A stretch of 64,000 nucleotides of DNA from Microvirga alba (GTDB taxonomy: Bacteria; Pseudomonadota; Alphaproteobacteria; Rhizobiales; Beijerinckiaceae). Numbering within the stretch: position 1 is the first letter of the stretch; every line of letters begins with the position of its first letter. Position numbers and translations under genes: made by a program. The stretch lies in assembly GCF_015694465.1 (NCBI RefSeq), contig NZ_JADQDO010000004.1:124001-188000 (forward strand). Direction: 5' to 3'. Below are positions 1 to 64,000 of the stretch, one piece after another. The notes below the pieces were generated by a model. It had not been told where the DNA came from, did not search any database, and saw only the letters and a program-made list of their open reading frames with translations.

Positions 1-215
1 TGACGCTCGCCGACCGGGCCATCGTCATGCAGCCGAAACCCGGACGCATCTTCGACGAGTTGCCACTTTCCCTGGCCCGGCCGCGTGACAAGACGGGCCT
101 TCCGTTCGAAACTTCCGTCCGCCGTGTCTTGACGGCGCTGGACCATTCCCTCAACACGCCGCATCAGGAACAACCACGCGAGCGCGACCGTCAGGCCGCC
201 GCTCTGTGGTGGTGA
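1..215 (+). CDS. ABC transporter ATP-binding protein, C-terminal part (NitT/TauT-like), truncated by window edge
   Basis: The gene enters from the left edge and is read in the frame starting at base 3. About 70 C-terminal residues are visible, beginning LADRAIVMQPKPGRIFDEL and ending in TGA at 213-215. The 'LADR-vvv-PGRI' pattern is what follows the H-loop in nucleotide-binding subunits of nitrate, taurine and aliphatic-sulfonate importers. That family assignment is from memory; Walker motifs lie outside the window. The next gene (OsmC family) starts only 17 bases after this stop, so the two are probably co-transcribed. The substrate cannot be told from this fragment. Confidence 0.75.
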   Translation, partial: TLADRAIVMQPKPGRIFDELPLSLARPRDKTGLPFETSVRRVLTALDHSLNTPHQEQPRERDRQAAALWW

Positions 216-232
216 GAAGCAAGGATATCGAC

Positions 233-742
233 ATGGACGTGACCGCTCTGCGCGCGCTGCAGGCGCCGCTAAAGGACCAATACCGCGCAGACCCCACTTC
301 CGCGGTCATCACGCTGAAGGCCCAGGGCACGCTCGACGACCAGCACATCGCCTGCAAGGTCGAAACCGGCCGCGCGCTCGCCGTGGCGGGCCTGCATCCG
401 GCGACCGGCGGCTCTGGCGCTGAACTATGCTCCGGCGACATGCTGCTCGAAGCGCTTGTGGCCTGTGCGGGTGTGACGCTCAAAGCCGTGGCCACCGCGC
501 TCGAAATCGAGTTGCGTCACGGCGTGGTGAAGGCGGAGGGCGATCTCGATTTTCGTGGCACGCTCGGCGTCGACAAGACCGCGCCGGTCGGCTTCAGGGA
601 CATCCGCCTGTCGTTCGAGATCGATACGGATGCACCGCAAGAGAAGATCGATCAGCTTCTCAAGCTGACCGAGCGCTATTGTGTGGTGTTCCAGACGCTC
701 AACAACAAGCCTGCGCTGAGCGCGACGCTGAACCGGCGGTAG
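233..742 (+). CDS. OsmC/Ohr-family peroxiredoxin-like protein
   Basis: This 169-residue protein has the OsmC-family fold signature: a Cys in the central helix (C78 in LLEALVACAGVTL) and a second Cys near the C-terminus (C150 in RYCVVFQTL). In the family these two thiols reduce organic hydroperoxides. Start ATG 233 is preferred over the in-frame GTG 206 because AAGGA at 221-225 sits seven bases upstream. The gene directly follows the truncated ABC ATPase, so it may protect against or act on something linked to that importer; this is inference. Two further Cys (C41, C66) are not part of the usual pair. It could be an Ohr-like or a YhfA-like subgroup member. Confidence 0.85.
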   Translation: MDVTALRALQAPLKDQYRADPTSAVITLKAQGTLDDQHIACKVETGRALAVAGLHPATGGSGAELCSGDMLLEALVACAGVTLKAVATALEIELRHGVVKAEGDLDFRGTLGVDKTAPVGFRDIRLSFEIDTDAPQEKIDQLLKLTERYCVVFQTLNNKPALSATLNRR

Positions 743-757
743 GTCCCTTTGCGAGGG

Positions 758-2062
758 TCAGTTGCCCGCCACGAGGGTTTTCGGCGCGCCGCTGACCATG
801 ACTGCCGCGCCGTTGCGGATTTCCTGCACGGCGAGCGCACGGTCATTGGTGCCGTCGGCCCTGAAGCGGAATACGCCGTCGGCTCCGGCAAAGCCGGCGG
901 GGTTGGTCAACACCCCTTCCGCAAAACGTTGCGATCCTTGCACCCGCGTCAGCGCCGCGGCCAACGTCACCGCATCGTAGGACAGAGTGGCAAGGCGGAT
1001 CGGATCGGTGTTGAAGCGGGCGCGATAGCGGGTCGCGAACGCGTCAAAGCCGCGATTGTCAGGCGCCGAGAACCAGCTCCCCTGCAAGGCCGGCAGCGCG
1101 AAAACGCGCGGCTCGTTCCACACGCCGGTGCCGAGCGGCTTGACCTGCTGCGGATTGAAACCAACCCCCTGCAATGCCTGCGCCACCACGGGAAGGACAT
1201 CGCCGTTCTCGGGCAGGAAGAGCGCATCGGCCTGGGCCGAAGGACCGCCGATGACGCGGGCGAGGCGCTGCACCGCGCCTTGCGGCTGTCCCGCCGGGTA
1301 GCGCTCGACCGCGACGATGCGCAGGCCCTGCCGCGCCGCCGCTTCCTGCAACTGCGCTTCCGCCACGCGGCCATAGGTCGTTTCAGGCACGAGGGCGGCA
1401 ATCGAGCGGCGGCCTTGGGAGGCCGCAAACGACACGATGCGGTCGACCTCTGCTTGCACCAGGAAACTCAAGAGATAGATGCCGCGCGTGGCCACGCTGG
1501 CATCGGTGGAGAAGGCGATGATCGGCTTGCCGGTCTGGCGCGCCACCTGTCCCGCCGCCTGGACGGAGCCGGCGAAAAGCGGGCCGAGGATGAGTTCCGC
1601 GCCCTCAGTGACGGCCTGGCTCGCCGCATCGCGGGCGCCTTCCGGCGTGCCGCGATCATCCTTCACCAACAGGGTCAGCTCCCCGCCTTGCGATTCGCTC
1701 AACGCCAGATCGGCGGCATTGCGCAGGCTCTGCGCTGCCACAGCGGTCTGGCCCTGGCCGGATAGCGGCAGGATCAGCGCGACGCGCACCGGGCCGTTGC
1801 CGATGGTCATGCCGGAGCCCATCGGACCCGGCATCGGCGCGGGTCCGGCCGCATAGGCGGAAGACGGGCTTTCAGGCGCGCCCTCGGACGGGATGTCCGC
1901 CTCGAATTGCGGCTCCGCGGGGGCGGCAGCAGGAGCCTGTGCGACCCTGCGCGGCGGCCGCATGCTGCCGGAGCCAACGCAACCGGAAAGCACCAGAGAA
2001 CCTGCCAGCAGGGCAACCCAGACCTTCAGCCTTTTGGCCGAAGCGAGAGGAAAGCGCGCCAT
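758..2062 (-). CDS. LppC/penicillin-binding-protein-activator-like lipoprotein (periplasmic-binding fold)
   Basis: This 434-residue predicted lipoprotein has a basic start, a hydrophobic stretch and a lipobox LSGC with the lipidated Cys at residue 28. A Pro/Ala-rich linker of roughly 60 residues follows, then a type I periplasmic-binding domain like that of branched-chain amino-acid ABC binding proteins (for example VALILPLSGQGQTAVAAQSL near residue 90). In gammaproteobacteria LpoA of this family activates PBP1A; the alphaproteobacterial role is less clear. Start 2062 is chosen because GGGGAG lies seven bases upstream; longer in-frame starts at 2077 and 2137 exist. It is divergent from rsmI, an arrangement common in this order. 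Confidence 0.85.
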   Translation of the reverse strand: MARFPLASAKRLKVWVALLAGSLVLSGCVGSGSMRPPRRVAQAPAAAPAEPQFEADIPSEGAPESPSSAYAAGPAPMPGPMGSGMTIGNGPVRVALILPLSGQGQTAVAAQSLRNAADLALSESQGGELTLLVKDDRGTPEGARDAASQAVTEGAELILGPLFAGSVQAAGQVARQTGKPIIAFSTDASVATRGIYLLSFLVQAEVDRIVSFAASQGRRSIAALVPETTYGRVAEAQLQEAAARQGLRIVAVERYPAGQPQGAVQRLARVIGGPSAQADALFLPENGDVLPVVAQALQGVGFNPQQVKPLGTGVWNEPRVFALPALQGSWFSAPDNRGFDAFATRYRARFNTDPIRLATLSYDAVTLAAALTRVQGSQRFAEGVLTNPAGFAGADGVFRFRADGTNDRALAVQEIRNGAAVMVSGAPKTLVAGN

Positions 2063-2174
2063 CTCCCAACTCCCCATCGAAGCGGTTTTCGACGAAACCG
2101 CGCGATCATGGCAGAGAATGGTAAACATTGTTTCCAAGCCCCCCGCTTCCGCTGGGCAGGGCCTTCATGCGACA

Positions 2175-2278
2175 CTAGAGTCCGTTCAAGGCTCCTTGAA
2201 CCATGATCAGGCTCTAAATTTTAGATACCGCATGATCTTTTCGAAAACCCGGATTCCACTGTTCCGGATCATGCTCTA
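2175..2278. repeat. ~105-bp intergenic palindromic repeat, copy 1
   Basis: It contains the inverted pair GCATGATC (2230-2237) and GATCATGC (2267-2274), preceded by an AT-rich arm. It aligns over its whole length with a diverged copy at 28791-28889: both begin CTAGA, contain TTTTAGATAC- or TTTTGATATC-like centres, and end in CTCTA. Elements with this GCATGATC...GATCATGC core are, from memory, abundant between genes in Hyphomicrobiales. It lies between the divergent LppC-like gene and rsmI, so it could affect transcription of either. Confidence 0.7.
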
Positions 2279-2286
2279 AGGCGGCA

Positions 2287-3225
2287 ATGACACAGAGAAT
2301 CGACAACCGGACCAAGCGACGCGAACCCGGCGCGCGGCCCAGCACTTTCACCGCCTTTGGCCTCGCCGCCGAAGCGGAGCCTCTTGCGCCCGGCCTGTAC
2401 GTGGTCGCAACCCCCATCGGCAACCTGCGCGACGTGTCCTTCCGCGGCTTGAGCGTGCTGGCGGCGGCAGATGCGGTTCTGGCCGAGGACACCCGGGTCA
2501 CCAAGACCCTGCTCGCCCATTACGGCATCACGACCCCGCTCGTGGCCTATCATGAGCATTCCAACGAGGCCGTGCGCGAGCGCATGGTCCACCGCATCCG
2601 CGAGGGCCAGGCGCTGGCGCTCGTGTCCGACGCGGGCACGCCGCTCGTTTCCGACCCCGGCTACAAGCTGGTGCAGGCAGCCATCGAAGAAGGGTTGCCG
2701 GTGACGCCCATTCCGGGGCCCTCGGCGGTGCTCACCGCGCTCGTGGTTTCCGGCCTGCCGACCGACCGTTTCTTCTTCGAAGGCTTCTTGCCGGCAAAGA
2801 GCGGCGCGCGCCGGGCGAGGCTTGCCGAGATCGCCTCGATTCCCGGAACGCTGATGCTGTTCGAGGGGCCGCACCGCCTGCCCGAAATGCTCGCCGACGC
2901 CGCTGCCGTCCTCGGCGAACGGCAGGCCGTGGTAGCGCGCGAACTGACCAAGATGTTCGAGACGATCCGGCGTGGCACCCTGCCCGAACTCGCGGCGCAA
3001 TTCGCACAAGAAGGCCCGCCGAAGGGGGAGATCGTGGTGCTGATCGGCGAGGCGACAAAAGCCATGCATGCGGCGGAAGCGGACGCGGCTTTGGACGAAA
3101 AGCTCGAAGCGGCCTTGAAGCATCACTCGATCAAGGACGCGGCGGCCATCGTCGCCGACGAGTTGGATATGCCGAAACGCGAGGTCTATGCGCGCGCACT
3201 CGCTTTGGCGAAAAAGGACACATGA
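2287..3225 (+). CDS. rsmI: 16S rRNA (cytidine(1402)-2'-O)-methyltransferase
   Basis: RsmI transfers a methyl group from SAM to the 2'-O of C1402 in 16S rRNA, which tunes decoding at the P site. The 312-residue protein shows the tetrapyrrole-methylase fold motifs: [14 protein letters not shown] near residues 39-52, [20 protein letters not shown] and IPGPSA. Roughly 30 extra residues precede the family's usual start, which is typical in alphaproteobacteria. AAGGCGG just upstream of ATG 2287 is a plausible ribosome-binding site. The stop overlaps the start of the yraN-type gene by four bases (ATGA), indicating translational coupling. Confidence 0.95.
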
Positions 3226-3599
3226 CACGCGCCCTCGCGCGCCGCCGCGCGACGTTTCTGCGCGGGCACCGCGCCGAGCGGCTTGCGCTCATGTTTCTGT
3301 TGCTGAAGGGCTATCGCCCCCTCGCCCGTCGCTATGCGGCGGCGGGCGGCGAGATCGATCTCGTCGTCGTGCGCGGCGACACCATTGTCTTCGTCGAGGT
3401 GAAGGCACGCGGCACGATGGACGACGCCTTGTCCGCGATCACCGCCACCAAGCGCCGCCGCTTCTCCCGCGCCGCCCGGGCATGGCTCGCGCGCCATCCG
3501 TGGGCGGCGGCGAAGACGTGGCGCGCCGATGCGGTGTTCCTCGCGCCCCGGCGCTGGCCGCGCCATATTCCAGCGGCGTTCGAGCTGGAGATCGGGTGA
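3222..3599 (+). CDS. YraN-family (UPF0102) nuclease-fold protein
   Basis: This basic 125-residue protein carries the YraN signature GGEIDLVVV (residues 42-50) followed by FVEVKAR (57-63). The E/D...ExK pattern (E44, D46, E59, K61) matches the catalytic frame of the restriction-endonuclease-like fold, but no biochemical role is firmly established for the family. It overlaps rsmI by four bases. The pairing of rsmI with yraN is widespread in proteobacteria. Translation of yraN is therefore probably coupled to rsmI. Confidence 0.9.
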
Positions 3600-3640
3600 A
3601 GACGTGGTGCCGTGGGGTCGTGCGCTTCTCGCTCGCCGCT

Positions 3641-3722
3641 GTCATCGCCGGGCTTATCCCGGTGATCCCGATGCGAAAGACACCTCTCCAATCGAGATGG
3701 CCGGGACAAGCCCGGCCATGAC
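3641..3722. repeat. Imperfect palindromic intergenic repeat (GTCAT-CCGGGCTT-TCCCGG type)
   Basis: Two ~32-base arms (3641-3672 and 3691-3722) are near-perfect inverted copies. The left arm begins GTCATCGCCGGGCTTATCC and the right arm, read on the minus strand, begins GTCATGGCCGGGCTTGTCC. The element sits between the convergent yraN-type gene and the LysR gene and could form a long hairpin in either transcript. It has no T-tract, so it is a repeat element more than a classical terminator. Confidence 0.7.
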
Positions 3723-3768
3723 AACGAAGGGGAACCCAACCTCATTGAGCCCTGCGTTTTGCCTCCCC

Positions 3769-4641
3769 TCAAGCCGCCAGACGGCGTTGCTCCGCGACCG
3801 CCTGACGGATGTGGCGGGCCATTTCCTGCGCGATCTGCGAACCGCCGTTCTTTGGCAGGTAGAGGTTGACCGAGAAAGGCGGCAGGGGCGGCAAGCCGGA
3901 TTCCTTGCCGAGCAGTTCCAGGCCGTTCGGCACGCTTGAGGCCATGACCGCCATCACGGCGGTATCCGCCACCGTCGTCGCCACCTGCGCGGAGGTGTTG
4001 GTAACCTCCGAGGCAGAGTGCCATTCGATGCCCGCCTTGTGCAGCACCTCGCGGATCGGCGCACGGAACGCGCAATCACTGCATCCGATTGAGACGGGCA
4101 GAGGCCGTTGCCGATAGGCTTCGCCGCCGCGCGCGCCGACCCAGACGAGGCGATCCCTGACGAGGTTTTCACCGTTAGGGCCGCATTCCAATTCCGTCGT
4201 CAGGGTGAGATCGAGCTTGCCGGCCTGAAGCTGTTCGATAAGATTGACACTCGACGTGCATTTGATCGTGATCTGAACCTTCGGATAGGCCTGCTTGAAG
4301 CCCTTCAGGAACGCCGGCAGATAGGTGGTCACGATGTCGCTTGGAATGCCGAAGGTCACCTCGCCCTCATAGACCGGCGTGGTCATTTCGGACCAGATCT
4401 CATCGTTAAGGGCAAGAAGGCGCTTCGCGCGCCCGAACAGGCGCTCGCCCGCATTGGTCAACCTCATGCTGCGCCGCTCGCGGCTGATGAGCTCCTCGCC
4501 AAACGTCTCTTCCAGCCGCTTGATCTGCTGGCTCACCGCCGCCTGCGTGAGGTTGAGGCTGCGCGTCGCGGCGGTCATGCCGCCCGCATCCACCACCGCC
4601 ACGAAGGCGCGCAAAAGACCGACATCGAGATTGTGGGGCAT
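3769..4641 (-). CDS. LysR-family transcriptional regulator
   Basis: This 290-residue LysR-type regulator has an N-terminal winged helix-turn-helix (about residues 6-64; core LTQAAVSQQIKRLEETFG) and a C-terminal effector domain (about 93-285). ATG 4641 is chosen because GAGG lies six bases upstream and the length fits the family; an upstream ATG at 4653 lacks a good site. The effector domain holds several Cys (in TIKCTSS, ELECGPNG and IGCSDCAFR), which could respond to thiol chemistry, but that is speculation. It is divergent from the DUF1127 gene at 4894 across 252 bases that likely hold the shared regulatory sites. Confidence 0.9.
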   Translation of the reverse strand: MPHNLDVGLLRAFVAVVDAGGMTAATRSLNLTQAAVSQQIKRLEETFGEELISRERRSMRLTNAGERLFGRAKRLLALNDEIWSEMTTPVYEGEVTFGIPSDIVTTYLPAFLKGFKQAYPKVQITIKCTSSVNLIEQLQAGKLDLTLTTELECGPNGENLVRDRLVWVGARGGEAYRQRPLPVSIGCSDCAFRAPIREVLHKAGIEWHSASEVTNTSAQVATTVADTAVMAVMASSVPNGLELLGKESGLPPLPPFSVNLYLPKNGGSQIAQEMARHIRQAVAEQRRLAA

Positions 4642-4893
4642 GGCCGACCTCATAAGGGTTCGTGATGATCTACATAATGAACATTCGTTTTTCTTATGCA
4701 AGAGCAGGGCATATTGTTCCGTCATCGCCTCCGGAAAAGCCTCAACCGAGGTTGCGGGGCGAGCCCGTAAAGCGGGTCATTCGTCTTGGATTGTCGAGCA
4801 TGCGTCACGACGCCGGGCCCTTTTTCGGCGAACGGTGATGCTTGTCCGAAAAACCCTGGCGGGACCCGGCCGGTTCGAGAAGAGGAGTGAGCC

Positions 4894-5202
4894 ATGTCGA
4901 TTCCCATGACACGAGAAGCCGCCGCGACTTTGTCAGTTGGTTCATCCGCCGTCGCGCGCCCCAATTTGCTGAGCCGCATTGTCTCCGCCATCGCGCGAGA
5001 AATTCGCATCCGTCGCGACATGCGCCTGCTCGCCTCGTTCGACGATGTCGCGCTTCACGATCTCGGCCTGGCGCGCGGCGGAATGGAGGATGCGGTCCGC
5101 AACGGCCGTCCGCGCACAAGCGAATTGGTGGTCTTCGACCAGCCGCTGAGGGATACGCCGAACCCACCCATCGTGCCGATGTCCTTCACTGAATGGCGCT
5201 GA
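4894..5202 (+). CDS. DUF1127 small protein
   Basis: This 102-residue protein has the Arg-rich DUF1127 (YjiS-like) motif at about residues 37-72: RIRRDMRLLASFDDVALHDLGL. Some short alphaproteobacterial DUF1127 proteins have been reported to bind RNA or affect phosphate and small-RNA physiology; members with long flanks such as this one are uncharacterised. Start ATG 4894 has AGGAG six bases upstream. It is divergently paired with the LysR gene at 3769, suggesting LysR control of this gene. Confidence 0.88.
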   Translation: MSIPMTREAAATLSVGSSAVARPNLLSRIVSAIAREIRIRRDMRLLASFDDVALHDLGLARGGMEDAVRNGRPRTSELVVFDQPLRDTPNPPIVPMSFTEWR

Positions 5203-5218
5203 CTTCAATGCCTCGCGC

Positions 5219-5657
5219 TCACGGCGCGAACACGGTCACCGCGGCAGGCCGGATCGAGAAATGCGCGGGGGTCTGCGTGACGATCTCGCCATCCGCGTTG
5301 ACCGACCTTTCCCGTCGCGCGCGGATCTCGAATTCCTGCGCCTTGATGGCGCGCACCTCATCCCACGCGCCATGCTCGCCATAGCGAAATGCGCGGGCCA
5401 TCAGCGCGAGCTTCCACGCCCGGCGGAACTCGAGGCTGTAGAGATCGAGATGCCGGTCGTCGATGGCGGCATCCTTATCCACCGCGTTGCCGCCACCGTA
5501 ATAGCGCCCGTTTCCGACCGCGATCTGCAAGGTCCGCACGCGCACGGAGGTTTCGCCGCTCACGATGGTGGCGAGAAAAGGGCGCGATCGCTTCGGAAAA
5601 CAGGGATTCGCCGCTGCGGCTCTTGGCATTGACGATGAGGAGGGCGCAGCGTGGCAT
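5219..5657 (-). pseudogene. Diacylglycerol-kinase-family (YegS/BmrU-like) lipid kinase, internally deleted remnant
   Basis: The N-terminal piece (5657 to about 5580) begins MPRCALLIVNAKSRSGE, the typical opening of the family. In another frame the C-terminal part runs to TAA or TGA near 5219 and holds NGRYYGGGNAVDKDAAIDD and RSVNADGE, the family's conserved end region. Roughly 200 central residues, including most of the nucleotide-binding domain, are missing, and the two ends are out of frame at about 5570-5600. The intact family phosphorylates diacylglycerol or related lipids with ATP. This copy cannot make a working kinase. Confidence 0.75.
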
Positions 5658-5795
5658 GCCTTTCAGATGTGGAAACTTGAGCTTATCTACAAGGGCTCAC
5701 GCGCAGGGCTCATCTTTTCGTTCACGTGGGGTTGGCTTAGCTGTTGCCTTCCGCGAAAAACGGTCCAATAAATCCGCTCCCCAGGAGGCTGACGT

Positions 5796-6743
5796 ATGAC
5801 CCTCACCGTCGCGATCCAGATGGATCATATCAACAGCATCAAGATCGCTGGCGATACAGGCTTTGCACTGCTGCTCGAAGCGCAAAGACGAGGACATCGG
5901 ATCCTGCACTACACGCCCGAGCGTCTTTCTCTGCGCGACGGCAAGGTGTTTGCGATGGTCGACCCCATCGAGGTGCGCGATGAGGAAGGCAACCACTTCA
6001 CCCTCGGGTCGCAGGAGCGCGTGGATCTTTCGACCGTTGACGCGGTGCTCATGCGTCAGGACCCGCCCTTCGATCTCGCCTATATCACCGCCACGCATTT
6101 CCTGGAACGCATCCATCCGAAAACCCTGGTGGTGAACGATCCTGAGCATGTCCGCAATGCGCCGGAGAAGATCTTCGTCACGCATTTCCCGCATCTCATG
6201 CCGCCGACACTGATTTCTCGCGACAAGGCGGAAATCGAAGAGTTTCGCCGCGAACATGGCGATGTGGTGATGAAGCCGCTCTACGGGCACGGCGGTGCGA
6301 GCGTGTTCAAAGTCGCTCATGAGGATCCGAATTTCGGCTCGCTTTACGACCTCTTCTCCAACCTGTTCCGCGAGCCCTGGGTGACCCAGCGTTTCCTGCC
6401 GAAGATCACGGAAGGCGACAAGCGGATCATCCTCATTGACGGTGAGGCGGCCGGCGCAATCAACCGCGTTCCAGCGCCCAACGACATCCGCTCCAACATG
6501 GTGCGCGGCGGCGCGGCAAAGCCCACCGATCTCAGCCCGCGCGAGCGCGAAATTTGCGAAACCATCGGCCCGGACCTCAAACGCATGGGCCTCATTCTCG
6601 TGGGCATCGACGTGATCGACGGCAATCTCACCGAGATCAACGTGACGGCGCCCACCGGCATCCGCGCCATCAAACGCCTCGGCGGACCGGACCTGGCGGT
6701 AACGGTGTGGGATGTGATCGAGGGCAAAGTAAAGCGGGTGTAG
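5796..6743 (+). CDS. gshB: Glutathione synthetase
   Basis: GshB joins gamma-glutamylcysteine and glycine with ATP to make glutathione in the cytosol. The 315-residue length is normal. The N-terminal segment ends in [21 protein letters not shown], followed by an ATP-grasp domain with [14 protein letters not shown] (ATP lysine and glycine-rich loop), [18 protein letters not shown], and [24 protein letters not shown] near the end, which carries the Mg-binding Glu/Asn. AGGAGG lies seven bases before ATG 5796. A deleted kinase remnant now separates it from the yraN-type gene that often precedes it. Confidence 0.97.
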
Positions 6744-6752
6744 TACCTCCCC

Positions 6753-6887
6753 GTCATTCCGGGGCCGCGTAGCGGAGCCCCGAACCCATAAACGCCAACG
6801 TTTCAGAAGCAGGCGAAACGCCGAGTGTACTCTTCTGCGAGGTTGCGTTTCTGGGTTCCGGGCTCGCCTTCGGCGCCCCGGAATGAC
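6753..6887. repeat. Long imperfect palindromic repeat (GTCATTCCGGGGC...GCCCCGGAATGAC)
   Basis: The left arm 6753-6795 and right arm 6845-6887 are inverted copies about 43 bases long with few mismatches, including AACCCA/TGGGTT and AAACGC/GCGTTT blocks. The element lies between the convergent genes gshB and hemW, so it may form a bidirectional hairpin and act as a mutual transcription barrier. Many Hyphomicrobiales genomes carry such GTCATTCCGGGGC elements; that is recalled, not searched. Confidence 0.7.
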
Positions 6888-6898
6888 AGCGGATGTAT

Positions 6899-8059
6899 CT
6901 AAGCCGCCAATTCCGCGATCACTGCATTCAACACCGGAAAACCCTTCTTCGTCACGCGAAGGCGCGTGCCGTCGATGCGGATAAGGCCCTCCTCCTCCAA
7001 ATTCCGCAGCCGCCGCTCGTTAAGCGCCTTTCCGGTAAACGCGGTGTAGCGACGCGGGTCGATGCCCTCTTTCAGGCGAAGGCCCATCAGCAGGAATTCA
7101 TCGCCCTCAGCCTCCGAGGTCAGCACCTCCTCGTCGATCACCCCATGCCCGTCGCGCTCGACACGCTCGAGCCAGGTCTCGGGGTGCTTTTCGGTTGCGG
7201 TCGCAAGCCGCGCATTCCCGGTGACGAGACGGCCGTGGGCGCCGGGGCCGATGCCTGCATATTCGCCGTAGCGCCAATAAACGAGGTTGTGCCGCGATTC
7301 CGCGCCGGGCCGGGCGTGGTTCGAGATTTCATAGGCCGGAAGGCCGCGTAACTCGCACACTTCCTGCGTCACATCGTAGAGCGCTCGGCCCGTGTCGTCG
7401 TCCGGCACGGTCAGCTTGCCCGCCTTGTGCAGGCGTTCGAACCAGGTGCCGGGTTCGATGGTGAGCTGGTAGAGCGAGAGATGCTCGACTGCGTGGCTGA
7501 TCGCCCGTTCCAGTTCCGCCCGCCACGCCTCCGGCGTCTGGTCGGGGCGAGCATAGATCAGGTCGAAGGAATAGCGCTCGAAAATGGAGGCAGCGACCTT
7601 CACCGCTGCCAGGGCCTCATCGACGGAATGCATGCGGCCCAGACGGCGTAGATCGGGATCGTTCAGCGCCTGCACGCCGAGCGAAACCCGGTTGACGCCA
7701 GCATGACGATAGCCGCGAAAGCGCTCCGCTTCGACACTGGTGGGGTTCGCCTCCAGCGTCACCTCCGCGCCCGGATCGACACTCCACGCCCCGCCGATGG
7801 CGTCGAGGATCTCAGCTACCGTCTCCGGTTTCATGAGCGAGGGCGTGCCGCCGCCAAAGAAGATGCTGGTGACCGTGCGCCCTGGAATGCGCGCCGCGTT
7901 ATGCGCGATCTCCCGGCGGAAGGCCGCGAGGAACCGCTCCTGATCCACCGGCTGATGGCGGACATGGCTGTTGAAATCGCAATAGGGACACTTCGAGGCG
8001 CAGAAGGGCCAGTGCACATAAACACCAAAGCCCGCATCGCGCGTGGGATGATCGATCAT
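6899..8059 (-). CDS. hemW: HemW-type heme chaperone, radical SAM family
   Basis: HemW binds heme and a [4Fe-4S] cluster and delivers heme to respiratory enzymes; it was long misannotated as coproporphyrinogen III oxidase. The 386-residue protein has the radical-SAM motif CASKCPYC with Cys 20, 24 and 27, the family opening YVHWPFC, and FGGGTPSLM and the EANPTS motif further on. The C-terminal HemN-type domain is complete. It is the usual downstream partner of rdgB/rph in this order, but here a TetR gene and a DUF2852 gene lie between. Confidence 0.93.
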   Translation of the reverse strand: MIDHPTRDAGFGVYVHWPFCASKCPYCDFNSHVRHQPVDQERFLAAFRREIAHNAARIPGRTVTSIFFGGGTPSLMKPETVAEILDAIGGAWSVDPGAEVTLEANPTSVEAERFRGYRHAGVNRVSLGVQALNDPDLRRLGRMHSVDEALAAVKVAASIFERYSFDLIYARPDQTPEAWRAELERAISHAVEHLSLYQLTIEPGTWFERLHKAGKLTVPDDDTGRALYDVTQEVCELRGLPAYEISNHARPGAESRHNLVYWRYGEYAGIGPGAHGRLVTGNARLATATEKHPETWLERVERDGHGVIDEEVLTSEAEGDEFLLMGLRLKEGIDPRRYTAFTGKALNERRLRNLEEEGLIRIDGTRLRVTKKGFPVLNAVIAELAA

Positions 8060-8236
8060 GCGGCTGCTTATGGCAGTTTGCGGGTCCTACGTCACGCTCT
8101 CCCCTCGCCGCATCGGGAGAACGCGCCCCCCTCTGAACATCATCCGGGGATCGCTGTTCATCTTGTGAGGCGGCTCGCCCTAGCCTCCAGGGCCTCAGCG
8201 GCCTAACGTGAAAGCAGACGAGAGCAAGGAACCACC

Positions 8237-8866
8237 ATGCGTCATTGGCGCGGCCCGTTCGACAGGCAGGGCTACCATCACGGCAATCTGAAGGAGGCGC
8301 TGATCGAAGCGGCGCAGCGCTTTATTGCCGAGCGGGGCCTCGGCGGGTTCACCCTCGCAGATGCGGCCAAGCTGGTTGGCGTGACGCCTGCGGCCCTTTA
8401 CCGCCATTTCCGGGGCCGCGAGGCGCTGGTCGCGGAAGTGGCCTTTCGCGGCTTCAGTCAATTGACGGAACGCCTAGGCCACGCGCTGAAAAGCCAGGGC
8501 ACGCCCCTGGAGCGTTTCACCCGCATGGGCGAGGCGTATCTTGCCTTCGCCGAGCAGGAGCCGGGCTTCTACGCCGCCATGTTCTCCGCCCAACCGGGCG
8601 ACGGGGACACGAAGGACAAGCCCGGCGGCCACGCTTTCGACTTTCTCGTCCACGCCCTGTCGGACACCTTCCCCGAAGGATTCAAGGATGTGGATGTGCG
8701 CTTCATCGCCATCGAGGTCTGGGCGCTTTCGCACGGCATCGCGATGCTGGATGCGGCGGGTCAACTCCCGAAGGGGCCCGGCATGCCGAGCAAGTACGAG
8801 CTTTTGCGCGCGGGGGTGCTGGCCCTGGTCCACGGGGCTCTGCAAGGTACCCGCAAAAATCCCTGA
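8237..8866 (+). CDS. TetR-family transcriptional regulator (WHG-type C-terminal domain)
   Basis: The 209-residue protein has a TetR DNA-binding domain (about residues 17-63, with LADAAKLVGVTPAALYRHF as the helix-turn-helix) and a C-terminal ligand/dimer domain containing WALSHGIAML, which resembles the TetR WHG domain. The start ATG 8237 is preceded by AAGGAACC. No target operon is adjacent on a shared promoter; hemW is divergent 177 bases away and could be regulated. The inducer is unknown. Confidence 0.88.
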   Translation: MRHWRGPFDRQGYHHGNLKEALIEAAQRFIAERGLGGFTLADAAKLVGVTPAALYRHFRGREALVAEVAFRGFSQLTERLGHALKSQGTPLERFTRMGEAYLAFAEQEPGFYAAMFSAQPGDGDTKDKPGGHAFDFLVHALSDTFPEGFKDVDVRFIAIEVWALSHGIAMLDAAGQLPKGPGMPSKYELLRAGVLALVHGALQGTRKNP

Positions 8867-8948
8867 CGATTAAGGCCGTCGGCACCCTTGAAAGCGCCAA
8901 AATCGCACCGCATGTAAATGTTGTTAGCATTAACATGCGGGAACTGCG

Positions 8949-9455
8949 ATGTCTGATTCAGCTTCCACTGCCTGGAATTCGGGTCCGTATTCGAGCCCCC
9001 ACGGGGGCTGCCATGCGGGTCCTTGGGAAAGCGGCGCTCACCGGCGTTGCGGGGGGCGTCCTCCCCGGCGTGCGTTGGAGATCGTCGGGATCATCTTCGC
9101 CTTCATCTGGTTCTGGCCGGCTGCGCTGGCCTACCTGGTCTGGAAAGTCATGGGATATCCAAAATTCGATGAGGCGAAGGCCTTCCTTCGCGAAAACTTC
9201 GGTCGGCCGATGGATGATCTGTTCGCGTACCGTCGTCCGGCCGGAGGCTTTGGCAACGCCACCGGCAACGCCGCTTTCGAGGATTATCGCCGCAAGGAAT
9301 TGCAGCGCCTCGAAGAGGAGCGCCGCCGTCTCGACGAGGAGGCTCGCGCCTTCACCGATTTCGTCGAGGAATTAAAGCGCGCCAAGGATCGCGACGAATT
9401 CGACGCCTTCATGGCAAAGCGCCGCGCCGAGAAGAACGGCCCGACGGACATCTGA
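8949..9455 (+). CDS. DUF2852 membrane protein
   Basis: The 168-residue protein has a Gly/Pro-rich cytosolic N-terminus with several Cys, one transmembrane segment (about residues 43-65, FAFIWFWPAALAYLVWKVMG), then a charged probable coiled coil (about 113-150, rich in Glu/Arg). This is the DUF2852 layout found in Hyphomicrobiales; the function is unknown. A strong terminator follows directly at 9465. The ATG at 8949 lies after GGGAACTGCG, a weak ribosome-binding match. Confidence 0.82.
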   Translation: MSDSASTAWNSGPYSSPHGGCHAGPWESGAHRRCGGRPPRRALEIVGIIFAFIWFWPAALAYLVWKVMGYPKFDEAKAFLRENFGRPMDDLFAYRRPAGGFGNATGNAAFEDYRRKELQRLEEERRRLDEEARAFTDFVEELKRAKDRDEFDAFMAKRRAEKNGPTDI

Positions 9456-9464
9456 CGGCTTGGC

Positions 9465-9495
9465 GGAGCGCCTTCAAGGCGCTCCCCTGTTTTTT
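9465..9495 (+). terminator. Rho-independent terminator of the DUF2852 gene
   Basis: A perfect 9-bp stem GGAGCGCCT/AGGCGCTCC with a three-base loop (9465-9485) is followed by CCTGTTTTTT. The T-tract lies on the plus strand, so it ends the upstream DUF2852 transcript. The rdgB stop codon on the other strand overlaps the T-tract. Confidence 0.85.
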
Positions 9496-10144
9496 ACGCC
9501 GCGCGCGTCGGCAGGCAGCCGGCGGCGAGGTTAAGGAATGCGCGCGCCCGGTGCGACAAGGCTTCGGGCGTGGGCTTCGTCCAGTCGATACCATGCTTTT
9601 CCTCGGACGAAATCTCGCCGAAGGTTTTGGTGAATCCGTCCGGCTGGAACAGGGGATCGTAGCCGAAGCCCTGGGTTCCTCTCGGCGGCCACACGACCTG
9701 GCCGAACACGCGACCCTCGAACAATTCCTCATGCCCGTCCGGCCAGGCGATGACGAGCGCCGAGGTGAAATGGGCCTTGCGGTTGCCATCCGCCGTCACG
9801 CCGCGCTTCCGCAATTCGTGTTCGACCCGCGCCATCGCCCCCGGAAAATCCTTGTTCGGGCCGGCCCAGTTCGCGGTGAAAAGCCCCGGCGCGCCATCGA
9901 GCGCATCGACGCAAAGTCCTGAATCGTCAGAAAGCGCCGGAAGGCCGGTGGCTTTCGCCGCCGCATGGGCCTTGATGGCCGCGTTCTCGGAGAACATGTA
10001 GCCGGTTTCGTCCGGCTCCGGCAGGCCGAGTTCGCCCGCCGAGACCGCCTCGATCCCGAACGGCGCAAGAAGCTCCTGCATCTCGCGCAGCTTGCCCGGA
10101 TTGTGGGTGGCAATGACGACCTTGCCGGTCAGGGGACGATGCAT
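9494..10144 (-). CDS. rdgB: Non-canonical purine NTP pyrophosphatase (dITP/XTPase)
   Basis: The enzyme hydrolyses dITP, ITP and XTP to monophosphates, keeping deaminated purines out of DNA and RNA. The 216-residue protein carries the Ham1 motifs THNPGK (residues 13-18), [16 protein letters not shown] (catalytic acidic loop), FGYDPLF and SHRARA near the end. Start ATG 10142-10144 is preceded by GAGGAAAT; the longer in-frame extension is not conserved. It is transcribed from the same strand as rph, separated by a repeat element. Confidence 0.95.
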
Positions 10145-10245
10145 TTTGGGATTTCCTCGACATCTCGGGCAGCAGAGTGCGAGCCGGGTTATTGTTACGA
10201 ATGCCGCTTGAGGCAAGGTGCCTCGGAATCAAGGACGAGGCGTAC

Positions 10246-10354
10246 CCTCATCCTGATGAGGGCCGAAAGGCCCGTCTCGAAGGCGGATCCAGCGCGCACT
10301 GAAAACGCCCCGTCCTTCGAGACGGATTGCTCCGCAATCCTCCTCAGGATGAGG
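10246..10354. repeat. Imperfect palindromic repeat (CCTCATCCTGA...CTCGAAGG type)
   Basis: The left arm 10246-10283 (CCTCATCCTGATGAGG ... CGTCTCGAAGG) and right arm 10314-10354 (CCTTCGAGACGG ... TCAGGATGAGG) are inverted copies with a different central insert in each. The element lies between rph and rdgB and could shape the rph-rdgB transcript or the upstream end of rdgB. It is a third distinct palindromic family in this window. Confidence 0.7.
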
Positions 10355-10375
10355 CTGGGCGGGAGCGAGACAGCC

Positions 10376-11089
10376 TTACGCGACAGCCTTCTTCTGCAAA
10401 TCGACGAGCTGCGCGACACCCGCCTTGGCGAGACGCAGCAGGGTCAAAAACTCGTCTTCCGAGAAGGGCTTGCCTTCCGCCGTGCCCTGCACCTCGACGA
10501 TGCCGCCGGAGGCGGTGATGACGAAGTTGGAATCGGTCTCTGCAGCGGAATCCTCGGCGTAATCGAGGTCGAGCACCGGCTTGCCCTGATAAATGCCGCA
10601 AGAGACGGCGGCCACGGGCTCGCGGAGCGGGTTGATCGAGATGATCGAGCGGCTCTGCATCCAGGCGAAGCATTCGTGCAACGCCACCCAGGCCCCGGTG
10701 ATGGAAGCGGTGCGGGTGCCCCCGTCAGCCTGGATCACGTCGCAATCGACCACAATCTGCCGCTCGCCGATGGCGGGCAGGTTGACCACGGCGCGAAGAG
10801 AACGGCCGATCAGGCGCTGGATTTCCTGGGTGCGGCCCGACGGCTTGCCGGAAGTCACCTCGCGGCGGGTGCGCTCGTGCGTCGCGCGGGGGAGCATGGC
10901 GTATTCAGCCGTAACCCAGCCCTTGCCGGTGCCGCGCAGCCACGGCGGGCCTTTTTCTTCCAGCGAGGCGGTGCAGAGCACGCGGGTATTGCCAAAGGTC
11001 ACGAGGCAGGAGCCCTCCGCATAACGCGCGACGCCGCGCTCCAGGGTGACGGGGCGCAATTCGTCGGGGGCGCGGTTGGAAGGACGCAT
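10376..11089 (-). CDS. rph: Ribonuclease PH
   Basis: RNase PH trims the 3' ends of tRNA precursors phosphorolytically. The 237-residue length matches the family. Visible motifs are [13 protein letters not shown] at the start, the RNA-binding segment [38 protein letters not shown], and [18 protein letters not shown], which includes the catalytic region. It is divergent from hrcA across about 150 bases, a conserved pairing in alphaproteobacteria. Confidence 0.96.
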
Positions 11090-11151
11090 GGGAAACCTCT
11101 CCTCGGGGTCTGAAATTGTGAGAAGCGTCTTAGAAGCTGCGACAGGGCTAA

Positions 11152-11171
11152 GGCAAGCGCAGGCTTGCCTA
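11152..11171. repeat. Perfect 8-bp inverted repeat in the rph-hrcA intergenic region
   Basis: AGGCAAGC (11152-11159) and GCTTGCCT (11164-11171) are perfect inverted copies separated by GCAG. The element lies between the divergent rph and hrcA starts. No CIRCE element (TTAGCACTC-N9-GAGTGCTAA) was found here, so this is a candidate operator or leader hairpin of unknown use. Confidence 0.45.
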
Positions 11172-11238
11172 AACGCCCTCGCGTCCGCACATAATGCTCA
11201 CTTGCTTGGTGGAATCAGAAGGGCTTAAGAACCGTCGA

Positions 11239-12333
11239 ATGCATATCCCAGGTTCCTTTTCCAGCCCCTCGGAGAGCCGCGCCGTCGCGGACCTGAACGA
11301 GCGCTCGCGTGAAATCTTCCGCCAGATCGTCGAGAGCTATCTGACAACCGGCGAGCCTGTGGGCTCGCGCAACCTGTCGCGCATCCTCACCCACCCCCTC
11401 TCTCCCGCCTCGATCCGCAACGTGATGTCCGACCTGGAGGCGGCCGGGCTGATCTTCGCGCCTCATACCAGCGCCGGGCGGCTGCCAACGGAGACGGGTC
11501 TGCGCTTCTTCGTCGATGCCATGATGGAGATCGGCGACGTGACCACAGAGGAGCGGGCCCGCATCGAAGCGCAGATGAAAGCCGCCGCTTCCGGCCACAC
11601 CCTCGAGACGGCGCTGACCGAAGCCTCGACGCTTCTCTCTGGCGTCTCGCGCGGCGCGGGTGTCGTCGTCACGTCAAAATCATCCAATGTGCGGCTGAAG
11701 CATATCGAGTTCGTGCGGCTCGACACGACCCGCGCTCTCGTGGTGCTCGTCTCCGAGGACGGATCGGTCGAAAACCGTCTGCTCGACCTGCCGGCGGGAT
11801 TGCCCGCAGGGGCCCTGGTGGAGGCTGGGAACTTCCTCAATGCCCGCATCCAGGGTCGCACGCTCGGCGATCTCCGGCAGGCGATCGAAATGCGGCGCGA
11901 GGAGATGGAGAAAGAGCTCGACACGCTCACCGCCAAGCTCGTCGAAGCGGGCCTTGCCACCACGGTGGGACCCGCGGAATCGCGCCAGCTCATCGTGCGC
12001 GGCCAGGCTAACCTGCTCGACGACCTGAAGGCGGCCGAAGACCTCGATCGCATACGCCTGCTTTTTGCCGATCTCGAAACGCAGACCGATGTCATCGACC
12101 TCTTGAGCCGCGCCGAGGGCGGAGAAGGGGTGCGTATCTTCATCGGCTCGGAGAATAAATTGTTCTCGCTCTCCGGCTCTTCGATGATCGCTGCCCCCTT
12201 CCGGGATGGTAGCCAGAAGATTGTCGGCGTGGTCGGCGTCATCGGCCCGACGCGGCTGAACTATGCCCGCATCGTACCGATGGTCGATTACACTGCTAAG
12301 GTGGTGTCACGTATCCTTGAACAAGGGCGATAG
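11239..12333 (+). CDS. hrcA: Heat-inducible transcription repressor HrcA
   Basis: HrcA binds CIRCE operators and represses groESL-type chaperone genes, with GroEL acting as its co-factor. The 364-residue protein has the N-terminal winged helix ([20 protein letters not shown], then [20 protein letters not shown]) and the long GAF-like C-terminal domain ending in [19 protein letters not shown]. Start ATG 11239 fits homologues; an upstream in-frame ATG at 11194 gives a 15-residue extension. grpE, its usual downstream partner, is absent here; a small secreted-protein gene follows instead. Confidence 0.95.
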
Positions 12334-12494
12334 GATCGAAAGCCTGATCGACGCCTCATTGCCGTTGCCTGACATGGGAGCCGCCAAGTTCTTCGCACCA
12401 AGTTGCGGGGAGATGGGAAACTAACTTGGCCGGAAGCGTTAAACCTTCGGTCCATGAAAGGGACCAACGCTTCCATCGAGATCAGGAGGTTCCC

Positions 12495-12911
12495 TTGAAG
12501 ACACTGACAATCCTTGCCGGCGCGGGTTTCATGATGCTCGGCACGATCGGCCTGGCGCAGGCTCAGGTCAGCGGTACGCCGAACTCGCCGTTCCCGTTGG
12601 CCGCTCCGAACGAAGTGCAGATCATCAACGGCATACCCTGCCGTACTATTCTGCAGTCTGAGACCAACCAGCGCATCCCGATTCAATGCGCCACCCCGTC
12701 CGGCATGGTCGGCATCGGCACAATAAGCTCGGAGCCGATGACGACGGGCAGCACGACTCCGTCCTCCGGGGCTCCCCTGTCCGGCACACCGAACTCCCCC
12801 TTCCCGTTGGCCGCATCTAACGAGGTCATGATCATCAACGGACTTGCGTGCCGCACCCTCCTTGTTCCGGAAACCCAGCAGCGGGTGCCCGTGGAATGCG
12901 TAAAGCGTTGA
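12495..12911 (+). CDS. Small secreted protein with two ~40-residue Cys-containing repeats
   Basis: The start is TTG 12495 with AGGAGG at 12484-12489. The 138-residue product has a signal peptide (residues 1-23, cleaved after AQA) and two tandem repeats at about 26-65 and 96-135. Each begins SGTPNSPFPLAA, continues NEV-IING--CRT and ends IP/VPV-C, with two Cys per repeat (C49/C65 and C119/C135). A Ser/Thr/Gly-rich linker joins them. Repeat-internal disulfides are likely in the periplasm. I do not recognise the family. The gene is sandwiched between hrcA and a copy of the hrcA tail. Confidence 0.75.
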   Translation: MKTLTILAGAGFMMLGTIGLAQAQVSGTPNSPFPLAAPNEVQIINGIPCRTILQSETNQRIPIQCATPSGMVGIGTISSEPMTTGSTTPSSGAPLSGTPNSPFPLAASNEVMIINGLACRTLLVPETQQRVPVECVKR

Positions 12912-12950
12912 TCGCCGGCCTGCCTCGACGATAAGCGCGGCAACATCAGG

Positions 12951-13037
12951 ATCCTCGGCCCGACGCGATTGAACACTCGCGCCGGGCCGATGGTTGATGA
13001 CACCACCAAGGTGGTATCTCGCTTTCTGGTAGCTCGG
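12951..13037 (+). pseudogene. Diverged duplicate of the hrcA 3' end
   Basis: From about 12954, CTCGGCCCGACGCGATTGAAC aligns base by base with the hrcA tail from 12241. Translated, it reads GPTRLNTRAGPMVDDTTKVV against [20 protein letters not shown] in HrcA, then SRFL against SRIL. Similarity spans about 80-90 bases and may continue weakly past the stop. It has no start codon or upstream coding frame, so it is a non-functional fragment. Confidence 0.8.
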
Positions 13038-13050
13038 GTGTTGAAACGCC

Positions 13051-13587
13051 TCAATGACCCGTCCGGTCCGCGCCGCGGCTGGCCTCGAAAAGGAACCAGG
13101 TCCGGCGCTCGGTCTCATCGATCCACACCTCGATCATGCTGGCGGTCGCCACATCCTCGTGGTCATCGCAGATCTTGTGCGCCGCGCGCATATTGGCCGC
13201 GAAGGTCTTGTTGTCCTCGAGAAGCTCCCGCAGCATTTCCAGCGGCGGCACGAAATCGGCATCGTTATCGTCAATCCGCTGCAGCCGGGACACCTGACCG
13301 ATGGAGCGGATGGTGGTTCCGCCGATCTTGCGGACGCGCTCCGCCATGGCGTCGGTCATGGCGAAAATCTGATCGGCTTGCTTGTCGAGGAGCAAATGAT
13401 AGTCGCGGAAATGCGGCCCGCTCACATGCCAGTGGAAATTCTTGGTTTTCAGGTAAAGGGCGAAAGTATCGGCAACAAGCGTGTTAAGGGCCTTGGAGAT
13501 AGCGGCAACGGCATCGGCTTTCAGGTCGGTCGGGGTCTCGAGGGCTGCCGCCTTCTTCTGCGGCTGGAGCATACGTACTTTCGACAT
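13051..13587 (-). CDS. dps: Dps-family DNA-binding ferritin-like protein
   Basis: Dps forms a 12-subunit cage that oxidises and stores iron and can coat DNA in starvation. The 178-residue protein has KTKNFHWHVSGPHF (residues 47-60, ferroxidase His 52/54), LLLDKQADQIFAMTDAMAERV (acidic and Glu ligands around 68-83) and TASMIEVWIDETERRTWFL near the end. The basic N-terminus (KKAA) could contact DNA. It is convergent with hrcA-side genes and divergent from lepA about 200 bases away. Confidence 0.92.
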   Translation of the reverse strand: MSKVRMLQPQKKAAALETPTDLKADAVAAISKALNTLVADTFALYLKTKNFHWHVSGPHFRDYHLLLDKQADQIFAMTDAMAERVRKIGGTTIRSIGQVSRLQRIDDNDADFVPPLEMLRELLEDNKTFAANMRAAHKICDDHEDVATASMIEVWIDETERRTWFLFEASRGADRTGH

Positions 13588-13791
13588 CGTCCGGGTCCTT
13601 TTCTTGCTGAGATGGGCCGGGGCTCGAACCGCCCGGCTTGAACCGCCCCAACGGGGGGAAGCGCCTCGTCAACGCCTCAGCCCGAAAAGTGTTGCCCGTC
13701 CTTGCCTCTGGGGAAGGCTTTCACGCCGATTTTCCCGCTCGCGACAACGCCTTCGCTTGGCTTCCTGTGGCCGCGCTGCTATGTGCCCGGC

Positions 13792-15597
13792 ATGAGCGCA
13801 CATACTTTCGACCAGATCCGCAACTTTTCCATCGTGGCCCATATCGACCACGGGAAGTCGACCCTTGCCGACCGTCTGATCCAGACCACGGGGGCGCTGT
13901 CCGCCCGCGAGATGACGGAGCAGGTGCTCGACAACATGGATATCGAGCGGGAACGGGGCATCACCATCAAGGCCCAGACCGTGCGCCTGGAATACACGGC
14001 CGAGGATGGCAAGACCTATATCCTGAACCTGATGGACACCCCCGGCCACGTTGACTTCGCCTACGAGGTTTCGCGGTCGCTCGCTGCTTGCGAGGGGTCG
14101 CTGCTCGTCGTTGACGCCTCCCAAGGCGTGGAAGCGCAGACGCTCGCCAACGTCTATCAGGCCATCGACGCCGGCCACGAGATCGTGCCCGTCCTCAACA
14201 AAATCGACCTGCCTGCCGCCGATCCGGACCGGATCAAGGAGCAGATCGAGGAAGTGATCGGCATCGACGCGTCCGACGCCGTGCCGATCTCGGCCAAGAC
14301 CGGCCTCAACATCGAGGGCGTGCTCGAAGCCATCGTCAAGAAGCTGCCGCCGCCGAAGGGCGACGAGAACGCCCCGCTGAAGGCCCTCCTGGTCGATAGC
14401 TGGTACGACGCCTATCTCGGTGTCGTCGTGCTCGTGCGCATCATCGACGGCGTGCTGAAGAAGGGCATGACCATCAAGATGATGGGCACCAACGCCGTCT
14501 ATGGCGTCGACCGCATCGGCGTGTTCGCCCCCAAGATGCGCGACATGGCCCAGCTCGGCCCCGGCGAGGTGGGCTTCCTCACTGCGTCGATCAAGGAAGT
14601 GGCCGATACCCGCGTCGGCGACACCATCACCGAGGACCGCAAGCCCACCGCCTCCGCGCTTCCCGGCTTCAAGCCCGTGCAGCCGGTCGTGTTCTGTGGT
14701 CTGTTCCCCGTGGACGCCGCCGAGTTCGAGAACCTGCGCGCCGCCATGGGCAAACTGCGCCTCAACGATGCCAGCTTCTCCTACGAGATGGAGACCTCGG
14801 CCGCGCTCGGCTTCGGCTTCCGCTGTGGTTTCTTGGGCCTGCTCCACCTCGAAATCATTCAGGAGCGCCTGGAGCGCGAGTTCAACCTCGACCTCATCTC
14901 CACCGCGCCGAGCGTGGTCTATCATCTGAACCTACGCGACGGCTCGACCATCGAGCTACACAACCCCGCCGACATGCCGGACGTGATGAAGATCGAGACC
15001 ATCGAGGAGCCGTGGATCCGCGCCACGATTCTCACGCCGGACGATTATCTCGGCTCCGTGCTCAAGCTCTGCCAGGAACGGCGCGGCATCCAGATCGACC
15101 TCAACTATGTCGGCAAGCGCGCCATGGTCATCTACGACCTGCCGCTCAACGAAGTGGTGTTCGATTTCTACGACCGCCTGAAGTCGATATCGAAGGGCTA
15201 TGCCTCCTTCGACTACCACATCTCCGATTACCGCGAGGGCGACCTCGTGAAGATGTCGGTTCTCGTCAACGCGGAGCCTGTGGATGCCCTCTCCATGCTC
15301 GTCCACCGCGACCGCGCGGAAGGCCGTGGCCGCGCCATGTGCGAGAAGCTCAAAGAGCTGATCCCGCCGCACATGTTCCAGATTCCGGTCCAGGCAGCCA
15401 TCGGCGGCAAGATCATCGCCCGCGAAACCATCCGCGCGCTGCGCAAGGACGTGACCGCCAAGTGCTACGGCGGCGACGCCTCCCGCAAGCGCAAGCTGCT
15501 CGATAAGCAGAAGGAAGGCAAGAAGCGGATGCGCCAGTTCGGCAAGGTCGACATCCCGCAGGAAGCTTTCATCGCCGCGCTTAAGATGGATAGCTGA
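13792..15597 (+). CDS. lepA: Elongation factor 4 (LepA)
   Basis: LepA is a ribosome-binding GTPase that affects translocation and ribosome assembly. The 601-residue length is typical. The G-domain motifs are AHIDHGKST (residues 16-24), [19 protein letters not shown] and NKIDLPAAD; the C-terminal domain is complete, ending [23 protein letters not shown] 13792 matches homologues; the in-frame 30-residue extension from 13702 is not expected. It is a stand-alone gene, with acr3 convergent after it. Confidence 0.97.
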
Positions 15598-15600
15598 TCG

Positions 15601-16668
15601 TCAGGAGCGAGCGGTCGTCTCATTTGGGGCAGAGCGCGTCTCGCTTGCGCCGCGCTCGTACCAGCCCTGGCTCGCATTGACGATCTTCACCACCGAGAGC
15701 ATCACCGGCACCTCGACCAGCACGCCGACAACAGTGGCGAGCGCCGCGCCCGAATTGAAGCCGAATAGGCTGATCGCGGCGGCGACCGCCAACTCGAAGA
15801 AGTTGCTCGCACCGATCAAGGCGGACGGGCCCGCGACGCAATGCTTCTCGCCAGCGATCCGGTTCAGGATGTAGGCGAGCCCCGCGTTGAAATAGACTTG
15901 GATGAGGATCGGCACCGCCAGCAGCGCGATCACCAGAGGCTGCGCCAGAATCTGCTCACCCTGAAATCCGAACAGCAGTACGAGAGTCGCGAGCAACGCG
16001 ACGAGCGAGAGCGGTTGCAGCCGTGCAAGAAGCCGCGCGAGCGCGGCCTCCCCGCCTGTCGCGAGAACGCGCTTGCGCAACAACTGCGCAGCGATCACCG
16101 GAACGACGATGTAGAGCCCGACCGACAGCACGAGCGTGCCCCACGGCACGATGATGGCCGAGAGGCCGAGCAGGAGTCCGACGATGGGCGCGAAGGCGAC
16201 GACCATGATCGTGTCGTTGAGCGCGACCTGCGAGAGGGTGAAATGCGGTTCGCCCTTCGTCAGGTTGCTCCACACAAACACCATGGCGGTGCAGGGCGCA
16301 GCCGCCAGGATGATGAGGCCGGCGATGTAGAAGTCGACCTGGTCGGCAGGCAGGTAGGGCTTGAACAGGTATCCGATGAAGAACCAGCCGAGCGCCGCCA
16401 TGGAGAACGGTTTCACCGCCCAATTGATGAACAGCGTCACGCCGATACCGCGCCAATGTTCGCGCACCTGATGCAGCGCAGAGAAGTCAATCTTGACCAG
16501 CATCGGCACGATCATCAGCCAGATCAGGACCGCCATCGGCAGATTGACCTTCGCGACTTCCGCCGCTCCGATGATGTGGAAGACACCCGGAAACGCATGG
16601 CCGAGCACGATGCCCGCGACGATGCAGAGGGCGACCCAGAGGGTGAGATAACGCTCGAAAGTGGACAT
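15601..16668 (-). CDS. acr3: Arsenite efflux permease, ACR3 family
   Basis: ACR3 exports arsenite across the inner membrane using the proton-motive force. The 355-residue protein has about ten transmembrane segments and the ACR3 landmarks FINWAVKPF, LAAAPCTAMVFVWSNLTKG (conserved Cys) and ASNFFELAVA. ATG 16668 has GGAG upstream and begins MSTFERYLTLWVAL as in homologues. It is the last gene of the arsR-arsC-acr3 operon, starting 16 bases after arsC. Confidence 0.94.
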   Translation of the reverse strand: MSTFERYLTLWVALCIVAGIVLGHAFPGVFHIIGAAEVAKVNLPMAVLIWLMIVPMLVKIDFSALHQVREHWRGIGVTLFINWAVKPFSMAALGWFFIGYLFKPYLPADQVDFYIAGLIILAAAPCTAMVFVWSNLTKGEPHFTLSQVALNDTIMVVAFAPIVGLLLGLSAIIVPWGTLVLSVGLYIVVPVIAAQLLRKRVLATGGEAALARLLARLQPLSLVALLATLVLLFGFQGEQILAQPLVIALLAVPILIQVYFNAGLAYILNRIAGEKHCVAGPSALIGASNFFELAVAAAISLFGFNSGAALATVVGVLVEVPVMLSVVKIVNASQGWYERGASETRSAPNETTARS

Positions 16669-16684
16669 GTTGTTCTCTTTCTCC

Positions 16685-17212
16685 TCAGGCCGTCTCAGAA
16701 CGGGTGGCTGTGGCGCCCTCGACTCGCCCGATGGCGCCAAGCCTGGTTCGCAAGGACACTGCGTCGCGGTCCGCCAAGGGCAGGCTCAGGAACAGAGAGA
16801 TCCGGTTGCGGAGATATTTGAACGCCTGCACGAAGGCGCGCTCCTTTTCGAGGTCGCTACCCTCGACCGTCGCGGGGTCTTCGATGCCCCAATGGGCGGT
16901 CGCCGGATGGCCGGGCCAGACTGGACAGGATTCGCCGGCGGCGTTGTCGCAGACAGTGAAGATGAAATCCATCGGCGGCACGTCCGGCCCGGTGAACTCG
17001 TCCCAGTTCTTGGAACGGAAATCCGTCGCCGGGTAGCCCGCGGCGTCAAGGACCCGGAGCGCGAAGGGGTTGACCGTTCCCTTCGGCTGGCTGCCCGCCG
17101 AGAAGGCGCGAAACCGCCCTGCCCCATCCTTGCGCAGAATGCCTTCCGCCAGAATGGAGCGGGCGGTGTTTCCCGTGCAGAGAAATAGCACGTTGTAGAT
17201 ATGCTCGCTCAT
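16685..17212 (-). CDS. arsC: Arsenate reductase, low-molecular-weight tyrosine phosphatase type
   Basis: It reduces arsenate to arsenite for export by ACR3. The 175-residue protein has the phosphatase P-loop LCTGNTARS with Cys 12 and Arg 18, the redox pair TVCDNAAGESC (Cys 88 and Cys 96) and the general acid in EDPA (Asp 112). The relay thiols suggest thioredoxin or mycothiol-like coupling rather than glutaredoxin. ATG 17212 overlaps the arsR stop by four bases. A roughly 50-residue C-terminal tail is slightly longer than in minimal family members. Confidence 0.93.
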   Translation of the reverse strand: MSEHIYNVLFLCTGNTARSILAEGILRKDGAGRFRAFSAGSQPKGTVNPFALRVLDAAGYPATDFRSKNWDEFTGPDVPPMDFIFTVCDNAAGESCPVWPGHPATAHWGIEDPATVEGSDLEKERAFVQAFKYLRNRISLFLSLPLADRDAVSLRTRLGAIGRVEGATATRSETA

Positions 17213-17565
17213 AAGCAGACTTCCTCGGTCGATGTGCAGCAGGGGGTGAGATCGGCGATCAACGGCGCGCAAATCTCCGGCCGCCCGCCACAGCAATCCT
17301 TGACGAGAAAGGCCGCCACATCGCGCATGCGCGCCAGATCGGCCCGATAGATCACCGATCGACTCTGCCGCTCCGACCGGATCAGCCCTGCCCGCGTCAG
17401 CACGGCCAGATGCGTCGACATGGTGTTGGCGGGCACCACGAAATGCCGGGCGATTTCACCCGAGGGCAGACCTTTCGGCTCATGAGCGACCAGCAGCCGG
17501 AACACATCGAGCCGGGTCGATTGCGCCAGGGCTGCGAGCACGAGAATGGCTTGTTCGTTTTCCAT
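17209..17565 (-). CDS. arsR: ArsR-family metalloid-responsive repressor
   Basis: The 118-residue ArsR/SmtB winged helix represses the ars operon until arsenite binds. The recognition region is about residues 44-62 (PANTMSTHLAVLTRAGLI). The usual alpha3 ELCVCDL Cys motif is absent; instead the C-terminus holds six Cys (C91, C92, C99, C109, C110, C117), so arsenite is probably sensed there. A perfect palindrome overlaps its start codon, consistent with autoregulation. It is the first gene of the operon. Confidence 0.92.
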   Translation of the reverse strand: MENEQAILVLAALAQSTRLDVFRLLVAHEPKGLPSGEIARHFVVPANTMSTHLAVLTRAGLIRSERQSRSVIYRADLARMRDVAAFLVKDCCGGRPEICAPLIADLTPCCTSTEEVCL

Positions 17566-17579
17566 AATTCCAGAATTAT
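17564..17579. promoter_or_regulatory. Candidate ArsR operator
   Basis: ATAATTC-CA-GAATTAT is a perfect 7-2-7 palindrome overlapping the arsR start codon (17563-17565). It is AT-rich in a GC-rich context. The segment AGAATTATC at 17572-17580 also occurs in the bigR operator at 18590-18598. A minus-strand promoter could lie just upstream around 17580-17615. Confidence 0.6.
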
Positions 17580-17671
17580 CGAATTAATATGACAAGCGCA
17601 AGACAATCGGGTCATGGGAACGGTCAAGGAGCGTGGCTTTCGTTACCACCACGCTCCTGTCCCGAGCCGCG

Positions 17672-18547
17672 CTAGGACGCGACCTTCACCGGGATCTTGA
17701 GATAGCGAACCCCGTTCGCATCCGGGGGAGGCATGTGGCCGGCGCGGATATTGACCTGGATCGACGGCAGGAGAAGCGCCGGAGCGGGAAGCGTGGCATC
17801 GCGGGCATCGCGCATGGCGACGAACTGGTCTTCCGACACGCCGTCCTTCAGGTGCACGTTCTTCTCGACCTGCTCCGCGACGGTCGTCTCCCACGCGTAT
17901 TCGCTGCGTCCGGGCGCCTTGTAGTCGTGACACATGAAAAGGCGCGTCTGGGGCGGCAGGGAGAGGATCTTCTTGATCGAGCGATAGAGGTTATGCGCGC
18001 TGCCGCCGGGAAAGTCGGCGCGGGCGGTGCCGTAATCGGGCATGAACATCGTGTCGCCGACAAAGACCGCGTCGGCGACCTTGTAGGCGATGTCGGCCGG
18101 GGTATGGCCGGGAACATGCAGCACCTCCACTTCCAATTTGCCGATTTGGAAGCGCTCGCCATCCTTGAACAGGTGGTCGAACTCGGTGCCGTCGCCGGAC
18201 ACGTCGGCGGCATCGAAGACGGGGCGGAAGATCTTCTGCACGTCGCGGATATGTTCGCCGATGCCGACCTTCGCGCCGGTCTTCAGCTTGATGTAGGGCG
18301 CGGCGGAAAGGTGATCCGCATGGGCGTGCGTTTCGAGCACCCATTCGATGTCGTAGCCCGCCTCGCGTGCCGCCGCCAGAATGGTCTCGGCCGACTTCAT
18401 CGAAGCTTTGCCGGAACGGTGGTCGTAGTCGAGCACCGGATCAACCACGGCGGCCTTCCGGGTCGCCGGATCGGCGACCAGATAGCTGACCGTGTTGGTG
18501 GGTTCGTCGAAAAAGGCGCGGATGATGGGTTGGGCGTGAGAGGCCAT
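17672..18547 (-). CDS. blh: Blh-type persulfide dioxygenase, metallo-beta-lactamase fold
   Basis: The ETHE1-like enzyme oxidises glutathione persulfide to sulfite with one Fe. The 291-residue protein shows the metal motif THAHADH (His 74, His 76, Asp 78, His 79), VLHVPGHTP and VFVGDTMFMPDYGTAR. ATG 18547 has AGGAG eight bases upstream. It is divergent from bigR over a shared palindromic operator; the same genes form the bigR operon in Agrobacterium and Xylella, where hydrogen sulfide induces it. Here blh is on the opposite strand from the rest of the operon. Confidence 0.9.
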   Translation of the reverse strand: MASHAQPIIRAFFDEPTNTVSYLVADPATRKAAVVDPVLDYDHRSGKASMKSAETILAAAREAGYDIEWVLETHAHADHLSAAPYIKLKTGAKVGIGEHIRDVQKIFRPVFDAADVSGDGTEFDHLFKDGERFQIGKLEVEVLHVPGHTPADIAYKVADAVFVGDTMFMPDYGTARADFPGGSAHNLYRSIKKILSLPPQTRLFMCHDYKAPGRSEYAWETTVAEQVEKNVHLKDGVSEDQFVAMRDARDATLPAPALLLPSIQVNIRAGHMPPPDANGVRYLKIPVKVAS

Positions 18548-18575
18548 GATGCCAGCTCCTGGAGAGAGAACATGG

Positions 18576-18604
18576 TTGACACATACATTAGAATTATCTA
18601 ATTT
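18576..18604 (+). promoter_or_regulatory. bigR promoter with overlapping palindromic operator
   Basis: TTGACA (18576-18581) is followed after 17 bases by TAATTT (18599-18604), an acceptable promoter pointing to bigR. The perfect inverted repeat ATTAGA-ATTA-TCTAAT (18587-18602) sits inside the spacer and -10, where a bound repressor would block it. The operator lies between blh and bigR and can serve both directions. Confidence 0.6.
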
Positions 18605-18619
18605 AGCAACATCTAATAA

Positions 18620-18946
18620 ATGGACGACGCCATGACCCTTCCTCAGCTCGACATCGCGGATTTCGAGGCAAACGCCGTTGAGGTCGCAAATGTTCTGCGC
18701 GCGCTCGGCAACGAGCGGCGGCTGATGATCCTGTGCAAGCTGGCGGAGAGCGGCGAGGCCACGGCAGGCACGCTCGTTGAAGCCTCGGGCTTGAGCCAGT
18801 CGGCGTTGTCGCAGCACCTCGCCAAGATGCGCGACGAGGGCATTCTGGCCTTCCGGCGGGAGAGGCAAACCCTCTGGTACCGCATTGCCGACCCGCGCAT
18901 CGAAAGCCTCATGGCCGAACTTCATCGCCTCTATTGCCGGCGCTGA
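18620..18946 (+). CDS. bigR: BigR/SqrR-type sulfide-responsive repressor (ArsR family)
   Basis: The 108-residue repressor senses persulfides through two Cys that form a di- or tetrasulfide bridge. Cys 39 (RLMILCKLAE) and Cys 106 (LYCRR, near the C-terminus) are at the positions expected for BigR/SqrR. The winged helix covers about residues 24-92, with LSQSALSQHLAKMRDEG as recognition helix. A second in-frame ATG at 18632 is possible; neither has a clear ribosome-binding site and the leader is short. It controls blh (divergent) and the rhodanese/exporter genes downstream. Confidence 0.9.
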   Translation: MDDAMTLPQLDIADFEANAVEVANVLRALGNERRLMILCKLAESGEATAGTLVEASGLSQSALSQHLAKMRDEGILAFRRERQTLWYRIADPRIESLMAELHRLYCRR

Positions 18947-18976
18947 TGGCGCTCCCCTCTCACAAGGAATTTCCCA

Positions 18977-19504
18977 ATGTCACTTGCAACCATCTCTCCC
19001 CAAAAGGCCAAGGAACTCATCGCGAAAGGCGCTGTTCTCGTGGACATCCGCGAAGCGGACGAGTATGCCCGCGAGCGCATTCCGGGCGCGCGCCATCATG
19101 CGTTCTCCAAGCTGCAGGGGCCCATCGCCGCACCCGGCGCCGTGATCTTCCACTGCCGGTCGGGCAATCGCACAGCGACCCATGCGGAACGGCTGGCGGC
19201 GGCTGCAACCTGCGACGCCTACATTCTTGAAGGGGGCATCAACGCCTGGAAGAAGGCCGGACTGCCAGTCGCGCAGGATAAGACGCAACCGCTCGAGCTA
19301 ATGCGCCAAGTGCAGATCGCTGCGGGCTCCCTCACCCTTCTCGGCGTTCTGCTCGGCGCCTATGTGCATCCCGGCTTCTACGCGTTGTCGGGCTTCGTCG
19401 GCGCAGGGCTGATTTTCGCGGGCGTCACCGGGTTCTGCGGCATGGCGCGTCTGCTCGCGTTCGCGCCCTGGAACCGGAAGGCTGCTGTTCCGGCGAAAGC
19501 ATAA
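18977..19504 (+). CDS. Rhodanese-DUF2892 fusion membrane protein
   Basis: The 175-residue protein has an N-terminal rhodanese domain (about residues 4-98) with catalytic Cys 60 in FHCRSGNRT, fused to a DUF2892 two-transmembrane domain (about 110-165). In the bigR operon this fusion is thought to handle thiosulfate or sulfane sulfur at the membrane. AAGGA precedes ATG 18977. It lies 30 bases after bigR and five bases before the exporter gene, in one operon. Confidence 0.9.
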
Positions 19505-19509
19505 ATAAA

Positions 19510-20304
19510 ATGTCTATCCTCTTCACCAATGGCGCGGCGTTGGGGTCCGGCGCTCTTGTCGGGCTGGTGCTCGGGCTCGTGGGCGGCGGTGGCTCGATTC
19601 TCGCCGTTCCACTCCTGGTCTACGCGGTCGGCATTGCCTCGCCGCATGTGGCCATCGGAACGAGCGCCCTCGCGGTCTCGGCGAGCGCGTTCGGCAATCT
19701 GATGGCGCATTGGCGGGCGGGGAACGTAAGGTGGCGCTGCGCGCTCGTCTTCGCGAGCGCGGGTGTTGTCGGCGCGCTCGCGGGAGCGGGTGTCGCCAAG
19801 ACCGTCGACGGGCAGCGTCTGCTCGCCCTGTTCGGCCTCTTGATGATCGTCGTCGGCTTCATGATGCTGCGACGGAAGAATGGCGCGGGCGATGCGTCCG
19901 TGCGCCTGACGCGGCAGAATGCGCGTACCATGCTTCCTGCCCTGCTGGGCACCGGGTTTGCCGTCGGCCTGCTTTCCGGATTCTTCGGTATCGGCGGCGG
20001 GTTTCTCGTGGTTCCCGGCCTGATGCTCGCGACCGGCATGACGCTGTCGCTTGCCATCGGCAGCTCGCTCGTTGCCGTCACCGCTTTCGGCGCCGCGACG
20101 GCTTCCAGCTATGCCCTCTCCGGCCTGGTTAATTGGGAGGTCGCGTCTCTCTTCATCGGTGGCGGTCTCATCGGCGGGCTCGGTGGTGTGGCGCTCGGCA
20201 AGCACCTCGCCCGACGCAAGCAGATCCTCGGCACGCTGTTTGCCGGTCTCGTCATCACGGTTGGGATCTATGTCGCCATCCGCGGCGTTGCAGCGCTCGT
20301 TTAG
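19510..20304 (+). CDS. TauE/SafE-family sulfite exporter
   Basis: The 264-residue membrane protein has about eight hydrophobic segments and the family's two internal repeats with GLVGGGGSILAVPLLVY near the start and GFFGIGGGFLVVPGLML in the middle. In bigR operons it exports sulfite made by Blh, avoiding sulfite toxicity. It ends the operon; a hairpin follows at 20311. The substrate is inferred from context. Confidence 0.88.
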   Translation: MSILFTNGAALGSGALVGLVLGLVGGGGSILAVPLLVYAVGIASPHVAIGTSALAVSASAFGNLMAHWRAGNVRWRCALVFASAGVVGALAGAGVAKTVDGQRLLALFGLLMIVVGFMMLRRKNGAGDASVRLTRQNARTMLPALLGTGFAVGLLSGFFGIGGGFLVVPGLMLATGMTLSLAIGSSLVAVTAFGAATASSYALSGLVNWEVASLFIGGGLIGGLGGVALGKHLARRKQILGTLFAGLVITVGIYVAIRGVAALV

Positions 20305-20310
20305 CGACCG

Positions 20311-20354
20311 CTTGAGAGCGCCATCTCGATTGGACGCGCGCGAGCGCTCTTAAG
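20311..20354. terminator. Hairpin between the convergent exporter gene and grx-type arsC
   Basis: CTTGAGAGCGC (20311-20321) pairs with GCGCTCTTAAG (20344-20354) with one G-T wobble. It overlaps the arsC stop codon. There is no clear T-tract, so it is a possible bidirectional attenuation point more than a canonical terminator. Confidence 0.4.
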
Positions 20355-20778
20355 CCGTCGCCGCGCGCCGTCCGGCAGCGTCGATCACGATCTCCCCATC
20401 CTCTTTTCTGAATTCGCCCTGCTGCGGCACGGGCAGGATGTCGAGCACCACCTCCGACGGGCGGCAGAGTTTGACGCCGAACGGCGTCACCACGATGGGT
20501 CGCTCGATCAGGATCGGATGCTCCATCATCGCGTCGAGGAGCCGATCATCGGTGACATCAGGGGCGCCGAGCCCGAGATCCTCGAACGGCGTTCCCTTCT
20601 TGCGGACCACATCGCGAACGCTCACACCCATGCGCTTGATGAGCTGGCGCAGCAGAAGGCGCGTCGGTGGGGTTTTAAGATACTCGATGATATGCGGCTC
20701 GATCCCGGCATTGCGGATCAGCCCGATCACGTTGCGCGAGGTCCCGCATTGCGGGTTGTGATAGACGATCACATCCAT
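20350..20778 (-). CDS. arsC: Glutaredoxin-coupled arsenate reductase (ArsC/Spx-fold)
   Basis: The 142-residue protein belongs to the thioredoxin-fold ArsC family typified by the plasmid R773 enzyme, not homologous to the phosphatase-type arsC at 16685. Active-site Cys is C11 in NPQCGTSRN; the Arg-rich region ERPIVVTP carries the anion-binding Arg. It reduces arsenate using glutathione and glutaredoxin. It lies 19 bases after the histidine-kinase gene on the same strand, so it is read with that gene rather than with the ars operon. Confidence 0.92.
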   Translation of the reverse strand: MDVIVYHNPQCGTSRNVIGLIRNAGIEPHIIEYLKTPPTRLLLRQLIKRMGVSVRDVVRKKGTPFEDLGLGAPDVTDDRLLDAMMEHPILIERPIVVTPFGVKLCRPSEVVLDILPVPQQGEFRKEDGEIVIDAAGRRAATA

Positions 20779-20797
20779 AAAGACCTCCTTAGGCGGC

Positions 20798-22321
20798 TCA
20801 TGCGGCGCTCAGGGGGAGCCGCATCGCGCACTCGATGCCCTTTCGCTGGTAGCTCATCTCGACAGCGCCTCCAAGTTCGTGGGTGATGCTGCGCTGGATA
20901 AGCCGCGTACCAAAACCCTGGCGCTCGGGCTGGAGAACGGCAGGGCCGCCGGACTCGTGCCAGAGGATTGCAAGCTGGCGGTCTCCGGCAGTCTCTTCTT
21001 TCACGATCCAGGAGACTTTGATGCTTCCCTGCGGGGTGGACAGTGCACCGTATTTGGCCGAGTTCGTCGCCAGTTCATGAAAGGCCATGCCAAGGCTCAG
21101 GGCCTGCTGCGGCTTGAGCTCGACAACGTCACCGAACGCGCTAATCCGCTGCCCATCGATCCCGCCATGAGGCTTGAGCTCCGCCGCGATGACCTCGCCC
21201 AGGGGGGCGCTCTCCCAGAGCGTGCGGGTCAGAATGTCGTGGGTCGCGGAAAGCGCCATTAGGCGGGCGAGGAAGGTGATTTGAAACTCTTCCGGCGAGT
21301 GGCTGCCGCGCAGCGTCTGGCTGGCGAGGGACTGGACAGTGGTCAGGGTATTCTTGACCCTGTGATTCAGTTCGTGCAGCAGAAGCACCTGACGCTCCTC
21401 GGCGCGTTTGCGTTCGGTGATGTCGACGCAGGCACCGATCATATAGAGTGGACGACCGTCAGCATCGCAGACCGCGCGGCTGCGCTCATAGAGCCACCGT
21501 ATGGACCCGTCGGGAAGGATGGCGCGAAACTCGTAGGAAGCGACCTCCCCTGTCCGCACGGCTTTGCTGACGACGTGGACCATCGCATCTCGATCGTCCG
21601 GGTGGACGATGTCGAGGAACTCCTCCAGGGATCTCGGCGCGCTCCGATAATCGCGTTGAAACAGCTCGCCCGTCGCCGGATCCCACTCGACAACGTTGCT
21701 CTGCATGTCCCAACGCCACGTTCCCGTCTTGGAGGCGGCAAGAGCCGCATAGAGCTTTTCCTGAACGGCCTCGAGCCGTGCGAGGGCGCTTCGCATCGCG
21801 CCTACCGCCAGCACCATGAGAAGCGCCACGCCGACATAGAACACGACGGCAACAAAGCTTTCCAAGGATGGCGCGCCGAAGCTGAAGGTGTGTGGAATGA
21901 AGAAATACCAGGCCGATATTGCCCCCAAGACTATCGCCACCAGGCCCGGGATGATCCCGCCAATCAGCGCGGCCGCAAGCGCCGCCGGGAACATCGTAAT
22001 GAAAGGCGTCGTCAGGCCGAGAAGCGGCGCCAAGGACATGCGAGCGACGGTCGCGATGACCACGCACATGATTGCGATCACAATAGCGATCGGCGAGTTG
22101 GCCGGCACAATTTTTGTCAAACGCGTCAGCATGGAGCCAGTGCGGTCGGGAGCAGATCGAGTGCCACTTCCATCCACCCTGGCGGCGTGCACGAGGCCTT
22201 GGCTGTGCGCGGAAGCCTGCGCCTCGACCGGGCCGCGGCCCATCGCTTCGTCGGGGGAGGCCGCCCCCGGTCGGAAACGCCACCAGGAACGCGAACCGTT
22301 CATATACTCGGCTTTCAGCAC
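20798..22321 (-). CDS. HWE-family sensor histidine kinase with DUF4118 and PAS domains
   Basis: The 507-residue membrane kinase has a KdpD-like DUF4118 four-helix membrane domain (about residues 75-175), a PAS domain (about 195-303, HPDDRDAM and PDGSIRWL), an HWE dimerisation/phospho-acceptor domain (LLHELNHRVKN, His near 320) and an ATPase domain with the diagnostic ILWHESGGP. HWE kinases are typical of Hyphomicrobiales light, stress or general-stress signalling. GTG 22321 overlaps the upstream stop by seven bases; ATG 22303 and 22132 are alternatives. No response regulator is adjacent. Confidence 0.88.
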   Translation of the reverse strand: MLKAEYMNGSRSWWRFRPGAASPDEAMGRGPVEAQASAHSQGLVHAARVDGSGTRSAPDRTGSMLTRLTKIVPANSPIAIVIAIMCVVIATVARMSLAPLLGLTTPFITMFPAALAAALIGGIIPGLVAIVLGAISAWYFFIPHTFSFGAPSLESFVAVVFYVGVALLMVLAVGAMRSALARLEAVQEKLYAALAASKTGTWRWDMQSNVVEWDPATGELFQRDYRSAPRSLEEFLDIVHPDDRDAMVHVVSKAVRTGEVASYEFRAILPDGSIRWLYERSRAVCDADGRPLYMIGACVDITERKRAEERQVLLLHELNHRVKNTLTTVQSLASQTLRGSHSPEEFQITFLARLMALSATHDILTRTLWESAPLGEVIAAELKPHGGIDGQRISAFGDVVELKPQQALSLGMAFHELATNSAKYGALSTPQGSIKVSWIVKEETAGDRQLAILWHESGGPAVLQPERQGFGTRLIQRSITHELGGAVEMSYQRKGIECAMRLPLSAA

Positions 22322-22929
22322 TCAGCGCCACCTTGCACGCGCAAACCGGACAACACTTGTCGCACAAGAGCGTCATAGGCCTCACGGGTCTCGACATTGT
22401 TCAGGGAAAATTCAAGCATCCAGTCGCGTGACAACGGCACGAGGACGATCTCGATGGTCATGGCGTGCGACGTGCCCGGCAGGTTTGCGTCGATCCAGGT
22501 TGCGCTCCAGCGGACAACCCCCGGCGCGGGCGAGGCGAGCGATACGGACTGGGCAGGACGACCGAAAATCCCCTCGTAATCCCGCTGCAGTAGAGCAGCG
22601 TCCCGACGCGCGAGATCGGATTGCGGCAAGCTCTGGAGGTCTCGCGCGGATCGCAAATTCATATCAAGCTCCGCGGTGGAAAACACCGCGTTCAAGCTGG
22701 TCTTCAGGTCATCAACCGCAACGCGCCACTCCCGCGGCAGCGCCAGCGAGAAACAAAGATTGGGCGTCACACGACTTGCTACATATGTCTCGCGCAGAAC
22801 CGGATCGAACTTTGCCTGAGTGGCTTCTGGCATGGCTTCCGACGCGGGCAGCATGGCTGCAACTCCGCTGGAAGACGCCACGAAACACGCGGCGAGTGCT
22901 GCGACAAGACGCTTCGCGACGAGCATCAT
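22315..22929 (-). CDS. Secreted protein of unknown function, upstream of the HWE kinase
   Basis: ATG 22929 has AAAGGAG five bases upstream. The 204-residue protein has a signal peptide (about residues 1-24, MMLVAKRLVAALAACFVASS) and a soluble part of about 180 residues with only two other Cys (VTPNLCFSLA and the penultimate residue). I do not recognise the family. Its stop overlaps the kinase start (GAGTGCTGA), so it is translated with the kinase and could be its periplasmic partner, a guess based only on the overlap. Confidence 0.7.
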   Translation of the reverse strand: MMLVAKRLVAALAACFVASSSGVAAMLPASEAMPEATQAKFDPVLRETYVASRVTPNLCFSLALPREWRVAVDDLKTSLNAVFSTAELDMNLRSARDLQSLPQSDLARRDAALLQRDYEGIFGRPAQSVSLASPAPGVVRWSATWIDANLPGTSHAMTIEIVLVPLSRDWMLEFSLNNVETREAYDALVRQVLSGLRVQGGAEC

Positions 22930-23084
22930 CGAATCTCCTTTCGTTTCGCGGCACAAGCTCCACCGTAATAGCAACGCTTTTGAGGCCATCTGGTTGCCTC
23001 CGGGAAGCTCGATGGCCTTGAGTTGCAGCGTCACAGCCCTACCTCGCCAACAGAATCGAACGATATGGCGAGAGGAGAAAAGTG

Positions 23085-23915
23085 ATGCCGAAGACTCGAG
23101 GTGTCTCTTTGATCGCAGCCCTTCTGTTTGCAGCGGGACAAGCCTCGGCGGCGACCTGTCGCGATCCGGCCGGCTTCGAGAAATGGCTCGGCGACGTGCG
23201 CCAGGAGGCAGTCGCGCAAGGCATCTCGCCCGACGCGATTCGCGCGGCATTGTCCGGCGTGACTTTCGACCCAAGCGTCATCGGTAAGGATCGCGGTCAA
23301 GGCGTGTTCAAGCAGAGCTTCGAGCAGTTTGCGGGCCGAATGATCTCGCCTTACCGACTCAAGATGGGCGCGAGTCTGCTCAAGAAACACGCCGCCACGC
23401 TCGCGCGCGTCGAGCAGCGCTTCGGCGTGCCGGGCCCGGTACTGGTCGCGATCTGGGGATTAGAGAGCGATTTCGGCGCGGTGAAGGGCAACATGGCGAC
23501 GATCCGCTCGGTCGCGACGCTCGCCTATGATTGCCGGCGCTCCGAAATGTTCCAGCGACATCTGTTCGACGCCATCCGCATCGTCGAGCGAGGCGATCTG
23601 ACGCCCGTTGAGATGCGCGGCGCATGGGCCGGCGAACTCGGCCAGACGCAGTTTATGCCTTCGTCCTACGTGAAATACGCGGTCGATTTTGATGGCGACG
23701 GCAGGGCCGATCTGCTGCACAGCCCGGCCGACGTGCTCGCCTCGACCGCCAATTTCCTCGTCGGTCATGGTTGGCTCAGGGGTGCCGACTGGTCGCCGGG
23801 CGCACCGAATTTCGAGGTACTGCGGGAGTGGAACAAGTCGCAGGTCTATTCGCGAACAGTAGCCTATTTCGCCAAGCGGCTTGCCGGTGGCGACGTGTCG
23901 GATGCGAACCAGTAA
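23085..23915 (+). CDS. Lytic murein transglycosylase (MltB-like, SLT_2 domain)
   Basis: The 276-residue enzyme cleaves the glycan strand of peptidoglycan, forming 1,6-anhydromuramic ends. It has a signal peptide (residues 1-22, ending ASA), catalytic Glu 127 in AIWGLESDFG, and the family motif GAWAGELGQTQFMPSSYVKYA. No C-terminal peptidoglycan-binding domain is attached. ATG 23085 is preferred over GTG 23082, with GGAG seven bases upstream. Confidence 0.9.
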   Translation: MPKTRGVSLIAALLFAAGQASAATCRDPAGFEKWLGDVRQEAVAQGISPDAIRAALSGVTFDPSVIGKDRGQGVFKQSFEQFAGRMISPYRLKMGASLLKKHAATLARVEQRFGVPGPVLVAIWGLESDFGAVKGNMATIRSVATLAYDCRRSEMFQRHLFDAIRIVERGDLTPVEMRGAWAGELGQTQFMPSSYVKYAVDFDGDGRADLLHSPADVLASTANFLVGHGWLRGADWSPGAPNFEVLREWNKSQVYSRTVAYFAKRLAGGDVSDANQ

Positions 23916-23916
23916 G

Positions 23917-23949
23917 CGGGTGAGCGCCTTCGAGCGCCCACCCGGTTTT
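23917..23949 (+). terminator. Rho-independent terminator of the transglycosylase gene
   Basis: CGGGTGAGCGC (23917-23927) pairs with GCGCCCACCCG (23934-23944) with one mismatch around a CTTCGA loop, followed by GTTTT. It stands two bases after the stop codon. Confidence 0.7.
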
Positions 23950-23954
23950 CTGTG

Positions 23955-25058
23955 TCAACCGCGCGCGCGAGCGCGGATCATGAAGTTGTCGTAAGCGTAT
24001 TCGGCCACCTGGAACCACAGATATTCCTCGCCGCGGAACGCCTTGTAGCTGTCGTAGAGCTTCTTGAAGGCCGGGTTCGAGGCGGACAACTCGTCATAGA
24101 TCTCGTTCGCCGACTTGTAGGCGGCCTCCATGATCTCCTGCGAGAAGGGCCGCAATTGGGCGCCCGCGCCGATCAGACGACGCAAGGCGGCGGGATTGCG
24201 AGCATCGTATTTGGCCTGCGTGTCCACGTTGGCGTATCCGGCAGCCGCCTGAATGACCGCCTGATAAGCCTTCGGCAATTCGTTCCACTTCTGCAGGTTG
24301 ATAAAGAAGTGGATCGCCGGGCCGCCTTCCCAGAAGCCGGGATAGTAGTAGTAGGGAGCGACCTTGTTGAGACCGAGCCTCTCGTCATCGTATGGCGCAA
24401 CCCACTCGGCGGCGTCGATGGTGCCGCGCTCGAGGGAGGGGTAGAGATCGCCGCCTGCGATCTGCTGCGGTACGACGCCGAGCTTCCCCATGATCTGTCC
24501 GGCAAGCCCCGCGATACGCATCTTCAGGCCGCTGAGATCCTGAACCGTCTTGATCTCTTTGCGGAACCAGCCGCCCATCTGCGCGCCGGTATTGCCGGCG
24601 GGCAGCGCGAAGAGGTTGTACTTGGCGTAGAACTCGTTGAGCAGTTCGTTGCCGTTGCCGTGATAGAGCCAGGCATTCGTCTGACGCGAGTTCATGCCGA
24701 AGGGCAGGTTGGTGCCGATAGCGAAAGTCGGGTCCTTGCCGATGTAGTAGTAGGAGCAGGAATGCGCCATCTCGACGGTGCCATTGCCGACCGCGTCGGC
24801 CGCCTGCGGCGTGCCGACGATCTCGCCCGCAGCGAAGGGCTGGATGATGAACTTGCCGTCGGTCGCCTCCGACACGTATTTCGCCAAAAGCTCGCCGCCG
24901 CCGAACAGGGTGTCGAGCGACTTCGGAAAACCTGAACTCAGACGCCAGCGGATCTCCGGCATGGACTGGGCAATGGCAGGCTGGGCAATGGCAGGCTTGG
25001 CAACGGCACCAGCCGTCACACCAACGGCGGCAGTCTTGAGAAATACGCGACGCTTCAT
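23955..25058 (-). CDS. TRAP-type transporter substrate-binding protein (DctP/TakP-like)
   Basis: The 367-residue periplasmic protein has a twin-arginine-like leader (MKRRVFLKTAAVGV, cut after AIA or AQS) and the DctP fold. The central segment ERGTIDAAEWVAPYDDERLG with nearby APYYYYPGFWEGGP resembles TakP-like 2-oxoacid binders. ATG 25058 has AAAGGG upstream. The DctQ and DctM membrane subunits are not in the neighbourhood, so it is an orphan binding protein here; its partner may be elsewhere. Substrate is inferred only from family resemblance. Confidence 0.87.
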   Translation of the reverse strand: MKRRVFLKTAAVGVTAGAVAKPAIAQPAIAQSMPEIRWRLSSGFPKSLDTLFGGGELLAKYVSEATDGKFIIQPFAAGEIVGTPQAADAVGNGTVEMAHSCSYYYIGKDPTFAIGTNLPFGMNSRQTNAWLYHGNGNELLNEFYAKYNLFALPAGNTGAQMGGWFRKEIKTVQDLSGLKMRIAGLAGQIMGKLGVVPQQIAGGDLYPSLERGTIDAAEWVAPYDDERLGLNKVAPYYYYPGFWEGGPAIHFFINLQKWNELPKAYQAVIQAAAGYANVDTQAKYDARNPAALRRLIGAGAQLRPFSQEIMEAAYKSANEIYDELSASNPAFKKLYDSYKAFRGEEYLWFQVAEYAYDNFMIRARARG

Positions 25059-25291
25059 AAAAACAACCCTTTCGCGATGACGCTTTCGCAAACCCCACGA
25101 CGATGGAATGTTTCATGGGAGCGTCGCGAAGCGCACAACTTGATGCTCTTCTCATAACGACCCGGATAGAATGTGACAGGCAGAGAGCGGCAGGGGCTTC
25201 ATGCGCTGAGTGCATGTGTTCGCAACCAATCGGCCCTGGAGGCGCTGAAATTGCAGAGCAGTCACGCGATCCCAACCGCGCGGGTATAGGC

Positions 25292-26383
25292 TTAAATGAC
25301 CACCGTTACCTTTTCGGCCGCCCGCGTCAGGCCGGTATAGAGCCAGCGGCTGCGATGCTCCCGGAATGCGTAGGATTCATCGAAGAGCACGAGATCGTCC
25401 CATTGCGAGCCCTGGGCTTTGTGAACCGTCAGCGCATAGCCATAGGTAAATTCCTCGGACTCGCGGCGCAGCACGAATGGGATGTCCTCTTCCGCACCTT
25501 CGAAAAAGGCCTTGTGCACGACAACCTCGACCGCGCGACCGCGGGCGTCGTCCTCGGCCGTCACGTCCATGCGGATGAAGTCGTTGCGGATCCCGCGCAG
25601 AGTCTGGATGTTCCAGATGCTACCGTTGAGCAAACCCTTGGTCTTGTCGTTGCGCAGACACACAAGCTTCTCGCCCGCCGCCGGCATCGGGTCGCGATAG
25701 CCGTTCAATTCGCGCAGGCGCGTGTTGTAGAGACGGCGCGTCTTGTTGAGACCGACGAGCACCTGATCGGCCGCCATCACCGTCGCGGCATCGATCTCAC
25801 GGCGGCGGATGACGCGGCTCTCGCCGTACGTGCCGGGCTCCAGCTTGCCGCCTTCGCGCACCTTCATCGACATATGGACGATGGGGTTGTCCTTGGCCTG
25901 ACGATGGACCTCGGTCAGCATCATGTCAGGCTCCGCCTCGGTGAAGAAGCCGCCCCCTTTGACGGGGGGAAGCTGCGCCGGATCGCCGAGCACGAGAACA
26001 GGCTGGCCGAAGGAGAGAAGATCGCGCCCGAGTTCCTCATCGACCATGGAGCATTCGTCGATGACGATCAGAGCCGCCTTCGCGGCCTGGCTCTGACGAT
26101 TGAGGACGAATTGCGGACCGCCCTCATCTGACTCCCGTGAGCGGTAGATCATCGAGTGAATGGTGGAGGCGTCCGAGCAGCCTTTCGCGCGCAGAACCGA
26201 AGCGGCCTTGCCCGTGAATGCGCCGAAGGCCACCTCCCCTTCCACGCCCTCCGCGATGTGCCGCGCGAGCGTCGTTTTGCCCGTGCCGGCATAGCCGAAC
26301 AACCGGAAGACCTGACGGTCGCCACGGCGCAGCCAATCGGCGACTGTCTTCAAAGCGGCATCCTGCTGTGGTGACCAACTCAT
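25292..26383 (-). CDS. RecD-like ATP-dependent DNA helicase (AAA_30/UvrD_C_2)
   Basis: The 363-residue protein resembles the helicase core of RecD2/TraA without N- or C-terminal nuclease domains. Walker A is GYAGTGKTT (residues 30-38), Walker B AALIVIDECSMVDEEL, and the C-terminal motif is GYALTVHKAQGSQWD. Such short proteins are common in Hyphomicrobiales as exodeoxyribonuclease V alpha-like proteins. ATG 26383 overlaps the upstream EamA gene stop by four bases, so the two are co-translated. Unwinding of DNA from 5' to 3' is expected from the family. Confidence 0.88.
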   Translation of the reverse strand: MSWSPQQDAALKTVADWLRRGDRQVFRLFGYAGTGKTTLARHIAEGVEGEVAFGAFTGKAASVLRAKGCSDASTIHSMIYRSRESDEGGPQFVLNRQSQAAKAALIVIDECSMVDEELGRDLLSFGQPVLVLGDPAQLPPVKGGGFFTEAEPDMMLTEVHRQAKDNPIVHMSMKVREGGKLEPGTYGESRVIRRREIDAATVMAADQVLVGLNKTRRLYNTRLRELNGYRDPMPAAGEKLVCLRNDKTKGLLNGSIWNIQTLRGIRNDFIRMDVTAEDDARGRAVEVVVHKAFFEGAEEDIPFVLRRESEEFTYGYALTVHKAQGSQWDDLVLFDESYAFREHRSRWLYTGLTRAAEKVTVVI

Positions 26384-27276
26384 CCGGCTTTTGCCTCGCG
26401 ACGCAGACTATAGATCAGGCCCGCGACGATGCAGGCGCTCCCCGCAAACACATAGGGATCAAGCGGCTCATGATAAAGCTGCCAGCCGACGAGGGCGATG
26501 AGCGGAATGCGCAGGAAGTCGAGCGGCACGACCATGCTCGCATCGCCATGCCGGTAAGCGTTGGTGAGGCAGTAATGGGAGAGCAGGCCGCCGGCGCAGA
26601 TACCGATGAGCGGCAGGGTGTGGGACGGCTCGATCCTCAGCCAGAACGCGCCGCTGACGCCCGCGAGGTTCATGGGCAGCTGCATCAGGTTCATGAAGAA
26701 AATGATCGAGAAGGTGCTCTCGGTCCGGGTCAGGCGCTTCGTGATGATGGCGACGAGAGCGAAGGTGAAGGCGACCGCGAGCACCAAAAGGCTCGCCGGC
26801 TGCAACGTCCCGACCCCCGGCCGCAAAATGATGAGCACCCCGGCAAACCCGAGCACGACCGCGACGAGGCGGCCCCTGTTCATCCGCTCATGCAGCAGCG
26901 GGATCGCCAGCAGCGCGACCCAGGCGGGTGTGGTGAACTCCAGTGCGAAGACGGTGGCAAGCGGCAGCAGCGTGAGGCTGTAAGCCCAGGCATCGGTACT
27001 CGCGAAATGCAGGACGTTGCGGGCGAGATGCAACGTGAAGCGGCGCGGCTTCAGTCCCGATCGGAGTTCCGGCTTTATGAACGCGAAGGTGAGGAGGATG
27101 AGGACGCCCGCGGCATTGCGCACCGACAGGATCTCGAACACGGAGAAGGTCGGCGAGAGCGCGCGCACGGCGACAGCCGTTGCGGAGAAGGAGAGGAGCG
27201 CGCCGCTCATCCAGAGAACGACGGCAAGGATACTGCGATGGGGCACGGCTGATCGAGCGATGTGACGGGGCTTCAT
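26380..27276 (-). CDS. EamA/DMT-family transporter
   Basis: The 298-residue protein has ten predicted membrane segments in two EamA repeats (about residues 20-150 and 165-290), the drug/metabolite-transporter layout. Substrate unknown. ATG 27276 is chosen because the next segment begins the hydrophobic domain; in-frame ATGs at 27312 and 27366 would only add polar residues. The stop overlaps the RecD-like helicase start. Confidence 0.85.
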   Translation of the reverse strand: MKPRHIARSAVPHRSILAVVLWMSGALLSFSATAVAVRALSPTFSVFEILSVRNAAGVLILLTFAFIKPELRSGLKPRRFTLHLARNVLHFASTDAWAYSLTLLPLATVFALEFTTPAWVALLAIPLLHERMNRGRLVAVVLGFAGVLIILRPGVGTLQPASLLVLAVAFTFALVAIITKRLTRTESTFSIIFFMNLMQLPMNLAGVSGAFWLRIEPSHTLPLIGICAGGLLSHYCLTNAYRHGDASMVVPLDFLRIPLIALVGWQLYHEPLDPYVFAGSACIVAGLIYSLRREAKAG

Positions 27277-27893
27277 CGATAGCTCGCCGCGCCGGCCGCG
27301 TGAAGACTCCATCGATGCGTCGGACGCGGGCGACACCGGACTCTCACGCGCCTCAAATCGACACATCGCGCGCCAAATTCTGCCGCTACGTCATGTATTC
27401 GCGCATGTGATTCTTGACTCGTCGCGCGCCGCAAAAGGCGTTTGGCGACTCCCGACCGCGTTTTTTCGCCGCGCACCACAACTTTTTTTTCTGGCCTCGC
27501 GAGAGCACGTTTCAACGCATCCGCGCGAGGCCTCGTCGCGACGCGCGCGCTCGCCTCAACGACACTGCGCGCGCGTGGAGACAGCAGGCTTCGGAATTTC
27601 TTGCGATGATATAAGCATTTGTTTTTAAAAGATTTTTTATGACGGAAATTACTCTGATCTACAGCACGTGAGATGTTTGGGGCGTCGCCCAAGCAACGTA
27701 CTCTCGACTCATATTTCGCGCGTTGCAGGGCGCATTGGAAGCGCAAGTTCAGACGTGAGAACGGGTCAAAGTATCCACAGAAAATGTGCTCGTTCTACTT
27801 TCTACACTTTCCGTTAATCGGAACCCGCTTGGTATAACGACGTTGCCTTGCAAGCGTGACGGTTGCACGCGAAGGCCCTTGAAGGAGGCGGCT
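27277..27893. other. Intergenic region, AT-rich patches, no gene seen
   Basis: This 617-base stretch between the EamA gene and the histone-like gene holds T-runs (about 27482-27489 and 27618-27640) and short spurious frames only. It must contain the promoter of the histone-like gene, but no confident -35/-10 pair was identified. Confidence 0.5.
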
Positions 27894-28682
27894 ATGCCGA
27901 CAGACGATAAGTCAAACCCGCTGACGATGCTGTTCACGGGTGACACCGGTGCGACCAGCACCACCAAGAAGACGCGCGGCTCGACCGGCGGTAAGAAGGG
28001 CGCGAAAGCTAGCGCCAAGAAACCTGCTGCGAAGAAACCCGCTGCGAAGAAACCTGCTGCGAAGAAGGTCGCCGCGAAATCGGCGGCAAAGAGCGCTGCC
28101 AAGAAGACGGCTGCCAAGAGCGCTGCGAAGTCCGCTACCAAGCGTACGGCCGCCAAGAAGGCTGCTTCGAAGACCGTGAAGGCTGCGGCCAAGAAGACAG
28201 CTGCCAAGAAGACCGTGAAGGCTTCGGCGAAGAAGGCCACCGCGAAGAAGGTGGCTGCGAAGACCTCCGTTCGCTCGGCCGCGAAGAAGTCCGCAGCGAA
28301 GGCGGGAGCCAAGAAGACGACCGCCCGGAAGTCCTCGGTCAAGTCGACCGCCAGGAAGACCACCGCGAAGGCCGGCGCCAAGAAGGCCACCGCTAGGAAG
28401 ACAGCTGCGAAGACCACTGCGAAGAAGACCGCCGCCAAGGCTGGCGCGCGTTCCGCTTCGAAGGTCTCGGCCCGTTCAGCCGCCAAGAAGGCTCCGGGTC
28501 GCTCGGCCAGCCGCACCGCGGTCAAGGCCTCCGCCAAGAGCTCGGCCTCGAAGCCCCGCGCCGCCAAGGCGACGAAGCGCGCCGCCGCCGCCTCCAGCCG
28601 CACCTCGGCAACCAAGAAGTCGAAGACGGTTGCTGCGAAGCGTTCGCCGGGTCCGCGCAAGGGCTCTTCGAAGAAGCGCTAA
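27894..28682 (+). CDS. Histone H1-like Lys/Ala-rich repeat protein
   Basis: The 262-residue protein is almost wholly AAKK/AKKTAAK-type repeats after a short polar N-terminus ([20 protein letters not shown]). The composition resembles eukaryotic H1 C-terminal tails, chlamydial Hc and the Bordetella BpH1 family, which bind DNA non-specifically and condense it. ATG 27894 is preceded by GAAGGAGG. Near 28018-28065 15-base units (AAGAAACCTGCTGCG) are near-identical in tandem, so length may vary by slippage. A strong terminator follows at 28747. Confidence 0.85.
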
Positions 28683-28746
28683 GACAAGCGTGCCTCTCGC
28701 GCCGGGATCGGGGTTCAAGCCTCGAGCGACCGGCGCTTCGGCATAA

Positions 28747-28776
28747 AAAATCGCCCGGCTCCGGCCGGGCGATTTT
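28747..28776 (+). terminator. Rho-independent terminator of the histone-like gene
   Basis: AAAATCGCCCGG (28747-28758) and CCGGGCGATTTT (28765-28776) form a perfect 12-bp stem with CTCCGG between, followed by CGTTT. Its A/T flanks make it workable on both strands, so it can also stop antisense reads from the PRC-barrel gene. Confidence 0.85.
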
Positions 28777-28790
28777 CGTTTGAGGCGCGC

Positions 28791-28889
28791 CTAGAACTCG
28801 ATCATGTCTCCACGAAACATGACCAGCCTCTTCCGTTTTGATATCGCGTGATCCTTTGAGTGGCTTCCACCTTTGCTGATTGTGCTCTA
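28791..28889. repeat. ~100-bp intergenic repeat, copy 2 (diverged)
   Basis: It aligns end to end with 2175-2278: both start CTAGA, share the TTTT-GATA centre, then GCGTGATC against GCATGATC, CTTCCAC against TTCCAC, and TGCTCTA at the end. The core palindrome here has decayed (GCGTGATC ... GATTGTGC). Its last bases supply the stop codon (TAG on the minus strand, 28887-28889) of the PRC-barrel gene. Confidence 0.65.
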
Positions 28890-29303
28890 GCGGCCCACGC
28901 TCATCGGATCGTCGTCGTCCCAATAGGGGCTCGCGTTGTAATAGCGATGGACGTGCTCCTCCCAATCGCGGTCATAGGATAGATCGTGCCCCTCGGCGCT
29001 GCGCCGGGGCGCGCCGCGCAGCTGTTCCTCGGACAGGTCGAGCTCGTAAGCATCGAGTTCGATTTTGTAAGTCAGGACCCCCCAGGGCAGCGTATAATAC
29101 TCCTCGCCGAGCCCCATGAAGCCGCCAAAGCTCATGACGGCGTAAGCGACTTTTCCGGATCTTTTGTCGATCATCACGCGCTCGATCGTGCCGATCTTCT
29201 CGCCGTCGGGGCGGCGCACCGGCGTCCCCTCGACCTTGTCGCTGGCGATCAGAGCGTGAGCTGTGTGCAGGCCTCCACCCTGTGCCGTCGTCTCCATCAT
29301 CAT
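28887..29303 (-). CDS. PRC-barrel domain protein
   Basis: The 138-residue protein has a PRC-barrel (about residues 14-95; VEGTPVRRPDGEKIGTIERV, then MIDKRSGKVAYAVMSFGG) followed by an acidic tail ending DWEEHVHRYYNASPYWDDDD. PRC-barrels bind RNA or act in membrane-photosynthetic or stress contexts; stand-alone versions like this one are common in Hyphomicrobiales and uncharacterised. Three ATGs in a row (29303, 29300, 29297) follow AAGGGAG; 29300 or 29297 has better spacing. It is divergent from the degenerate SDR gene. Confidence 0.85.
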   Translation of the reverse strand: MMMETTAQGGGLHTAHALIASDKVEGTPVRRPDGEKIGTIERVMIDKRSGKVAYAVMSFGGFMGLGEEYYTLPWGVLTYKIELDAYELDLSEEQLRGAPRRSAEGHDLSYDRDWEEHVHRYYNASPYWDDDDPMSVGR

Positions 29304-29484
29304 GCTCCCTTCGACTGTGAGATAATGAGGCAACGTCGAGGTGAAAAAGCCGGTTCCGGGGACGTCTCGCGCCGAGGCAAGACCCTGCCGCGCTACGCTT
29401 GAGTGAAGCTCTGCTATCGGAACCCGCCGGTCCGCGCTGACGTTGACCTGCGTTTCGCAAGGGGCAGCGTCGGCGGAGACGAGG

Positions 29485-30321
29485 ATGACACACCGCATGC
29501 CCTTAAGCCTCAAGCCCATCGAGGAGCAGATCGTCGTCATTGCAGGCGCGTCGAGCGACGTCGGGATGGCCACGGCGCGTCTCCTCGCTTCGCGCGGGGT
29601 CAGGGGACTGGTCCTGACCGACAGCGATCCCGCAGCCCTGCGCAGGATCTCAGACGAGGTCTCTCGGGCCGGAAGCCGCGCCCTCGCTATCAGTGCCGAT
29701 GTGAATCGGCGTGACGATCTTGAGCGCGTGGCGAAGCTCGCCATCGATGCCTTCGGTCGGTTTGACACCTGGATCGACGATCGCAACGCCATGATGGGTC
29801 TGGCGGTCGCGGTGCATCATCTTCGCAAGTGGGGTGGCGGCATCGTCGCAATCGGCAGGTCCGCGTCTGGCAAGGACCACATCGACCGCCTCCGCATGAG
29901 ACTGCGGCGCGCGGGCGCGCCGGTTTCGATCACGCTCGTCACCGCCCCCTTTCTGTCAAGGCTTGCGACCAAACCGCAGCCGATACGCGACCCTCATCTC
30001 GCGGCCGGGGCGATCGTGTTCGCAACGGAGAACCCGCGTCGCGAGATAGACCTTGGCCGTCCGCCGCGCGGGCTCGGTCTCCTCCGCCGAGCGCAACGAC
30101 ATCCTTATGCGACGGGAGCCCTGCTGGCCGGGATCGGCGCGGCCCTCGCGGCTTTTCTGATGCCCAAGGTCGCGAACCGATCGCGGCCGCGCCCACGACG
30201 GACTGTTGAGCCCGAAAAAGCAGTCACGCGCCAAGCGGGCAACGGCGAGCACAAGACGACGCTCGGGCCGGGACATGTCTCTCAACGCGACGGCTCCGAA
30301 CGTCGTCCACCGGCTCATTGA
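29485..30321 (+). CDS. Degenerate short-chain dehydrogenase-like protein with C-terminal membrane segment
   Basis: The N-terminal Rossmann part is present: VVIAGASSDVGMATARLLAS (Gly motif, residues 18-35), TDSDPAALRR, and ADVNRRDDLERVAKLAIDAFG. After FDTWIDD the family's NNAG region and the catalytic Ser...YxxxK are missing; only VAVHHLRKWGGGIVAIG remains before APVSITLVTAPF. A single hydrophobic helix (near ATGALLAGIGAALAAFLMP) and a basic tail follow. The 278-residue product keeps NAD(P)-fold parts but cannot be a normal SDR. It may be decaying or have a non-catalytic role. Start 29485 has GGAG six bases upstream. Confidence 0.7.
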   Translation: MTHRMPLSLKPIEEQIVVIAGASSDVGMATARLLASRGVRGLVLTDSDPAALRRISDEVSRAGSRALAISADVNRRDDLERVAKLAIDAFGRFDTWIDDRNAMMGLAVAVHHLRKWGGGIVAIGRSASGKDHIDRLRMRLRRAGAPVSITLVTAPFLSRLATKPQPIRDPHLAAGAIVFATENPRREIDLGRPPRGLGLLRRAQRHPYATGALLAGIGAALAAFLMPKVANRSRPRPRRTVEPEKAVTRQAGNGEHKTTLGPGHVSQRDGSERRPPAH

Positions 30322-30415
30322 CGTCGCCGGCAGGCTGGGTAGGGCAAGGCAAGGCGACAAGATGAGACATGCGAAGCCCGTTTCGCCATCCTGCAGCCCA
30401 GGCTAGCCTGGGCGC

Positions 30416-31333
30416 ATGAACGCGATTCGATGCTTACCCCTTGCTCTTGCACTCGCCCTTCTCGTCGGCGGCTCGGCGTCTGCCCAGGACAAGGGCGCGC
30501 TCAATCCAAAGCCGCTTCCGCCTCTCGCGAACCCCGACGATCCGAAGACGCCCGCGAAGGAATTGTTCGGGCGACGCGATAAGCCAGCCGCGCTGCCGGC
30601 GAACTCGATCGGAGGCTACGCGAAAGGCTGCGTCGCAGGAGCGACCGCGATCCCCGTCGACGGCGACACCTGGCAGGTGATGCGTCTCTCTCGCAATCGC
30701 AACTGGGGACATCCGCAACTGATCGAGCTTTTGAAGAAACTGTCCGCGCGGGTGCCGCAAGTCAATGGATGGCCCGGACTGCTCGTCGGTGACATCTCCC
30801 AGCCGCGCGGCGGTCCGATGATCACCGGTCACGCCTCGCATCAGATCGGCCTCGACGCGGATGTCTGGTTGACGCCGATGCCCACGCGCCACCTCACCCG
30901 CACTGAGCGCGAAGAGATGTCAGCGACCGACATGGTGCGCGAGGATCTGCTCGATATCGATCCGAAAGTCTGGACGCCGCAGCACACGGCTCTCATCCGC
31001 ACGGCCGCGAAGGAACCGGAGGTCGCGCGAATCTTTGTCAACCCGGCGATCAAGAAGGCGCTCTGCCGGGAAGCAGGCGACGACCGCTCATGGCTGACGA
31101 AGGTGCGGCCGATGTTCGGCCACAACTATCACTTCCATATCCGCATTGCCTGCCCGCAGGGCGACGGCGAGTGCGCGGACCAGGAGCCGCCCCCGTCAGG
31201 CGATGGCTGCGGCGCGGAGCTGGCCCAGTGGTTCACGCCGAAGATGCTGCATCCGAAACCCGGCAAGCCGCGCCCGCCGATGACCATGGCGCAGCTCCCG
31301 GCCGAATGCCGCCGCGTGCTCGCCTCGCCTTAA
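30416..31333 (+). CDS. mepA: Penicillin-insensitive murein endopeptidase
   Basis: MepA is a zinc LAS-family enzyme that cuts D-Ala-meso-DAP cross-links in peptidoglycan. The 305-residue protein has a signal peptide (residues 1-23, ending SASA), the zinc motif HASHQIGLDADVW (His 139, His 142, Asp 147/149) and GHNYHFHIRI with the third ligand His near residue 240. Pro-rich linkers flank the domain. Its stop overlaps the convergent YqhA-like gene stop by four bases. Confidence 0.94.
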   Translation: MNAIRCLPLALALALLVGGSASAQDKGALNPKPLPPLANPDDPKTPAKELFGRRDKPAALPANSIGGYAKGCVAGATAIPVDGDTWQVMRLSRNRNWGHPQLIELLKKLSARVPQVNGWPGLLVGDISQPRGGPMITGHASHQIGLDADVWLTPMPTRHLTRTEREEMSATDMVREDLLDIDPKVWTPQHTALIRTAAKEPEVARIFVNPAIKKALCREAGDDRSWLTKVRPMFGHNYHFHIRIACPQGDGECADQEPPPSGDGCGAELAQWFTPKMLHPKPGKPRPPMTMAQLPAECRRVLASP

Positions 31334-31845
31334 TCCTTGGCGACCTTGTGGCCGCCTTCCGCGATGCGGTCGGTGAGTGCGAGGATGATGCCCGAGCCGA
31401 CGAAGACCAGGTGGATCACCACGAGCCAGGTCAAATTGCGGTCTGAGATGTTGTCAAGGTTCATGAAGGCCTTCAGAACCTGTATCGCTGAAATCGCGAC
31501 GATGGATGAGAGCAGTTTCAGCTTCAGCCCGGTGAAGTCGATCTTGCCCATCCAATCGGGCCAGTCCTTGTGGTCCGCCGCGTCGATCTTCGACACGAAA
31601 TTTTCGTAGCCGGAAAAGATCACGATCACGATGAGCGAGCCCGTCAGCGTGAGATCGATGAGAGTCAGTACGCCGAGAATGACATCCGATTCTGTCGCCT
31701 GCGGCGCGTGCGCGATGAAATGGACGAGCTCCTGCATCGCTTTGAACAGCAGGAGCCCCAGCGAGAAGACCAGGCCGACGTAAAACGGCGCCAGGAGCCA
31801 GCGGCTCGCAAACAGAAAACGCTCCAGGACCCGTTCGATCATCAT
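31330..31845 (-). CDS. YqhA-like UPF0114 membrane protein
   Basis: The 171-residue protein has three to four hydrophobic segments (about 12-33, 55-80, 110-125 and 138-160) and matches the UPF0114/YqhA family in the opening ERFLFASRWLLAPFYVGL. Function unknown; it is an inner-membrane protein. It ends inside the mepA stop region (shared bases 31330-31333) and has no operon partner. Confidence 0.87.
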   Translation of the reverse strand: MMIERVLERFLFASRWLLAPFYVGLVFSLGLLLFKAMQELVHFIAHAPQATESDVILGVLTLIDLTLTGSLIVIVIFSGYENFVSKIDAADHKDWPDWMGKIDFTGLKLKLLSSIVAISAIQVLKAFMNLDNISDRNLTWLVVIHLVFVGSGIILALTDRIAEGGHKVAKD

Positions 31846-31899
31846 GCCCTCCCTTGTGACACCGGCGGGATGCCATGATAGCGGAGGGGGCGCAATATC

Positions 31900-32559
31900 T
31901 TAACTGGCCGCGACGCCGACCCCGATGGGGCAAGAGACGCCCGTGCCGCCGATCCCGCAATAGCCGTTCGGATTTTTGGCGAGATATTGCTGATGGTACC
32001 CTTCGGCGAAATAGAATGGCCCCACATCGAGGATTTCCGTCGTGACGCGGCCATAGCCCTGGTTCGAGAGCGCGCGATCATAAGCCTCCCGAGACGCCTC
32101 CGCGGCCTTCCTCTGCGCGTCGCTGAACACGTAGATGCCGGAGCGATATTGGGTGCCCATATCGTTGCCCTGGCGCATGCCCTGCGTCGGATCGTGGCTC
32201 TCCCAGAATACCTTCAGCAGGGCCTCATAAGAGATGCGCTTCGGATCGAACACCACGAGCACGACCTCATTGTGCCCGGTCAATCCGCTGCACACTTCCT
32301 CGTAGGTCGGGTTGGGCGTGATGCCGGCGGTGTAGCCTACCGCCGTAACCCAGACGCCCTCCCCCAATTGCCAGAACTTGCGCTCCGCTCCCCAGAAACA
32401 GCCAAGACCGAACACGGCCTTTTCCATTCCTTCCGGATAGGGCGGCTGCAGGGCGCGCCCGTTCACGAAGTGATGGCTCTCGGTGGGGATCGGCGACGCC
32501 CGGCCCGGCAGGGCCTCTGCCTGGGTCGGAAGATCGAGGCGCTTTTTGAGAATAGACAT
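31900..32559 (-). CDS. msrA: Peptide methionine (S)-S-oxide reductase
   Basis: MsrA repairs S-epimers of oxidised methionine in proteins. Catalytic Cys is C54 in [10 protein letters not shown], and C-terminal Cys in [10 protein letters not shown] and TGVSC can resolve it. [23 protein letters not shown] is the substrate-binding region. Length (219 residues) is normal with a roughly 40-residue N-terminal extension, as in many alphaproteobacteria. ATG 32559 has AGG six bases upstream. Confidence 0.95.
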
Positions 32560-32643
32560 GAGGGACCTCTCGATGATCCGCCCAATGTAGGTGCTTTCCC
32601 TGGCGACCGGGAGAGTGCGAAGCGTCACCTTCCCGTGAAAGGA

Positions 32644-32964
32644 TCAGCGGCCGGCCAGATAGCCGATGGGTTCCAGGGGCTTTTGGCCCAGCCAAAGTAG
32701 GAGCGCGCCCAAGACGAACCCTGTCACGGACGCCGGAAACTGAAGCACATGGACCAGAACCGGATCCCAGAGCCAAGGAATGGAGCGCTGCGCGACACGA
32801 GCCTGCAATCCCGGAACGCCATCGGGAAACACCGCATTCACCAGTCCGTTCAACGAAACAAATGATATATCGTTATTAACGATCGATCGTGTGCCGTCGA
32901 TCACCAAACCGATGAACCCGGCTGCAACAAGCAGGAGGCCGAGACTACGCGCCAAAAACTTCAA
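32644..32964 (-). CDS. Small membrane protein of unknown function
   Basis: Start TTG 32964 is chosen because GGAGAGG lies nine bases upstream; a TTG at 32982 would add six residues but its site is worse. The 106-residue protein has two membrane segments (about residues 3-23, LARSLGLLLVAAGFIGLVIDG, and about 70-95). DGTRSIVNND between them is a motif I have seen in Hyphomicrobiales proteins annotated as hypothetical or PetM-like. Function unknown. It is upstream of msrA on the same strand, 85 bases away, and just outside the tRNA-Ser gene. Confidence 0.65.
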   Translation of the reverse strand: MKFLARSLGLLLVAAGFIGLVIDGTRSIVNNDISFVSLNGLVNAVFPDGVPGLQARVAQRSIPWLWDPVLVHVLQFPASVTGFVLGALLLWLGQKPLEPIGYLAGR

Positions 32965-33173
32965 GATGGAATACCTCTCCAAACAGAGGGGATTCTAGTT
33001 TGTTTTGACGTAAGGGAAAAGTCGGCAAAGTCCAACTTCACAGAAGTTCGATCTTGCCTTCTGCTGCCATTTAGCGATACACGAACCGCCTCCGCATGAT
33101 CCGGCGGAGAAAAAGCCCTGCCTCTCGGCCTTACGCCGAAACAGGGTTATAGAGCCCGGCACGGGCTCGTGTA

Positions 33174-33263
33174 GGAGGGGTGGCCGAGTGGTTGAAGGCG
33201 CACGCCTGGAAAGTGTGTATACGGGAAACCGTATCGAGGGTTCGAATCCCTCTCCCTCCGCCA
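33174..33263 (+). tRNA. tRNA-Ser (anticodon GGA)
   Basis: The 90-nt gene folds as a class II tRNA. The acceptor GGAGGGG (33174-33180) pairs with 33253-33259 with one G-T wobble, discriminator G, and encoded CCA at 33261-33263. The anticodon stem CACGC/GTGTG encloses loop CTGGAAA with anticodon GGA at 33208-33210, and a long variable arm and TTCGAAT loop follow. It reads UCC/UCU Ser codons. It is the apparent boundary between core-like genes and the accessory region, and tRNA-Ser genes are frequent integration sites. Confidence 0.97.
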
Positions 33264-34679
33264 CCGTCTAAATAGCTGATATTACAGATATTTTTATTGT
33301 CGCGGACTTATCGGGCCATTTCGTCGCGCCCTGACGCGCCAGGACTTACCGGTTTGCCCGGTTTCGAATGTTGTAGTCCGGTTGCGAGGTTCGGATCATT
33401 CATAGGGAAGGACCCACGACCCGCTGCAAAGCGCTGGTTTCAAGCTAACTCATCTCCGATCTAAGAGCCGGAGAAATTGCACCGAAGGTTTCATCTATTT
33501 TCCAAAACCTGGGGCACCAATCGGCAGCCGCGTCGAGCCCATTCCTAACACCGGCCATAGGCCGAGGGAGCCTGCAAACTGGACATTCGCCAGTCGTGGG
33601 TAATGTAGTGTGTCCTTGGCAGGCCTGTTCGTGATCCGAAGCATATGCCACGCGCGGCATGCGCGGGTTCCTAAATGGCTACCTTCGTCGCTGCACTCAA
33701 CCACTCTTCCGGATCGGCGTGACGGCGTTGTGTCGACGCAGTTCAGCAACCTATGAAAAGGGGCCCGCGAAGCTCAGCAAGCGCGTACTCAACGAGTAGC
33801 GCAGCCATGAGCTTGATGCTCTATGGTTCCCCTTCCGTGAGTGCCGCAAGGCGATCGCCAAGGCTCAGCGACTGATTGGCCGGGGCGGCATCCGAGATCG
33901 CCAGCAGGGTATGTGTAATTCCAGCGCTGAGACGTTGTCAGGTGATGACCGCGCATGCCCGTTTAGCAAGGTCCAACGCTTCGGCGAATCCGCCGGGGTC
34001 GCGCGCAGGACGCGAAGCGCAGGTTAGGAGGTCTGGGGCGTCCTGCCGAAGCGCAAGTGACTGCGCAGCAGAACGTGCACCTTTGCCGGTGAGATAATGT
34101 CGTTCACACCATCTATAAAGCTCGACACACCCCGCGGGCCACAGTCTGCCGGATCCATATCTCGGCGAAAGCGAGCGCATCCTCCGACGGCGCACATCAA
34201 TGAGCGGGCGGAGCATTTCTTCGCGATATCGAGCTCGCTTGGCTTGCGTGTGACGGCACCTTCGCATCGAGCCAATTGCTGGTCGCCCAGCAATTGTTTT
34301 CTTGCCCGGTGGGGATCCGGACTTCGTTTATGGCCAAGCAAACTGCTTTGGTAAGGCGAAGGCCCGACCGATCCTGCGGAAAAAGCTCGCAAGATCATCC
34401 AGGATCGGCACGGCTCCGAGGAGCAGCAAGGCGACCGCGAGCGGCAGGGTTGGTTGCGCCGAACCCGATCTGCTTGAAGCCAACGGCGCCGACAACACCG
34501 CCCGCGGATGCCCCTTACCCCAGTGGCGAATATCGACCAGGTTCGCCCAACTCTTTAACCACTCCAAGGATTTTACTTCCGACTGGTGTGCCGGAATAGC
34601 TCCTGGACCGAGGGATGGTTCAAGGTCGCTCACACCCGCTGGAGTTTCGAAACGATTGCGCGGGGTGCGCCCGAGTGTT
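33264..34679. other. Gene-poor, apparently decayed region after tRNA-Ser
   Basis: About 1.4 kb holds only short overlapping frames with stops every 60-100 codons, and none resembles a known family well enough to name. Pieces such as LDALWFPFRECRKAIAKAQR (plus strand, near 33813-33872) and LPLAVALLLLGAVPILDDL (minus strand, near 34400) look coding-like but have stops or frame breaks nearby. No integrase is recognisable. It separates the tRNA from the peptide-uptake module. Confidence 0.55.
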
Positions 34680-35762
34680 TCAGACGAGAGCCTGGGCGTT
34701 GATGGATGCCGGCGAATGATCTGCTGGCGCCTTGTCCCAGGCTTCAGCAAATACACGCGCTGCATTCTCTCCCATGATCCTGCGGATATCGGCGTCCGTG
34801 TAGCCGCGACGCGCAAGAAGGTCCGGCAGCGTCTCGAACTTCTGCTGACTATCGAACCCCTCCGAATAGACCGTCTCCCACACATAGGGGCCGACCATTT
34901 CCGGATAGTTTCGCTTCGTCCCATTCTCCCACTTCACCTTTGTATGCGGAAAAAGGTCTGTGCCGATTCCCACATGGTCGATGCCGACGAGTTGCACCAT
35001 GTAGTCAATGTGGTTGGCAAAATCCTCAACCGTCGGACGTGCCGATTTCGGCGAATGACAGAAGGGTGAATAGGGTGAGACGCCGACCATGCCACCGGTT
35101 GCGGCGGCTGCGCGAATCTGATCGTCCTTGATGTTCCGGGGATTCGGAGTCAACGCATAAGCGTTCGAATGAGTGAAGATAGCCGGTCCGTCATAGAGTT
35201 CCATCGCATCCATGGAGGTGCGATAGCCCACATGGGTCAGATCGAGCGCGATGCCGTTGTGCCGCAGCTCACGCACCGCCCGCTTGCCGATCAGGGTCAG
35301 ACCGTGGTCGGTCGGTTCCAGGCAGCCGGAGCCGAGAGCATTGGCTTCGTTGTAGGTGAGCGCCGCGCAACGGAGCCCGAGGCGGGCGAGGCACATGATG
35401 AGCCGCGTTTCGCGCCCAATGTAGTCGAGGCCCTGCGATCCCAGGATCACCCCGACGCGGCCACTCTGCCGCGCAGTCTCGATGTCGGCCCCCGAGCGTA
35501 CGTGAAGCGCACGATGGCTCATCTGATCGAACAGGCAAAGGCAATCGTAGAGTTCGACAAGCACCGGTTCGATATTCTCGACATGCGTGCCGATGCTGAT
35601 GTGCAGCACATCGATCCCCGCGCGAAGCGGCCCGTCGGCATAATCTGCGGGGCGCCCGGCCGGTGCCCCAAGCGTTCCGAGCGACCCTCCAAGCATGTCG
35701 AAGACCAGAAAGTCCTTCAGGGTGCTCTTGGCCGCTTCGCGTCGTACTGCAGTCTTGGACAT
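34680..35762 (-). CDS. Peptidase M19 (membrane dipeptidase) family protein, atypical metal site
   Basis: The 360-residue TIM-barrel protein belongs to the renal-dipeptidase family. Family landmarks seen are ALDLTHVG and AIFTHSNAYALTPNPRN (two zinc His) and HVGIGTDLF (catalytic Asp). The N-terminal HxD pair is absent (FDMLGGSLG) and the bridging Glu is Gln in VGVILGSQGLDYIG. One metal site should therefore be lost. Family members cut dipeptides with D- or unusual C-terminal residues and some beta-lactams. ATG 35762 is preferred over TTG 35777. It is divergent from the MocR gene; a second such protein lies at 43251. Confidence 0.85.
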   Translation of the reverse strand: MSKTAVRREAAKSTLKDFLVFDMLGGSLGTLGAPAGRPADYADGPLRAGIDVLHISIGTHVENIEPVLVELYDCLCLFDQMSHRALHVRSGADIETARQSGRVGVILGSQGLDYIGRETRLIMCLARLGLRCAALTYNEANALGSGCLEPTDHGLTLIGKRAVRELRHNGIALDLTHVGYRTSMDAMELYDGPAIFTHSNAYALTPNPRNIKDDQIRAAAATGGMVGVSPYSPFCHSPKSARPTVEDFANHIDYMVQLVGIDHVGIGTDLFPHTKVKWENGTKRNYPEMVGPYVWETVYSEGFDSQQKFETLPDLLARRGYTDADIRRIMGENAARVFAEAWDKAPADHSPASINAQALV

Positions 35763-36192
35763 CAAATCTAGCTCCAATGAGTGGTGTTCTCACGCACGAT
35801 AGGCGGAGAGGAAGGGATCGGTGTCACGGTTTTCCGGCGACGAGACCATGGGGCCGGCCCAACACTGAATCCGTCGGTTCTTAGTCGGATCGTTGATCGT
35901 CGAAGGTGGTTTCGAGTTTGCGGGGAAGAGTTGCGGCGATGGTCGATTCACCGCTCATCGTAGGCATGGCTACTGCTCCGCGGTGCCGCGCACTAGAACC
36001 ACCCACGTTGCGAACGGTGTGACGAAGCCGCAACGACGAAGATGCATCTGAACGCCTTTCACAGTGTGAATATGAGTGCAACGCTCGATCGGCCGCTCGC
36101 GGTTTCGAGCCATCGTCGATGTCGAAGTTGAGGCTAGACCTCGGCGCAAAGTTCAGTCAATGATGAATGTTCATAAACAAAAGGAGCCTCGC
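35763..36192. other. Intergenic region between M19 and MocR genes
   Basis: The 430 bases hold divergent promoters for the M19 gene and the MocR gene. TGTTCATAA at 36168-36176 recurs at 37735-37743 before the permease operon. Nothing else is recognised; short frames here, such as one at 35881-36081, look spurious. Confidence 0.4.
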
Positions 36193-37536
36193 GTGGAGGG
36201 CAAGCAAAATGTCCTCGCATTACTCGTCCGCAACGTTCCATTGCGTACAGCGCGCTCTTTGAGCCGCACGATCATGGACCTCGTAGCCGATGGCAAACTT
36301 GTGGCCGGGACGCGGATGCCTACGGTTCGCGACGTTGCCAATGCCATGGCGATGAGTGCGACGAGCGTGGCCATGGCCTGGCGCGAATTGGTGGACTGGC
36401 GCGTGCTCGAGACAAAGCGTCGGGGCGGCACGATTGTACTGGGGCCACCGCGCGCGCCACGAGCGGCGCGCTTCGATGCACTGACTTCGAAGGCCGCAAC
36501 CGTACCACTCAATCTCGGCTATACACTCAGCGACCCCAAACTGATCCCGCCGCTCGGCCCGGCACTCGCCGCAGCAGCGGCCGATCCAGGAATCAACGAC
36601 TACACGCCGGTGCCGATCAGTCCCGCACTGCGCGCGGTCGCGACTGACATGTGGCCGTTTCCACCCAAATTCCTGCTGGCGACGCATGGAGGCGTGTGCG
36701 CCATCGAGATGGCATTGAGAACAACCGTGCGCCCCGGCGACCGTGTGCTCGTCGAAGTGCCGTCGCTGCCGCGTGTGTTCGACATCCTGGAAGCAATCGG
36801 TGCGACGATCGTACCTTTGCCCAGAGTGAATGGCGGACCCGACCTCAACGTCCTTGCGCAGTCACTGCGCAGCCGTCCCGTCGCACTGGTTTACCAACCC
36901 TTCGGCCACAATCCGACCGGACTTTCGGTGACGGCCGACTGGGTCCATCAGGCCGCCTCCCTGCTGCGTGACGAGCATGTGGCAGTGTTCGAACTGGTTC
37001 TGTCGCCGCTGCTGCGTCGCAATCAAAGCCGAATTCGTTCAATCGGCCAACATCTTCCGCACTCGGTCGTCCACATCCAATCGTTCAACTTCTTCTTCGG
37101 TCACAATGTCCGGGTCGCTGTCGCCGGCGGCAGCGACTATTATATCGATCGTATGTGGCAGAGTTTCACCTTCTCCTCGCGATGGGTGAGTCGGGTTCTC
37201 CAGGATGCGGTAGCGTTTCAACTCACGGACCCAAGTGCAGGCGCGCATCTTCGACGCTTCATTGATACATGCTACTCTCGTCACGCCCTCTTCAGCGAGG
37301 CGCTCCGGGCAGTTGGATTCGAACTGCAGGAAACCGAGGGACCGATGATCTGGCTCCCCGTTCCGGACGAGAAACACGTTGCGGACGCCCTGCTCAAGGA
37401 TGGCATCATGACCTACGGTGGAAGCAACTTCTCACCAGTGCTGCTCGCCCAGGACTTTCTGTCTTTGAACGGCACGCTCCTGGCGGAGGGACACGCGCGC
37501 ATCGCCGACCTTCTTGCTCGCGCATGTGGCCGGTGA
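36193..37536 (+). CDS. MocR/GntR-type regulator with degenerate aminotransferase domain
   Basis: GTG 36193 is chosen because AAGGAG lies six bases upstream; ATG 36160 is the alternative. The 447-residue protein has an N-terminal GntR winged helix (MPTVRDVANAMAMSATSVAM, then AWRELVDW) and a fold-type I aminotransferase domain (YQPFGHNPTGLS). In MocR proteins PLP binds Lys in SFSK-type motifs; here the site reads SFNFFFGHNVRV, with Phe at 300. The DDY pair that holds PLP is ELV. PLP binding is therefore unlikely. It likely regulates the ABC operon that starts 285 bases downstream. Confidence 0.82.
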   Translation: MEGKQNVLALLVRNVPLRTARSLSRTIMDLVADGKLVAGTRMPTVRDVANAMAMSATSVAMAWRELVDWRVLETKRRGGTIVLGPPRAPRAARFDALTSKAATVPLNLGYTLSDPKLIPPLGPALAAAAADPGINDYTPVPISPALRAVATDMWPFPPKFLLATHGGVCAIEMALRTTVRPGDRVLVEVPSLPRVFDILEAIGATIVPLPRVNGGPDLNVLAQSLRSRPVALVYQPFGHNPTGLSVTADWVHQAASLLRDEHVAVFELVLSPLLRRNQSRIRSIGQHLPHSVVHIQSFNFFFGHNVRVAVAGGSDYYIDRMWQSFTFSSRWVSRVLQDAVAFQLTDPSAGAHLRRFIDTCYSRHALFSEALRAVGFELQETEGPMIWLPVPDEKHVADALLKDGIMTYGGSNFSPVLLAQDFLSLNGTLLAEGHARIADLLARACGR

Positions 37537-37820
37537 GCAAAGACAATTTCTGCCCAATGCTTCTATGATCGGATCGGTCGTGTCGATCGGAGGCCGCCGT
37601 GACGCGGCTGGGACGGGAGCGACGAACAACGCAATCGAATTCGAGAGTTCTCCAGCAGCGCATTCTCTTTGGCCGACGAACTGCGGTCAGGGAATTCAGA
37701 TCATCGTATCACAATTGATTTCGCGGCTCGTTTTTGTTCATAATCATATTCTATTGACCGTTTTCGACGATCGCTCTTACGGTTTGAACGGCGGAGTTCT
37801 GTCCGCTAGAAAACAACGCC

Positions 37821-38777
37821 ATGCTGAGATACCTCGCACGCCGCATCCTGCAGATTTTCCCCGTAGTTCTACTTGCGGTGATGATGAACTTTCTGCTCAT
37901 CAATTTGGCACCCGGCGATCCGGCTGTCGTGATGGCCGGCGAACACGCACCAGTCGAATACATCGCAGAACTTCGTAAATCGTATGGTCTCGATGCACCG
38001 GTGCTCGAGAGGCTCGGCACATATCTCGTCAAACTTATGCACGGCGACCTCGGTTATTCGTTCGCGTATCGACGCCCTGTGCTTGAACTGCTGCTGGAGC
38101 GAGCGCAGGCGACGATGCTGCTCGTGCTCATCAGTCAGTTCTTCTCCATCCTGCTCGGCACGTGGCTCGGCGCGTACGCGGCCCGGCACCACAACCGGAT
38201 TGCCGACAAACTCATCAGCTACGGCACAATCCTTCTCTACTGCATGCCTATTTTTTGGATCGGCATGATGCTGATCATGATCTTTGCGGTCAAGTTACAA
38301 TGGCTTCCGAGTTCGGGGATGACCAGCTTCATGTCCTTTGGCCGTCCACGTTGGATCGACATCGCCATCCACATGATCCTACCGGCGACGTGCCTCTTCC
38401 TGCACACACTCCCGATCTACGCCAAATTGGCGCGCGCCAGCGTGCTCGAAGTCGCTCGGGAAGATTTCATCACCACAGCGCGTGCGATCGGATTCTCCGA
38501 ACGGGTTGTCTATATGCGTCACGCCCTCCGCAACGCATTGTTGCCGACCGTAACCGTGGCCGGTCTCTCGTTGAGCGCCTTGCTGACCGGCGCATTGCTC
38601 GTGGAAACGGTGTTCGCTTGGCCGGGATTGGGGCGACTGATGTTCGAAGCGGTAAGCGCCCGCGACTATCCCGTTCTGATGGGCGGCTTTCTCTTCGCTA
38701 CACTCCTCGTCATCATCGGCAACTTCATCGTTGACGTGATCTACACTTATCTCGATCCTCGGGTGATCTACTCATGA
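37821..38777 (+). CDS. Dipeptide/oligopeptide ABC transporter permease (DppB-like)
   Basis: The 318-residue inner-membrane protein has about six membrane helices and the DppB/OppB opening MLRYLARRILQIFPVVLL, the extracytoplasmic APGDP motif and the coupling motif EDFITTARAIGFSERVV. It forms the membrane channel with the next gene. The stop overlaps the next start by four bases. It is the first gene of a five-gene operon downstream of the MocR gene. Confidence 0.93.
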   Translation: MLRYLARRILQIFPVVLLAVMMNFLLINLAPGDPAVVMAGEHAPVEYIAELRKSYGLDAPVLERLGTYLVKLMHGDLGYSFAYRRPVLELLLERAQATMLLVLISQFFSILLGTWLGAYAARHHNRIADKLISYGTILLYCMPIFWIGMMLIMIFAVKLQWLPSSGMTSFMSFGRPRWIDIAIHMILPATCLFLHTLPIYAKLARASVLEVAREDFITTARAIGFSERVVYMRHALRNALLPTVTVAGLSLSALLTGALLVETVFAWPGLGRLMFEAVSARDYPVLMGGFLFATLLVIIGNFIVDVIYTYLDPRVIYS

Positions 38778-39595
38778 GATCATTGGCGCGTGAGACACCG
38801 CTGATCCTTGGCCTTGCACTTCTGGCATTCATGGTGGCAGTCGCGCTCCTGGCGCCGGCACTCTATCCGAGCAACCCGCTGTTTTCCAACGCGCCGCCCA
38901 TGCAGCCGCCGGACTGGGCCTATCCGTTAGGCACCGACCATACCGGGCGCGATGTTGCCGCGATGCTTGCTTGGGGCACCCGAGTATCGCTGCTCTTTGC
39001 TTTCGGGGCCGCGGGCATCTCTCTTGTCTGCGGCACGGTGCTTGGCGCGATTTCCGGCTACTTCGGCGGCCTTGTTGACGACGTTCTATCTCGTCTGTTC
39101 GAGATGTTTAACATCGTGCCGCGCCTGTTCCTGATCATCCTCGTCGTCGCTGTCTTCGGATCCTATCTGTGGCTCACCGTGGCGATCGTCGGACTCACCA
39201 TGTGGCCGTCCAACGCACGCATCATGCGTGCGCAAGTGCTCACCTTGAAGTCACGTGGTTACGCCCAGGCCGCCATCGTGTCCGGTGCAGGTCCCTTCAC
39301 CGTGCTGTTTTCGCATGTCGTGCCCAACGGCATCGGACCGGTCATGGCGAACTCGATGCTTCAGATGGCTTATGCGGTGCTGACGGAGGCTGGTCTCGCG
39401 TTCCTGGGACTCAGCGACCCCAATATCGCGTCATGGGGACAAGTGCTCTATTGGGGCCAAGGCTTCATCGCCTCGGCGCCATGGATGATCATTTTCCCAG
39501 GCCTGGCCATCGCCATGTTGCTGATGTCGTTTCACCTCATCGGCGGGACGTTGCAGGAGCGGTTGGATCCGCGGCAGCAGGGAGCGATGGCCTGA
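38774..39595 (+). CDS. Dipeptide/oligopeptide ABC transporter permease (DppC-like)
   Basis: This 273-residue partner permease has about six membrane helices and the DppC landmarks YPLGTDHTGRDVAAML and YAQAAIVSGAGPFTVLFSHV (EAA-type loop). It is coupled to the upstream permease by ATGA overlap and stops one base before the ATPase start. Together with the DppB-like protein it forms the transmembrane pore. Confidence 0.93.
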   Translation: MRSLARETPLILGLALLAFMVAVALLAPALYPSNPLFSNAPPMQPPDWAYPLGTDHTGRDVAAMLAWGTRVSLLFAFGAAGISLVCGTVLGAISGYFGGLVDDVLSRLFEMFNIVPRLFLIILVVAVFGSYLWLTVAIVGLTMWPSNARIMRAQVLTLKSRGYAQAAIVSGAGPFTVLFSHVVPNGIGPVMANSMLQMAYAVLTEAGLAFLGLSDPNIASWGQVLYWGQGFIASAPWMIIFPGLAIAMLLMSFHLIGGTLQERLDPRQQGAMA

Positions 39596-39596
39596 C

Positions 39597-40601
39597 ATGT
39601 CACACCTCTTGGAAGTCGCAGGCCTCAGGATTGACTTTACAACCCGACGTGGATCGCTCGGCGCGGTCAACGACATATCGTTCACGCTCCGTGCTGGCGA
39701 GAGCCTCGGCCTCGTTGGAGAGTCGGGCTGCGGCAAGAGCACGACCGCTTATGCCCTGATGCGCCTGTTGCCCGGCAATGGTCGGATCACGGCCGGAAAG
39801 GTGCTGATAGACGGCAAGGATATCGTCGCCGCGAGTGAGGACGAGGTGCGCCGCATCCGCTGGCAGGACATCGCCATCGTGTTTCAGAACGCCATGACGG
39901 CGCTCAATCCGGTCCGACGCATCGGTGACCAGATGGTCGCCGCGCTCACGGAGCACCAACCCGTCAGCCGGGCCGAGGCGCTCGACCGGGCGCGAGCCAT
40001 CTTTGAAAAGGTGGGCCTCTCTCCTTCACGGCTCATGAATTATCCGCACGAGTTCTCCGGCGGCATGAAGCAGCGCGCGGTCATCGCGCTGGCCCTCATG
40101 TGCCAGCCGCGGATCCTTCTGGCGGATGAGCCAACGACCGCCCTCGACGTCGTCGCGCAACGCCAGGTGCTTGAGCTCCTTGCCGGCCTCAAAGCAGAGT
40201 TCGGGTTGAGCCTGATCCTGATCTCGCACGACATATCGGCGGTGGCCGAGCTCTGCGACCGGGTCGCCGTCATGTATGCCGGGCAGATCGCTGAGGAAGG
40301 TCCGACGCGCGAGACCCTTCTCAACCCACGCCATCCCTATACGCGCGGGCTCGTCGCCTCCATCCCATCGATCTATGACGAGATCACCACGCTCAGTTCC
40401 ATCGAAGGGGTGCCGCCCGACCTCGTGAACCCGCCATTGGCGTGCCGCTTCGCCCCACGCTGCCCTCACGCCCAGCCCATCTGCGCGCAGGTGCCGCCAC
40501 CGATGGTCGAGGTTGCGCCGGGCCGCCGGTCGCGTTGCCACTTCGCTACACAATTCGACGTGTTGATTGCCGGGAAGGAGATCGCCAATGTCCCGACTTG
40601 A
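39597..40601 (+). CDS. Peptide ABC transporter ATP-binding protein (DppD-like)
   Basis: This 334-residue nucleotide-binding subunit has Walker A GESGCGKST, the signature FSGGMKQR and Walker B LLADEPTTALD, followed by the oligopeptide-specific C-terminal extension with CRFAPRCPHAQPICAQVPP, a Cys-rich motif that binds an Fe-S cluster in Dpp/Opp ATPases. It pairs with the DppF-like ATPase encoded next. The gene overlaps its neighbour by 14 bases. Confidence 0.94.
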   Translation: MSHLLEVAGLRIDFTTRRGSLGAVNDISFTLRAGESLGLVGESGCGKSTTAYALMRLLPGNGRITAGKVLIDGKDIVAASEDEVRRIRWQDIAIVFQNAMTALNPVRRIGDQMVAALTEHQPVSRAEALDRARAIFEKVGLSPSRLMNYPHEFSGGMKQRAVIALALMCQPRILLADEPTTALDVVAQRQVLELLAGLKAEFGLSLILISHDISAVAELCDRVAVMYAGQIAEEGPTRETLLNPRHPYTRGLVASIPSIYDEITTLSSIEGVPPDLVNPPLACRFAPRCPHAQPICAQVPPPMVEVAPGRRSRCHFATQFDVLIAGKEIANVPT

Positions 40602-41568
40602 GGTGACACGGCTCGTCAAGACCTATCCGGTCAAGGTCGGCCTCTGGCGTCAAATCCGCAGCCGTCAGCCCAGCGTCCAGGCCGTCAGCAATGTCAATCT
40701 GACGATCGAACCGGGAGAGGTCGTAGGACTGGTGGGCGAGTCCGGATGTGGCAAGACCACTACCGGCAAGATGCTCGTGCGCCTGGAAAAGCCGACCGCC
40801 GGTTCTGTGCGCTTAGACGGCACCGACATCTTTCAACTCAAAGGCCGTGAGCTGCGTTCGTTTCGTCGCCGCATGCAAATGGTTTTTCAGGATCCCTACG
40901 ACACTCTTAACCCTCGTCGGTCGATCCTGGAGACCTTGATGCAGCCACTGCGCTATCTTGGCCTCGAAGCGTCGGCGGCCGCGCAGCGCGAGCGAGCTCT
41001 CGAGGCGCTCGACCACGTAGAGCTCGGCGCACTCGGCGATTTCAGCAATCGATATCCGCATCAATTGTCCGGCGGGCAGCGCCAGCGCGTTGCCATCGGC
41101 CGCGCGCTTGTAGTCGAGCCTGACATCATTGTCGCGGACGAACCGGTCTCGATGCTCGATGTGTCGGTCCGCGCCAGTGTTCTAAAACTCCTGCAACGCC
41201 TCAACCGCGAACGTGGAATCGGCATCCTTCTGATCACGCACGACCTGGCAACCGCCAAGTTTCTATGCGACCGGGTCATCGTCATGTATCTCGGCAAGGT
41301 CGTTGAAGAGATGCCGTCCTCCGCGATGCCACGCGCGGTCCGACACCCCTATTCGAAGCTTCTGCTGGCCTCCGTGCCCGATCTCCGGTCAGAGCCGTCC
41401 GGCCCACGCGAGCATTTGGACGGGGCAGCACCAAGCGCCATCGACCCGCCGTCCGGCTGCCGCTTTCACCCACGCTGTCCGTTGGCCGTACCCCGATGCT
41501 CTACCGAGGAACCATCGCTTCGTCCGATGGGCGAGGGCTCTCACATGGCCGCATGCCATGTCCTGTAA
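40588..41568 (+). CDS. Peptide ABC transporter ATP-binding protein (DppF-like)
   Basis: The start ATG 40588 has AAGGAG seven bases upstream; an earlier in-frame ATG at 40567 is less likely. The 326-residue protein has Walker A GESGCGKTT, QLSGGQRQR and VADEPVSMLD (a Ser in place of the usual Thr/Ala), and a Cys-containing C-terminal CRFHPRCPLAVPRC. It is the second ATPase of the importer and shares the oligopeptide-family tail. Confidence 0.93.
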   Translation: MSRLEVTRLVKTYPVKVGLWRQIRSRQPSVQAVSNVNLTIEPGEVVGLVGESGCGKTTTGKMLVRLEKPTAGSVRLDGTDIFQLKGRELRSFRRRMQMVFQDPYDTLNPRRSILETLMQPLRYLGLEASAAAQRERALEALDHVELGALGDFSNRYPHQLSGGQRQRVAIGRALVVEPDIIVADEPVSMLDVSVRASVLKLLQRLNRERGIGILLITHDLATAKFLCDRVIVMYLGKVVEEMPSSAMPRAVRHPYSKLLLASVPDLRSEPSGPREHLDGAAPSAIDPPSGCRFHPRCPLAVPRCSTEEPSLRPMGEGSHMAACHVL

Positions 41569-41586
41569 TGCAATGTCATGGAGTAA

Positions 41587-43173
41587 ATGCAGATGAAAAG
41601 AAGGACTTTTCTCTCCGGGATGGCGCTGCTGCCCGGCACTCTGATGTCGGCCCCTGTCCCGGCTTGGGCGCAATCAGGCAAAAAGACGTTCAAGGGAACT
41701 CTCGTCGTCGCGGCCTCACTCGATCCGAAGAACTTCAACACCAACTACGACACCTTCGGCGGCGCCAATTACATCAACTTCAACATTATGTCGAAGCTGG
41801 TGAAATATGACCACGTGAAGAATGAGATTTTCCCGGACCTGGCCACATCCTGGGAGATCGCCCCGGATCTGAAGACATATACCTTCAAGCTTCGGCCCGG
41901 TGTGAAGTGGCATGACGGCAAGCCGTTCACCTCCGCCGACGTGAAATGGACCATCGAGGATATCGTCCGAGAGGGCGACAGGGCGGCGACCTACAAGTTC
42001 GTCTCCGATATCGAGAGGGTGGAGACGCCCGACGATCTCACTGCCGTTCTTCGCCTAGCCCGCCCGAACGGGATCATCATACAGAATTTCGCAAGCTATA
42101 ACGGCTTCAATATTCTGCCGAAGCATCTCTACGAAGGATCGAGCGTCCGAGACAATCCGGCCAATCTGAAACCGGTCGGCACGGGACCGTTCAGGTTCGT
42201 CGAATATGTGGTGGGTAGCCACGTGCTGCTGGAACCCAACCCCAACTATTACGGCGAAGGCCCCTATCTGGAGCGCCTCGCTTTCCAGATCCTGCCAAAT
42301 CTCTCGACCGCGCTTATGGCATTGGAGGCCGGCCAGGTCGGCTACGTCACCGCGTCACCTCCGTTCGCTGATGCCGCACGGCTGAAATCCGTGAAAGGGA
42401 TCGCCATCGACTCGACCCCATCCACGATCGTGATGTGGTTCGGGTTCAATTTCGACAAGCCGATGTGGCGGGACATCAGATTGCGTCGAGCCGTCTCGAT
42501 GGCCATCAATCGTGACGAGCTCGTCGGAAAACTTTATCTGAACCTCGTGAAGCCAGCCTGGGGTCATTTCACCTCCGCCGTGCCATGGGCCAACGATGCC
42601 ACCGCACGCCAGCCGGAGTTCAATCTGGCGGAAGCCGAGAGACTGCTGGACGAGGCCGGTTACAAGAAGGGTGCCGACGGCATTCGCATGACCGTGCAAA
42701 TGATCGTCTTCCCCACCAATATTTGGGGCAGCGTCGAGCAGGCGCAGATGGTCAAGCAGCAATTGAGCGCTGTCGGCATTCGCGTCGACGTGAAGGTGGT
42801 CGAGTTCGCTCTGCGTGTTGAGGAGATCAACAAACGCGGATTCGATTTCGTGCATGGCGGCGGCACGCGCGGACCGGACCCCTCGGAGATGATCGACTAC
42901 TATGAGTCGAAGAGTTCACGGAACAACATGAAATACAGCAACCCCAAGGTTGATGAGTTGTTCATCGCCGGGCGAGCCAGCGTCGATCAAGGTGAACGCA
43001 CGAAGATTTACTCCGAGATCCAAAAGATCCTTGCAGCCGATCAGCCGATGGTCCCGATGGTGGAATACAGCTATCTGCGGCCCTATCGGCAGGAATATCG
43101 CGGCTTCTCGTGGCATCCCGAAGCTGCGGGAAAAGCCAGTGAGCACATGTACAACCTCGTGCGCCTGGCCTGA
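41587..43173 (+). CDS. Peptide ABC transporter substrate-binding protein (DppA/OppA-like)
   Basis: The 528-residue periplasmic protein has a twin-arginine-like leader (MKRRTFLSGMALL, from ATG 41587 or 41593) and the class 5 binding-protein fold with PDLATSWEIAPDLKTYTFKLR, VKWHDGKPFTSADV and RRAVSMAINRDELV. It delivers the substrate to the permeases encoded upstream. Its position between the ATPase and the second M19 gene links transport to hydrolysis. Related binders take dipeptides, nickel or N-acyl/opine-like compounds, so the ligand is open. Confidence 0.92.
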   Translation: MQMKRRTFLSGMALLPGTLMSAPVPAWAQSGKKTFKGTLVVAASLDPKNFNTNYDTFGGANYINFNIMSKLVKYDHVKNEIFPDLATSWEIAPDLKTYTFKLRPGVKWHDGKPFTSADVKWTIEDIVREGDRAATYKFVSDIERVETPDDLTAVLRLARPNGIIIQNFASYNGFNILPKHLYEGSSVRDNPANLKPVGTGPFRFVEYVVGSHVLLEPNPNYYGEGPYLERLAFQILPNLSTALMALEAGQVGYVTASPPFADAARLKSVKGIAIDSTPSTIVMWFGFNFDKPMWRDIRLRRAVSMAINRDELVGKLYLNLVKPAWGHFTSAVPWANDATARQPEFNLAEAERLLDEAGYKKGADGIRMTVQMIVFPTNIWGSVEQAQMVKQQLSAVGIRVDVKVVEFALRVEEINKRGFDFVHGGGTRGPDPSEMIDYYESKSSRNNMKYSNPKVDELFIAGRASVDQGERTKIYSEIQKILAADQPMVPMVEYSYLRPYRQEYRGFSWHPEAAGKASEHMYNLVRLA

Positions 43174-43250
43174 GACCAGAGTGGCCGGCAGCCTCCGGCG
43201 CCGGCCTTTCAGGCGGCTTCCATCGTCATCAACACTCAGGAATTGAACCG

Positions 43251-44279
43251 GTGTCCGATCTTCACCTGACTCCTGCCGAGGCCGAACGCGCCGAGGAACT
43301 GCACGCCTCATCCTTCATTCTCGACGGTCTCGGCGGTGCGCTCGTCAATCCCGAGCCGCCCACCGACGGTGGCCGCTCCTATATGGAGCGGATCCGCGAG
43401 TCCAACATTCGCATCACCCACGTGACCCTTGTGGCGCATGCGAAGGAATTCGAAGATGCCCTCGAGCAGATGTTCCACTACTTCAACCTGTTTCAGGTCT
43501 TGCCTGATCAGGTGCTGCACGTGAAAAGCGTCGGCGACATCGAGCGGGCGATCGCCCAGAAGAAACTTGGAGTCATCTTCGGCTTTCAGACGCCGACGCC
43601 GATCGACAAGCATTTCTGGCGCTGGACCATCCTGCACCAGCTCGGCCTTCGTGTCTGCCAGCTCGCCTATATGGAACCGAACCTGATGGCCGACGGCTGT
43701 CTGGAACCCGCCAATCGCGGCCTGAGCTATTACGGCATCCAGGCGGTCAATGAGATGAACCGGCTAGGCATCGTCATCGACCTCTCTCATGTGGGAGAGC
43801 GCTCCTCGCTGGAGGCGATCGAGAAAAGCCGCAAGCCTTGCATCTTCAGCCACTCCAACGCAAAGGCCGTCACGCCTTCTGCACGCAACATCACTGACGA
43901 GATGATCAAGTCAGTGGCGGCCAAGGGCGGCGTCGTAGGGTTGAGCCCGCACGGGTTCATGTCCCACAAGACTGTCGGCGTCCAGCCAACGATCTCAGAT
44001 TATCTCGATCATTTCGAGCATATCGCCAAGCTCGTTGGCACCGACCATATCGGCCTCGGGTCAGACGTGTTCGAGAAACCCAAGCTATCCTGGGAGACGA
44101 CGACGAAGCTGTTCTACAACAGCCCGTGGGTACGCGAGACGGTGCTCAACCGCGACTACGCCAAGGTGCAGCATGTGCGGAATCTGACGCGCGGGCTGGT
44201 CAAACGCGGGTTCTCAGACAGCGACATCAAGAAGATCCTCGGCCAGAACTTCTTGCGCGTCTTCCAAGCTGTCTGGTGA
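43251..44279 (+). CDS. Peptidase M19 family protein, atypical metal site (second copy)
   Basis: The 342-residue protein starts at GTG 43251 with AGGA upstream. It keeps VIDLSHVG and IFSHSNAKAVTPSARN (both zinc His) and HIGLGSDVFE, but lacks the N-terminal HxD (reads ILDGLGGALVNPE) and has Gln for the bridging Glu (GVIFGFQTPTPI). The same changes occur in the M19 protein at 34680. It follows the binding-protein gene and precedes the C45 gene in one operon. It likely acts on the imported compound in the cytosol; the reaction is unknown. Confidence 0.85.
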   Translation: MSDLHLTPAEAERAEELHASSFILDGLGGALVNPEPPTDGGRSYMERIRESNIRITHVTLVAHAKEFEDALEQMFHYFNLFQVLPDQVLHVKSVGDIERAIAQKKLGVIFGFQTPTPIDKHFWRWTILHQLGLRVCQLAYMEPNLMADGCLEPANRGLSYYGIQAVNEMNRLGIVIDLSHVGERSSLEAIEKSRKPCIFSHSNAKAVTPSARNITDEMIKSVAAKGGVVGLSPHGFMSHKTVGVQPTISDYLDHFEHIAKLVGTDHIGLGSDVFEKPKLSWETTTKLFYNSPWVRETVLNRDYAKVQHVRNLTRGLVKRGFSDSDIKKILGQNFLRVFQAVW

Positions 44280-44305
44280 GTTTCGAGATACTCGGAGGAA
44301 TAAGA

Positions 44306-45406
44306 ATGTCTACCTTCAATGTCGTCCTGTTCGATAGCGCTCAGGCGAAAGGTCAAAGAATCCTCAGGCTGGAAGGCGACAGCTTTGAGCAGGGCCGCCA
44401 ACATGGTCGCGCGGTGCCTCATCTCTTCGCCAAAAATCTCGAATCGGTGCGCCGGGAGCTCGCCGGTCGAAAGGGGCAGGATATCGAACGCCTGTACCGT
44501 GAGGCAGCCGGGTTCGTTCGCGACCACCAGCCCGACACATGGCGGGAATACCAGGGCATGGCGGAGGGCAGCGGCCTGCCTTTCGAGGACATTCTCACGC
44601 TTAACATCAAGCTTGCACTGGTGCTCGGATTTCTGGATGTCGAATGCAGCCAATATGCGCGCGTGGTGACGCGAAAGGACGGCTCAAAGCGGACCCTGAT
44701 CGCCAAGACACGGGATCTGAAGGGTGGCGCAACGGAGCATGTGGTTCTGCTCAGGCACTATCCGGACGGCTACGAGGCTCTTGAGATTCACAAGGCCGGC
44801 ATGATCGGATATCCCGGCTCCATCATGACCAATCGCGGTTTTGCCCTCGGCACGAGCGGTATCTGGTCGAAGCGCACACCATTCGACGTCAACCGCCTCG
44901 GTGTCGCGGATACCGGAACAAACGGCCATTTTCTCTCGCGCGCAGTCCATACGCTCGATGACGTTGTCGAAGCGGCCCGCGCATATCCCCGCCTCACCGG
45001 CATCAACAATGTTGTTGCTACCTCAGGCGAGGTCGGCGCACTCGAGATTACAGCAAAGGACGCCAACCTGCTCGACCGCAACGACAGCATGGTGATCCGG
45101 ACCAACCATTACTTCACGCCGGCTTTCAAGGATTTGTCGCCAACGCCCACTGAAAATACCTCCACCTATCACCGCCATCATCGCATTTCGGAATTGCTTC
45201 CAATGGCGGAAACGGCGGAGGATTTTTGGCGTATCGCCCAGGATCACGTCGGTTTTCCGCAAGACAGTGTCTGCCGGCACAATGATGGCGACCATAAGGG
45301 ATCGTTCACGTCCTACGCCTCTGTTTTCGTACTGGAGGAGCGCAAGGCATATGTCGGATTCGGGCATCCCTGCGAAATAGCTTTCGCAGAAGCAGCTGAC
45401 ACTTGA
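44306..45406 (+). CDS. C45-family N-terminal nucleophile hydrolase (acyl-CoA:6-APA acyltransferase-like)
   Basis: ATG 44306 has GGAGG seven bases upstream. The 366-residue protein belongs to the C45 (isopenicillin-N acyltransferase) family, which self-cleaves before Cys; the expected nucleophile is Cys 114 in FLDVECSQYARVV. Further on are KTRDLKGG, GSIMTNRGFALGTSG, and SYASVFVLEERKAYV near the end. Enzymes of this family hydrolyse or transfer acyl-amide bonds. It is the last gene of the operon, which points to removal of an acyl group from an imported amide or peptide. Confidence 0.82.
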   Translation: MSTFNVVLFDSAQAKGQRILRLEGDSFEQGRQHGRAVPHLFAKNLESVRRELAGRKGQDIERLYREAAGFVRDHQPDTWREYQGMAEGSGLPFEDILTLNIKLALVLGFLDVECSQYARVVTRKDGSKRTLIAKTRDLKGGATEHVVLLRHYPDGYEALEIHKAGMIGYPGSIMTNRGFALGTSGIWSKRTPFDVNRLGVADTGTNGHFLSRAVHTLDDVVEAARAYPRLTGINNVVATSGEVGALEITAKDANLLDRNDSMVIRTNHYFTPAFKDLSPTPTENTSTYHRHHRISELLPMAETAEDFWRIAQDHVGFPQDSVCRHNDGDHKGSFTSYASVFVLEERKAYVGFGHPCEIAFAEAADT

Positions 45407-45836
45407 GGCAATCACTAAGTGTATTGGAAGCAGCATTTAGGGTCGGAGAGAGTGCTGACCTTAATTCGCTCGGATACGAGGTGCGGCGGCTACGACGCGG
45501 TCCGGCGCTACAGGGCATACTGGAATCGTCACTGGCGTGCCAGCTCCTCAGGGTCAACACCTCCCCTTCATAGGTGTCGATGACATAGGCGAGCGGTATG
45601 CCCGGCTTCGATTTTCTGGCCCGCGGCGACTGCATAGCCGCAGCTTTTCAACGCGGCTTCGAGCGCTTGGCAGAAGGGCGAGACCGAACGCTGTCCTGAA
45701 GGTGCGTTTGATCGCTCTTGGCTCCTCCACCTAGAACCGTTTCACAAAACGAGCGACCACTCCTGCAAGCTTGGTGTTGAGCGCGTCTTCAGTTCGCCCG
45801 TGAACCACCGTCGGCAGCAGACGCTACCGGTACCGG
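45407..45836. other. Intergenic region with a gene remnant
   Basis: The 430 bases between the C45 gene and the convergent oxidoreductase gene contain no intact gene. The minus strand carries a frameshifted fragment at about 45545-45690 (see that entry). Confidence 0.4.
45545..45690 (-). pseudogene. Possible TrbH-like conjugation protein fragment, frameshifted
   Basis: On the minus strand one frame reads CQALEAALKSCGYAVAAGQK and, after one frame change, the next reads KPGIPLAYVIDTYEGEVLTL. Joined, they resemble the C-terminal part of TrbH-type conjugal-transfer lipoproteins as I recall them. No start or complete gene is present. This is a low-confidence match by eye. Confidence 0.3.
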
Positions 45837-46925
45837 TCACAGATTGGCTGCAACGTGTTCAGCGATCGAGAGCGATGCGGTCAGCCCGGGGCTCTCAATC
45901 CCGAAAAGATGAACGAGACCAGTCAGACCATGGTTGCTCGGACCATCGATCTGAAAATCGGCCACGGGTTCGCCAGGTCCCGTAAGTTTCGGGCGTATCC
46001 CCGCGTAATCAGGGATGAGCGCTTCGTCAGGCAGATCTGGCCAGTAGCGGCGAATGGAGACTTCGAAACTCTCGGCCCGCTTCGGATCGACGACATAATC
46101 CTCCTCATCGATCCACTCAACATCTGGTCCGAAACGCATGCGCCCGGCAAGATCAAGAGTCACGTGCGTCCCAAGTCCACCATCGACTGGGGCTGGATAG
46201 ATCAAATGGGAAAAGGCTGGCTTATGTAAGCATCCGAAGTAGTTGCCCTTGACGAGAAATAGATTGGGAATCCGCTCCAAGGGATATCCCTCAGTTGCAC
46301 GAGCAAGGGCGTTCGCACCCAAGCCCGCTGCGTTGACGACGGCATCAAACGGCAAGGTTGTTGGATCAGTGCCGCCAATAGTTACCTGCCACCCTGTACC
46401 GTCCGGTGCGATCCGCTCGACCGGCGCATAGAAGGCCACGACGCCCCCCTCCGCCTCCAGCTTGCCCTGCAGGGCAAGCATGAAAGCGTGGGAATCGATG
46501 ATTCCGGTTTCCTCGGAGAGGATTGCTCCGGAGCACGCAAGGGCGGGTTCGAGCGCCTTCGCCTCCGGCGCGTCTAGAATGGACAGGCCTTCGACGTCGT
46601 TCGCCAAGCCCTGCTTATAGATGTTCTCGATCTTGCTCAGCTCAATATCATTCGTCGCAACGATCAGCTTTCCGCATTTGGCATACGGCACACCGTAGGC
46701 CTCGCAGAAAGCGTAAAGCATCCGCCGCCCGGCGGTGCAATGGATCGCGCGCAGCGATCCCGAGGGATAGTACATTCCGCCGTGAATCACCTCGCTATTG
46801 CGAGAGGAGATACCATTGCCGATACTACCTGTTGCTTCCGCCACGAAAACGGAGTGACCCCGCTGTGTCAGCGCCTGCGCGATAGCAAGGCCGACGACGC
46901 CGGCACCCACGACGAGCACATCCAT
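45837..46925 (-). CDS. FAD-dependent oxidoreductase (LhgO / DAO family)
   Basis: The 362-residue protein has the N-terminal FAD dinucleotide motif VVGAGVVGLAIAQALTQRGH (residues 5-24) and the family stretch GNGISSRNSEVIHGGMYYP, close to L-2-hydroxyglutarate oxidase (LhgO) and glycerol-3-phosphate-dehydrogenase-like proteins. It probably oxidises a 2-hydroxy acid or amine on the cytosolic membrane face. It is transcribed on the same strand as the MBL and amidohydrolase genes but with a 180-base gap. Confidence 0.87.
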   Translation of the reverse strand: MDVLVVGAGVVGLAIAQALTQRGHSVFVAEATGSIGNGISSRNSEVIHGGMYYPSGSLRAIHCTAGRRMLYAFCEAYGVPYAKCGKLIVATNDIELSKIENIYKQGLANDVEGLSILDAPEAKALEPALACSGAILSEETGIIDSHAFMLALQGKLEAEGGVVAFYAPVERIAPDGTGWQVTIGGTDPTTLPFDAVVNAAGLGANALARATEGYPLERIPNLFLVKGNYFGCLHKPAFSHLIYPAPVDGGLGTHVTLDLAGRMRFGPDVEWIDEEDYVVDPKRAESFEVSIRRYWPDLPDEALIPDYAGIRPKLTGPGEPVADFQIDGPSNHGLTGLVHLFGIESPGLTASLSIAEHVAANL

Positions 46926-47105
46926 GGATGAATTCTTTCACTTTATCGTAGTTACGCCGGGCTCAGCCGGCTGACCCCGCGAAATCGCAATCGTCGGTGA
47001 AAAGCGGCTGCGCTCCTGTGGTGGAGATACACCGAGAGCGCCCCCTCGAACGACAAAGCCCTCGTCCCTCAGCACCCCCGTTCGATCTCAACAATGAGTC
47101 TGACC

Positions 47106-48032
47106 TCAGATATCCACGGGCACGGCGCGATAACCCTCGGCGGTGCGGTCTATCAGCGCGACACCTGGAAACGGGAAATGGAAACCCTGAACAAGAATCC
47201 GTTCTGATGAGAGCATGTCGTAAACACGCCGCCGGGTCTCCACCGCCATCTCAGGATCGTAGTCGAACGCGGCCTGCCATTCCGGGTGACAAGCAAACAA
47301 GGCAGGAACGTTTGTTACGTCCGATTGAATGAAGACACTGTTCCCTTCCGATGTGATAAGATAGGAAGTATGCCCCGGCGAATGTCCAGGAGTCCCGACT
47401 GCGACGATGCCGGGCGCAATTTCATCATCCCAATCGTAGAGCGTAACCTGCCTCCGCAATCTATCGAAGATGCGTCGATTGTTGGCAAAAAGCCCCTTCA
47501 TTCGATCCGTTGATGCGCGCCTCATCTCGTCATCGTTCATCCAGAACGACCATTCTCGGGAAGGCGCAAGGATTTCTGCGTTTGGAAATGCCCTTTCTCC
47601 GTCGGCCGTCAGCAATCCGTTCACGTGGTCGCCGTGAAAGTGCGATATGACAACCGTATCAATTGCATTCCGATCTATCCCCGCTGCAGCGAGATTCATC
47701 TGGAACTGCCCAGAAAGCCCCTTGCTTCTTTCCAGATTCGCTTCCCCGGTGCCTGTATCGATGACGACCAGTCTCGAGCCCAACTCGACCACAATTGGGG
47801 TGAATGTGATTGGCACAGTTTGAGAATCAAAACCGGCAACAGCTAATGCTTTGCTGACCTCCTCCTGCGTTGCATTCAGCACGAATGACGAGGTCAGCGG
47901 GACGTTGCTGCAGCCGTCAAAGATGGCTGTGATGTGATACGCGCCAAGACGATACCGATAGAATTTCGCCACGGGACTTTCGGTGCTCTCCTTGATCTGG
48001 GACACGGAGGACGCGGGTGCTGTGTCGGCCAT
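47106..48032 (-). CDS. Metallo-beta-lactamase-fold hydrolase
   Basis: The 308-residue protein has the zinc motif HFHGDH (His 131, His 133, Asp 135, His 136) and GTPGHSPGHTSYLI further on. It begins with a polar stretch without a signal peptide, so it is cytosolic. It resembles lactonase-like enzymes of the MBL superfamily, but the substrate is not assignable. ATG 48032 has GAGAGGAG six bases upstream. It lies 33 bases after the solute-binding protein gene, in the same transcription direction. Confidence 0.87.
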   Translation of the reverse strand: MADTAPASSVSQIKESTESPVAKFYRYRLGAYHITAIFDGCSNVPLTSSFVLNATQEEVSKALAVAGFDSQTVPITFTPIVVELGSRLVVIDTGTGEANLERSKGLSGQFQMNLAAAGIDRNAIDTVVISHFHGDHVNGLLTADGERAFPNAEILAPSREWSFWMNDDEMRRASTDRMKGLFANNRRIFDRLRRQVTLYDWDDEIAPGIVAVGTPGHSPGHTSYLITSEGNSVFIQSDVTNVPALFACHPEWQAAFDYDPEMAVETRRRVYDMLSSERILVQGFHFPFPGVALIDRTAEGYRAVPVDI

Positions 48033-48065
48033 AGGTCGCTCCTCTCACTCTACGAAACGGAATGT

Positions 48066-49106
48066 CTATTTGAATAGGGTTGCGTATAATTCCTGCCACT
48101 TTTTTTCGTTGGCCATAAACAGTTCCGGCGTGATGACGACCGCCTTGAAGCCCCCGGTCTCGGGCTTCAACCCGGGGATTTTAGCGGCCACTGATGGGCT
48201 CGCCGGAATGTAGCTCGCCTCGCTCAGTACTCCCTGTCCCTCGGACGAGAGCAGAAACTCGGTAAACAGACGCGCGGCCTTCGGGTGAGGCGCATTCTTA
48301 AGAATATAAGACGTGTCGAGAGTGCCCAGCGCTGGTGCGAACTTGAGCCATTTCACGGGAGCGCCTTGCGCCGCGCTTAGCTCGCTGTGGTGACTGAACG
48401 TGGCAAGAGCGATCGGATATTCCCCAGCTATCACCTGATCCAGAACGACGCGATTGTTGGCGGGCACGTTGACAATCGATTGCCCTGACAGCTTCTTCAG
48501 GAACTGCATTCCCGCATCCTCGCCCATTGCACTCAGAAGTGCGCCGATGAGGCCGACGGGACCACCTTGTCCTTGTACTCCCGGCCACGCAATCTTTCCG
48601 TTCCAGCGAGCGGCGAGAAGGTCCTGATACGAGGCGGGAATGTCCTTCTCCGCAACCACGCTTGTGTTAACAGCGGGAACAAGAAAACTCACCACTTGGG
48701 CGGTCCATAGACCCTGCGGATCTTTGTAGGCGTTAGGGTAGTCTCTGGCGGCATCGGCGACATAGCGATCAATGAGACCGGCGTTCAGCATCGCGCCGAG
48801 TCCGGATCCCCCATGAGACACGTCCGCCTTTGTCTGACCAGCTCTGCCCTCGTTGAGCATCTTGACGGTTAGATCTCCAACCGTACCCGCAACGATCTGC
48901 ACCTTGATGCCGGGGAACCGCCGTTCGAATGCTGCTGCGACCGGGCGTGCGGCCTGATTCTGAATGAGCGAAGTGTACCAGACGACCTCGCCCTCCTTCG
49001 TCGCCTCATTCACGAGATTGGCATCAAAGGCATGCGCTGGCCCCGCAAGCGACGCTAGCGCCGTCGCGACGACCGCGAGCGATCGAAGATTTCCGACAAG
49101 GCTCAT
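48066..49106 (-). CDS. ABC transporter solute-binding protein (Fe3+/2-aminoethylphosphonate type), orphan
   Basis: The 346-residue periplasmic protein has a signal peptide (residues 1-26, ending AHA) and the class 1 binding fold with EGEVVWYTSLIQNQAARPVA and FPGIKVQIVAGTVGDL. It is a close paralogue of the protein at 58886 (same length, matching segments). Unlike that one it has no permease or ATPase next to it, so it may feed the transporter encoded at 55987-58889. ATG 49106 has AAGGGAG upstream. Confidence 0.9.
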   Translation of the reverse strand: MSLVGNLRSLAVVATALASLAGPAHAFDANLVNEATKEGEVVWYTSLIQNQAARPVAAAFERRFPGIKVQIVAGTVGDLTVKMLNEGRAGQTKADVSHGGSGLGAMLNAGLIDRYVADAARDYPNAYKDPQGLWTAQVVSFLVPAVNTSVVAEKDIPASYQDLLAARWNGKIAWPGVQGQGGPVGLIGALLSAMGEDAGMQFLKKLSGQSIVNVPANNRVVLDQVIAGEYPIALATFSHHSELSAAQGAPVKWLKFAPALGTLDTSYILKNAPHPKAARLFTEFLLSSEGQGVLSEASYIPASPSVAAKIPGLKPETGGFKAVVITPELFMANEKKWQELYATLFK

Positions 49107-49120
49107 GATTGTCTCCCTTG

Positions 49121-50020
49121 CTATATCGACAACTGGCGAGTCTGAGTGCTCGCCCACTTCGAAAAAAGTGCCCCAGGATTTGACGAAAGCACCTTATTGC
49201 GGATCGTTTCGTCTTGTGTCCACGCGTCGAACAGATCGATGAGATGGCCAACGTTGCCATGCGACGGCCATAGACTGCCAAAAACAATGCGGTCAGGAAT
49301 GGCTTCAGCCAGTGCGTCGTAGAAAGGCCTGACGTCTGCGTAATCACCCGGGCGTTTGCTGACCTGACTAGGAGAGAACTTCACCCAGAAGTCACCGTCC
49401 TTCAATAACCTCAGAAAGCTCTGAAAAGTCGCATGGCCGAGACCAAGCGCTACGTCAAACAACCCCATGTGGTCGAATACAATGGGAACGCCGTAGCTGA
49501 GAAAATCGCGGCTTGCCTCAACGATGTATTCGCACTTTGCAAAGACCTGAGCCTGAAGACCGGCCGCACGCATGCGCGGGGCAAAGACCTTAAAATCATT
49601 CAGATCCCGCATACCCACCGCTGGATGAGACGGGGGCCGACCATTGTTCATGAAGCGGAGGCCGACGATGCCGGCCTCCATCAGCGCCGACAGCTCGGAA
49701 TCCGAAGTGGTGGTTGGAATGACCGCGATACCCTTGAGCCGTCCCTCGGCCCGCCTCAATCCGTCCAGCGTGACACTGTGATTGAGGCCGCTGCCGGAGC
49801 CGTGCACAATAAGCCCGTGTTCGAAACCTGCGGTGTCGAGCATGTCAATATATTGCTCGTAAGTTGCCAGAGGTGGGATGTGTCGACGCTCGGGGACCAA
49901 TGAAAACTTGTTCCAGGGACCATACAGGTGGACATGATTATCCCAAGCGCCTGGGGGCAGCGGACGAAGTGGGGCAGATGTCGGAGGCGGCACTTCCTCA
50001 CTTAAAGGATAATCGGTCAA
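49121..50020 (-). CDS. Amidohydrolase-family TIM-barrel protein (2-pyrone-4,6-dicarboxylate lactonase-like)
   Basis: The 299-residue protein has the amidohydrolase motif WDNHVHLYGP (His-x-His, about residues 27-36), IVFDHMGLFDV, and GSLWPSHGN near the end. It resembles the LigI-like group, which hydrolyses lactones without needing metal. Start TTG 50020 has GGAG seven bases upstream; TTG 50026 is the alternative. It lies 14 bases before the orphan binding-protein gene on the same strand, which suggests a shared pathway. Confidence 0.82.
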   Translation of the reverse strand: MTDYPLSEEVPPPTSAPLRPLPPGAWDNHVHLYGPWNKFSLVPERRHIPPLATYEQYIDMLDTAGFEHGLIVHGSGSGLNHSVTLDGLRRAEGRLKGIAVIPTTTSDSELSALMEAGIVGLRFMNNGRPPSHPAVGMRDLNDFKVFAPRMRAAGLQAQVFAKCEYIVEASRDFLSYGVPIVFDHMGLFDVALGLGHATFQSFLRLLKDGDFWVKFSPSQVSKRPGDYADVRPFYDALAEAIPDRIVFGSLWPSHGNVGHLIDLFDAWTQDETIRNKVLSSNPGALFSKWASTQTRQLSI

Positions 50021-50260
50021 TTCCAAACTCCGAGAAAGAAACTATTGACCACCGGAAGGCCACTAAGCACACGGATATTCATCTATGCTGGGCTCCGCAT
50101 GACACGCACGCAGCGAAGCAACCTAAGCGTCTCTAGATCGACCTATCAAACGACGAAAACAATCGGCTCGTTGATATTTCTGCAGTGTCGCAGCCAGCTA
50201 TCGTCGCGCTATTGCTGTCGATCATTCATGCAGGATGGATGTCGTTCAGACTGCCTGGCC

Positions 50261-50866
50261 TTACGTCGCCACGCGAAGACTCACCATAGCCTCTGTCCAA
50301 CGGTAAAGTTCATCCAACACCCTTTTGGCGGAGCCTGCATGGAGGTCTGTCGGCATGAACTTGCCCTCTTCATCGAGGTGCTGCTGGAACATGGGGATCG
50401 TGACGTTTTCGACGATCGGCACCATTTTGAGTGCGTTTAAGATTGGCTTGCACGACTGGACCGCGCGAAGTCCAGCCGATACACCGCCGTAACTTACAAA
50501 GCTCGCGGGCTTGTTTCCCCATTCATGATAAAGATAGTTTAGCGCATTGAGGAGGGATGGCGGCGGCCCGTGGTTGTATTCTGGCGTCACGAATACCAGT
50601 GCATCAGCCGCATCGACGCTTTCGCTCCAAGCGCGTGTATGGGTGTGGTGATAACTTCTTAGTCTCGGATGCTCTGGCTCGTCATAAACAGGCAACCCGA
50701 ATTCGGCGAGGTCCACGAGCACGGACTGAAATTTGCCGTGCTTTGTTGAGACACCATGGAACCATTTGGCTATAGCCGGCCCCTTTCGGCCCGGACGGGT
50801 GCTGCAGACTAATACATGCAGACGGGGACGAGCCACAGGAGATCCTTTCGCTTGAACTGACGCCAT
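50261..50866 (-). CDS. NAD(P)H-dependent FMN reductase (SsuE/ChrR-like flavodoxin fold)
   Basis: The 201-residue protein has the flavodoxin-like motifs VCSTRPGRKGPAIAKW (FMN phosphate loop) and FVTPEYNHGPPPSLLNALNY (isoalloxazine loop) typical of NADPH-dependent FMN reductases. It could supply reduced flavin to a monooxygenase or reduce quinones or azo compounds. The enzyme it supplies is not obvious nearby. It is isolated by more than 200 bases on both sides. Confidence 0.88.
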   Translation of the reverse strand: MASVQAKGSPVARPRLHVLVCSTRPGRKGPAIAKWFHGVSTKHGKFQSVLVDLAEFGLPVYDEPEHPRLRSYHHTHTRAWSESVDAADALVFVTPEYNHGPPPSLLNALNYLYHEWGNKPASFVSYGGVSAGLRAVQSCKPILNALKMVPIVENVTIPMFQQHLDEEGKFMPTDLHAGSAKRVLDELYRWTEAMVSLRVAT

Positions 50867-51225
50867 AGAAGGCGAGACGCGTATAGAGCATGTGCTTTGC
50901 GCCGAGCTCGATCAAACGAGAAAATCGTGATCTCCGTTGAGAATCGGGGATTGGCAGAGGGCTTCGCCGGATTTGGCTTATCTGTTCCGCCGCAGACCCA
51001 ATTCGTGAATCGCTCGGTTGATTGTTCGCACGTAACGGTCGGTCTGCGGGGGCACGCGCCCCGATCCCTCCCTGCTTCGCTCTGGAGGTCGATCGATTCT
51101 CACCGACCTCAAGCAACCATGAGGAATGCTCTTTTGACGATCGAGCAGGCCTGAACCACGGTATTGCTGCCGACAAGGTCCCCCGACCTGCGGCATCACG
51201 AATATCTCGAATAGGACTTTGATCG
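50867..51225. other. Intergenic region between FMN reductase and ThDP enzyme genes
   Basis: The 359 bases separate divergent genes and must hold both promoters. Only short frames without recognisable family matches are present. No clear operator palindrome was seen. Confidence 0.4.
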
Positions 51226-52770
51226 ATGAATGGTGCAGAAGCGCTGGTAAGAACTCTCAGGAACGCCGATGTCGACGTTTGCTTCGCCAATCCCGGCACT
51301 TCCGAGATGCACTTCGTTGCGGCTCTCGACCGCGTGTCCGGAGTTCGGTGCGTCCTCTCCCTGTTCGAGGGCGGCGCAACGGGCGCGGCCGATGGTTACG
51401 CGCGGATGGCTGACAAACCGGCAGCGACGCTCACCCACCTGGGGACCGGCCTGACCAACAGCCTCGCCAACGTGCACAACGCCCGTAAAGCGCAGACTCC
51501 GATGATCAATATCGTCGGGGACCATGCAACCTATCATCTGCGACATGAGTCGCCATTGAAGTCGGATGTCGAAGGCCTGGCTCGCCCGATGTCCCATTGG
51601 CTGGGTCGGGCTGACACATCCGCCGAGGTCGGACCGAAGGCAGCAGAAGCGATCGCCGCAGCGAGCTTAAGCCCAGGGCAGATTGCGACGCTGATCCTGC
51701 CTGCGGATGCCTCTTGGAGTGAAGGCGGCGTGATCGGAACGATTGCACCCAAACAGGCACCAGCCAGTGTCTCGGGCGATACGGTTCGCGAAGTCGCGGC
51801 CTTGCTCCGGCAAGGCGGCGCCGTCATCCTTCTCGGCGGCAAGGCTCTGCGGGCGGATATGATTGAACTTGCGGCCGCTATCGGTAGCAAGACGCAAGCC
51901 AAGCTTCTGGCTCAGGGACGTGATCCCCGCATCGAGCGGGGGGCCGGCCGTGTACCGATCGCGCGTTTACCGACGCAAACCGATCAGGCTGTGGAGATGC
52001 TGAAGGGCGTGCGCACGATCGTGCTGGTTGGCTCCAAGCCGCCCGTGGCAAATTTTGCTCATCCGGGAAAGCCGAGCGCTTTCGCGCCCCAAACATGCCG
52101 GTTCATCGAGCTCGCCTCGGGCGCAAACGATATCGGAGGGGCACTCGCGGCACTTGCCGATGAGGTCGGCGCAAAGGCGAACAGCGATCTGCGGATTGCT
52201 CGCGTGAATATGGAGTTGCCGGACGGCGGTATCACACCGGAGAAAATCGCGCAGTCGCTCGCTGCATTGATGCCCGAAAATGCGATCTTGTGCGACGAAG
52301 CGGTGACAACAGGCCGCCCGATTTTCGGCACCACCCGCGCGGCCGCTCCGCATGACTATCTGTCGCTGACCGGGGGGGCGATCGGGATCGGATTTCCGAT
52401 GGCCGCAGGTGCAGCGATCGCCTGCCCCGACCGCAAGGTCATCTTGCTTCAGGCGGACGGTAGTGGGCTCTACACAGTTCAGTCGCTCTGGACGCATGCG
52501 AGCGAGAACCTGGACATCCTCACAATCGTTTTCGCCAACAACTCTTATGCGATCCTCCGCAATGAACTGAAGAATGTGGGCATCGAGAATCCGGGTGAGA
52601 ATGCAATCCGGATGCTGTCCTTCAACAACCCGCCGATCGGCTGGACTGCACTGAGCAAAAGCTTCGGCGTTCCCGCTGAACGAGTAACGACAATGGATGA
52701 ATTCAACCGTGCCCTGCGAGCAGGGGTCGCGCAACGCGGCCCGTCGCTCATCGAGGTCGCACTCTCATAG
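51226..52770 (+). CDS. Thiamine-diphosphate-dependent enzyme (acetolactate synthase / benzoylformate decarboxylase-like)
   Basis: The 514-residue protein has the three ThDP-enzyme domains: PYR (about 1-165, with catalytic Glu 48 in LFEGGATGAADGYARM), middle (about 185-300) and PP (about 330-514). The cofactor motif reads LLQADGSGLYTVQSLW, then FANNSYAIL, with Ala replacing the usual Gly of GDG. It resembles a decarboxylase more than a carboligase, but substrate is unknown. Ten bases separate it from the aldehyde dehydrogenase, suggesting 2-oxo acid to aldehyde to acid. Confidence 0.88.
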   Translation: MNGAEALVRTLRNADVDVCFANPGTSEMHFVAALDRVSGVRCVLSLFEGGATGAADGYARMADKPAATLTHLGTGLTNSLANVHNARKAQTPMINIVGDHATYHLRHESPLKSDVEGLARPMSHWLGRADTSAEVGPKAAEAIAAASLSPGQIATLILPADASWSEGGVIGTIAPKQAPASVSGDTVREVAALLRQGGAVILLGGKALRADMIELAAAIGSKTQAKLLAQGRDPRIERGAGRVPIARLPTQTDQAVEMLKGVRTIVLVGSKPPVANFAHPGKPSAFAPQTCRFIELASGANDIGGALAALADEVGAKANSDLRIARVNMELPDGGITPEKIAQSLAALMPENAILCDEAVTTGRPIFGTTRAAAPHDYLSLTGGAIGIGFPMAAGAAIACPDRKVILLQADGSGLYTVQSLWTHASENLDILTIVFANNSYAILRNELKNVGIENPGENAIRMLSFNNPPIGWTALSKSFGVPAERVTTMDEFNRALRAGVAQRGPSLIEVALS

Positions 52771-52780
52771 GGAATGTAAG

Positions 52781-54214
52781 ATGTATCCTAATGCAAATCT
52801 TTTCATCTCTGGCCGGTGGCGCCCCGCGCAAGGGGGCGAGGTGGGGCCGGTCTTCAATCCGGCCACGGAAGAGGAGATCGGGACCTTTGCCATCGCCAGC
52901 ATCGGCGATCTCGAAGAAGCCGTGTCGGCCGCGTCGAGCTCTTTTGCCGGCTGGCGAGCGCTAGGGCCTCTTGAGCGCAGCGGAATTCTCCGCAAAGCAT
53001 CCGCTCTCGTGCGCGAACGCGCCGGGGCAATCGCCACGATCATGACTGCTGAACAGGGGAAGCCGCTTGCGGAGGCGGAGCGCGAGGTTCTCAACAGCGC
53101 CGACATCGTCGAGTGGTTCGCCGAAGAGGGACGACGTACCTATGGTCGTGTCATACCGGCCCGCACGCCGAACGTCGTGCAGACAGTGTTCCGCGAACCG
53201 CTCGGTGTTGTGGCAGGCTTTTCGCCTTGGAACTTCCCCATAGCCCAGGCGGCCCGCAAGATCGGGGCCGCACTTTCCGCAGGATGTCCCATCATCTTGA
53301 AAGGACCGGAGGACACGCCTTCGTGCTGTGCCGAATTCGTGCGGGCATTTGCGGATGCGGGCGTCCCCGCGGGCGTCGTATCTTTGGTATTTGGCGTTCC
53401 GAATGACATCTCTGACTTTCTGATCGCTCATCCCGCCATCAGAAAGATATCGTTCACGGGTTCAACGGCGGTCGGAAAAATGCTCGCGGCCAAGGCCGGA
53501 GCCCAGATGAAGCGATGCACGATGGAACTCGGCGGACATGCGCCGGCTATCGTCTGCGACGACGCCGATTTCGATCGTGCGGTAAAAACCCTCGCCATGG
53601 CGAAGTTCCGCAATGCGGGACAGGTCTGCATCGCGCCGACGCGGTTTCTGGTGCAGAGGGGGGTCTACGATCGTTTCCTCGATGCTTTCATCGAAAGTGC
53701 GAAGTCAATTCGTGTCGGCGACGGCTCAAACGAGACGACAACGATGGGCCCGCTTGCTCATGGCCGGCGCATGGAGGCGATGGAGGAACTCGTTGCCGAT
53801 GGGACCAGGACAGGCGGCGAGATCCACCTCGGCGGAAAACGGGTGGGCAACAAGGGGCATTTCTTCGCCCCGACGGTCATCAGCGGGCTCGGGAAGGAAG
53901 CACGGCTCATGAATGAGGAGCCCTTCGGACCGCTCGCCTTGTTCGCGCCCTTCACGGAAATCGAGGAGGTTATTGAAGAGGCTAATCGGTTGCCATATGG
54001 GCTGGCCACCTATGCTTTCACCGGCTCATCGAGCGCGGCACATAAGCTTTCGTCAGGGATAGAGACGGGAATGATGACCATCAACCACCACGGCATGTCG
54101 TTGCCGGAGTTGCCGCACGGTGGAGTCAAGGATTCAGGATACGGCTCCGAAGGAGGAGCCGAGGCGCTCGAGGGATACATGACATTCAAATTCGTCACAC
54201 ACGCAATGACCTGA
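52781..54214 (+). CDS. NAD(P)-dependent aldehyde dehydrogenase (succinate-semialdehyde dehydrogenase-like)
   Basis: The 477-residue protein has all the ALDH landmarks: SPWNFPIAQAARK (residues 148-160), FTGSTAVGK, catalytic Glu 249 in MELGGHAP and Cys 283 in GQVCIAP, and FGPLALF near the C-terminus. ATG 52781 has AGGGA eight bases upstream, just after the ThDP stop. It should oxidise the aldehyde that the ThDP enzyme makes by decarboxylation. The exact aldehyde is open; SSADH similarity is by overall appearance. Confidence 0.92.
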   Translation: MYPNANLFISGRWRPAQGGEVGPVFNPATEEEIGTFAIASIGDLEEAVSAASSSFAGWRALGPLERSGILRKASALVRERAGAIATIMTAEQGKPLAEAEREVLNSADIVEWFAEEGRRTYGRVIPARTPNVVQTVFREPLGVVAGFSPWNFPIAQAARKIGAALSAGCPIILKGPEDTPSCCAEFVRAFADAGVPAGVVSLVFGVPNDISDFLIAHPAIRKISFTGSTAVGKMLAAKAGAQMKRCTMELGGHAPAIVCDDADFDRAVKTLAMAKFRNAGQVCIAPTRFLVQRGVYDRFLDAFIESAKSIRVGDGSNETTTMGPLAHGRRMEAMEELVADGTRTGGEIHLGGKRVGNKGHFFAPTVISGLGKEARLMNEEPFGPLALFAPFTEIEEVIEEANRLPYGLATYAFTGSSSAAHKLSSGIETGMMTINHHGMSLPELPHGGVKDSGYGSEGGAEALEGYMTFKFVTHAMT

Positions 54215-54260
54215 CCTTGGTCAGGAAATGCGGCGCCCGCAATGTCGCCGCATTTCTCTT

Positions 54261-55103
54261 TCAAGCCCCCGCGATGATCGGGTTCGATAATCTTCCGATT
54301 TCAGATATCTCCACCGAAATGCGGTCGCCTGGCTTCATCCAAAGCGGCGGCTGTCGCGCATGGCCGACGCCCGCGGGTGTGCCAGTCGCGATGACGTCTC
54401 CTGGCCGGAGCTGGATGATGGTTGAGAGATAGGCGATCGTTTTCGGGATCGAATGGATCAGCATGTCGAGCCCCGAATGCTGCACGCGTTCCCCATTAAG
54501 GAAAGTCGACAAACTGAGCGTGGACGGATCCGGAATCTCGTCCGCTGTCACCAGAAACGGACCGCTCGATCCGGATGCCTGAAAATTCTTGCCGGCCGAG
54601 ATGCAGCGCTTTTGATAGTCGCGAACGCTACCATCCATAAAGCAGGTGTAGCCTGCAACATAAGACAGAGCTTCGCTCTCGAGGATGTGGCGGCCAGGCT
54701 TTCCGATCACCAGCGCCAACTCGCCCTCGAAATCGAACTGCTCTGACGCCTGTGGCGCTTCCAGCGGCATGTCGTGACCGACAATCGTGTCATCGACGCG
54801 AATGAAATATCCCGGCCAAGCCTTTTCAGTTTTCCCTGCCTCCGCAGCGTGGTCTCGATAGTTGGCGCCCACACAGAGCGTTTTTGAGGGCTCGGGAATA
54901 ATGGGTAGGAACGTCACCTCGACAAGTGAAACGTCGGGTGTGGTCTCCCGCGCGATGGCGCCAAGCTCGGCGAGCCGATTGGCCTCGATGGCGCCACGGA
55001 GTGTCTCGATGCCGGGCAACCTGGCCGCCAACGTCACCAGCCCTTCACCGGAAAGTGCACCGAATGTCGCCGTGCCATTCTTGATGTAGCTTGCAAATTT
55101 CAT
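54261..55103 (-). CDS. Fumarylacetoacetate hydrolase family protein
   Basis: The 280-residue protein has the FAH fold: an N-terminal region with GANYRDHAAEAGK, the metal motif DFEGELALVIGK (Glu/Glu) and DVIATGTPAGVGHARQPP near the end. Members cleave C-C bonds of fumaryl-type oxo acids or tautomerise oxaloacetate. It overlaps the upstream lyase gene by four bases (ATGA), so the two act together; an oxaloacetate tautomerase role would fit the neighbour. It ends the minus-strand operon and is convergent with the ALDH gene. Confidence 0.9.
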   Translation of the reverse strand: MKFASYIKNGTATFGALSGEGLVTLAARLPGIETLRGAIEANRLAELGAIARETTPDVSLVEVTFLPIIPEPSKTLCVGANYRDHAAEAGKTEKAWPGYFIRVDDTIVGHDMPLEAPQASEQFDFEGELALVIGKPGRHILESEALSYVAGYTCFMDGSVRDYQKRCISAGKNFQASGSSGPFLVTADEIPDPSTLSLSTFLNGERVQHSGLDMLIHSIPKTIAYLSTIIQLRPGDVIATGTPAGVGHARQPPLWMKPGDRISVEISEIGRLSNPIIAGA

Positions 55104-55981
55104 GAGAGGGTCCGGTCTTTACTGGGTGCCGACAGATATTGCCGCCTGGCTTGCTCGTATTCGGCGGCGTTCGTGAGATGGCGCATGAGCTCGGAATGAT
55201 TGGCAGCGAGGTACCCCCCACCCGGCCGCTGCGCCACCAATGCCTGATGCGCAGCGCCAATCGCGGCGGTCATGGGCTTGGTGCCGCTTGGAAAAGCGAT
55301 GCGCACTCCCCGCGAGGCGAGATAGGTGTCATCATCAAAGTCGGGCCCTGGTTTGGGCATAACAAACGGAAGTGTAACAGCACCCGTGAGGTTCTCGAGT
55401 TCGGCCCGCGTTTTGACACCTTGGACGAAGATCGCATCAACGCCGGTCTCCTCGAAGGCGCGAACCCGCGCTATCGCTTCGTTGAGGCCTCCCTGGGCGA
55501 GCCCCAGATTGGTACGCCCGACGACGATGAAACTTGGATCATCCCGCCCCGAGAGCGCCGCACGCAGCTTGCCTTGTGCCTCGTCAATCGGGATAAGCCT
55601 GTTTTGCGTCGTGCCGAAAGCAGCCGGAAGCTCGGTATCCTCAATTGTAACCGCGCAGAGCCCGACAGTCTCCAATTCACGCACAAAGCGCCGCACATTG
55701 ATGGCGTTGCCATAGCCGTGATCCCCATCCGCGATGAGGGGGAGGCTGCTCGCACGGGTCATACGGTGGACCTGATCGACGAACTCCGACATTGTCACGA
55801 GAGCGATGTCCGGGTCGCCGAGGACAGAGAGCGCCACATCTGAGCCAGGAATCATACCCGCTTCATAACCGAGGCTTTCGGCGATCCGCACCGACAGAGG
55901 GTCAAAGACGATGCCGGGGCGGATGCAGCCCTCGCCACCCAGAATACGCCTCATGGCATCGCGGCGTTTGCGAGTATCCAT
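55100..55981 (-). CDS. Isocitrate lyase/PEP mutase superfamily lyase (oxaloacetate decarboxylase-like)
   Basis: The 293-residue TIM-barrel protein matches the oxaloacetate-decarboxylase branch of this superfamily as I recall it: GIVFDPLSVRIAESLGYEAG at the start, then LPLIADGDHGYGNAINV, VTIEDTELPAAFG, and VGRTNLGLAQGG. The nucleophile-loop Cys of isocitrate lyases is not present. PEP mutase or carboxyphosphonoenolpyruvate mutase activity is less likely but not excluded. It is read with the FAH gene (ATGA overlap) and starts five bases after the ABC ATPase stop. Confidence 0.87.
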   Translation of the reverse strand: MDTRKRRDAMRRILGGEGCIRPGIVFDPLSVRIAESLGYEAGMIPGSDVALSVLGDPDIALVTMSEFVDQVHRMTRASSLPLIADGDHGYGNAINVRRFVRELETVGLCAVTIEDTELPAAFGTTQNRLIPIDEAQGKLRAALSGRDDPSFIVVGRTNLGLAQGGLNEAIARVRAFEETGVDAIFVQGVKTRAELENLTGAVTLPFVMPKPGPDFDDDTYLASRGVRIAFPSGTKPMTAAIGAAHQALVAQRPGGGYLAANHSELMRHLTNAAEYEQARRQYLSAPSKDRTLS

Positions 55982-55986
55982 GCGCC

Positions 55987-57156
55987 CTACGCCGCAACCT
56001 GATTGCGTCGACCACGGCCGAATTCCGCGGCGTCGTCCCCCTCATCGACAGTGAGAGCCAGCGCGTTCTGGAAATCGAATTCAACCGACACCGAGGAGCC
56101 CTTCTCGAACACGTCGTGCGAACCGACATTTGCGTGAAGCAATTGTCCTCCGATATCGATTTCGTAGCGAATGAGATGACCAAGAAATCCGGCTGATTTT
56201 ATCGTCCCTTGGATCTGATTGACGTTCTGGCCACCGTTCGGGGTTAACGAGAGGGCAATATTCTCAGGCCGGATCGAAACGACAATCGTCTCGCCGGCTT
56301 TCATGCTGCGTGTAAAACGACAGGCAATTTTGCGCCCGCTCGCAAGCGTGACCGACCCGAAGGCATCTTCTGGCACATCGGCATCGACCTTTGCCTGAAT
56401 AACATTGGTCGACCCCATGAAACTCGCAACGAAGCCGTTTGCCGGGCGAAAATAGATATCCTGCGGGGTTCCCATCTGCACGATGAGACCTTTGTTCATC
56501 ACCGCGATCAGATCGGACATTTCCAATGCCTCGGCTTGATCATGCGTGACATAGATCGTCGTTACCCCGAGGCGAGCCTGCAGGCTCTTGAGTTCCGCCC
56601 GCATCTCATCGCGCAGCAGAGCGTCGAGATTCGAAAGCGGTTCGTCAAGAAGAAGCAGACTGGGTGTTTTAACAATGGCTCGAGCGAGCGCCACGCGTTG
56701 CTGCTGTCCACCTGATAGCTGAGTGGCAGAGCGACTCTCAAAACCCATGAGATCGACTGATGCAAGAGCCTTCTCCACCATCTCCTTCACCTGCGTTGAG
56801 GTATACTTCTCGCGCCCCACACGGAGCGGAAAGGCAACATTCTCAAATACTGTCAGATGAGGCCAGATGGCGTAGGACTGAAAGACCATGCCGATGTTGC
56901 GTCGGTTGAGGGGAATGTGCTGGCCGGTGCCGGCGTCGAAAAAAGTGGTCGCTCCAAGGCGGATTGCACCAGTGTTGGGAGTTTCGAGGCCCGCGATGCA
57001 GCGCAACGTCGTTGTCTTGCCACATCCGGATGGCCCAAGAAGCGTGAAAAAGGTGCCATTCTTCAGTTCAAAATCGGCCTGTCGGACGCCGCCGGTCGTT
57101 CCTAAATAGATTTTAGATAGACCGCTGACCGTGAGTGATGGTTGGACATTCTTCAT
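55987..57156 (-). CDS. ABC transporter ATP-binding protein (Fe3+/2-aminoethylphosphonate type)
   Basis: The 389-residue nucleotide-binding subunit has Walker A LGPSGCGKTT, LSGGQQQRVALARA, Walker B LLLDEPLSNLD and a C-terminal TOBE-like regulatory extension (about residues 250-389). The class transports ferric-ion, spermidine/putrescine or 2-aminoethylphosphonate-type substrates. It is followed by the lyase gene five bases later and preceded by the fused permease gene (five bases apart). Confidence 0.92.
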   Translation of the reverse strand: MKNVQPSLTVSGLSKIYLGTTGGVRQADFELKNGTFFTLLGPSGCGKTTTLRCIAGLETPNTGAIRLGATTFFDAGTGQHIPLNRRNIGMVFQSYAIWPHLTVFENVAFPLRVGREKYTSTQVKEMVEKALASVDLMGFESRSATQLSGGQQQRVALARAIVKTPSLLLLDEPLSNLDALLRDEMRAELKSLQARLGVTTIYVTHDQAEALEMSDLIAVMNKGLIVQMGTPQDIYFRPANGFVASFMGSTNVIQAKVDADVPEDAFGSVTLASGRKIACRFTRSMKAGETIVVSIRPENIALSLTPNGGQNVNQIQGTIKSAGFLGHLIRYEIDIGGQLLHANVGSHDVFEKGSSVSVEFDFQNALALTVDEGDDAAEFGRGRRNQVAA

Positions 57157-57161
57157 CAGGA

Positions 57162-58889
57162 TTACTTTCCAGAAATCAGATCAGTGCGTCGACGGGTGAT
57201 GATATACAAGGTAGCGGTGAATAGCGTCATCGCAGCGGTCCATACGACACCCATGGCAGCAACTTCGCCGCCAGCTCCGTTGACCCACTGATCGAACATC
57301 GCAACCGACATTGTTTTTGCGTTGTAGCCTGCCAACAAAACAGCAATCGAAAGTTCTTTTGCCGCGATGAGGAAAATGAAAAGCCATCCGGCGATGAGCG
57401 ATGGTGAGATCAACGGAACAAGAATGCGCTTCAGGGTTGTGACCTTCGTGGCACCCGAAATGCTGGCGGCGTCTTCCAGTTCGCGATGAATCTGTATGAT
57501 GCCTGCGTGTGAATAACGCATCCCATAGGGAAGATAGCGGATCACAAATGCAAAGCCGATCACCCACAATGTGCCGTAAACGGGAAGCGGGAAATTCAGC
57601 GCCATCTCGATCATCGCGACACCTAGAACGATGCCGGGGAAGACGAGCGGAACGCTGGTCAGCTGATCGAGCAACGCGCTGCCACGCCAGCGCCGGACGC
57701 TCATCCACGCCGCAATCGAGGTAATCGTCATCGCGACTGTCGCGGAGGCGACCGCAACAATGAGAGTGTTCAGAGCAAGCTCCAGGTAGTAGGCTTGGGC
57801 AAACACTGCGCGATAATGGTCGAGCGTAAGGTTCATCAACCCCGCCAGGTTCATCGGGCGGGCGAATGGCGTCAGCGAATTATAGAGAATCGCCGCAAGC
57901 GGCAAAATCAGAACGACGAAACCATTGAACAAGATCAGTGCGGCACCAATCCACCGACCTCGCCCGAGATCGAACGGTCGCGGACGGTAGCCCTTGCCGG
58001 TGATGGAGGCAAAGCGCTCCGCGTGCTTTGCCAGCTTGCCATAGTAGTGCAGGAGCACCGCAACCACCACCATCAGCACCACCGAGAATGCGCTGGCGTG
58101 GCCCATCTGCGGCGGAACGCGGGTCATCGACAGATAGATGTCCGTCGTAAGCAAGCTGATCTTGGACGGAGTACCGATAAGCACCGGAACATCGAACGCC
58201 TCAAGATTGCGAATGAAGACAAAAAGACCGAGGCCCAAAATGGCCGGAAGGGCGAGCCTGAGTGAAATGCGCGTCACAGTCGCGAAGACGGAAGCGCCTG
58301 CCATGCGCGCCGCCTCCTCCATATCAGCATTCGACCGACGAAACGTGGCTGAGAGGAGCAGGAACACGAGCGGCGACCACAAGAATCCTTCAATCAAAAC
58401 CATCCCAGTAATCGAATAGACGTTGAAGAATGTCCCTGATGAATCAGCCAGCGCGCGATAGATGCTGTTCACCGGCCCTGCGCGGCCAAGAATATACAGC
58501 CAAGCGCTGACGTAGATGATGTAGGGTGTGCCGAGTGAAATAATTGCCGAAATGTAAGCGAGCGGCTTGAAAGGCACATTGGTGCGCTCGACCAGCCAGG
58601 CAACGAGGCCGCCATTGACAAGTGATAACACCATCGCCAGGGCGGCGAACGACACCGAATTCCACGCGCTTACATAAAGGTGCGGATCGTTGAATAGCAT
58701 CGCGTAATTGGCGAGGGTAAATCCGAGATCCTCGCCCCGCAAACTTGTCCGGATCAGCACAATGACCGGCGGAATGACAATTGCTGCCAGAATGACACTG
58801 AGAACAATAGCCGGAAGCCTCTCAAGGATCCGCTCGCCTAGAGGCTTGCGATAAACAGGCAAAGGCGCAGCGAGATCAAGCGTACTCAT
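57162..58889 (-). CDS. ABC transporter permease, fused two-domain (Fe3+-type)
   Basis: The 575-residue protein has about twelve membrane helices in two similar halves, as in FbpB-type permeases. Each half carries an EAA-like loop: EEAARMAGASVFATVTRI (first) and EDAASISGATKVTTLKRI (second). It overlaps the binding-protein gene upstream by four bases. It works with the adjacent binding protein and ATPase to import one compound, unassigned but likely the pathway substrate. Confidence 0.92.
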   Translation of the reverse strand: MSTLDLAAPLPVYRKPLGERILERLPAIVLSVILAAIVIPPVIVLIRTSLRGEDLGFTLANYAMLFNDPHLYVSAWNSVSFAALAMVLSLVNGGLVAWLVERTNVPFKPLAYISAIISLGTPYIIYVSAWLYILGRAGPVNSIYRALADSSGTFFNVYSITGMVLIEGFLWSPLVFLLLSATFRRSNADMEEAARMAGASVFATVTRISLRLALPAILGLGLFVFIRNLEAFDVPVLIGTPSKISLLTTDIYLSMTRVPPQMGHASAFSVVLMVVVAVLLHYYGKLAKHAERFASITGKGYRPRPFDLGRGRWIGAALILFNGFVVLILPLAAILYNSLTPFARPMNLAGLMNLTLDHYRAVFAQAYYLELALNTLIVAVASATVAMTITSIAAWMSVRRWRGSALLDQLTSVPLVFPGIVLGVAMIEMALNFPLPVYGTLWVIGFAFVIRYLPYGMRYSHAGIIQIHRELEDAASISGATKVTTLKRILVPLISPSLIAGWLFIFLIAAKELSIAVLLAGYNAKTMSVAMFDQWVNGAGGEVAAMGVVWTAAMTLFTATLYIITRRRTDLISGK

Positions 58890-59926
58890 CGGAACAACTC
58901 ATTGTAGACGGTGACCCACTTCGGCAGTTCGGTCTCAACGATTTCCGGCGTCAGCACTTGCGCCTTGAAGTTGCCGCCCTCCGGCTTTTCGGCCGGGACC
59001 TTGGCGGATACCTTCGGGTGCGAGGGGATGTACCCCGCATCACGGATGACATGCTGCCCCTCTTCCGACAAACTGAAATCGATAAAGAGTTTGCCAGCGT
59101 TGGGGTTCGGTCCCTTGAGCAGCATCACGATATCGAGCGTAGCGGTGACGGGCTCAAGTTTCAGCCACTTTACCGGCGCGCCTTTGGCAGCGCTGATGTC
59201 CGAATGATTGTTGAATGTTGCGATTGCGAGAGGATATTCGCCAGCGATCACCTGATCGAGCACCACGCGCTGGTTGGAAGGCACATTGACGAGTTTTTGC
59301 GCAGCCAGCTTTTGAAGATAGGCTAGGCCTTTGTCCTGCCCCATGCTCTGCAATATCGTTCCGATAAAGCCTGCGGCGCCCCCTTGCGTCAGTTGGTTTG
59401 TCCAGGCGATCTTGCCGGTCCACTTCGGATCGAGCAAGTCCTGATAGCCCTTCGGCTCGTCCGTAGCCTTGACCAAGTCTGTGTTCACCGCGGCGACCAG
59501 GAAGTAGAGCGCGTCCGCCGTCCACATCCCATTGGGGTCTTTGAGCTCCGCCGGGTAGTCTTTCGCCGAGTCTGGAATATACTTCTCGACTGCATTGGCC
59601 TTGATCAAGGGCCAGACCGCTGAGCCACCGTGATGGACATCGCCTCGCACGCCCCCGGCACGGGCCTCCCCGAGCAGCTTCAGGAGGAGATCGGTCGCCG
59701 TTCCCGGCACGATTTGCACCTTGATGCCGGGGTATTTCTTTTCAAAGGCAGCGGCCATCGGGCGCGCAAGTTGGTTCTCGACGAAGGAAACATACCAGAC
59801 GACTTGGCCCTCCTTCTTGGCTGCATCGATCATTCCTTGATCAGCGGCGCGCCCGACCCCAAAGGAAGCCATAAAGGCAACCACGCCGAGCGATAAGCCA
59901 AACAGCCGACTGCGCAGACCATTCAT
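58886..59926 (-). CDS. ABC transporter solute-binding protein (Fe3+/2-aminoethylphosphonate type)
   Basis: The 346-residue periplasmic protein has a signal peptide (about residues 1-27, ending GRA or AADQ) and EGQVVWYVSFVENQLARPMA, YPGIKVQIVPGTATDL, and NVPSNQRVVLDQVIAGEYPL. Its ATG overlaps nothing, but its stop overlaps the permease start by four bases. The iron-binding Tyr pair of FbpA was not seen, so a small organic anion is a better guess than iron. A close paralogue is encoded at 48066. Confidence 0.92.
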   Translation of the reverse strand: MNGLRSRLFGLSLGVVAFMASFGVGRAADQGMIDAAKKEGQVVWYVSFVENQLARPMAAAFEKKYPGIKVQIVPGTATDLLLKLLGEARAGGVRGDVHHGGSAVWPLIKANAVEKYIPDSAKDYPAELKDPNGMWTADALYFLVAAVNTDLVKATDEPKGYQDLLDPKWTGKIAWTNQLTQGGAAGFIGTILQSMGQDKGLAYLQKLAAQKLVNVPSNQRVVLDQVIAGEYPLAIATFNNHSDISAAKGAPVKWLKLEPVTATLDIVMLLKGPNPNAGKLFIDFSLSEEGQHVIRDAGYIPSHPKVSAKVPAEKPEGGNFKAQVLTPEIVETELPKWVTVYNELFR

Positions 59927-60005
59927 CAGTTCCTCCCGTTATCGCGCCCTTGTGGCGTCGTTATCGTTCACAGAATAAGCGGCGGGATCCCCGACGCTTA
60001 GATAT

Positions 60006-60785
60006 TCAATGCCCCCGATAAATGGGCTTTCTCTTCTCCTGGAAGGCAATACGCCCTTCGATACGGTCCTTTGTGTCGCGCAACAGGCCCCACGTCATCC
60101 GTTCTTGCGTGATGGCGTCAGCAAGCGTCATGTTCAGTCCCCGCCGCACAAGCCCCTTGACGGCATTCACCGCGAGCGGAGCATTCGCCGCGATTTTTAG
60201 AGCAATCGCACGAGCTTCCGTCATCAGACCCTCTGCCGGAACGGCCCTGCTGATGAGACCAATCCTCAAGGCTTCCGTCGCATCAATCGTTTCTGCCGCG
60301 AGCAGCATGAGCATCGCGTCGCTCATGCCAATCGTACGCGGGAGACGTTGCGTGCCGCCAGCGCCCGGAATTGAACCGACCCGCACCTCCGGCAACGCGA
60401 ATTTTGCGGTGTCCGCTGCAATGCGAATGTCGCACGCGAGCGCCATTTCCAGGCCGCCCCCCATGGCGAGACCATTGACCGCGCAGATGATCGGCTTATC
60501 CATGTCGATCGCGTCAATCCACCGAGGCTCGCGGGACCCGCCACCGAAACTAAGTTGCGCGTGACTCTCCTTCGGCGGCATCGTTTTCTTGAGGTCGGCA
60601 CCGACACAGAAGGCCTTTTGTCCCTCACCGCTGATAATGACGACGCGGACGGCAGGATCAATCCGCACCTGATTGAGCGCGTCGGACAGCTCCTGCTGCG
60701 TCTCGGGATCGAGGGCATTCAGCGCCTCGGGCCGGCTTAGCAGGAGCGTTGCAATTCCGTCTTCGATTGAGAATTTGAGCGCCAC
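60006..60785 (-). CDS. Enoyl-CoA hydratase/isomerase family protein
   Basis: The 259-residue crotonase-fold protein has the family motifs: RPEALNALDPET, the oxyanion-hole region AFCVGADLKK, CAVNGLAMGGGLEMALACDIRIAA and LPEVRVGSIPGAGGTQRLPR with the catalytic Glu of the classical hydratase. It hydrates a 2-enoyl-CoA or isomerises a CoA-ester double bond. Located 79 bases before the binding-protein gene, on the same strand, it may be part of the same long transcript. The CoA-transferase at 63536 could supply its substrate. Confidence 0.92.
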   Translation of the reverse strand: MALKFSIEDGIATLLLSRPEALNALDPETQQELSDALNQVRIDPAVRVVIISGEGQKAFCVGADLKKTMPPKESHAQLSFGGGSREPRWIDAIDMDKPIICAVNGLAMGGGLEMALACDIRIAADTAKFALPEVRVGSIPGAGGTQRLPRTIGMSDAMLMLLAAETIDATEALRIGLISRAVPAEGLMTEARAIALKIAANAPLAVNAVKGLVRRGLNMTLADAITQERMTWGLLRDTKDRIEGRIAFQEKRKPIYRGH

Positions 60786-60909
60786 GGCAGTCCTTACAGC
60801 GATAAAAGTATTGATGCGGCACGCGGCGTATGCCGCTGGTGTCCTTATCTTCGGGTTGACTTGGCCCGTCGGTCAAACGAGCTTTCCGAGCCCTTGTGTT
60901 GATGAAAAA

Positions 60910-61710
60910 TCACGAAGACGGCAGTCGGCGCGCGCATCGTAAAAATGCACGAATCCGATCGGCAACGAGATCGGGCGTCAAAACCGGCATGACATGGCCG
61001 GACAAGAGCGTCTCGAAGACAGCGCCTTTTATCATGCCGGCATCGCACGCGACCCGCTCTGGCGGACGCGTGCCATCCTCCGAACCCGCAAGCACGAGCG
61101 CCCGACAGCATAATGCCTCAAGATCGGTGGTTAGATCGAGTTGCAAGAGCATTTGATAATAAGCGGCGTAACTCACCGGATCGTTGCCGATCGCCCGGCC
61201 TCGAAACGCCCTGAAGCGACCCGGATCGGTTCGAAACCGTGCTGGATAAGTAGCATCGAGCCGGGCCTCCACGCGGCCCCGCAAGCCGCCGCCACGAATG
61301 CTCTCGGCGATCGCGATTGTCGCCTCCTGTCGCTCTTGCGGGATCCCAGTCGCCGGCGACATGAGGGTCAAGTTCTCGACCCGAGAGGGGTAGCGAGCGG
61401 CGAAGCCCACCGCGACCGCGGCGCCGACCGCGACGCCCGCGATCGAAACGGGATCGTCGATGCCCAACGCGTCGAGCAACGATCTCAGATCTTCGATCAG
61501 TTCGTCGAAAGACAAGGTTCGGATTTTTTGCGAGAGGCCTGCTCCGCGCATATCGAACCGCAGAACACGAAAGTCGGGGAATCGATCGACCACCGCGTCC
61601 CAAGTCTCGAGCGTTCCCCCCATCTCATGCAGCAGGATGAGCGTGCGCTCGCCGGTGCCCGCCAATTCATATCGCAGGGACACACCGTTGACATCCGTCC
61701 AATCGATCAC
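60910..61710 (-). CDS. Alpha/beta hydrolase (enol-lactonase/HSL-like)
   Basis: The 266-residue protein has an alpha/beta-hydrolase fold with LILLHEMGGTLETWDAVVD at the oxyanion hole, and FDMRGAGLSQ and SIAGVAVGAAVAVGFAARYP at the nucleophile-elbow region. The usual nucleophile motif G-x-S-x-G is not seen: the elbow reads AGVAVG, so the Ser nucleophile is replaced by Val/Ala if the alignment is right. The catalytic Asp and His regions (GSEDGTRPP, LLSGHVMPVL) look normal. The protein may therefore have lost hydrolase activity or use a variant mechanism. Confidence 0.75.
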   Translation of the reverse strand: MIDWTDVNGVSLRYELAGTGERTLILLHEMGGTLETWDAVVDRFPDFRVLRFDMRGAGLSQKIRTLSFDELIEDLRSLLDALGIDDPVSIAGVAVGAAVAVGFAARYPSRVENLTLMSPATGIPQERQEATIAIAESIRGGGLRGRVEARLDATYPARFRTDPGRFRAFRGRAIGNDPVSYAAYYQMLLQLDLTTDLEALCCRALVLAGSEDGTRPPERVACDAGMIKGAVFETLLSGHVMPVLTPDLVADRIRAFLRCARRLPSS

Positions 61711-61720
61711 CGTTCACCCC

Positions 61721-62332
61721 TCACTCGCGGAATTCGGTGGCCTGAAAGGAAGGCCTTCTGCACAACTGCTCGTACCAAGTCGCCAATTCCTGCCGTTCGC
61801 TGCGCCAGTTCTCTGCAGAAAACCGGAAATCCGCGTACGACAGCGCACAGCCGATCGCGATGAAGCCGATATCGAGACGCCGTCCGTGCCACGACGGAGC
61901 GGCATTATTCCACGCGTCGGCGACGCGCTGCAATTTGCCTCGACAAATAGCCACATATTGTGGGCTCAACGGATGATCGGCCCGCCGCCGCTCGCCATAC
62001 CAGCGCATGAAGTTCGCAAGCAGGCCGTCCGCCTCCGCTTGCCGCCGGGCCATTTCCAAGCGCGCGTCGGGATGGATCGGGACAAGCAGGGTAGCGACGT
62101 TCAGCTGTGAGAGATAGTCACAGATGACACCCGAATCGTAAAGACTCGTGCCGTCGTCGAGCACGAGCGTCGGTAGTTGCCCGAGCGGGTTGTGCGAACC
62201 GACCTCCTCGTCGGTCTGGAGAAACGACACAACCTTCGGCACGCGTTCGATGTCGTCAATCAAGCCGACCTCATGTGCACAGACCAGCACTTTCCGCACG
62301 AAGGGAGAGCGATCCGATGAATAAAGTTTCAT
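61721..62332 (-). CDS. Glutathione S-transferase family protein
   Basis: The 203-residue protein has the N-terminal thioredoxin-like domain (about residues 1-78; MKLYSSDRSPFVRKVLVCAH with Ser active site region, NPLGQLPTLVLDDGTSLYDS) and an all-helical C-terminal domain. Its role may be isomerisation of a maleyl-type ring-cleavage product or conjugation; family alone does not decide. It is the first gene of the minus-strand operon, divergent from the LysR gene. Confidence 0.88.
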   Translation of the reverse strand: MKLYSSDRSPFVRKVLVCAHEVGLIDDIERVPKVVSFLQTDEEVGSHNPLGQLPTLVLDDGTSLYDSGVICDYLSQLNVATLLVPIHPDARLEMARRQAEADGLLANFMRWYGERRRADHPLSPQYVAICRGKLQRVADAWNNAAPSWHGRRLDIGFIAIGCALSYADFRFSAENWRSERQELATWYEQLCRRPSFQATEFRE

Positions 62333-62354
62333 GTCAATTACCAGCTCTCAGACT

Positions 62355-62418
62355 ACTCAATTCGTTGACGCCGGCGCCTAATCTTGTCAATAGAATTTCA
62401 ATAACAACACAATTGAGT
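62355..62418. promoter_or_regulatory. Divergent promoter region with widely spaced inverted repeat (LysR/GST)
   Basis: ACTCAATT (62355-62362) and AATTGAGT (62411-62418) are perfect 8-base inverted copies 48 bases apart between the divergent GST and LysR genes. LysR regulators often bind two sites around such a region. TTGACG at 62365 and TTGACA (minus strand, 62386-62391) are possible -35 elements for LysR and GST respectively; their -10 boxes are poor. Confidence 0.4.
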
Positions 62419-62438
62419 TTTCGTCGAGGGAGATCGCC

Positions 62439-63347
62439 ATGACTACACGTTTGCCGCCCTTAAATGCTTTACGCGCGCTTGAAGCGGCGGGGCGTTATGT
62501 GAGTTTCACTCGCGCGGCCGACGAGCTGCACGTCACACCTGGCGCGATCAGCCGGCAGATTCGTGGGCTCGAGGACATACTCGGCTTCTCCCTGTTCGAA
62601 CGCCACCACCGCGAGGTGAAGTTGACAGCCGAAAGCCAAGTCTATGTGGAGGCGCTGACAGATGCGTTTAACCAGATGGAACGGGCGACCCGCCGCCTCG
62701 TCGACTCGCGCAAGCAAAATTACCTCCACATCCACACGGCGATCACCTTCACCATGAGATGGCTCGTTCCGAAGCTTGTCGCCTTCCACGCGCTCTATCC
62801 CAAGCGCGAAATCAGGATGTCGACGATGATGCCGGGAGCTGCGGATCTCAGCGCGCTGCCGACCGACGTTTCGATCCAGATCCGTAGCCCGGAGATTGTG
62901 GCGGCCGCCGCGCCGGCACTGATTGCGCACCCGCTTATGGACATTGATCTCGTTCCTGTCTGCAGTCCTCAACTGATGGCCGAATGCGAACTCGGCCGCG
63001 CCCCCTCGCGCTGGCAGACGGTGACGCGGCTAATTTCATCGGCACGCCCGAACGACTGGCAGACTTGGGTTGCTGCTTCCGGGGTCGATATCGACCCACA
63101 GATCGGAATGCGCGTCGAGAGTTCGAGCCTCGCCTACCAGGCGGCAATTGAGGGAATCGGCGTGGCACTCGCAATGAAGCGGCTGGTGCAGGAAGATCTC
63201 AAAGCAGGCCGCCTCGTAATTGCGCACCCGCTTATCTATCCGACCGGCACGTCCTTTTATCTCCTCTATTCTCAGGCTGCCTCGCAGATGCCGCAGGTCA
63301 AAGAATTTCGCGATTGGGTCGTCCAAGAAGCGAAGGACAAGGACTAA
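62439..63347 (+). CDS. LysR-family transcriptional regulator (GcvA-like)
   Basis: The 302-residue regulator has an N-terminal winged helix (PPLNALRALEAAGRYVSFTR, then HVTPGAISRQIRGLEDILG as recognition helix) typical of the GcvA/AmpR subgroup, and a C-terminal effector domain (about 92-300). AGGGAGA precedes ATG 62439. It is divergent from the GST gene and so probably controls the minus-strand operon; the effector is likely a pathway intermediate. Confidence 0.9.
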   Translation: MTTRLPPLNALRALEAAGRYVSFTRAADELHVTPGAISRQIRGLEDILGFSLFERHHREVKLTAESQVYVEALTDAFNQMERATRRLVDSRKQNYLHIHTAITFTMRWLVPKLVAFHALYPKREIRMSTMMPGAADLSALPTDVSIQIRSPEIVAAAAPALIAHPLMDIDLVPVCSPQLMAECELGRAPSRWQTVTRLISSARPNDWQTWVAASGVDIDPQIGMRVESSSLAYQAAIEGIGVALAMKRLVQEDLKAGRLVIAHPLIYPTGTSFYLLYSQAASQMPQVKEFRDWVVQEAKDKD

Positions 63348-63535
63348 AGCGCAATGTCTTCGCGTCCGTCGTGAGCCTACTTCAACGAAGGCCCCAATAT
63401 CCTCGTTTGACCCCTCCATCCCTCTCCCGCAATCGTCAGGCGTATTCTGCGACATCCAGCTATCCGGTTGGGTCGCAGTCGAGATGGGTGATTGCAGATG
63501 GCGCCACGAGACCATGACCGACTGCGGGCGGACCG

Positions 63536-64000
63536 ATGACACCGGGCAGGAAACCTTTGTCCGGTGTCACGCTCGTCGAGACGACCGCTACGGATGCGCC
63601 CGAGGCGCTCGTCCATGCCGCAGGGCTGTGCGGTCGGATGGCGGCCGATCTCGGTGCGCGCGTTATACGCATTGAAGATCCAGGGTCAAAGCCGTCTTCA
63701 GCTGACCTCTTCTTGCACACAGGCAAGGAACGTCTGTCGACGCAGCCGCGCAACAGAGCGGCTCTCATCGCGGACTTCGCGAAAGAGGCCGATGCGTTAA
63801 TTGTTGATCCCGCAAGCTTCGCGGCAATGCCGGAGCAATCGTGTAGCGCAATCGCCGTCATCCTCGCCATGTCTCGCGATGCTCCGGAACGCGGAAGCGA
63901 ATTCACCGTCGAGGCACGGTCCGGCCTTCTCGATCTCGTAGGTGATCCAACGCGTGAACCATTGCGATTAGGAGGACATCAGATTGGATATTCCGGCGGC
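63536..64000 (+). CDS. CaiB/BaiF-type CoA-transferase (family III), N-terminal part, truncated by window edge
   Basis: From ATG 63536 the frame runs open to the window end (155 codons). It reads KPLSGVTLVETTATD, then MAADLGARVIRIEDPGSKPS, and at the end RLGGHQIGYSGG, motifs of the family III CoA-transferase N-terminal domain, which moves CoA between carboxylic acids through an aspartyl intermediate (Asp beyond the window). The middle part is less typical. It lies about 190 bases after the LysR gene, same direction. Its acyl-CoA product could feed the enoyl-CoA hydratase at 60006. Confidence 0.8.
   Translation, partial: MTPGRKPLSGVTLVETTATDAPEALVHAAGLCGRMAADLGARVIRIEDPGSKPSSADLFLHTGKERLSTQPRNRAALIADFAKEADALIVDPASFAAMPEQSCSAIAVILAMSRDAPERGSEFTVEARSGLLDLVGDPTREPLRLGGHQIGYSGG

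Follow-up and report, generated by a model that had tools for sequence, protein, structure and literature searches.

What does a MocR-type regulator sense when the lysine that should hold its PLP is missing? The question is raised by a gene in the stretch of Microvirga alba DNA analysed here (64,000 nucleotides; hereafter the window), for which a first-pass annotation had proposed that the Schiff-base lysine is replaced by Phe300. The gene occupies positions 36193-37536 of the forward strand, begins with a GTG codon preceded by the sequence AAAGGAG, and encodes 447 amino acids without an internal stop. Pfam places a GntR domain (PF00392) at residues 25-82 (2.3e-9; score 37.2 bits, cut-off 27) and an Aminotran_1_2 domain (PF00155) at residues 125-412 (6.4e-12). 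Judged from these matches and from the alignment described below, the predicted product is a full-length MocR-type protein, with the GntR winged helix-turn-helix at its N-terminus and a fold-type-I aminotransferase-like domain, recognised by sequence alone, at its C-terminus. An AlphaFold2 model based on a five-member alignment (A1) was poor (mean pLDDT 50.1, pTM 0.30).

Residues at the PLP site

We aligned 26 sequences picked by similarity, comprising seven members of a Lys-less clade that includes the regulator and 19 relatives that contain the lysine. Six other places in the same genome match the regulator; three of these (L002, L003 and L004) are among the aligned sequences, and the weaker, partial matches (L005-L007) were omitted. 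In the MAFFT alignment the column of the Schiff-base lysine holds Phe300 in the regulator versus Lys in all 19 Lys-containing relatives, and the Asp-Asp column reads Leu268-Val269 versus D-D in the same 19 sequences. A third column, which we take to be that of the arginine binding the substrate carboxylate in aminotransferases, holds Ser424 versus Arg in 19/19. Each of the Lys-containing relatives retains Lys, Asp and Arg together. The replacements extend to the entire clade: Phe stands for the lysine, and Leu for the aspartate that contacts the pyridine nitrogen, in 7/7 distinct members, N299 and V269 are likewise common to all seven, and position 424 is Ser or Leu, with Arg in none.

The assignment of Phe300 is confirmed both by this alignment and by a phmmer comparison with the solved aminotransferase 2egy, in which the block around Phe300 pairs SFSKVLSPGLRV (regulator) with SFNFFFGHNVRV (2egy). 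The annotation had also read the DDY segment as ELV, which is correct and holds for the six other members as well; it had named a lysine emerging at the aligned position in a corrected alignment as one result that would count against its claim, and that column contains F in every one of the seven. Neither replacement looks like a slip, since three base changes would be needed to return the Phe300 codon (TTC, 37090-37092, forward strand) to a Lys codon, and likewise three to return the Leu268 codon (CTG, 36994-36996, forward strand) to Asp. We also considered and rejected a move of the lysine to another part of the protein. The window regulator has eight lysines in total, and no column of the alignment holds a lysine common to all seven clade members; a lysine private to one member is possible.

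Because Lys, Asp and Arg are absent from all seven members, the alignment strongly supports the conclusion that a PLP internal aldimine is impossible at the usual site in this clade. To that extent the annotation's suggestion that the regulator probably does not bind PLP is supported. Its two further options, sensing of another ligand or a purely dimerising fold, are taken up below.

The Lys-less clade and its distribution

A scan of genome contigs gave four orthologues with 53-57% identity to the regulator, from a Devosia ginsengisoli MAG, Devosia sp. Root685, Devosia soli and Martelella sp. HB161492. Two more distinct members (L035 and L036, 51% identical) come from the family of genome G590, which is the Devosia family, since the proteins of G590, G694 and G716 are identical to L024, L021 and L022; these three were not counted again. 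Overall, the six other distinct members, from Devosia and relatives and from Martelella, are 51-57% identical to the regulator. In a tree with the 19 Lys-containing sequences the seven Lys-less members form one group with a support of 100/100, and the branch leading to them is long (6.55 changes per column); L003 and L004 also sit on long branches. For the 21 pairs within the clade dN/dS ranges from 0.046 to 0.292, values that are rough because synonymous differences are high (pS 0.50-0.72) yet lie far below 1, and they show the mark expected of purifying selection. We therefore regard the regulator as a conserved offshoot of the MocR family and not as a one-off.

Among 136 genomes of the Devosia family, five gave an orthologue-level match (1e-90); among 397 sampled from the order, two did, with the regulator's own genome counted (1e-100), and among 385 sampled from the class its own genome gave the sole such match (1e-80). 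At 1e-30, 14 of 298 genomes sampled from its own family matched, namely its own and 13 with homologues of 31-33% identity, all 13 of which contain the lysine. At 1e-45 there was one further match among 241 genomes of the class and two among 249 of the phylum (L043-L045), all Lys-containing. A scan of viral contigs detected no homologue of the regulator. A plasmid search with the regulator returned 25 records, each below 36% identity, and the solute-binding proteins of the window and of the Devosia type had no plasmid match at 1e-100. One of the Lys-containing relatives lies inside an 816-codon open frame (L012:337-2784), so that its N-terminus may be much extended or it may belong to a fusion. 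Within the open-licence portion of PMC, no title found names a Lys-less MocR, and no paper pairs "MocR" with any of five expressions denoting an absent lysine or one that binds PLP.

The surroundings of the gene suggest that the regulator and its neighbouring operon arrived within a genomic island, of which a tRNA-Ser(GGA) gene (33174-33263) is the likely edge. The locus begins about 1.4 kb beyond this tRNA gene, counted to the divergent M19 gene described below. In four of five stretches of about 19 kb from the same genus, similarity to the window crosses the flanking gene and stops within 10 bases of tRNA-Ser(GGA). L059 has two short matches to the window beyond the tRNA gene; the fifth stretch (L060) lacks both the similarity and the tRNA gene and is not informative on this point. 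The second ground for suggesting an island is the family-5 binding protein of the window, for which its own genome gives the sole match among 150 relatives (1e-150). Elsewhere in the window, a gene for a FAD-dependent (DAO-type) oxidoreductase (45837-46925, reverse strand) has a second copy in the genome, 75% identical, at G000:C18:689304-690383.

Peptide-import genes and operator-like elements

Downstream of the regulator, and on the same strand, lie genes whose products match profiles for a DppB/OppB-type permease (dppB, 37821-38777), a DppC/OppC-type permease (38774-39595), an OppD-type ATPase (39597-40601) and a DppF/OppF-type ATPase (40567-41568, with a true start perhaps slightly downstream). 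They are followed by genes for a family 5 solute-binding protein (SBP_bac_5; 41587-43173; Pfam and profile match), an M19 membrane dipeptidase-family protein (43251-44279; Pfam) and a C45-family autoproteolytic acyltransferase/hydrolase (44126-45406), whose listed start overlaps the M19 gene and whose true start is probably downstream. A second M19 dipeptidase-family gene (34680-35777, reverse strand; Pfam) is divergent from the regulator. Two M19 genes thus bracket the regulator and importer, and the C45 gene comes after the second in this arrangement, which may be a hint to the ligand.

In all six other members a conserved cassette with a family-5 (peptide-type) ABC importer is transcribed divergently from the regulator gene. 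This cassette was scanned directly in L022, where it encodes a pair of family-5 solute-binding proteins together with a permease and a protein of about 880 residues that joins an OppC-type permease to two ATPase domains; the other five were recognised through their similarity to L022. The fusion (L022:1005-3656, reverse strand), which lies near the two adjacent binding-protein genes, has homologues in L021, L023, L024, L035 and L036. The family-5 binding protein of the window is 30-32% identical to the nearer cassette one in L021-L024, and the closest copy of the cassette binding protein in the window's own genome is just 32-33% identical. By these comparisons the partner operons of the window and of the other members differ, yet they are of the same kind, each with a family-5 importer.

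Alignment of the upstream regions of the six orthologues reveals a block, GGTCAAT-N6-ATGTTCATAAACATAA, immediately before the regulator. In the window, alignment and a weight matrix place the corresponding operator-like element, AGTCAAT-N5-ATGTTCATAAACAAAA, at 36155-36182 of the forward strand, where it adjoins the likely ribosome-binding site and contains the near-palindrome TGTTCATAAACA (36168-36179, forward strand). A second operator-like element, GGTCAAT-N5-ATGATTATGAACAAAA, was located by pattern and matrix before dppB in inverted orientation (37732-37759, reverse strand); its core at 37735-37746 reads TGTTCATAATCA on the forward strand. The matrix was trained on the six other loci alone, with a spacer of 5 or 6 permitted after the window had been seen, and is the only test independent of the dppB site. 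Its top two sites in the 64 kb window are those at 36155 (32.7 bits) and 37732 (23.4 bits), with the next distinct site at 9.5 bits. When the 284 bp that separate the regulator from dppB were shuffled 2000 times by dinucleotides, no shuffle reached 23.4 bits (best 16.7). When the matrix was trained on the other six regulator-upstream sites in a leave-one-out procedure, the best site fell just upstream of the regulator at 6/6 loci.

Other counts bear on the same two sites. A pattern composed after viewing both of them matches exactly nowhere else in the genome (4.42 Mb); three further sites match it with 3 mismatches, and the reversed control has no match. The 12-bp core by itself, which matches exactly at the regulator's own gene and with a single mismatch at dppB, is weaker evidence and is not unique in the window: allowing up to two mismatches it has 9 matches versus 2.25 expected, seven of these at two mismatches. 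The dppB site is a single copy and departs at three positions from the core usual in the orthologues. The annotation had noted that the regulator sits upstream of a peptide operon, and indeed it precedes dppBCDF; an operator-like motif ahead of both the regulator and dppB now lends support to a regulatory link that had previously been positional only.

Related palindromes, for example TGTTCAGTAACA, can be seen by eye in the best hit at 14 of 17 Lys-containing loci scanned, a set that leaves out L003 and L004 of the 19. The carriers are L002, L008-L017, L019, L020 and L043, and this type of palindrome is possibly a family operator; the loci without it in the best hit are L018, L044 and L045. 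Since the related palindrome is also present at loci of Lys-containing relatives, the motif apparently goes with the regulator family; DNA recognition would be old and the pocket the part that has changed.

The promoter assignment for dppB is ambiguous, and both signs of control are compatible with it. A consensus scan before dppB gives 2 promoter-like sites versus a mean of 0.5 in shuffles. If the -35 element is TTGACC at 37754-37759, the operator core would lie upstream, as expected of an activator. If the promoter is instead TTGATT-18-CATAAT at 37715-37744, the core would lie over the -10 element, as expected of a repressor. At the regulator's own gene the core is beside the ribosome-binding site, a position that fits autorepression. 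A possible divergent promoter of consensus level, TTGACT-N17-CTAGCC (36132-36160, reverse strand), would read towards the divergent M19 gene, and the six orthologues have TTGACC-N17-CTAGCC (CTAGCT in L035) upstream of the gene on the opposite strand. The divergent promoter form has one match in the window; 11 of 100 window shuffles also give one.

The former cofactor pocket and known MocR systems

Taken together, we consider it probable that a MocR regulator that has abandoned the PLP aldimine controls its own gene and peptide uptake, presumably by way of a ligand held directly and non-covalently. The ancestor would have been a PLP-binding MocR regulator, and its descendant would have given up the aldimine while keeping the GntR winged helix and the aminotransferase fold, the latter as a dimer former, as in MocR proteins such as EnuR. 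We infer that the protein binds the predicted operator, with its near-palindromic core TGTTYATRAACA, before its own gene and before the dppBCDF-SBP-M19-C45 genes, and that binding would place both under its control. The old pocket, in which Lys, Asp and Arg have become Phe, Leu and Ser or Leu, would most likely hold a small ligand. Given the neighbouring genes, an imported peptide or acylated amino acid is plausible, as is a breakdown product, and the retained Arg307 would contact an acidic group of this ligand. That the pocket of the clade now serves as a direct, cofactor-free receptor for a substrate of peptide import is a proposition to which we give an even chance.

A new direct ligand is favoured because the loop that once carried the lysine is invariant in seven diverged members (N299, F300, F301, G303 and R307 in 7/7), and for the same reason the loop looks re-specified and not decayed. 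These residues also bear on the possibility that the aminotransferase domain senses nothing and only dimerises, so that the regulator would repress or activate the peptide operon in a fixed manner, with control through its own level or another factor. This explanation is unlikely: if dimerisation were the domain's sole task, more drift might be expected at N299, F300 and R307, and regulators encoded beside importers are often responsive to what is imported. It does, however, draw on the loss of several ligand-pocket residues and on the EnuR Lys302His variant, which is reported to bind no PLP and to act as a constitutive repressor (PMC8739950); by that precedent, a Lys-less MocR protein either senses anew or does not sense at all, and may be unresponsive.

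It is also conceivable, but rather improbable, that the pocket still binds, without a covalent bond, PLP, PMP or an adduct of PLP with an amino acid, and reports on that. Mutants of fold-type-I enzymes that lack the lysine are able to retain PLP adducts, and parts of the site persist here, namely the T-x-G-G (164-167) and T-G (242-243) segments and Arg307 (7/7 members), presumably the phosphate-binding arginine of the SFSK...LR motif. Against this, the aspartate facing N1 is Leu and the carboxylate arginine is lost throughout the clade, the Ser three residues before the lysine position has become Ala in 5/7 members, and EnuR Lys302His lost its bound PLP (PMC8739950). With Asp and Arg gone, sensing of a PLP-amino acid as in GabR and EnuR is unlikely. 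That the gene is decaying, or that its lysine is missing through an error of sequencing or alignment, has nothing but the unusual residues themselves in its favour and is scarcely credible, since decay is rejected by the dN/dS values and the stop-free frame, and sequencing error by the same residues in six further distinct homologues and the three changes needed per codon.

If direct sensing by the old pocket is correct, this would be a transcription factor built from a vitamin-B6 enzyme in which vitamin B6 is no longer used. The clade, Lys-less by nature, shaped by purifying selection and equipped with a predicted operator and a predicted target operon, would offer a system in which to ask what this fold is able to sense when its cofactor is gone. 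It also calls for caution, because annotating every MocR protein as PLP-dependent is unsafe.

How far the regulator departs from known systems is evident from its NCBIfam matches, all of which fall below the curated cut-offs (PtsJ, 126.4 against 573 bits; YczR, 110.9 against 487.4; EhuR, 78.4 against 480; PdxR, 72.8 against 320). The best of these, to the B6-salvage MocR-like regulator PtsJ of Salmonella (NF012025), spans residues 18-414 and reflects a common two-domain layout, but the score is far under the family cut-off, and the Lys and Asp of the PtsJ cluster are Phe and Leu in the regulator. The three MocR clusters, that of PtsJ included, are all reported to conserve the PLP lysine and aspartate (PMC6677901). 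The second-best match, to YczR-type MocR proteins (NF052290), is to a family described as linked to membrane-protein genes, which, unlike the regulator, retains Asp215 and Lys293 (PMC4944035). EnuR/EhuR, the ectoine regulators, resemble our case in MocR architecture, in the control of an importer and catabolic cluster and in an inverted-repeat operator, whereas EnuR holds PLP covalently at Lys302 and its Lys302His variant is uninducible (PMC8739950). GabR and TauR/TauR2 are MocR regulators predicted to control peptide-type ABC transporters, their regulons including dppABCD or oppABCDF, but they are described as PLP-dependent (PMC5320631), and the clade lacks the lysine. Within the same genome, the 33%-identical paralogue L002 (G000:C11:190921-192120) has the same architecture and a related palindrome in its best motif hit, but it retains Lys, Asp and Arg. 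Compared with all of these, the regulator appears to be a MocR protein by architecture that fails the residue features behind the "PLP-dependent" label.
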